The notes below the pieces were generated by a model. The model ran no database searches. It was not told the origin of the DNA and saw nothing but the letters and a program-made list of their open reading frames with translations. Positions 1-26,221 of a stretch of 26,221 nucleotides of DNA are shown here, piece by piece. Both the position numbers and the translations under genes were made by a program. Source of the DNA: an uncultured Bacteroides sp. (lineage in GTDB: Bacteria > Bacteroidota > Bacteroidia > Bacteroidales > Bacteroidaceae); contig USEY01000052.1 of assembly GCA_900553815.1 (NCBI GenBank), forward strand, positions 1 through 26,221. Direction: 5' to 3'. Position 1 is the stretch's first letter; every line of letters starts with the position of its first letter.

Positions 1-64
1 GTTTTTCGGAGAATAACAAGGATTATAGAGGTTGTTTTAAATGAAAGAGCCGTGATCAACAATT

Positions 65-83
65 AAGAAAACTCGGTTTTCTT
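65..83. terminator. weak hairpin upstream of rnpB
   Basis: AAGAAAAC, three bases, then GTTTTCTT forms a perfect 8-bp AT-rich stem followed by TT. It could terminate a gene left of the window, but the stem is weak and it overlaps the -33 box of the rnpB promoter. Confidence 0.3.
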
Positions 84-114
84 TTGCCGCTGCGCTCACC
101 TTTCACTATCTTTG
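83..114 (+). promoter_or_regulatory. rnpB promoter (Bacteroides -33/-7)
   Basis: TTTG at 83-86, a 20-bp spacer, then TATCTTTG at 107-114. This matches the Bacteroides consensus TTTG/TAnnTTTG. The predicted start, about seven bases after the -7 box, falls at 120-121, exactly where the P1 stem of the RNase P RNA begins, so promoter and RNA support each other. Confidence 0.9.
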
Positions 115-119
115 CCGGC

Positions 120-494
120 AGAAGGCAGCCGGACGGTCTGTCGCTTGCGCCTCCGTGCGCACGAGGAAAGTCCGGGCAACACAGAGCATCCCACTTCCTA
201 ACAGAAAGCTGTCCGCAAGGGTGGAGTAACGCAGAAGAAAACAACCGCCCCGCTCCGCAAGGATGTCGGGGTAAGGGTGAGAAGGCGGGGTAAGAGCCCA
301 CCAGGCTTGTGGCGACACAAGCGCTGTGCGTCTTGGGAGTTGTAAGGTCATGTAAACCGACGTCAAGAGGGTTGCTCGCCCCATGTCGGAGGGTAGACCG
401 CTAAAGCCGTCAGGTGACTGCCGGCTCAGATAAATGACAGACACTTGCCCCCGCGGCAAGCACAGAACCCGGCTTACAGGCTGGCTGCCTTCTT
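120..494 (+). ncRNA. rnpB: RNase P RNA, bacterial class A
   Basis: Catalytic RNA of ribonuclease P, which cleaves the 5' leader from pre-tRNAs. The universally conserved 5' element GAGGAAAGTCCGGGC is at 163-177 and the conserved 3' element ACAGAACCCGGCTTACAG is at 462-479. The ends pair as the P1 helix: AGAAGGCAGCC at 120-130 with GGCTGCCTTCT at 483-493. The length of about 375 nt is normal for class A. A run of T residues at 492-499 follows P1 and probably ends transcription, though some readthrough into the YihY-family gene is possible because that gene has no clear promoter. A Bacteroides-type promoter lies immediately upstream. Confidence 0.97.
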
Positions 495-500
495 TTTTTA

Positions 501-590
501 TTTCTGATTCTAGAGTCCTGATTCCTGAAACCATAAATCTGAAATCTGATTTCTAAAATCTGAAATTATAAATCCAAATACTGAATCCTC
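501..590. repeat. degenerate AT-rich short repeat between rnpB and YihY gene
   Basis: The gap between rnpB and the next start codon is made of imperfect repetitions of an AAATCTGA / TGATTTCT-like word (about 531-565) and CTGATTC / CTGAATCC variants. The words occur in both orientations and can fold on themselves. No TAnnTTTG box is visible here, so the downstream gene either uses a weak promoter or readthrough from rnpB. Confidence 0.4.
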
Positions 591-605
591 AACCGCTGCA
601 CACGT

Positions 606-1925
606 ATGAACAAACGAATAGCCGCCCTTTGGAAATTCCTGACGTACGACATCTGGCGCATTACCGAAGATGAAGTAACGCGGACAACGTTCTCCCTGTA
701 CAACGTTATCAAGACCATCTACATCTGCGTGCAACGGTTTGCCAAAGACCGCATAGCCAACAAAGCATCAGCGCTGACCTACAGCACGCTGCTGGCCATT
801 GTACCCATACTGGCCATCGTGTTTGCCATAGCGCGCGGCTTCGGGTTCGACAACCTGATGGAAAACCAGATAGCAAGCGGATTGGGAGGTTCGACCGAAA
901 CATCAGCCTACATCCTCAGCTTCGTAAAGTCCTACCTGGCACAAACAAAGAGCGGCGTATTCATCGGCGTCGGCCTGGTGATGTTACTCTGGTCGGTACT
1001 GAACCTGATAAACAACATGGAAATCACCTTCAACCGCATCTGGCAGGTAAAGAAAGGACGCAGCATGTATCGCAAGATAACCGACTACTTCTCCATGCTG
1101 CTGCTCATGCCCATCCTCATCGTGTTGTCGGGCGGTCTGTCCATCTTCATGACCACTACCCTGAAAAGCATGGACGACTTCACCCTGCTGGCACCGCTGG
1201 GCAAGTTTCTGGTCAGGCTCATCCCGTTTGCCCTGACCTGGCTCATGTTCACCGCCCTCTACATCTACATGCCCAACACCAAGGTGAAGATAAAGCACGC
1301 GCTCATCTCCGGCCTGCTGGCCGGTACGGCCTACCAGGCATTCCAGTTTCTCTACATCAACAGCCAGCTGTGGGTGTCGCGCTACAACGCCATCTACGGT
1401 AGCTTCGCCGCCCTGCCGCTGTTCCTGCTGTGGTTGCAAATATCATGGACCATCTGCCTCTTCGGTGCCGAACTGACATACGCCGGACAAAACATCCGTA
1501 ACTTCAGCTTCGATCGCGACACCCGCCGCATCACCCGCCGCTACCGCGACTTTGTGGCCATTCTCACCATGTCGCTCATAGCCAAGCGCTTTGCCCGCAA
1601 CGAAGCAGCCTACACCGCCGAAGAAATGGCCGAAGAATGCCAAATCCCCATCCGGCTGATGCACCAGACGCTGGACGACCTGCAAGAGATTGGCCTGCTG
1701 CACGAAGTGGCCAGCGACAAGAAGAGCGAAGAAGTGTCCTACCAACCCTCCATTGACATCAACCAGCTGAACGTAGCCATGCTGCTCGACAAGCTCTACA
1801 CCCACGGCTCCGAAGACTTCAAGATAGACCGTGAACAAGAGTACAGCGCAGAATGGCAGACACTGGTGAAAGCACGCGAGGACTACTACAAGAACGCCAG
1901 CACCGTGCTGCTGAAGGACCTGTAG
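606..1925 (+). CDS. YihY/BrkB-family inner-membrane protein
   Basis: Polytopic membrane protein of the YihY/BrkB family (once misnamed RNase BN); the molecular function is not established. The N-terminal soluble stretch is followed by about six hydrophobic segments (roughly residues 57-77, 118-138, 160-185, 203-225, 233-254, 270-292), including the family-typical KASALTYSTLLAIVPILAI and a GSFAALPLFLLWLQISW stretch. After the membrane domain, residues of about 310-380 look like a winged-helix segment (YTAEEMAEECQIP...LDDLQEIGLL), a C-terminal extension of a kind seen in longer family members. At 439 aa it is longer than the roughly 290-aa core. The last 40 codons are duplicated at 4607-4728 with only synonymous changes, so the present 3' end may have been replaced by an insertion. 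The start at 606 is chosen because it opens the N-terminal domain. Confidence 0.92.
   Translation: MNKRIAALWKFLTYDIWRITEDEVTRTTFSLYNVIKTIYICVQRFAKDRIANKASALTYSTLLAIVPILAIVFAIARGFGFDNLMENQIASGLGGSTETSAYILSFVKSYLAQTKSGVFIGVGLVMLLWSVLNLINNMEITFNRIWQVKKGRSMYRKITDYFSMLLLMPILIVLSGGLSIFMTTTLKSMDDFTLLAPLGKFLVRLIPFALTWLMFTALYIYMPNTKVKIKHALISGLLAGTAYQAFQFLYINSQLWVSRYNAIYGSFAALPLFLLWLQISWTICLFGAELTYAGQNIRNFSFDRDTRRITRRYRDFVAILTMSLIAKRFARNEAAYTAEEMAEECQIPIRLMHQTLDDLQEIGLLHEVASDKKSEEVSYQPSIDINQLNVAMLLDKLYTHGSEDFKIDREQEYSAEWQTLVKAREDYYKNASTVLLKDL
1804..1924 (+). repeat. direct repeat, copy 1 (3' end of YihY gene)
   Basis: These 121 bp match 4607-4727 at 118 positions. The three differences (CAA/CAG, ACA/ACG, AGC/AGT) are all third-codon and synonymous, and the stop codon differs as TAG versus TAA. 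The repeat spacing is 2803 bp. Confidence 0.95.
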
Positions 1926-1954
1926 AAACGAACGGAAAACATCAACATAAACAA

Positions 1955-2008
1955 ATAGCCCTTTCCGTGATAGGTGCACTTTAAGGCACCAGCCACTGAA
2001 AGGGCTAT
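1955..2008. terminator. stem-loop terminator after YihY gene
   Basis: ATAGCCCTTTC at 1955-1965 pairs perfectly with GAAAGGGCTAT at 1998-2008, and an inner GGTGC/GCACC helix closes the loop. It lies between convergent genes (YihY gene and WG-repeat gene) and can act in both directions, although the T tracts are short. Confidence 0.7.
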
Positions 2009-2098
2009 CTGTTTACTAAAGTTTCAAAATTGAGTTTCGCCAGATAGTCAGTTTCCTGTAAATGAGAAAACAGAATCTACAATCTATACCTACAAACC

Positions 2099-2653
2099 TC
2101 AATCACATAAGCCGGCATCGCATTTCTTTCGATATTCATCGTAACTTGAAACGTAAATATTCGTACGATGTACATACCCCCATACACCATCCTGTGACAC
2201 TTCATACCAGCCATTCAGCAAGTCATCCATCGTGTCGTACCTATTGGGGACAACAAATGCCCCCTTATCATCAATCAGTCCGTACTTCCCGTCCAAGATA
2301 ACCCGGCAAAACCCATCTTTATTGAAATTGTCAGCCCATTCAAAACGGGCAGAAATCACCGGCACGTTGGTGGTAGTTATGAAACCGTATTTTCCACCGG
2401 TTTTCACCCGCGCAAGTCCAACCGGTTCCGCAAACGGATAGGCCTCTTCATACTGATAGGGAATAAAAAGCCTGAACTGCTTTTCTTCGCTATCTTCCTG
2501 CACATAAATGGCATATCCATAGCTGGGACGTTCAGTTCCTGTTTCCAAGACAGGTTCAGGCAGATACTGGCCGTCTATCAAATAGGAGGATTGGGCATTT
2601 GCCAAGCAAACGAAATGTATAAGAAAGCTCCAAAGGATAATCTTCCATTTCAT
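2099..2653 (-). CDS. secreted WG-repeat protein
   Basis: Function unknown. The N-terminus is a signal peptide (MKWKIILWSFLIHFVCLANAQ), then a repetitive region with WG/KWG-type repeats: GGKYGFITTTNVPV, DGKYGLIDDKGAFVVP and DGVWGYVH, each followed by an aromatic-rich strand. WG repeats are thought to form beta-propeller-like or extended binding domains in exported bacterial proteins. I place the start at the ATG at 2653 (184 aa); an in-frame TTG two codons earlier is less likely. It is the last gene of the leftward three-gene cassette, 13 bp after the lipoprotein stop codon. The cassette lies between two copies of the YihY gene 3' end, so it is probably acquired. Confidence 0.8.
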   Translation of the reverse strand: MKWKIILWSFLIHFVCLANAQSSYLIDGQYLPEPVLETGTERPSYGYAIYVQEDSEEKQFRLFIPYQYEEAYPFAEPVGLARVKTGGKYGFITTTNVPVISARFEWADNFNKDGFCRVILDGKYGLIDDKGAFVVPNRYDTMDDLLNGWYEVSQDGVWGYVHRTNIYVSSYDEYRKKCDAGLCD

Positions 2654-2666
2654 AACCAAACCCTGC

Positions 2667-3359
2667 TTATTTGCTGTTCAAACTCTGTTGCCATTCACTC
2701 TCAGGAACAAATACAATCTTGGCTACAGCAGCTTCGTCTGACGACTTTTCTGCCAACACGATATTTACGCTAACCGGCTGCAACGCTGTTCCGGCCTTAA
2801 TCTCTTGCGGTTTGCGGTCGTCGGCTATGGTATGCTCTACATGATAGCCCAATACTGCTCCGGCGTCATCCACCAGTCTCATGAAGATTCTATAGTCATC
2901 CTTTTTGTATTTGCCTACTTTAAAATCTTTCCTGGCAGAAACAGTAAACTGAATGACGCCCGTGGCATTCAGTCCGTTAGGCGTTACCTCGGCAATAGCC
3001 GGCTCCGTAGTCAGCTGATAGAAAAATGTATCGGGAAGTTCATAGGCAATCTTGGTTCCTGATAGTTTAGTACTGATGGCCGCCAACTTCTCCTTAAACT
3101 CCGGCTTGAGCGCCTTCTGCTCTTTCATCAGTTTCTCTAACTTCCCTTGGTCTTGTGCCTGTCCGGCAGCTTGCATCTTCTCACTTAGTGCATCTTCCTT
3201 GCCCTGATATTCTTTGACTAACGTCATCACTTCGGCAAACAAACCTTTTCCTACAGGAGTCTCTTCACCCGATGAAGACTTGGTTTGACTCCCACCACAT
3301 GATGCGGCAATACATACAACTATTGCACATATCGCCCACAAGATAGTTCTTTTAGCCAT
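2667..3359 (-). CDS. putative lipoprotein with coiled-coil segment
   Basis: 230 aa of unrecognised family. The signal sequence ends in a lipobox-like IAASC followed by GGS, so the mature protein should start at Cys20-21 and be lipid-anchored; a Ser/Lys-rich linker follows. Residues of about 45-100 are charged and heptad-like (EKMQAAGQAQDQGKLEKLMK...LKPEFKEKLAAI), suggesting a short coiled coil. The remainder looks like a compact beta-rich domain that includes VIQFTVSARKDFKVGKYK. It is the middle gene of the cassette, between the membrane protein and the WG-repeat protein, and is probably co-transcribed with both. No enzymatic motif is visible. Confidence 0.8.
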   Translation of the reverse strand: MAKRTILWAICAIVVCIAASCGGSQTKSSSGEETPVGKGLFAEVMTLVKEYQGKEDALSEKMQAAGQAQDQGKLEKLMKEQKALKPEFKEKLAAISTKLSGTKIAYELPDTFFYQLTTEPAIAEVTPNGLNATGVIQFTVSARKDFKVGKYKKDDYRIFMRLVDDAGAVLGYHVEHTIADDRKPQEIKAGTALQPVSVNIVLAEKSSDEAAVAKIVFVPESEWQQSLNSK

Positions 3360-3443
3360 AACAAAAAGATTTTAATGGTTAAACATACGAATCAGGCGTT
3401 GGAGATGCCAACACCGATTCAGGATTAAAAAACGGTTATCAGT

Positions 3444-4247
3444 TTACTGATTCCGTTCCTGTATTTTTCGGTTTGCGTCTTCTTTGGACAAATTGGTATA
3501 GTGCATGTGGCCTTCATTGTCATAGAAGACCTGATTGGAAGAACCACCGCCTGACGAACCACCCAACATGTCTGTCTTGAACATGTAAAACACTCCACCC
3601 ACAACGGCAGCAACCATCAGCACCTGAAGGATAAGCGCAAGCAACGCAGTCAGCAGAAGCAACATAGACATCAGCCCGCCAATTATCATCACCAGCGTAG
3701 CTACCGTAAACATCAATCCATACATCATTCCTATCGACTTGACATTGCGCACCATAGCCCAGCCAACCCCGACAACAAGAGCCAAACCCAAAATGCTATA
3801 AGCAACAATATCCCTTGTTTCCTTCTCCAAGCCGAACATATTAAGAATGACATACAAGACAAGAGTAGCGGGAACTATGACTATGAGCGAAACAAAAGTC
3901 CCCTTGATAGAGAGTTCCTTCTGAAAGTATTGCTCTACAAATGCCTTGTAAACAAACACCTGCGTAAGCTGAATGCCAACAAACACAATCAGAGGGATAA
4001 CCCTCAACAGTTTACCGAAAAAGCCATAATCGGACGATGTGCACCACCAGATGCTTTTGCCGCCCAACAGAGAATAAATCACCAATCCGAAAACCGTACC
4101 GACAATGGCAAGAAACGTTACAAGCTGAACCGATAATCTTGAGATGGATTTTTTACGCATATTTACAATAGCTATAAATCCAGCTGCTGCCATAAGGGTA
4201 AAAACAATCCAATAAGGCAATGTGGAGGTCAATAGAAAATCTTTCAT
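3444..4247 (-). CDS. polytopic membrane protein, unknown function
   Basis: 267 aa with about seven hydrophobic segments (roughly residues 10-28, 40-62, 80-103, 115-137, 147-165, 172-190 and 192-222). The last two are almost continuous and Leu/Met/Val-rich. A Gly/Ser linker (GGSSGGGSSNQ) then joins a 30-residue hydrophilic tail with VFYDNEGHMHYTNL and KEDANRKIQERNQ. I do not recognise the family. It is the first gene of the leftward cassette; the 84-bp gap to the lipoprotein gene has no promoter or terminator I can see. A candidate promoter lies at 4450-4479. Confidence 0.8.
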   Translation of the reverse strand: MKDFLLTSTLPYWIVFTLMAAAGFIAIVNMRKKSISRLSVQLVTFLAIVGTVFGLVIYSLLGGKSIWWCTSSDYGFFGKLLRVIPLIVFVGIQLTQVFVYKAFVEQYFQKELSIKGTFVSLIVIVPATLVLYVILNMFGLEKETRDIVAYSILGLALVVGVGWAMVRNVKSIGMMYGLMFTVATLVMIIGGLMSMLLLLTALLALILQVLMVAAVVGGVFYMFKTDMLGGSSGGGSSNQVFYDNEGHMHYTNLSKEDANRKIQERNQ

Positions 4248-4449
4248 AATACAACATTTATTTTATGAAAACAGAATAAGTAATCGAAGTATCGCAATCA
4301 ATACTGCAAGAGAAGGATAAGATTACCAGCAAAAGTACAAACAACAGAGATACTTGTCTGAGACAAAGCACCAAGCTTTTCAATCTACAAGATAAGCATA
4401 ACGCTTCTTTCCATCATGTATTATAACAGAGTGAACTACACTCCAAGTG

Positions 4450-4479
4450 CAAATATAAATAAAAAATAATTTAATCAAA
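4450..4479 (-). promoter_or_regulatory. candidate cassette promoter
   Basis: Read on the minus strand, TATATTTG (4450-4457) lies 18 bp from TTTG (4476-4479). The -33 box sits inside one arm of the inverted repeat at 4473-4504. A second -7-like box, TACTTTTG, is at 4330-4337 but has no well-spaced partner. The predicted leader to the membrane-protein gene is about 195 nt. Confidence 0.45.
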
Positions 4480-4504
4480 TATTTTACTGATAAATTATTT
4501 GATT
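4464..4504. repeat. nested AT-rich inverted repeats
   Basis: AAATAATTT (4464-4472) pairs with AAATTATTT (4492-4500), and AATCAAATA (4473-4481) pairs with TATTTGATT (4496-4504). The right arms overlap, so only one helix can form at a time. They cover the -33 box of the candidate cassette promoter. The rest of 4248-4606 holds no gene I can support. Confidence 0.6.
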
Positions 4505-4606
4505 TTACATGAAATATCTTCAAGATTGAAACAAGCAACTTACCCGACTGATGTAACGGTTGCTGGAATACCGGCCAAAGACTGCCCCTGCCGCTCGGCC
4601 GGCTAC

Positions 4607-4728
4607 ACGGCTCCGAAGACTTCAAGATAGACCGTGAACAGGAGTACAGCGCAGAATGGCAGACGCTGGTGAAAGCACGCGAGGACTACTACAAGAACGC
4701 CAGTACCGTGCTGCTGAAGGACCTGTAA
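4607..4728 (+). pseudogene. orphan 3'-end fragment of the YihY-family gene
   Basis: Encodes GSEDFKIDREQEYSAEW and the rest of the last 40 residues of the YihY-family protein, ending in TAA, with no start codon or membrane domain. It is 97.5% identical to 1804-1924. Similarity stops abruptly just left of 4606; a faint in-frame resemblance (LGRLHG versus LDKLYTHG) may extend a few codons. The fragment is followed by its own strong stem-loop and then the convergent nitroreductase gene. This suggests that it is the original gene end, displaced when the cassette arrived with a different allele of the 3' end. Confidence 0.92.
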
Positions 4729-4736
4729 GAATACGG

Positions 4737-4778
4737 CAATGGCCGGCAAGAGAATATAGAAAATCTTGCCGGCCATTG
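4737..4778. terminator. stem-loop terminator between convergent units
   Basis: CAATGGCCGGCAAGA (4737-4751) pairs perfectly with TCTTGCCGGCCATTG (4764-4778), a 15-bp GC-rich stem. It lies just after the orphan YihY end and before the nitroreductase stop, so it probably served the ancestral YihY gene and now serves the leftward nitroreductase transcript. T tracts are poor. Confidence 0.65.
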
Positions 4779-4818
4779 TTGCCTATATGTGTTCAGCATG
4801 CAGGATGCCCCTGCGCAC

Positions 4819-5367
4819 TCAATACTGCTCGTAAGAAACCACCTTCTCCACGGGCTTGCGCGACTTCTGACGCTTACCCTTGACCGGATAGCCCACCACG
4901 ATGTCGAGCAACAGGCGCTTGGAAGCCGGTATGCCGGCCAGTTCTTTCAGCTTGCGCTCGTCGAACCAGCCCAGGATGCACGAACCCAGCCCTTCGGCCT
5001 CGGCAGCCAGCGTGATGTGGGCCGCTGCTATGCCGATGTCAATCAGCGGAAAGTACTTGTCCTTTATCTTGGCACCCAAAAACGACGTGAAGTTCATCGA
5101 CTCCTCCACTACCAGTATGTGCACCGGCGCATCCTTGGCAAACTTGTTCATGCCCAGTCCGGCGGCCGCCTTGCCGGCTTTATGTACCAGGTCGGCACGG
5201 GTAAGGACCACAAACTTCCAAGGCTGCGCGTTGCAGGCCGAGGGAGCCAGACGTCCGGCCTCCAGGATGCGCGCCAGCTTCTCGGGTTCCACCGGGCGCG
5301 ACGGGTCGTAAGCGCGGTCGCTCTGACGCGAAGCCACCAACCGCAGGAAATCCATCCCTTCTTCCAT
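4819..5367 (-). CDS. nitroreductase-family FMN-dependent oxidoreductase
   Basis: Predicted NAD(P)H- and FMN-dependent reductase of the nitroreductase superfamily; the physiological substrate is unknown. Family marks are the N-terminal SRQSDRAYDP (FMN phosphate-binding Arg-x-Ser-x-Arg pattern), LAPSACNAQPWKFVVL around residues 40-56, and the GIAAAHITLAAEAEGLGSC helix around 112-130. At 182 aa it is near the lower end of the family. Two start codons are possible, ATG at 5367 or ATG at 5355 (MDFLRLV); I keep the longer one. It begins 14 bp after the riboflavin synthase stop, so the two are very likely co-transcribed, and the partner enzyme makes the precursor of its cofactor. Confidence 0.92.
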   Translation of the reverse strand: MEEGMDFLRLVASRQSDRAYDPSRPVEPEKLARILEAGRLAPSACNAQPWKFVVLTRADLVHKAGKAAAGLGMNKFAKDAPVHILVVEESMNFTSFLGAKIKDKYFPLIDIGIAAAHITLAAEAEGLGSCILGWFDERKLKELAGIPASKRLLLDIVVGYPVKGKRQKSRKPVEKVVSYEQY

Positions 5368-5381
5368 GCTCCCGCCTCTGA

Positions 5382-5984
5382 TTATTGGTATTGCAGCATG
5401 CGGCTGATGTACTTGCCGATGATGTCGAACTCCAGGTTGACTACCGTGCCCACGTGGATGGTGTGGAAGTTGGTGTTCTCAAACGTATAGGGGATGATGG
5501 CTACCTGGAAAGTATCGTCGGTAGGATTGCACACCGTCAGGCTGACGCCGTTCACCGTCACCGAGCCTTTGTCCACCGTGATGTATCCGCGACGCGCCAT
5601 CTCCTTGTCGACAGCGTACTTGAAAGTGAAGTAATGGCTGCCCTCGGCGTCCTGCACGTCGATGCAGGTAGCCGTCTGGTCCACATGTCCCTGCACGATG
5701 TGTCCGTCCAGCCGGCCGTTCATCATCATGCTGCGCTCCACGTTCACCTTGTCGCCCACCTTCAGCAGTCCCAGGTTGGAGCGGTCCAGCGTTTCCTTCA
5801 TGGCCGTCACCGTGTAGGTGTCGTCGGCAATCTTCACCACCGTGAGGCACACGCCGTTGTGAGCCACACTTTGGTCTATCTTCAGTTCGTTGACAAACGA
5901 GCACTTGAAAGTGAAGTGCACATTCTCCTGGTCCTTGACCATGGCCACCAGCGTGGCACACTCTTCTACTATTCCAGAAAACAT
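5382..5984 (-). CDS. ribE: riboflavin synthase, alpha subunit
   Basis: Catalyses dismutation of two 6,7-dimethyl-8-ribityllumazine molecules to riboflavin and the pyrimidine precursor, the last step of riboflavin synthesis, in the cytoplasm. The protein starts with the signature MFSGIVEE and has two lumazine-binding barrels (about residues 1-95 and 98-195). Each carries the repeated NGVCLTV / NGVSLTV motif, and the linker GHIVQGHVDQTA is typical. The 200-aa length is normal. No FMN riboswitch is recognisable in the leader. The downstream nitroreductase follows directly. Some genomes name this gene ribC. Confidence 0.97.
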   Translation of the reverse strand: MFSGIVEECATLVAMVKDQENVHFTFKCSFVNELKIDQSVAHNGVCLTVVKIADDTYTVTAMKETLDRSNLGLLKVGDKVNVERSMMMNGRLDGHIVQGHVDQTATCIDVQDAEGSHYFTFKYAVDKEMARRGYITVDKGSVTVNGVSLTVCNPTDDTFQVAIIPYTFENTNFHTIHVGTVVNLEFDIIGKYISRMLQYQ

Positions 5985-6059
5985 AATCTATAATGCTAAT
6001 TGTTAATGATTTATTCGATGTATTGGCCCGCCCTGCCCCACGACCGGACTGGCACTTGG

Positions 6060-6094
6060 CAAAGATACAAAAAGCCACGGAATAAAAGAGCAAA
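6060..6094 (-). promoter_or_regulatory. ribE promoter
   Basis: On the minus strand TATCTTTG (6060-6067) is preceded by TTTG (6091-6094) with a 23-bp spacer, slightly long. The predicted leader is about 70 nt. Confidence 0.6.
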
Positions 6095-6368
6095 AAAAGA
6101 AAGGCTGACCGACAAAACAAATGAAGCACATCCGGCAACGGTTCGGAGACACATCGGGCGGTCAATCGGTCGTTCCTATTTTCTTTGAAAATTTTATCCA
6201 ACGCGTTTCGAAGCTCCGTTCTCGCACACGGAATTTACTTTGTTGCAGCCGTCAGCCTCGTTTACCAGCCAAAAAGACGAAGAGACGGCCGAACAAATAG
6301 ACAACATTTCACTGTTTATCAAACATATAATAAAACATTCCGCCTAAAACTCAGTATTTATACAGGTA

Positions 6369-6459
6369 TAAAAAAAAGGAAGCTTTTCACAAAGCCTCCT
6401 TTTTCAGTTTTCAATAGGTATTAGTTTTTTTTTAAGGTAAAAAGATTGTTTTCAGGATA
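6369..6459 (-). ncRNA. candidate small RNA ending in an intrinsic terminator
   Basis: A Bacteroides-type promoter (6466-6498) would start leftward transcription near 6459. About 60 nt later lies a strong terminator: AAAAAGGAGGCTTT (minus strand, 6391-6404), loop GTGA, AAAGCTTCCTTTTTTT. The result would be a 90-nt transcript of AT-rich single-stranded 5' part plus terminator hairpin. No ATG-started ORF is present. An AGGAGG followed by GTG could open a 12-codon peptide within the hairpin, which I consider unlikely. The terminator lies far upstream of ribE, which has its own promoter, so an attenuated long leader is the alternative. Confidence 0.45.
6371..6404. terminator. bidirectional intrinsic terminator
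   Basis: AAAAAGGA-A-GCTTT and AAAGC-C-TCCTTTTT form a stem with one internal mismatch and a four-base loop, with poly-T on both strands. It lies within a 1.1-kb stretch (5985-7080) with no credible protein gene. Confidence 0.75.
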
Positions 6460-6465
6460 ACGGTG

Positions 6466-6498
6466 CAAAGATAGACCCTTTTATTGGTACCAACCAAA
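6466..6498 (-). promoter_or_regulatory. leftward promoter with palindrome in the spacer
   Basis: Minus-strand TATCTTTG (6466-6473) and TTTG (6495-6498) are 21 bp apart. The spacer holds the perfect palindrome TTGGTACCAA (6484-6493), a position where a bound repressor would block polymerase. It drives the candidate small RNA. Confidence 0.6.
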
Positions 6499-6704
6499 TT
6501 AAAAAACATGTCATATAACATCTTTTTGATAATTTCTTTATGATTGTTATCATTTCAAAGGACTTTTCTACACTTAGCACCTTTGATTGTGACAAATATA
6601 AAGTACTTTTTTGGATTAACACTAAAAAAATCCTAAAGAAAAGTATCAAAATGCTCCAAACGCCTGCCAAGACACGCGTGAAGTGGGTATACCTATAGCA
6701 CGTT

Positions 6705-6924
6705 GGAAGTACACTCTCAGCAAGCTAGCAGTATACTCCCAGCGAGCTAGCAGTACACTCCCAGCAAACTAGCAGTACACTCCCAACGAGCTAGCAGTAC
6801 ACTCCCAGCAAACTAGCAGTACACTCCCACCGAGCTAGCAGTACACTCCCAACGAGCTAGCAGTACACTCCCACTGAGCTAGCAGTACACTCCCAGCAAA
6901 CCAGCAGTACACTCCCTGCGAGAC
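6705..6924. repeat. 22-bp tandem repeat array 1 (10 units)
   Basis: Ten head-to-tail units of exactly 22 bp, the central ones beginning AGCAGTACACTCCC, with variation concentrated at unit positions 15-22 (AGCGAGCT, AGCAAACT, AACGAGCT and others). The first and last units are the most diverged. There are no unique spacers, so it is not CRISPR, and 22 is not a multiple of three, so it is not a coding repeat. Array 2 at 16938-17157 has the same period and unit number and shares 15 of 22 consensus bases. Confidence 0.97.
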
Positions 6925-6946
6925 AGCAGACACATGGCTAAAGACA

Positions 6947-7009
6947 GCAGGCAACGGATATGAGACGAACGGAAGCCCGATTTGCTTCCCGTCCCTTTCC
7001 GTTGCCTGC
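6947..7009. terminator. long stem-loop downstream of phoU
   Basis: GCAGGCAACGGA (6947-6958) pairs with TCCGTTGCCTGC (6998-7009), and inner GGAAGC/GCTTCC extends the helix. It lies 70 bp after the phoU stop and just next to array 1. No strong T tract follows on the minus strand, so it may be a transcript-end stabiliser rather than a pure intrinsic terminator. Confidence 0.6.
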
Positions 7010-7080
7010 CCCACCTTATTATATATTATCTCTTAAGCTTCGCTACCCGGCGAACCTAGGGCAACATATATACCGTCCGC

Positions 7081-7767
7081 TTACTTCTCTGACTTCTGCT
7101 CCGCGCCGTGATTATGCTTCAGCACCTTGGCGTCGATGAAGAACACGATTTCTTCGGCAATGTTGGTGATGTGGTCGCCCGAACGCTCCAGCTTGCGGAA
7201 TACGCTGATGAGGTCCAGACAGAAACGTGCGCTCTCGGGATGCTGGCCAATGTAGTCGGCCAGGATGCCGGCAGCGGCGGCGTTTATCTCATCCAGCAGG
7301 TTGTCCTTGGCAAACACCGAAGTGGCCAGGTCGATGCTCTCTTCCTGCAAGGCACGCTTGGCCAGTTCCAGCATGGAGAGCACCTCTCTTATCATCTCGC
7401 CCAGCCGCAGGTCGGCAATGAGCTGGCTGTCCAGCGCAGGTTCCTTGCACTGGATGGCAAAACGGGCAATGCCCTCGGCAAAGTCGCCCAAGCGTTCCAG
7501 GTTGGCATTAATCTTGAGCATGGCCAATACAAAGCGCAGGTCGATGCCCACCGGATTGTAGAGCGCAATGATGTCTTCCACATCGCTGTCGTTCTTCAGC
7601 TCGAAGGCATTCACACGGCGGTCGCGCACAGCCACCTGTTGCGCCAGTTCCTTGTCCAGCGTCAGCACGGCCTCGCCCGCACGGTCCAGTTGGTTATAGA
7701 CCAAGGTCCACATCTCGTCAATCTCTTTCTTCAGCAGAAGAAGTTCCGATTCTATAAACTTTACCAT
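7081..7767 (-). CDS. phoU: phosphate-signalling protein PhoU
   Basis: Regulator linking the PstSCAB phosphate transporter to phosphate-responsive signalling; cytoplasmic and membrane-associated in the family. The protein is all-helical with two related three-helix bundles, each with the metal-binding pattern ExxxD: NANLERLGDFAEGIARFA around residue 90 and FRKLERSGDHITNIAEEIV near 200. With the start at ATG 7767 (MVKFIESELLLLKKEIDEM) it is 228 aa, the usual length; an upstream in-frame start would add 24 residues unlike the family. No pst gene is in the window: phoU stands alone between array 1 and a 580-bp gap before glnS. Confidence 0.95.
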   Translation of the reverse strand: MVKFIESELLLLKKEIDEMWTLVYNQLDRAGEAVLTLDKELAQQVAVRDRRVNAFELKNDSDVEDIIALYNPVGIDLRFVLAMLKINANLERLGDFAEGIARFAIQCKEPALDSQLIADLRLGEMIREVLSMLELAKRALQEESIDLATSVFAKDNLLDEINAAAAGILADYIGQHPESARFCLDLISVFRKLERSGDHITNIAEEIVFFIDAKVLKHNHGAEQKSEK

Positions 7768-7869
7768 AATATATGTATTAAATAACTTAAGTTTCGTATT
7801 TGATATTACTCTGGTAGTTAAGAAGTTAAGCCGATACATGGCGAGTTGTTTGCTTCTCTATTGGCTTTT

Positions 7870-7924
7870 AACTCCTAAGCCCGTCCAAGACGGGCGATAA
7901 CTCCTTTTAACTCCTTTAATTCCT
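7870..7924. repeat. AACTCCT repeat with hairpin
   Basis: AACTCCT occurs at 7870-7876, 7899-7905 and 7909-7915, with the variant AATTCCT at 7918-7924. A perfect hairpin, GCCCGTC-CAA-GACGGGC (7879-7895), sits between the first and second. On the minus strand these read AGGAGTT. The rest of the 7768-8351 gap carries further short inverted repeats and the glnS promoters. Confidence 0.6.
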
Positions 7925-8077
7925 ACAAGTTTGGCTCCGCCGATTTTCAATTCGGTAAAACCGAAACTTGAATTAAACCAAATGCAATACCGCCGGTTTC
8001 AGCAAGGACGGGGCACCGGCCACTACCCCAACCGGGTGCAAAGTAAGCATCTGTTTATGAAAAAGAAGCGACTATCG

Positions 8078-8110
8078 TTTGAAAAATATGTTTCATTCCT
8101 ATTACATTTG
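8078..8110 (+). promoter_or_regulatory. distal glnS promoter
   Basis: TTTG (8078-8081), 21-bp spacer, TACATTTG (8103-8110). The predicted start is near 8117, giving a leader of about 235 nt. Confidence 0.55.
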
Positions 8111-8183
8111 CGTTACACGCCCGCGGCGGCATAAAAAAAACGGATAAGTGGCCCACGGATAGCGATATAAAAAAAAATAGTCG

Positions 8184-8191
8184 TACTTTTG
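8184..8191 (+). promoter_or_regulatory. proximal glnS -7 box
   Basis: TACTTTTG matches TAnnTTTG, but no TTTG is found at the right distance upstream. Transcription from here would give a leader of about 155 nt that begins with a GTTTGC/GCAAAC hairpin. Confidence 0.55.
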
Positions 8192-8289
8192 CAGTTGTTT
8201 GCACCACAGGCGCAAACCTGCAGACCTGCCGCCACAAACGTCCGGCAGAGCAAACGCCACAGACCGGTTCTCCCGCCCCCTCGTCCGGG

Positions 8290-8323
8290 AACAGCACGGA
8301 GGCCGGCAGACGCTGTTTTTTTT
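8290..8323 (+). terminator. terminator-like hairpin in the glnS leader
   Basis: AACAGC (8290-8295) pairs with GCTGTT (8312-8317), directly followed by eight T residues (8316-8323), only about 28 bp before the glnS start. The loop holds a self-complementary GCCGGC. The placement in a long leader suggests attenuation; the stem is short, so premature termination is uncertain. Confidence 0.45.
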
Positions 8324-8351
8324 ATAAACACTACTTTATTTTGAAGATATT

Positions 8352-10091
<1,740 letters not shown>

Positions 10092-10252
10092 AGAAACCTC
10101 CGCAAGCGGTTTCCACACCAACTACAAGAGGATGCGCCAAACAGACGGCAAGAAGGCATGTCCCGTTTGACACACCCTCCTTTGTTAAGAGCCCCGGTCT
10201 GCCAGAAGGCGAACCTAGAGGTTGTCTTGACACATAACCCCACACGAAGCTC

Positions 10253-11668
10253 ATGAAAAAGAACAAATTCCTATCCGATAGAGACAAAGAGACCCAAAAA
10301 CTGGCCCTGCGATACGAAGAGGCACAGCAAAAGCACGAGCCCATCTATCTGGATTCAAACGAGGTGCTGGACCTGGCCGGCTGGTATTCCACCCGCTTCA
10401 ACGACGAACAAGCCAATGAAGTGGTGAAGTACGGACTGCAACTGCACCCCGACAGCACCGAACTGCTGACGGAACTGGCCCACCAATACCTGGACCACGA
10501 CGACATGGAGGCTGCTCAACGCATAGCCGGCCTGATTTCTGAAACAGACCTGCCCGAGGCCATCATCCTACAGGCACGTCTGCTGCTCAGAGAAGGTCAG
10601 GAAGCCGAGGCCGACAAACTGTTTGCACGGCTGGACCCTTACGACTTGTCAAACATTGTGGACGTGGTAGACACTTACTTGAGCAACGATGGCAGTCTGG
10701 ATAGTGCCGAAGCATGGCTGAACCGCGGTTTTGGCCGGTATGACGACGACCCCATGTTCATCAGCCTGGCAGCCGACTTCTACTACAACGACAGTCAGCT
10801 GGACAAGGCCATCGAATACTACAACAAGGCCATCGATACCGACCCCTACAACGATCATTACTGGTGCGAACTGGCCCGCTGCTACTACGAGACCGAGCAG
10901 TATGACAAAGCCATCGAGGCCTGCGACTATGCCCTCATCAGCGATGACAGCTCGCCCGAGGCTCACCTGCTGGCAGGCCAGGCATACCTGGAACTGGACA
11001 ACAACGAAGGAGCACTGAAACACTTCGAACAGATAAAAGACCTACATCTGCTGCCCGAGTGCGTCTACCTCTTCATCAAAGGCCTGGCCCTGACCAAAGC
11101 CGAGAAGTGGGAAGAAGGCTACGAGTACTTGGAACGCAGCCTGCACGCCCAAGGGCATGACCGCTTCTCGCTCTCGTCGGTCTACGAGAACGCCGCCATC
11201 AGCCTGCACCATATAGGAAACAACGAGAAGGCCGAGCTTTACTTTGAAAAAGCTCTGGAACAAACGCCCGAAAACAGCGAACTCTACTATACCTTCGGCC
11301 GCTTCTACATGGAGATAAAGCAGACGGAGAAAGCCATAGACCGGTGGAGCAAAGCCATCAGACTGAACCCCATACCCGAAGAGATAGACAGCATAGCTAC
11401 TTACTGCCTGGAAGCCGGATTAATCATCTATGCCCGCAACGTGCTGGAAATACTGGAAGAAATCAGCCCGCAACATCCCAAACTGCACGAACGCCTGGCC
11501 GTACTCTGCCTGCTGACCGACGACGAAGAAGGCTTCAAGCAGCACAGCCAGCTCAGCCCCGCACGCGAGCATCTGGAAAAGTTGCGCAATGACATTGCAG
11601 ACTTGGATGAAGCAGGTCGGCAAATGCTCATAGACATGTTGGCCGGCGGAAAGAACAAAAAAGAATAA
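10253..11668 (+). CDS. tetratricopeptide-repeat protein
   Basis: 471 aa, no signal peptide, so cytoplasmic. It is built of TPR units from about residue 60 to 400. The clearest are MFISLAADFYYNDSQLDKAI-EYYNKAIDTDPYND, CELARCYYETEQYDKAIEAC-DYALISDDSSPEA, ENAAISLHHIGNNEKAELYF-EKALEQTPENSE and YYTFGRFYMEIKQTEKAIDR-WSKAIRLNP. TPRs form a helical scaffold for protein contacts; the partner is unknown. The acidic N-terminal repeats are more diverged. It is encoded 161 bp after glnS with no obvious own promoter. No catalytic motif is visible. Confidence 0.93.
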   Translation: MKKNKFLSDRDKETQKLALRYEEAQQKHEPIYLDSNEVLDLAGWYSTRFNDEQANEVVKYGLQLHPDSTELLTELAHQYLDHDDMEAAQRIAGLISETDLPEAIILQARLLLREGQEAEADKLFARLDPYDLSNIVDVVDTYLSNDGSLDSAEAWLNRGFGRYDDDPMFISLAADFYYNDSQLDKAIEYYNKAIDTDPYNDHYWCELARCYYETEQYDKAIEACDYALISDDSSPEAHLLAGQAYLELDNNEGALKHFEQIKDLHLLPECVYLFIKGLALTKAEKWEEGYEYLERSLHAQGHDRFSLSSVYENAAISLHHIGNNEKAELYFEKALEQTPENSELYYTFGRFYMEIKQTEKAIDRWSKAIRLNPIPEEIDSIATYCLEAGLIIYARNVLEILEEISPQHPKLHERLAVLCLLTDDEEGFKQHSQLSPAREHLEKLRNDIADLDEAGRQMLIDMLAGGKNKKE

Positions 11669-11730
11669 TCTATAATTCGTTAAGAAAAAAACATTTTATA
11701 ACTAGAAATAAATCATACTAAAACAAGAAT

Positions 11731-12390
11731 ATGGAATTTGCAGAAATACTTCAGTGGTGCCTAGAGAACCTAAATTATTGGACAATTACATTATTCATGG
11801 CAATCGAAAGCTCGTTCATACCTTTCCCCTCAGAGGTCGTAGTGCCACCGGCCGCATGGAAGTCCATGACCGACGACAGCATGAATATCTTTCTCGTTGT
11901 ACTTTTTGCCACGCTTGGCGCAGACCTTGGCGCATTAATCAATTACTACCTGGCCAAATGGCTGGGACGCCCCATCGTCTACAAGTTTGCCAACAGTCGC
12001 CTCGGCCACTTATGCCTCATCGATGAAGAAAAGGTTCGTCATGCCGAAGAATATTTCCGCAAGCACGGAGCCTCCTCTACCTTCTTCGGCCGCTTAATTC
12101 CTGCCGTTCGCCAGCTCATCAGTATTCCCGCAGGACTGGCAGGCATGAAGCTCAAGCCCTTCTTGCTTTATACCACGTTGGGCGCAGGCATCTGGAACTC
12201 CATACTGGCATTGATAGGCTACCTAATCTATCGCTACACTGACCTCAAGACCACGAACGACGTATATCTCATGGCTACCAAGTACAGCCACGAGCTGGGC
12301 TACATCATCATCGGCCTCGCCGTGCTCGTAGTGGCCGTGCTGGTCTACAAGGGCATGAAGAAGCCCGGAAAGGCGTCGAAGCAGGCCTGA
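11731..12390 (+). CDS. DedA-family membrane protein
   Basis: 219 aa, integral inner-membrane protein of the DedA/SNARE-associated superfamily, whose members are linked to membrane homeostasis and polyprenyl-phosphate or phospholipid translocation in other bacteria; the exact role here is not shown. Family marks are Glu26, PFPSE at 31-35, the PPA that follows, and the conserved FFGRLIPAVRQLISIPAGLAG region at about 117-137 with its Gly-Arg and Pro-x-x-Arg, then GAGIWN. Hydrophobic segments flank these, the last one near the C-terminus before a basic tail (KGMKKPGKASKQA). It lies 62 bp after the TPR gene and is followed by a bidirectional terminator. Confidence 0.95.
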   Translation: MEFAEILQWCLENLNYWTITLFMAIESSFIPFPSEVVVPPAAWKSMTDDSMNIFLVVLFATLGADLGALINYYLAKWLGRPIVYKFANSRLGHLCLIDEEKVRHAEEYFRKHGASSTFFGRLIPAVRQLISIPAGLAGMKLKPFLLYTTLGAGIWNSILALIGYLIYRYTDLKTTNDVYLMATKYSHELGYIIIGLAVLVVAVLVYKGMKKPGKASKQA

Positions 12391-12398
12391 GTCCCTAT

Positions 12399-12460
12399 AG
12401 CAGTAGTTAACTCCCCGGTCGGAAAGTATTAGTTCTCCGACCAGTGGCAGTCAACTCCCC
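12399..12460. repeat. decayed trace of the 22-bp repeat family
   Basis: AGCAGTAGTTAACTCCCC (12399-12416), AAGTATTAGTTCTCC (12424-12438) and GGCAGTCAACTCCCC (12446-12460) resemble the array 1 unit start AGCAGTACACTCCC. The last matches it at 12 of 14 positions. Spacings are 25 and 22 bp. GGTCGGA/TCCGACC within it can pair. Confidence 0.45.
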
Positions 12461-12462
12461 TT

Positions 12463-12532
12463 AAAAGAAAACCGCCCAAGAAAGTGCAAGCCTTGCCGTG
12501 GCCATTGCTTTCCCGAGCGGTTTTCTTCTTTT
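12463..12532. terminator. terminator between DedA and invertase genes
   Basis: GAAAACCGC (12467-12475) pairs with GCGGTTTTC (12517-12525), flanked by AAAA on the left and TTCTTTT on the right, with a long partly pairing loop. It separates the rightward DedA gene from the leftward invertase gene and works in both directions. Confidence 0.65.
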
Positions 12533-12548
12533 ACGGTCTACGGCCGGT

Positions 12549-13178
12549 TCATGCCTCACCGGCTGTCAACTCCTTCTTGCATGCGTCAGATTCGTGCAGG
12601 AAGCGGTACATCGTGGTGCGCGACACGTCCATCCGCCGAGCCAGTTCCGAGCAGGAGATTCCTTGCTGATAGTCACGAAAAATCCAGTTCTTGTTCTCGA
12701 TGAGCATATCCATCTTGGGTGTCGTCCCCTTCCTGCGCCCCAGCTTCTTGCCCTCCTGACGGCGGCGGGCCAGCGCCTCCTTGGTGCGCATCGAGATGAG
12801 GTTTCGCTCAATCTCGGCTATCAGCCCGAAGGCAAAGCCCAGCACCTTGCTGTTGATGTCGTTCTGAAACACGTAGCCCTCTTTGGTGCTGTAGAGACGC
12901 ACATTCTTGCTGATGCAAGTGTTCAGAATGGTCATGATTTCGAGCAACGTCCTACTCAAGCGGGAAATTTCGGTGACCACCAACGCGTCGCCCGGCTTCA
13001 TGCGCGACAGCAGATTGGCCAGCTTGCGGTCCTTACTGCACACGCAACCGCTCACTGTCTCGGTGTACCACCGGTCAATTTTCAACCCATGCTTGGAAGC
13101 AAAACGTTCAATCTCTTCATGTTGGTTTTCCAGATACTGCTTTTCTGTACTAACCCTTAAATAAGCTATTACTGCCAT
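12549..13178 (-). CDS. serine site-specific recombinase (Mpi-like DNA invertase)
   Basis: Resolvase/invertase-family recombinase that would cut and rejoin DNA at paired inverted sites. The N-terminal catalytic domain begins AVIAYLRVSTEKQ with the nucleophilic Ser at residue 10; further catalytic-region marks are VTEISRLSR and the YSTKEGYVF...INSKVLGFAFGLIAEIERN stretch. A helix-turn-helix follows at the C-terminus (GISCSELARRMDVSRTTMYR). The whole resembles the Bacteroides fragilis global invertase Mpi, known to flip capsule-locus promoters. ATG at 13178 is preferred; ATG at 13184 adds two residues. The gene stands alone between two terminators. I found no invertible segment by eye nearby. 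Confidence 0.92.
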   Translation of the reverse strand: MAVIAYLRVSTEKQYLENQHEEIERFASKHGLKIDRWYTETVSGCVCSKDRKLANLLSRMKPGDALVVTEISRLSRTLLEIMTILNTCISKNVRLYSTKEGYVFQNDINSKVLGFAFGLIAEIERNLISMRTKEALARRRQEGKKLGRRKGTTPKMDMLIENKNWIFRDYQQGISCSELARRMDVSRTTMYRFLHESDACKKELTAGEA

Positions 13179-13185
13179 AATCATT

Positions 13186-13201
13186 TAACTATTAGTGGTT
13201 A
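13186..13201. promoter_or_regulatory. imperfect palindrome at invertase start
   Basis: TAACTATTAGTGGTTA is an imperfect palindrome containing the perfect ACTATTAGT, one to two bases upstream of the invertase start codon. It could be an operator or a recombination half-site pair; there is no independent support. Confidence 0.3.
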
Positions 13202-13218
13202 GAAAACAGCAGTAAAGA

Positions 13219-13247
13219 AAAGAAAAACCGGGCAAAAAAGCCCGGTT
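13219..13247 (-). terminator. intrinsic terminator of the lipoprotein operon
   Basis: On the minus strand, AACCGGGC, loop TTTTTT, GCCCGGTT, then a T-rich run. A perfect 8-bp GC-rich stem placed 38 bp after the last gene of the leftward operon, insulating it from the invertase gene. Confidence 0.85.
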
Positions 13248-13284
13248 ATCCTATGAAAGTCCTACAAAAATGACGGTGAAGTGA

Positions 13285-14094
13285 TTAAAACTTGTAGCCC
13301 AAGTCAATGCCAATGCTCAGGAAACCTTCCGAATGATTCCAAGAAGTCCATCCTATCTTGCTGTTCAGGCCTATCAGATAGTGTTTCTTCAGCTCAAACC
13401 CTATGCCGCCCATGGCACCTCCGGTGAAACGCTTGCCAAAGATATTGTACGAATAGCCATCGCCATAATAATCATCGTGCATGGTTCCCCACAAACCTAT
13501 GTCGAAGTAGCCACCCAGCTGGAACTGGAAATTGGAATCCACACCTATCGGTGCCTTCCAGGCAAATAGCAGAGGAACTTCGGCATAACCAACCTCCAGC
13601 CGCTTGAAATAACTGTAATACTCATCACCACATCCCTCCATCGTGCGATAGGCCAGATAGAGCCCGGGCTGAAACGACATGATGCGCGACATGCGTATGT
13701 CAGCACCACCCCCCACATGGAAGCCGTGTCCATCTTTAATAGTAGAGAAATCCTCACCTGTGAAATAACTCATGTCATATCCCGCCTTCACATACCACTC
13801 TACCGGCTTGGCCATTATGGCCTGCTTCATCTTTATCATCACCGGAAAGCTTTCCGAATAGCTTTTCTTGCCCTTGGTCACCTCCAGCGAATCCAGAATC
13901 AGCGGCACTTCCTCCAGCACATAATTGCCGTTTTTGTCTGTCGTTGTACTGATGTTCGTACCCTTCACCGTCACTTTGGCCTTATCCATCGGATAGTAGT
14001 CCTTGTCAATGATGCGCCCCGTCAGTTTCTGTCCCTGGGCCATCAGGCCGGCGGCCATTGTCAGGCCAGCCAGCAACGTATATAACCTTTTCAT
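13285..14094 (-). CDS. outer-membrane beta-barrel protein with carboxypeptidase-regulatory domain
   Basis: 269 aa. Signal peptide (MKRLYTLLAGLTMAAGLMAQ), then a carboxypeptidase-regulatory-like Ig fold (about residues 22-90: LTGRIIDKDYYPMDKAKVTV...TTTDKNGNYVLEEVP). The C-terminal 170 residues alternate aromatic and glycine-rich strands (FHVGGGADIRMSRIM, VGYAEVPLLFAW) and end in aromatic LGYKF, typical of an outer-membrane barrel. Function unknown. It is the last gene of a leftward operon and shares architecture with its upstream neighbour, suggesting an old duplication. The spacing to that neighbour is 42 bp. Confidence 0.85.
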   Translation of the reverse strand: MKRLYTLLAGLTMAAGLMAQGQKLTGRIIDKDYYPMDKAKVTVKGTNISTTTDKNGNYVLEEVPLILDSLEVTKGKKSYSESFPVMIKMKQAIMAKPVEWYVKAGYDMSYFTGEDFSTIKDGHGFHVGGGADIRMSRIMSFQPGLYLAYRTMEGCGDEYYSYFKRLEVGYAEVPLLFAWKAPIGVDSNFQFQLGGYFDIGLWGTMHDDYYGDGYSYNIFGKRFTGGAMGGIGFELKKHYLIGLNSKIGWTSWNHSEGFLSIGIDLGYKF

Positions 14095-14136
14095 TTCTTG
14101 CTGTTCTTATTTAATGTTCATACTCCAGAATGTTGA

Positions 14137-15027
14137 TTACAGGCGATAGGACACGCCAAACGTCAGCGACCAGTTGTGCTCTCCGTCGTCAAGAGTCATG
14201 CCGTAATTATCTATCGGCAATGCCATGTTCTTGCCTGTCACACCTATCATCAGTCGCTTATACTCCACGCCCAGGCCATAGGCCACACCAAAGCTGAACG
14301 GATAGAGCAGGCTGTGATGACGTGCGTCATCATAGTAGTTTTCATACTCATGCTCTTTTTTGTAGATATTCAGCTCGGTTTCCTCACCGTCCACATTTCT
14401 TGTCACCTTGCCGCTGAAGCCCCACGAAAGGACTGGACCCAGCGACATTACCAGGTTAGTCTTGTAGGCCAACTTATAGCGCCAGCGGAAGAACAGCGGG
14501 AAATCCAGCATCATAGGATTCCACGTTTCCTTGTAAATGCCACTCTCGTACACAGAGCCACGACTGGTCAGCTGCACCATGGGACAGAAGGAACCATGCT
14601 TCGAATAGCGCATGTCTACACCGATACCCACCTCGTAACCCGGCTTAAAGCTACCACCGTTTACCGTATAGCGGCTGATATTCATACCCGCCGACACCAC
14701 AAACGAATAGTGTGTGCGTCGCTTGGGCAACTGGATAGGGGTCTCTGTTTCCCACTCAGCCGTCTCCATGCCGACCGACTCCACTACTATCTTGTAGTCG
14801 CCCATCGGCACCTCGCGCAGCAAGAACTTACCGTCAATGTCGGTCACCGTACTGATGTCGGTACCTTCTACCCTGACCAGTGCACCTACAACAGGCCTTT
14901 CCTTATAGTCGGTCACTACGCCTTTCACGTCGTGCGTGTCGTCCACTCTTTCCGTCTTCACTTCTTGTGCCGTCAGCGCAGCCATTCCAAGCCACGCCAG
15001 CAAGCACGCCATTATGATTCGTTTCAT
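14137..15027 (-). CDS. outer-membrane beta-barrel protein with carboxypeptidase-regulatory domain
   Basis: 296 aa. Signal peptide (MKRIIMACLLAWLGMAALTAQ), a short acidic linker, then a carboxypeptidase-regulatory-like domain (VKGVVTDYKERPVVGALVRV...STVTDIDGKFLLREVPMGDY, about residues 33-95). The C-terminal part looks like an outer-membrane barrel with alternating strands (YEVGIGVDMRYSKHG, LVMSLGPVLSWGFSGKV) and the terminal FGVSYRL. The domain order and the phrase GTDISTVTD versus GTNISTTTD link it to the next gene downstream. It begins 37 bp after the lipoprotein gene, in the same operon. The ligand is unknown. Confidence 0.85.
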   Translation of the reverse strand: MKRIIMACLLAWLGMAALTAQEVKTERVDDTHDVKGVVTDYKERPVVGALVRVEGTDISTVTDIDGKFLLREVPMGDYKIVVESVGMETAEWETETPIQLPKRRTHYSFVVSAGMNISRYTVNGGSFKPGYEVGIGVDMRYSKHGSFCPMVQLTSRGSVYESGIYKETWNPMMLDFPLFFRWRYKLAYKTNLVMSLGPVLSWGFSGKVTRNVDGEETELNIYKKEHEYENYYDDARHHSLLYPFSFGVAYGLGVEYKRLMIGVTGKNMALPIDNYGMTLDDGEHNWSLTFGVSYRL

Positions 15028-15064
15028 TTCTGTCTGTTATTTAATTCTTTAGTTCATAAAGCTA

Positions 15065-16618
15065 TCACTCTACTACTATCCGCAACACCGGTGAATAGCC
15101 CACACCGGCCTCGGACTGTGCAAAGGCACGCACATAGTAGATACCCGCCGCCAGCGAATGAAGCACATTCAACTGGCCTCCCGACACGACCTTACTGTCA
15201 GCCGTCAGGATAACGCTGCCGGTATCGTCCAGATTGGGCAACTGGTTGTCGGTGCTATAGCAAATACCGGCTTTCATCTCCTCGCTCTCGTTTGGGAAGT
15301 TGAAGACCGAGCAAGAGAAAGAATATCCCTGTTCACCCGTGCCTGAAGAGCCGTAACGGACAGCATCGAACAAGCCAAGTATTGGCAATCCGCTACGTTT
15401 GTAGTCATAGACGTCAGAATAAACATAGTCGGACCACGAACCGCCAAAGGACATGGCCAGCTCGTAGTACAGAGTGTCCCCCTTGACGTTATAAGCATCC
15501 AGATAAGAAGCTCCGAGGAAGAAGAAGCGCTCGTCGCCTCCCTGCTCCTCCAGCTGCTTGAAGGGGGCCAGATTGTTAGACCAGTCAGGATACTCTACAC
15601 TAGGCAATACATTGCGATTGTCGCTTGCCAGCATCTCGGCCTGCTGTCCGGCAGGAATCCCGACCTTCACCAGCCAGCCGCCTTCACGGCGCATGAACTC
15701 CAAGTCACTTTGGGTAACGCCCAAAGTCTCTACTTCATTGTAGGGCAGTTCAGATATATCAATCAGCTTGCCCACCGTATACTCGAAAGGCAGCTCCACA
15801 GCGCCCACCGTCATCTTCCATACGGCGGAGTAAGATACCCCTGCCGACGTCTCGGCAAACGCGCGCACAAAATAAGTGCCCGGCTCTGTCGGATAAGCAG
15901 ACACATTGAGATAAGAGTTGCCAGGAGTCCAGTCGTCCATTCTCACCACCTCGTCAGTAATCGTAGGCACCTCATTGGTCTGGCTGTAGCATACGCCCAC
16001 CGACTGCGCCAGCTCACTGTTAATAATGGAACCTTCGGCTCTGAAGCCCGACTGCAGATAGTCCTCGGTCAGCACCATCCATGTATGTTCAAAATAAGGT
16101 TGGTTGTTGTTGAAAGGATAAGTTTGCGACTGTGACGAGTAATAGACGTATCCCCCGTTATTCAAGCAGTTGTCTACAAATCCCGTCATGTCATCCATGT
16201 AGGTAGACTGGGTCATTCTGAATTCCATTGTCCTGACTTCAAAAGGAATGTTACTCCGTTCCAACAGGAAATATACCCGGCCATTCTCAACAGGACAAGC
16301 CACCGCGCCATGATAATAATATCCTTCTGTTGATGCGTCATCGGCATCGCGCCACTCCAAATAGCAATACGAACTCTGATCATAGGGCGTCACCTCACCC
16401 TCGACCAACATGAAAGAACGCTGGCGCAACTCTTCTGCCGGATAGCCATAGTCCTTGGTATAAGTTGCCAAATGCTCCAGCTCGTCCCACGTCAAATCCG
16501 ATCCCAGCTTAACACTGGTAATCGACATACTGATAGGAGCCGAAGCCTTGAATTCATCCACCTCGTTGCACGAAACCAGCAACAAAGTCATCCACAATAA
16601 GTTCAGTAATCGTTTCAT
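15065..16618 (-). CDS. large surface lipoprotein with two Ig/FnIII-like repeats
   Basis: 517 aa. The signal peptide ends LLLVSC followed by N, a lipobox, so it is lipid-anchored; the acidic DEF next to Cys20 region could favour surface export in Bacteroidetes. Two internal repeats are visible, at about residues 205-275 and 430-517: GVCYSQTNEVPTI...TYFVRAFAETSAGVSYS and GICYSTDNQLPNL...IYYVRAFAQSEAGVGYS, each a beta-sandwich-like module common in Bacteroides lipoproteins. The N-terminal half is unrecognised. It is the first gene of the operon, with a strong promoter and the ribosome-binding-like AGGAGAAAGAG immediately before ATG. It may bind a ligand or partner at the surface with the two barrel proteins. 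Confidence 0.85.
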   Translation of the reverse strand: MKRLLNLLWMTLLLVSCNEVDEFKASAPISMSITSVKLGSDLTWDELEHLATYTKDYGYPAEELRQRSFMLVEGEVTPYDQSSYCYLEWRDADDASTEGYYYHGAVACPVENGRVYFLLERSNIPFEVRTMEFRMTQSTYMDDMTGFVDNCLNNGGYVYYSSQSQTYPFNNNQPYFEHTWMVLTEDYLQSGFRAEGSIINSELAQSVGVCYSQTNEVPTITDEVVRMDDWTPGNSYLNVSAYPTEPGTYFVRAFAETSAGVSYSAVWKMTVGAVELPFEYTVGKLIDISELPYNEVETLGVTQSDLEFMRREGGWLVKVGIPAGQQAEMLASDNRNVLPSVEYPDWSNNLAPFKQLEEQGGDERFFFLGASYLDAYNVKGDTLYYELAMSFGGSWSDYVYSDVYDYKRSGLPILGLFDAVRYGSSGTGEQGYSFSCSVFNFPNESEEMKAGICYSTDNQLPNLDDTGSVILTADSKVVSGGQLNVLHSLAAGIYYVRAFAQSEAGVGYSPVLRIVVE

Positions 16619-16654
16619 CTCTTTCTCCTAAAATAAGTATATGATTTTTAGACA

Positions 16655-16686
16655 CAAAAGTATATCCTTTATGCTAAATATTCAAA
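16655..16686 (-). promoter_or_regulatory. promoter of the lipoprotein operon
   Basis: Minus-strand TACTTTTG (16655-16662) and TTTG (16683-16686) are 20 bp apart, a textbook Bacteroides promoter. The predicted leader is about 30 nt. CTTTCTCC plus A-rich sequence occurs on both sides (16621 and 16687) as a direct, not inverted, repeat, so the promoter does not look invertible. Confidence 0.85.
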
Positions 16687-16898
16687 CTTTCTCCGAAATT
16701 GTTTTTCACATGCCAACACATAAAGCCAGGAAGCCTGCCCCACACGTCCACTGGGCACACTAGCCACACAGACGATAGCGACATTGCCCACTAACAGAGG
16801 ATTTGAAGCCATACCAGAAGCAAACAGCCACCAGCTAACTTACAGCCCAAACACCATAAACTGACACCAAAGAAACATCGACACCCATGCGATAAGTT

Positions 16899-17157
16899 TT
16901 AACGGTCTGCATGATAAATATTAACGGCCTGCTAATTGACAGTAGACTACTATTGACCGGGCAATGGACTACTATCGACCAAGCAGTGGACTACCATCGA
17001 CCAAGCAGTGGACTGCTATCGACCAAGCAGTGGACTACTATCGACCAAGCAGTGGACTGCTATCGACCAAGCAGTGGACTACTATCGACCAAGTAGTGGA
17101 CTGCTATCGACCAAGCAGTGGACTACTATCAAACGGGCAGTAGACTACCATCAAACA
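16899..17157. repeat. 22-bp tandem repeat array 2 (10 units plus 2 decayed)
   Basis: Ten units of exactly 22 bp at 16938-17157; the core units begin AGCAGTGGACTACTATCGAC, with alternation of ACTACT and ACTGCT. Two further decayed 22-bp units (TTAACGGTCTGC... at 16899 and TTAACGGCCTGC... at 16921) keep the same phase upstream. There are no spacers and no coding potential. The rest of the 16619-17482 gap, including 16690-16898, holds no gene I can support. Confidence 0.97.
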
Positions 17158-17267
17158 AGAGAGACTGGTGCAACAAGTAACTCACGCCCCAACACCAACA
17201 AAGGCAAACGATGAATGACCGGTCTTGGAAATGATACTCGCAGGAAGTATTCTTTTCTGCAAAACTC

Positions 17268-17297
17268 ATTTGTAGAGGAAGCGCTTCCTTACAAAAT
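17268..17297. repeat. inverted repeat upstream of secreted-protein gene
   Basis: ATTTGTA-G-AGGAAGC joins GCTTCCT-TACAAAAT, arms of about 14 bp with one bulged base around a perfect GGAAGCGCTTCC core and no loop. It is about 95 bp upstream of the -33 box of the next gene and could be a regulator site. Confidence 0.6.
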
Positions 17298-17363
17298 TTA
17301 TAAGCAATTGATTTACAACTACTATCGTCCTATATCAGCCATCCAAATGTAGAGGTCCATTTC

Positions 17364-17394
17364 TTGCACGATAGAAAAATACGCCCTAATTTTG
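17364..17394 (+). promoter_or_regulatory. promoter of secreted-protein gene
   Basis: TTG (17364-17366), 20-bp spacer, TAATTTTG (17387-17394), a good Bacteroides match. The predicted leader is about 80 nt and contains the palindrome at 17431-17446. Confidence 0.7.
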
Positions 17395-17430
17395 TGCTCT
17401 CAAAAATCAAAAAAAAGAAATTGCAGCCCC

Positions 17431-17446
17431 CCACACACGTGTGTGG
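17431..17446. promoter_or_regulatory. 16-bp perfect palindrome in 5' leader
   Basis: CCACACACGTGTGTGG is a perfect palindrome 36 bp before the start codon and within the predicted transcript. It may be an operator or, as RNA, a hairpin near the ribosome-binding region. No T tract follows, so it is not a terminator. Confidence 0.6.
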
Positions 17447-17482
17447 ACATTGGGAGAACAATATTATTAAAACTACAAAAGA

Positions 17483-18298
17483 ATGAACCTGATTAAATCA
17501 TTAATCTTATTGGCCGGACTGTTGCCTACCTGCGGAGTGCACGCACAACAAACGCAGAAGGATTCGGTCACGATAAGCGGACACGTCAGCGACTATGAGG
17601 GCCATGCCATAGGCAACTGCTCCGTGATGTTTCAGAACTCCAACTTTGACACGCTGTTCGAAACCAAGACCGACAAGGACGGCAACTATCAAATCAGAAT
17701 ACCCAAAGGAAGATACAGCAACATGGGAGCCATCGACATGGACACGTATCCCCATACCATGAAGTCCGGCAGCGACCTGCAGGAACTCAGGCTGGAGTTC
17801 TGGGGCTGGAACGTGGTTGCCGACCGCGACACGACCCTGAACATCAGATATCACCGTATGGAGGCCTACGGACTGCATGTTTTCCAGATTCCCGGCGGCA
17901 TGCCTACCTATCAGATTTATGTCCGCCCGATGAGTCTGACCAGGTTTCTGGCCAACAAGGGTATCGGCAATGCCCAACATAAGGAGGATTTGTCGGATAT
18001 CACCCAAACAGTATCGGCAGACAGTGCCCGATGCGACCGGCTGGCTCCCACTATCGACAAGGCGGGCATAAAAGTCTGGGTAGACGGTGAAGAGGTTCCT
18101 GTACTGATGAAACAGCAGATAAAGGAATATTACAAAGCTACTGAATATGGCATAGCCTATTACCTGACCGTTGATATGCCCAAACGAAAGACTACCCTGC
18201 CCTACCATGTATTCAGGGTTGAACTGACCGACCTTGAAAACGGCGACCGTGGAGAAGCCGTGTACTACCTTGAAAAGACGGATTACATAGAAAACTGA
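17483..18298 (+). CDS. secreted protein with carboxypeptidase-regulatory-like domain
   Basis: 271 aa, function unknown. The signal peptide is MNLIKSLILLAGLLPTCGVH followed by AQ. A carboxypeptidase-regulatory-like domain (VTISGHVSDYEGHAIGNCSV...TKTDKDGNYQIRIPKGRY, about residues 28-80) starts the mature protein. The remainder has no domain I recognise; it includes IPGGMPTYQIYVRPMSLTRF and KAGIKVWVDGEEVPVLMK. A Cys lies in the signal region (LPTCG), but its position favours cleavage at HAQ rather than a lipobox. It has its own promoter and ends 8 bp from the convergent glycosyltransferase gene, with no terminator visible between them. Confidence 0.85.
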   Translation: MNLIKSLILLAGLLPTCGVHAQQTQKDSVTISGHVSDYEGHAIGNCSVMFQNSNFDTLFETKTDKDGNYQIRIPKGRYSNMGAIDMDTYPHTMKSGSDLQELRLEFWGWNVVADRDTTLNIRYHRMEAYGLHVFQIPGGMPTYQIYVRPMSLTRFLANKGIGNAQHKEDLSDITQTVSADSARCDRLAPTIDKAGIKVWVDGEEVPVLMKQQIKEYYKATEYGIAYYLTVDMPKRKTTLPYHVFRVELTDLENGDRGEAVYYLEKTDYIEN

Positions 18299-18306
18299 TA
18301 ATCGCC

Positions 18307-19401
18307 TCAGCGAGTATAGCGTTCGGCATAAGCCGCTGCCACGCGAAGATAGTCGTGATGACGGCGCACGTATTCCATGCTTTGGGCTGAAAGGTCGGGA
18401 ATGAGCTGCGGATGGAGCACAAGATCTTCCAACGCGCGGTAAATATCTGTCGGATCGGGCGTCACGTTGATAATGGGACGCAACTGCTTTTCGCCTATCA
18501 GATCGTAGTTCTCGGGCTCGCCACCGCCCACCACCACCATGCCCTTGGCCATGGCCAGCAGGGAGTTCATGGAGGGAGTATAGGAATAGAGCTGGTCCAG
18601 CTGCACGTCGGCGTTGTCGAGCAACTGACGATAGCGGGCAAAGGGTACGTCACACACCTCGGTCACCCGGCAACGGTCGGGATAGTCATTGGCCACCTGG
18701 CGCAGGACGGGCAGCATGACGTCAGTGCCCTTCACGTCGCTGCGCTGCGACTGGATGCCGATGAAGAAGTTGACCCGTTCGGGAGTTGTACGCAGACGTG
18801 CCTGAATGCCGCGCAAGTCTATGGGCAGTGGAATGTAGGTCACCTTGTCGGGGCGGTAAAGCCGGTAGGCGGCATAGTACTCCCACAGGCAGGCAATGAC
18901 GCCGTCGCAGGTATCTACAATCTGTTGGTTGGCACGCGCCGACCTGCCCCAATACCAGTCGTCCAACGTTAGCCGATTAAGAGGAGTATCCCGGTAGTAA
19001 TCACCTGTTTTGAAATCGGAGTAGCGATAAAGGTCGCTCTCCATGCAGGCTTTGCAGTAATAATAATCGGTACCGAAAGCACCCAGAAACACTTTTCCAT
19101 TGTGGCGGCGCAGGTATTGATAGACGGGCAATGTGCGCTCGCTGCGCAAGCGCAGGAAGTAAGGGCTGATGAGTTGCACCACATCATAACCACGAAACTC
19201 GTGCAGGTGGCGCAAGATGCGGAACAGGCAACGGAAGCCATCGGTCAGGCTATTGGTAGGGCGTGCCAAGTCGATATCGCGCGGATAGTTCTTCCATCCG
19301 TTTCCGTCGGAAGCCACACATACCTCATGCCCCAAGGCCCGCAGGCCTTCGGCCAGTGTCCAGTGCAAACCGCTTGCTTCGCCCAACAGTAATATTTTCA
19401 T
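18307..19401 (-). CDS. glycosyltransferase, GT-B fold (GT4-like)
   Basis: 364 aa, probably transfers a sugar from an activated donor during surface-polysaccharide or lipopolysaccharide synthesis; cytoplasmic face of the inner membrane. The N-terminal Rossmann half begins MKILLLGEASGLHWTLAEGL with a GHEV pattern. The C-terminal half holds FFIGIQSQRSDVKGTDVMLP (donor domain start) and SMNSLLAMAKGMVVVGGGEP, equivalent to the GT4 E-x7-E region. It is the last gene of a three-gene leftward operon, 50 bp after the aminotransferase gene. The direct repeat GATAATCGG occurs twice 20 bp apart in that gap. Donor and acceptor are unknown. Confidence 0.85.
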   Translation of the reverse strand: MKILLLGEASGLHWTLAEGLRALGHEVCVASDGNGWKNYPRDIDLARPTNSLTDGFRCLFRILRHLHEFRGYDVVQLISPYFLRLRSERTLPVYQYLRRHNGKVFLGAFGTDYYYCKACMESDLYRYSDFKTGDYYRDTPLNRLTLDDWYWGRSARANQQIVDTCDGVIACLWEYYAAYRLYRPDKVTYIPLPIDLRGIQARLRTTPERVNFFIGIQSQRSDVKGTDVMLPVLRQVANDYPDRCRVTEVCDVPFARYRQLLDNADVQLDQLYSYTPSMNSLLAMAKGMVVVGGGEPENYDLIGEKQLRPIINVTPDPTDIYRALEDLVLHPQLIPDLSAQSMEYVRRHHDYLRVAAAYAERYTR

Positions 19402-19451
19402 GGCTGATAATCGGTATTTAACGTGGATAATCGGAATATGGCAAACAGAAC

Positions 19452-20591
19452 TTAACAGGCTCCAAAGCTGTTGACAGCATCTATTACCCGCTGCACTTCC
19501 TCGTCCGTCAGTTGGGGAAAGATGGGCAGGCTCAGCTCTTCACGGTGGAGCCGCTCGGTCAGTGGCAGGCTGAGCGAACCATATTCAAACTGGAACGCCT
19601 GCTGGCAATGAGGCGGAATGGGATAGTGAATCTGGGTGGCAACGCCACAGGCGTGCAAATGTTCCTGTAGCTGGTTTCGCAAAGGAGTGAATAGAGGGAA
19701 GATGTGGAACACATGATTCTGCATGGCCGGCAGGTCTATCCTGACTCCCACTCTGTCAGGGTCTATACCCCGCAAGTAGCGGCCTGCAATGCGTCGACGG
19801 CGTTCGTTGTCTTCGTCCAGCCGGGCCAGCTTCAGGTCGAGCACGGCAGCCTGAATCTCGTCGAGGCGGCTGTTTATACCTTTATATATATGTACGTACT
19901 TCTCGGCCGAGCCATAGTTGGCCAGTGCACGGACGGTATCGGCCAGTTCCTCGTCGTCGGTGGTGACGGCACCACCGTCGGACAGCGCACCCAGGTTCTT
20001 GGCTGGATAGAAGCTGAATGCTGCCGCATCGGCCAGGGCGCCGACACGAGCCAGCGTTCCATCGCTATGCGTGTACATGGCACCGTGAGCCTGTGCGGCA
20101 TCTTCCACCAGCTTCAGGCCATAGTTACGGGCCAGCTCCATGAGCCCATCCATATCGGCCACACGCCCATAAAGGTGTACGGGCAGCAGTGCGCGTGTGC
20201 GCGGACCTATCAGTTCTTCCACGTCCTCAGCCTCCAAGTTGCAAGTGCGACTGGATGGTTCGCACAGCACAGGCTTCAGTCCAGCCCGCTCCACGGCCAG
20301 GATGGTGGCAATGAAGGTATTGGCCGGAACAATCACTTCGTCACCTTCCTGCATCATCCCCATCTGCCTGTAGGCCAGAAATATCAGTGTCAGCGCATCA
20401 AGTCCGCTTCCTACTCCTACACAATAGTCGGTTCCGCAGTAGCCGGCATAGTCGCGTTCGAAACGGCGCAAAGCCTCGCCACGCAAGTACCAACCCGAAC
20501 GAACTACTCGACCGATAGCTTCGGAAAGTTCGGGTTCGAAACTGTCATTCACCCGCTGCAAGTCCAAGAAGGGTATCCGTTTGTTTTCCAT
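19452..20591 (-). CDS. DegT/DnrJ/EryC1/StrS sugar aminotransferase
   Basis: 379 aa, PLP-dependent transaminase that would convert a nucleotide keto-sugar to an amino sugar. Marks of the family are [10 protein letters not shown] at the start, [47 protein letters not shown], the PLP lysine at about 198 in [16 protein letters not shown], and YGSAEKY...[13 protein letters not shown]. It resembles enzymes of the dTDP-3-amino-3,6-dideoxyhexose type, but the exact sugar cannot be read from sequence. It begins 3 bp after the stop of the GNAT-like gene, so translation is probably coupled. No dTDP-sugar synthesis genes are present in the window. Confidence 0.95.
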
Positions 20592-20594
20592 ACC

Positions 20595-21617
20595 TTAATC
20601 ATGTTTTGTTCGTTCACCGGCTGCTGGTTTGTCCAGCTCCAGCACATATTTGTCATAGACCACCGAACGTGCCCCAAATCCTTCTTTCTGAAACAAGAGT
20701 CCCTCGTTCAGTATCCGGCCTCCCTGTTCGGTGGAAATACCGAAATCGAAATAGGGAACCTGGCGGTAGCGCACCGTCAGCAGGTGGGTAAACAACAGGT
20801 CGAGTGCCCCGCTGTGCCTGCCACGCTCCGACGAAGCGATGTACTGCACATGAGCCACGCAGTCGGTTTCATACACCACGCAGCCGCCCACCGTTTCAGT
20901 TCCCTCGCACACCCGGAAGAGCCTTATCCGGTCGGGGAAAGAACGGTGCAGCCGCTCTATTTCTTCCAGCGTATGCACCGGCTTTACGCCATGACGCCGA
21001 AGAAGATTCTCTTCCAGCAACGGCCAAAAGAGATGGAAAGCGTCGTCTTCAACCCATGTCAGGCCACACGTACGGGCACGCTTCAGCTGCCTTCTTCTTA
21101 ACTCCTGCAACGGCAAAGCCATCTCGGGTCTGACAACCGACGATACACAGCGCTCAGCCAGCCGAGCCCCCAAACGCGTCAGTACATACAGGTCGTCTTC
21201 GGCCGGATAGCGGTGATAAATATGGGGAATGGCTTTGTAAACCAGCTTAGTGACATTGTAGTGACACTGCAGAAAAGCACAAGCGGTCACCAATGCAGCC
21301 TGCACACGGACCAGCGTGATATGCGGATGCAGCAACAGGCCACCATAGGTCAGGCCGTTGTGCGAACAGTAGGTCTGTCCCTCCAGATGTCCGGGCAAGA
21401 GAGTCAACAATTGTCGGCCGTAGTAAATCATCAGCGAACAGTCTGTAAAACGGTCAGCATGATAATCCATATAGCCACGACACAGCAGGAAGGTGCCGTT
21501 GCGCGACTGCGCAACGAACTCATCCCATTCGTCCTGCCTGTCAGGAGAATATACCTCTACCCGCCAGCCCGGCACCGCCGTCCACTTGTCAAATCTCTGC
21601 TCTATATCTGCTTTCAT
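20595..21617 (-). CDS. GNAT/FemAB-like acyltransferase
   Basis: 340 aa. It looks like a two-lobe GNAT (FemAB-type) acyltransferase: N-terminal lobe with DEFVAQSRNGTFLLCRGYMDYH and LTLLPGHLEG, C-terminal lobe with RLFRVCEGTETVGGCVVYE, a beta-strand/P-loop-like region, and YFDFGISTEQGGRILNEGL near the end. Such proteins next to sugar aminotransferases often acylate the new amino group (inference). It is the first gene of the operon GNAT, aminotransferase, glycosyltransferase. No clear -33/-7 pair is seen in the 99-bp gap upstream, which is mostly a terminator hairpin, so the operon may be partly fed by readthrough. Confidence 0.8.
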   Translation of the reverse strand: MKADIEQRFDKWTAVPGWRVEVYSPDRQDEWDEFVAQSRNGTFLLCRGYMDYHADRFTDCSLMIYYGRQLLTLLPGHLEGQTYCSHNGLTYGGLLLHPHITLVRVQAALVTACAFLQCHYNVTKLVYKAIPHIYHRYPAEDDLYVLTRLGARLAERCVSSVVRPEMALPLQELRRRQLKRARTCGLTWVEDDAFHLFWPLLEENLLRRHGVKPVHTLEEIERLHRSFPDRIRLFRVCEGTETVGGCVVYETDCVAHVQYIASSERGRHSGALDLLFTHLLTVRYRQVPYFDFGISTEQGGRILNEGLLFQKEGFGARSVVYDKYVLELDKPAAGERTKHD

Positions 21618-21640
21618 TGCTTCTGCTCTAATGCAAGAAA

Positions 21641-21674
21641 GTCCGGGAAGTATGTTTATCCATACTTCCCGGAC
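21641..21674. terminator. strong stem-loop downstream of Arg/Ser-rich protein gene
   Basis: GTCCGGGAAGTATG, loop of six, CATACTTCCCGGAC: a perfect 14-bp stem. It lies 43 bp past the stop of the Arg/Ser-rich protein gene and 24 bp before the GNAT gene start. Minus-strand flank is TTTCTTGC, a weak T tract. Confidence 0.75.
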
Positions 21675-21716
21675 ATATTATTCGATATATTCTCTTGCCG
21701 TCTTCATACTCTTCTA

Positions 21717-22700
21717 TCACCTTCTGGAACTACTACTCGAGCTGCGCGAAGAAGAGGAAGTGCGTGAAGAACCTCCCGCCGTTGAACTGCTACGGGTGCT
21801 ACTGCCCGAACTGCTGCGTACACTACTGCTGCTACGAGTGCTATTGTTTTGAGTAGACTGAGTACGCGTGCTGCTTCCAGAGGTAGACCGGGTGGTGCTG
21901 GAACTGCTACGGGTGGTGCCCGAAGTACGGCTATTCGACGTACTGCTGCTACTGCGTGTGCTGCTACTTGTCCGCGTACTGCTACCGGTGCGTGTACCAC
22001 TACTGGTACGTGTGCTGCTGCCAGACGAAGTGCGCGAAGGAGTGGCATAAACATCATCCGGCGTAGAAGATGTCCGGCGTGTTGACGAACTCGTCCTGCT
22101 TGGCTGACGGGTTGTATTAGGCTTTATCCGCACCGAACCGAAGTCCGAACGCCGCGTTGTCCTATTGTTCCGCACACTAACCGTACCCGTGTAGCAAGGA
22201 TGATCGTAACGGCCATGGTAGAAACTCACATTATGATAGTAGTGATGACTATGTCCTCCGCAATAAGATTTATAATGATAAGGCTTGGGGAAATAGAAGT
22301 GGTTATGGTTCACATACACCAAGTGAACACGGAAAGTCCAAGTATTATTGGTTATAAAAAGCGGACGGAAGAAGTATTCCCTATCCATAAACTTATGATA
22401 CTGAGCTGCTGTAAGTACCCACCTGAGGTCATCGTTCCGATAATCCAGGTAACGATAATAATCATTCAAAGCCCATTCGTATCCATCCAACACTTCATCC
22501 ATTATATCGCGCACCTGGTCTATGAAATCGTAATTGATTTCATACACATCATTATATTGCCCTGTCGAAAGGTTCAGCTCGTAGGCCATCTTGTCAGTCA
22601 AGAAACGGGATTCTTTGCGCAAACGGCTATTGCTCATTGCGGCACTGCAATATACAGTGCTCACTACCAGCGTAATCAGTATAAAAAATATTCGTTTCAT
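21717..22700 (-). CDS. secreted protein with Arg/Ser/Thr-rich low-complexity tail
   Basis: 327 aa, function unknown. The signal peptide is MKRIFFILITLVVSTVYCSA. Residues of about 25-115 are an acidic helical domain (LNLSTGQYNDVYEINYDF, DEVLDGYEWALNDYYR). Residues 115-170 are rich in His, Tyr and Phe (NHNHFYFPKPYHYK, GGHSHHYYHN). The last 130 residues consist almost only of Ser, Thr, Arg and Gly (for example TRTSSGTRTGSSTRTSSST), a disordered basic tail of short reiterated codons. The tail may be a cell-wall or polyanion-binding extension; this is inference. It has its own -7 box and a strong hairpin downstream. Confidence 0.85.
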   Translation of the reverse strand: MKRIFFILITLVVSTVYCSAAMSNSRLRKESRFLTDKMAYELNLSTGQYNDVYEINYDFIDQVRDIMDEVLDGYEWALNDYYRYLDYRNDDLRWVLTAAQYHKFMDREYFFRPLFITNNTWTFRVHLVYVNHNHFYFPKPYHYKSYCGGHSHHYYHNVSFYHGRYDHPCYTGTVSVRNNRTTRRSDFGSVRIKPNTTRQPSRTSSSTRRTSSTPDDVYATPSRTSSGSSTRTSSGTRTGSSTRTSSSTRSSSSTSNSRTSGTTRSSSSTTRSTSGSSTRTQSTQNNSTRSSSSVRSSSGSSTRSSSTAGGSSRTSSSSRSSSSSSRR

Positions 22701-22758
22701 GATAAAGTCGTTTTTTCAAGTTCAACATGTACTGCCTATTCTCTTTTAATCTCTATGG

Positions 22759-22766
22759 CAAAATTA
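22759..22766 (-). promoter_or_regulatory. -7 box for Arg/Ser-rich protein gene
   Basis: Minus-strand TAATTTTG matches TAnnTTTG; no TTTG is at the expected distance. The predicted leader is about 50 nt. Confidence 0.5.
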
Positions 22767-22879
22767 ACTAAATAAATTCCTACCCAGCGATGAATCTCCC
22801 TAATCCTCTATAGGCGTTTCCCTAACGACAGCAGAAGAAAACCTACAACTTGCCAACAGAAACAGGCAATCAGATGTTG

Positions 22880-23713
22880 TCAGGCCAGTCTGATGCCCTC
22901 CTCTGTCAAAACGATTATCCGCTTCTTATATAAGTCGCCTACGGCTTTCTTGAATGTTTTCTTGCTGATTCCCAACTCCTGGTATATGACCTCTGCCGGA
23001 CTTTTATCATTCAGCGAGGTCTTGCCTCCATGCTGTTTGATGTAGTCCAACAACATTTTAGCAGAATCCTCCACCTTTTCCATGCCAGGCTTCTGCAATA
23101 TCAGGTCTATCTTGCCGTCTTCGCGCACCTGCTTAATATAAGCGGTAAGCTTCATGCCAATCTGCAAAGGCTGGAAAATTTCGTTTTCATACAACAAGCC
23201 ACTATACTGATTGTCAATAATGGCTTTATAACCCAAGGCCGTACGTTGCCAGATTAATATATCCACATCCTCTCCAGGTGTATAATCAGCCTTTTCCTTG
23301 GACAGGAAATGCTCTACTTTTGCCGAAGCCACAATACGGAAACTGTCTTCATCAATGTGGGCATGCACAATATACTTCTTTCCTATCTCCATCTTCACCT
23401 TCTGCTCACGGAAAGGCACAAACAAGTCTTTCATCAATCCCCAATTCAGGAAAGCACCGTATTGATTGACCCAAGCCACTTCCAGACAAGCAAACTGCCC
23501 AACTTGAACGAGAGGTGTGAGCGTAGTAGCCACCAGGCGTTCTTCATTATCCAAATAGATAAAGACGTTCAGTTCATCACCCAGTTTGATATTTTCCGGC
23601 ACGTATCGCTTAGGCAACAATACTTCTCCTTCCTCACCACCATCCAGATACAGACCGAAATCAACTACCTTTACAACCTTTAATATATTGAATTTTCCAA
23701 GCTTTAATTCCAT
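22880..23713 (-). CDS. CvfB-like S1 RNA-binding protein
   Basis: 277 aa from the ATG at 23713. Three S1-like OB folds in order (about residues 5-60, 70-130 and 145-210: GKFNILKVVKVVDFGLYLDG, GQFACLEVAWVNQYGAFLNW, GEDVDILIWQRTALGYKAII) are followed by a C-terminal winged helix (SPAEVIYQELGISKKTFKKA...GIRLA). This order is that of CvfB/YitL proteins, RNA-binding factors that affect virulence and gene expression in Gram-positive bacteria; the role here is unknown. A longer ORF would start at 23734, but the -7 box at 23732-23739 overlaps that codon, so the mRNA starts after it and 23713 must be the start. It is divergent from mdh. Confidence 0.9.
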   Translation of the reverse strand: MELKLGKFNILKVVKVVDFGLYLDGGEEGEVLLPKRYVPENIKLGDELNVFIYLDNEERLVATTLTPLVQVGQFACLEVAWVNQYGAFLNWGLMKDLFVPFREQKVKMEIGKKYIVHAHIDEDSFRIVASAKVEHFLSKEKADYTPGEDVDILIWQRTALGYKAIIDNQYSGLLYENEIFQPLQIGMKLTAYIKQVREDGKIDLILQKPGMEKVEDSAKMLLDYIKQHGGKTSLNDKSPAEVIYQELGISKKTFKKAVGDLYKKRIIVLTEEGIRLA

Positions 23714-23731
23714 ATTTTCAACGTTTTCCGG

Positions 23732-23739
23732 CAAAGATA
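23732..23739 (-). promoter_or_regulatory. -7 box of the CvfB-like gene
   Basis: Minus-strand TATCTTTG, a perfect match to TAnnTTTG; the -33 region is weak. The predicted start near 23725 gives a very short leader of about 12 nt. Confidence 0.7.
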
Positions 23740-23806
23740 GGGATAAGGAATAACTTTTTGAATAAAAGATAACTTTTTTCTATGAACAACTATAGCAAAA
23801 AACTAC

Positions 23807-23814
23807 TATCTTTG
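23807..23814 (+). promoter_or_regulatory. -7 box of mdh
   Basis: TATCTTTG, a perfect -7 match, with a T-rich but not exact -33 region near 23780. The predicted leader is about 45 nt. It is back to back with the CvfB promoter, 67 bp away. Confidence 0.75.
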
Positions 23815-23866
23815 TGAAGCATTATAGAAAGTGAACCATTTAATCACCTTTAAATAGATTATAGAT

Positions 23867-24868
23867 ATGGAATTCTTAACAAATGACAAACTGACCATTG
23901 TCGGCGCAGCTGGCATGATCGGATCAAACATGGCTCAAACTGCCATCATGATGCACCTTACTCCTAACGTCTGCTTGTACGACCCGTACGCTCCCGGATT
24001 GGAAGGAGTAGCAGAGGAACTCTTCCACTGTGGCTTTGAAAACGTAAACATCACATTTACTTCTGACATTAAGGAAGCTTTGACTGGTGCTAAATATGTG
24101 GTTTCTTCTGGTGGTGCAGCCCGTAAGGCCGGCATGACACGCGAAGACTTGTTGAAAGGCAACGCTGCCATCGCAGAAGAATTTGGTAAGAACGTAAAGG
24201 CTTACTGCCCCGACGTAAAACATGTAGTTGTAATCTTCAACCCTGCTGACATCACTGGTTTGATTACATTATTATATTCTGGTTTGAAACCTTCTCAGCT
24301 AACTACACTGGCAGCCCTCGACAGTACTCGTTTGCGCAGCGAACTTGCCAAGCACTTCGGTATTGCTCCTGACAAAGTTGAAAACTGCCGTACTTATGGT
24401 GGACACGGCGAACAGATGGCTGTATACGCTTCAACTGCCAAAGTTGATGGCAAACCGTTGTTGGACATCATCGGTACTCCTGCTCTGACTAAAGAACAAT
24501 GGGCTGAAATCCAAACTAAGGTTACCAAAGGTGGTGCAAACATCATCGCTCTGCGTGGCCGTTCTTCATTCCAGAGCCCGGCATACGTTTCTATCGAAAT
24601 GATTGCTGCTGCTATGGGTGGCAAACCGTTCCGTTGGCCTGCTGGAACATACGTACACAGCCATGGTTTCGACCACATCATGATGGCTATGGAAACTGAA
24701 ATCACCAAAGACGGCGTACACTACAAAGAACTGAAGGGTACACCCGAAGAAGAGGCCAAACTGCAAGAAAGCTACAAACACCTCTGCACACTGCGTGATG
24801 AAGTTATCGAAATGGGTGTTCTGCCCGCTATCAGCGAATGGCACAGCATCAACCCCAACATCGACTGA
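23867..24868 (+). CDS. mdh: malate dehydrogenase
   Basis: Interconverts malate and oxaloacetate with NAD in the cytoplasm; in Bacteroides it serves the reductive branch toward fumarate and succinate. LDH/MDH superfamily marks: the nucleotide-binding GAAGMIG at residues 13-19, Asp39 after LY for NAD selection, AGMTREDLLKGNA for the active-site loop, NPAD with Asp128, LDSTRLR with catalytic Asp152 and Arg155, and GGHGEQM with catalytic His180. The 333-aa length is usual. Codons such as GGT, GCT, CGT and ACT are frequent, unlike the C-ending codons of its neighbours, consistent with high expression. A perfect intrinsic terminator follows. Confidence 0.95.
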   Translation: MEFLTNDKLTIVGAAGMIGSNMAQTAIMMHLTPNVCLYDPYAPGLEGVAEELFHCGFENVNITFTSDIKEALTGAKYVVSSGGAARKAGMTREDLLKGNAAIAEEFGKNVKAYCPDVKHVVVIFNPADITGLITLLYSGLKPSQLTTLAALDSTRLRSELAKHFGIAPDKVENCRTYGGHGEQMAVYASTAKVDGKPLLDIIGTPALTKEQWAEIQTKVTKGGANIIALRGRSSFQSPAYVSIEMIAAAMGGKPFRWPAGTYVHSHGFDHIMMAMETEITKDGVHYKELKGTPEEEAKLQESYKHLCTLRDEVIEMGVLPAISEWHSINPNID

Positions 24869-24885
24869 TTCGCATAATTAAGTAT

Positions 24886-24924
24886 AAACGGCCTCCTTTT
24901 ATCAAAAAAGAGGCCGTTTTTTTT
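24886..24924 (+). terminator. intrinsic terminator of mdh
   Basis: AAACGGCCTC (24886-24895), A/T loop, GAGGCCGTTT (24910-24919), continuing in a T run to 24924. A perfect 10-bp stem. Confidence 0.95.
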
Positions 24925-24942
24925 GATTTTTCTCTTGTTAAG

Positions 24943-24973
24943 TTTGCAATATCAAAAAATCTGTCTATCTTTG
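24943..24973 (+). promoter_or_regulatory. tRNA-Phe promoter
   Basis: TTTG (24943-24946), 19-bp spacer, TATCTTTG (24966-24973). The predicted start is about 14 bp before the mature tRNA. Confidence 0.9.
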
Positions 24974-24994
24974 CACCCGCAAACGACAAACAAC

Positions 24995-25067
24995 GGTGCC
25001 ATAGCTCAGTTGGTAGAGCAAAGGACTGAAAATCCTTGTGTCCCCGGTTCGATTCCTGGTGGCACCA
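24995..25067 (+). tRNA. tRNA-Phe (GAA anticodon)
   Basis: The acceptor arms GGTGCCA and TGGCACC pair, the D arm is GCTC-AGTTGGTA-GAGC, the anticodon stem AAGGA/TCCTT encloses CTGAAAA with anticodon GAA, and the T arm is CCCGG-TTCGATT-CCTGG. The discriminator base is A at 25067; CCA is not encoded, as usual in Bacteroides. Confidence 0.98.
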
Positions 25068-25090
25068 CATTTAGAAAATGAAAGATTAGG

Positions 25091-25128
25091 AAATCCGCTG
25101 AAACACAGTCGTTTCAGCGGATTTTTAT
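25091..25128 (+). terminator. intrinsic terminator of tRNA-Phe
   Basis: AAATCCGCTGAAAC (25091-25104), six-base loop, GTTTCAGCGGATTT (25111-25124), then TTATTT. A 14-bp perfect stem. Confidence 0.95.
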
Positions 25129-25277
25129 TTGCTGTCTGCATGCCAAAAGCGAAATTGTAAGCAGATAACACATGGCTGATTCGGTGTTTTTTTTTCAGCC
25201 GCATCAAAAACCACCGATTGTTTCATACTTCACTAAACATCAATGTTTTGCCTGTATCATCCCGGAAGCCAAAATAG

Positions 25278-25285
25278 TAATTTTG
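25278..25285 (+). promoter_or_regulatory. -7 box before the integrase relic
   Basis: TAATTTTG matches TAnnTTTG; the nearest upstream TTTG (25247-25250) is 27 bp away, too far. The rest of 25129-25388 contains no gene I can support. Confidence 0.4.
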
Positions 25286-25388
25286 TGCATCCCATCGAAT
25301 GCCCAAACAGCAAAGGAAAAACGCCTTTGCCTGTTCCCATTCATGTTTGGCAAGTCAACCGAATGTACAACATTTAAAAGAGACGAAG

Positions 25389-25655
25389 ATGAAACAAGGC
25401 ACAATGAACATCCTGTTTTTCATTCTGAAAACCAAACTGCTGAAAAACGGTGAAGCCCCCATCCTTATGAGGGTGACGGTGTCCTGTACTACAAGATACT
25501 GCTCTCCAATCCGATCTACAGATAGAACTTCCAAAGCATTTGAGGACAAGGAGACAAGGGGCATCTGTAGCGAACAGCAGCATGTCAGATACCCCTTGCT
25601 TTATGACATGCTACAGAATGGTGGCAGGAAAGCCTCCCAACCGAAACGATGGTAA
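25389..25655 (+). pseudogene. N-terminal relic of a tyrosine recombinase (integrase)
   Basis: The reading frame from 25389 encodes MNILFFILKTKLLKNGEAPI and then LMRVTV, which matches the start of the arm-binding domain of Bacteroides mobile-element tyrosine recombinases (typical pattern: F-x-x-KTRL-x-x-GEAPI-x-MRITV). After about 35 residues the similarity is lost (SCTTRYCSPIRS...), and the frame ends at 25655 without core-binding or catalytic domains and without the Arg-His-Arg-Tyr residues. It lies 320 bp downstream of tRNA-Phe, a common integration site type. It is a decayed remnant; the segment 25660-25880 beyond it shows no recognisable gene. Confidence 0.6.
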
Positions 25656-25883
25656 GCTAAGGGAAGTAATCACCGTCCATTCCACTATCCCTTTTCTCAC
25701 ATGCGGCAGCCATTTCCAGTAAATCCCGCATTTATGCCCTCATCATTACGTTAGTACAATGTTATATGGATGCATTAGTGCCTCATTATGTTATTGCATT
25801 TAAGCAAAATGTAGAAGAATGGAGTACTATAATCGAAATAAAGCCTTTTTGAGCCACGATATACCCTTAATCAAATCGTCTGT

Positions 25884-25891
25884 TATCTTTG
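25884..25891 (+). promoter_or_regulatory. -7 box of candidate structured RNA
   Basis: TATCTTTG, a perfect -7 match, with no properly spaced TTTG (nearest at 25848-25851). The predicted start is near 25898. Confidence 0.45.
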
Positions 25892-25897
25892 AATAGA

Positions 25898-26214
25898 AGG
25901 AAAAAGCTCAAGTTTCCCCAAAAACGCCCCATGATAAAAACAGAAAAATGCTCCAATGGACCACAGCATGCTGCAAACGTCGCGCAGCAATCCGCCGGAG
26001 GTGGATTCTCTGTTCAAGCGAACAGAGCAAGTTGTGTCTTTGTCCGACAGAAAGTCTTCTGACCGACAAAAACCAACCTGCTTCCCTCACGGTCGAAGGC
26101 TTTCCTCCAAAGTCGGAAAAGCCTATGGGGAGTCAAAAACAACTAAAAAAATAAAGCAAAAAACCTGTTGGCGGAATTAAAATAGCGCATATTTAACTCT
26201 GCCAATAGGCTTTT
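25898..26214 (+). ncRNA. candidate structured RNA with six consecutive hairpins
   Basis: Between a -7 box and an intrinsic terminator lie hairpins, the first three directly abutting: GCTGC/GCAGC (25970-25988), AATCC/GGATT with inner CC/GG (25989-26007), CTCTGTTC-AAGC-GAACAGAG (26008-26027), TTTGTC...CAGAA-AGTC-TTCTG...GACAAA (26039-26070), GGCTTT...AAAGCC (26098-26123) and the terminator (26164-26209). Three short overlapping reading frames exist, but none has a recognisable family, so I favour RNA over protein. It could also be a transposon-derived repeat. Confidence 0.4.
26161..26214 (+). terminator. intrinsic terminator at window end
   Basis: CCTGTTGGCGGA (26164-26175) pairs with TCTGCCAATAGG (26198-26209) with two G-U pairs, flanked by an A run on the left and CTTTTCATTTTT on the right. 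The loop is AT-rich. It can act in either direction. Confidence 0.7.
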
Positions 26215-26221
26215 CATTTTT

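Follow-up and report, generated by a model that had tools for sequence, protein, structure and literature searches.

The window, the whole 26,221-bp stretch of Bacteroides DNA analysed here, has a G+C content of 50% and carries RNase P RNA, riboflavin synthase, phoU, glutamine-tRNA ligase and an Mpi-type invertase. Its gene order and sequence similarity suggest a position near Bacteroidaceae. Two arrays of 22-bp units lie outside its coding genes, overlapped by short frames only (Table 1). The gene phoU borders array 1 with its 3' end (7081), and a BTnc060 sRNA homologue borders it on the other side; neither belongs to the array. Array 2 is flanked by divergent frames with starts at 16618 and 17483. 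Relatives of BTnc060 also adjoin phoU in B. finegoldii and Phocaeicola massiliensis, with partial matches in Parabacteroides distasonis and three Prevotella records. Since sRNA and phoU are adjacent in both B. finegoldii and P. massiliensis with no array between them, array 1 is not conserved at that position. Involvement of the Mpi-type invertase in the arrays was considered and set aside, its position being the sole hint.

Table 1. Features of the window
Feature	Position	Strand	Remarks
RNase P RNA class A, bacterial	125..492	+	RF00010, 219.9 bits against a gathering score of 100
BTnc060 sRNA homologue	6372..6586	-	RF04184 (Bacteroides), 162.7 bits, E 8.4e-28, under the gathering score of 228.9
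TATATTTG	6593..6600	-	fits a Bacteroides -7 box
Array 1	6705..6924	none	ten 22-bp units, consensus AGCAGTACACTCCCAGCGAGCT
Perfect 12-bp inverted repeat GCAGGCAACGGA	6947..7009		39 bases between the arms; between phoU and array 1
phoU	7081..7764	-	TIGR02135, 159.3 bits against a cut-off of 130.25
Master DNA invertase Mpi family serine recombinase	12549..13184	-	NF009949, 283.4 bits against a cut-off of 272; between the arrays
517-aa frame, left of array 2	15065..16618	-	no Pfam match
Short 22-bp pair, different unit	16891..16932		directly beside array 2; Tandem Repeats Finder, 1.9 copies
Array 2	16938..17157	none	ten 22-bp units, consensus AGCAGTGGACTACTATCGACCA
271-aa frame, right of array 2	17483..18298	+	carboxypeptidase-regulatory-like domain
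327-aa frame	21717..22700	-	long Ser/Thr/Arg-rich C-terminal half containing an 18/36-bp tandem repeat

The preliminary description had placed two spacer-free arrays of ten 22-bp units here, and Tandem Repeats Finder recovers both with period 22 and 0% indels, array 1 at 6708-6933 (10.3 copies, 86% matches) and array 2 at 16940-17159 (10.0 copies, 87% matches). The units abut in both arrays and leave no unique spacers, which rules out identification of the window arrays as CRISPR. The short pair beside array 2 is picked up again with a weaker lag-22 threshold. Recomputation also confirms the 15 common consensus bases at the positions that had been listed: AGCAGTACACTCCCAGCGAGCT and AGCAGTGGACTACTATCGACCA are identical at 15 of 22 positions, the top score among 44 registers and strands. 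At least 15 of 22 matches arise in 0.15% of 100,000 single-unit shuffles (P 0.0015), and the likeness of the two units is therefore probably not by chance, though the pair was chosen by eye. The claim that the arrays hold no coding frame stands for array 1, whose reading frames are closed by TAG in most units, and fails for array 2, where plus-strand frames of 59, 61 and 68 aa are open; nothing marks these frames as genes.

Deviations from the consensus of array 1 are concentrated, 15 of 20 falling within columns 16-22 (block P 0.027, column shuffle). In both arrays the central units are alike and the edge units degenerate, and core identity peaks at a separation of two units, so both arrays were probably lengthened via slippage or unequal exchange. 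When the 22 columns are permuted identically in all units, a null that keeps the period, the dyad within the window units reaches P 0.02 in array 1 and P 0.42 in array 2.

A search of 11 records with the array sequences gave no relative of either (best E 0.63 and 0.27). In IMG/VR, a 15-base array pattern gave 14 single matches, none of them repeated within its contig stretch, two other array patterns gave zero, and a scan with GlnRS yielded no relative; a scan of genome contigs with the TPR protein reached one unrelated clostridial locus only. Phage records held no match to the region of either array. Among plasmid records there was no match to the array 2 region, and the array 1 region matched through its sRNA part alone, in six Bacteroidales records.

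The 22-bp lag in Bacteroidales

Comparison DNA consisted of chromosome pieces from PLSDB 'plasmid' records, six samples of five Bacteroidales species: B. finegoldii (287 kb), P. massiliensis (296 kb), P. distasonis (544 kb), Prevotella sp. oral taxon 299 (800 kb) and two strains of P. nigrescens, FDAARGOS_1486 (568 kb) and F0103 (164 kb). Persicobacter (400 kb), a clostridium (360 kb) and E. coli (400 kb) served as outgroups with one genome sample each. The PLSDB records NZ_OY7257xx, NZ_OY7259xx and OY7259xx-OY726001, though labelled plasmids, are chromosome pieces of P. distasonis, B. finegoldii and P. massiliensis that carry ribosomal protein, glnS and mdh genes. A place was counted whenever 24 bases were repeated at the lag in question with at least 18 matches in non-ORF DNA, defined as DNA outside open frames of at least 150 codons. 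A second threshold of 21/30 was applied, and both thresholds were of our own setting. The DNA was scanned in separate 20-kb chunks, and arrays spanning chunk ends can be missed.

All five Bacteroidales species sampled show a strong intergenic excess of lag 22, which none of the three outgroups shares. At 18/24, the six samples hold 13, 6, 14, 26, 23 and 5 places in the order given above, against a mean of 0.11-0.46 places at other lags in the same non-ORF DNA, and the outgroups hold 1 (Persicobacter), 0 (clostridium) and 0 (E. coli). The second threshold of 21/30 gives 11, 8, 15, 36, 33 and 8 places and 0 per outgroup. Further peaks stand at lag 44 in all six Bacteroidales samples and at lag 66 in five of the six; neighbouring lags are weak (3 places at lag 21 in P. 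massiliensis and 3 at lag 23 in P. distasonis). Within long ORFs, lag 22 is absent from four of the six samples, the exceptions being FDAARGOS_1486 (8 places, against 0.87 at other lags) and P. distasonis (3 places, against 0.50). Tandem Repeats Finder, run on a smaller set, returns the same 22-bp pattern. Extragenic repeat arrays are already known, and the new point is the order-wide fixed 22-bp phase, for which searches of open-access PMC papers yielded no description.

Dyads, unit families and spacing

The arrays found outside the window, 102 in the five species, are short, with a median of 3.2-3.7 units and a maximum of 5.5, against about ten in each window array. A dyad reaches P<0.05 under the period-keeping null in 59 of the 102: 6/12 in B. 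finegoldii, 5/7 in P. massiliensis, 12/16 in P. distasonis, 15/34 in oral taxon 299 and 21/33 in P. nigrescens. Column identity around the axis, profiled together with its permuted control on only the 76 arrays of at least 60 bp, is 0.85, 0.76, 0.84 and 0.84 at distances of 4-7 bp, where permuted arrays reach 0.62-0.64, and drops to 0.53-0.37 at 9-11 bp. A dyad repeated with period 22 has another axis 11 bp away, so that half-sites alternate along one face at intervals of about 11 bp.

For the most part, each genome has its own unit families. Unit pairs alike at 15 or more of 22 positions number 345/561, 186/528, 5/120, 3/21 and 0/66 within the five genomes, the last being B. finegoldii, whose loci have no common family, and 69/4059 between genomes. 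The outcome that the preliminary description had named as fatal to its pairing, many 22-bp arrays with no common skeleton, is thus half true: families rarely cross between genomes, yet a skeleton common to two arrays of one genome is frequent in two species of the five, with few cases or none in the other three. In the two Prevotella, extragenic palindromes belonging to a single family are present in many copies in each genome. Units in oral taxon 299 are AAAAGCAWTGCTTTT-like; those in P. nigrescens follow AAAA-N7-TTTT with a linker like GCATTGC.

In non-ORF DNA of FDAARGOS_1486, 33 perfect AAAA-N7-TTTT pairs lie exactly 22 bp apart and none at any of the eight distances 18-21 and 23-26 bp (the centre table was computed for distances 16-30; counts are given for 18-26). 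With one arm mismatch allowed, there are 88 pairs at 22 against 17 at 21 and 16 at 23. Strict pairs in oral taxon 299 number 8 at 22 and 1 at each of 20, 21 and 23; one mismatch brings the count at 22 to 83, against 22 and 24 at the neighbouring distances, and the same pair count in the clostridium outgroup is 6 against 5 and 5. Tandem duplication should give mostly direct centres and a hairpin of adjacent units mostly inverted ones. Among the 33 strict pairs, however, 22 have unrelated centres, 6 inverted and 5 direct; neither kind dominates, so the spacing itself appears constrained. This is the strongest argument for constraint on spacing, and duplication alone does not set the phase. The earlier suggestion that a two-turn phase suits a protein-binding array is thereby strengthened, by the lag-22 excess in five of five Bacteroidales species and none of three outgroups and by equal spacing of units with unrelated centres, although the window pair that prompted it is not special.

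A separate regularity of P. nigrescens, in NZ_CP082843.1, is a centre motif ATACAAC/AGTTGTA that occurs 75 times at 76-78 bp spacing and looks like a CRISPR array.

Gene borders, strain turnover and folding

Placement relative to genes was tested for 92 of the 102 arrays, with the ten lacking a neighbour on one side excluded, nearby arrays counted separately and gene neighbours taken from a simple ORF caller. Gaps between convergent genes hold 31 of the 92, against 16.1 expected by random placement (0 of 300 trials as high), and gaps between divergent genes 15, against 25.6 expected (P 0.007). In tandem gaps, 30 of 46 arrays lie nearer the 3' end of the upstream gene. An array occupies none of the 14 conserved gaps over ten species pairs, and the comparison is uninformative on orthologous placement.

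Strain comparison bears on one rival account of the arrays, that they are plain minisatellites, functionless 22-bp units amplified by slippage or unequal crossing-over, with a skeleton due to descent or chance. The preliminary description had called for array lengths to be compared between strains, and in P. nigrescens, the one species for which this was done, two of nine arrays changed by whole units. Of the nine arrays compared between FDAARGOS_1486 and F0103, five are equally long in both strains, a sixth differs by exactly 22 bp, another has four units in one strain and two in the other (by eye), one is cut off by replaced neighbouring DNA and one lies in a segment absent from the other strain. 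Counterparts were found for 8 of 33 FDAARGOS_1486 arrays and 5 of 6 F0103 arrays, the F0103 array L218:1421 having none in FDAARGOS_1486. The arrays whose unit number differs between strains (L214:3758 and L188:8501) consist of TAGATATCTAA units. The changes by whole units fit a minisatellite, as do the alike centres, worn edges and two-unit sub-period of the window arrays. Slippage does not, however, explain why units at scores of independent loci, across five species, measure exactly 22 bp, and it leaves unexplained both the equal spacing between units with unrelated centres and the preference for 3' ends. Plain minisatellites are an unlikely account.

The preference for convergent gene ends would be expected if the dyads were gene-end hairpins, acting as bidirectional terminators or transcript-end stabilisers, with the arrays as tandem hairpins. 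In the five species, folds of arrays with at least three units do surpass those of period-keeping permutations (mean z -0.98 to -3.52, 70 arrays), and adjacent inverted units of P. nigrescens can pair over about 15 bp (by eye). Yet hairpins have no need for a fixed 22-bp phase, inverted neighbours are not commoner than direct ones (6 against 5 strict pairs), and the best-conserved pairs surround a free centre of six or seven bases. Within arrays, the arms covary marginally in the two Prevotella (P 0.014 each), and neither the remaining three species nor the window reaches significance. Sense RNA folds better than antisense in just 21 of 46 cases, a parity that is expected of DNA sites, and selection on the transcript strand was rejected. 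RNA rods were likewise rejected for the window arrays, whose folds stand out against dinucleotide shuffles (z -5.4 and -6.5) but give P values of only 0.066 and 0.146 once the null keeps the 22-bp period. Taken together, these results make gene-end hairpins a rather improbable explanation.

A mobile origin would have its model in BrickBuilt of Porphyromonas gingivalis, a member of the same order. BrickBuilt is described as a minisatellite and MITE built of spacer-free intergenic tandem units of 23 nt, imperfect, with conserved and variable positions, strain-variable unit number and long predicted stem-loops; it has one unit family, a leader and tail and IS5-like ends (PMC4596501). If the 22-bp arrays were MITE-like elements with such internal repeats, transposition would give both period and spread. 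Matches elsewhere that extend over an array along with at least 40 bp of flank exist for 9 of 33 arrays in P. nigrescens and 3 of 7 in P. massiliensis. Two P. massiliensis arrays are bounded by GATTATTACGTCC and its complement: at L034:12522-12615 and L143:9219-9315, the inverted ends GATTATTACGTCC / GGACGTAATAATC resemble a small mobile element enclosing a 22-bp array. No flank-plus-array match was found, however, for oral taxon 299 (34 arrays), P. distasonis (16) or B. finegoldii (12), and the flanks of array 1 and array 2 show no likeness to each other beyond 13 bases (E 0.36 or worse). A lone BrickBuilt-like end beside array 2, one 12-base match with 1 mismatch at 17161, is at chance level. 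Membership of the window arrays in a MITE family was accordingly rejected, and for the class as a whole mobility seems a poor explanation.

Intrinsically curved DNA, in which phased short tracts would bend the helix and place supercoil tips, is the least credible account, and the result depends on the wedge model. At 11 bp/turn, P. distasonis and the two Prevotella reach a mean z of 0.95-1.76 over period-keeping permutations with one model but 0.03-0.37 with the other. P. massiliensis scores negatively with either model, the window gives -0.32 and -0.46 at 11 bp/turn, and general curvature was discarded.

Known relatives and a proposed operator row

The nearest described relatives of the 22-bp arrays are BrickBuilt, PINSR and REP/BIME elements. 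BrickBuilt shares with the window arrays the order and the form of spacer-free intergenic tandem arrays of imperfect units; it differs in its 23-nt unit and in its leader, tail and terminal inverted repeats (PMC4596501), whereas the flanks of the window arrays are unrelated. The same source mentions unplaced 22-nt tandem repeats in P. gingivalis W83 (PMC4596501). PINSR is a dispersed intergenic repeat of 188 bp in the Prevotella intermedia/nigrescens group, present in P. nigrescens (PMC4755523). Because 9 of 33 P. nigrescens arrays match elsewhere with their flanks, PINSR may include some of the arrays seen here. It is, however, described as a single repeat of one Prevotella group, for which the available text mentions no 22-bp phase (PMC4755523) and to which just one of the five species here belongs.

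REP/BIME elements are described as short extragenic palindromes at regular spacing and in either orientation, the REPs being 20-40 bp long with tagged ends and RAYT transposases (PMC3733652; PMC2817692). The arrays described here differ from that account in that their units abut at a fixed 22 bp and their families vary by genome. A survey of prokaryotic repeats tested other patterns (PMC4060949). For a working mode, the closest parallel may be the direct repeats of BldC, operator arrays bound cooperatively by one protein (PMC5859096). Phased sites filled side by side by one protein are what would be proposed here by analogy, although many loci per genome and many unit families set the present arrays apart from BldC as described there, and their binding protein is putative.

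A fixed phase, symmetric half-sites and free centres make the class look most like an operator row for a dimeric protein. We put at roughly 40% the probability that the window arrays are exceptionally long representatives of a class of Bacteroidales intergenic arrays with an exact 22-bp period, predicted to be operator-like rows on which a dimeric protein sits side by side on one DNA face. Their membership of the class is suggested by exact period, spacer-free form and intergenic place. Negatively supercoiled DNA has a helical repeat of about 11 bp per turn. A length of 22 bp may thus be favoured as two such turns, so that a putative dimeric DNA-binding protein reading the sites would make contact once per turn of underwound DNA. 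Arrays filled in this way could mark or insulate gene borders, and slippage or unequal exchange would have stretched those of the window to ten units. The operator reading is supported by the excess of lag 22 at both thresholds in all six samples of the five species, with none in three outgroups, by the strict AAAA-N7-TTTT pairs at 22 bp with mostly unrelated centres, by the column identity around the axis, by the dyads that exceed the period-keeping null, by the preference for convergent over divergent gaps and by the parity of sense and antisense folding.

The main difficulty of the operator reading is sequence diversity between loci. Half-sites differ between genomes and among all B. finegoldii loci, so no single sequence-specific protein fits them all, and several related proteins or a reading of DNA shape would be needed. 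The window arrays themselves also count against it: array 2 has no significant dyad, that of array 1 reaches P 0.02, their roughly ten units exceed the maximum of 5.5 seen elsewhere, and array 1 is absent at the same place in B. finegoldii and P. massiliensis. The result for perfect arms, moreover, comes from one species.

A broader form of the operator reading, which we regard as possible but doubtful, is an order-wide architecture code. Gene-border dyad lattices with one dyad per two supercoiled turns would matter by phase more than by sequence, a Bacteroidales-specific architectural protein would fill them and insulate transcription units, and half-site families would have drifted in each genome.

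If the phase is under selection, an undescribed gene-border element recurs about every 17-42 kb (array counts over bases scanned) in a major order of gut and mouth bacteria, an unknown architectural protein is probable, and BrickBuilt and PINSR might have a common ground plan. If the phase is a mere mutational habit, it reveals a 22-bp-specific amplification mechanism in Bacteroidales.
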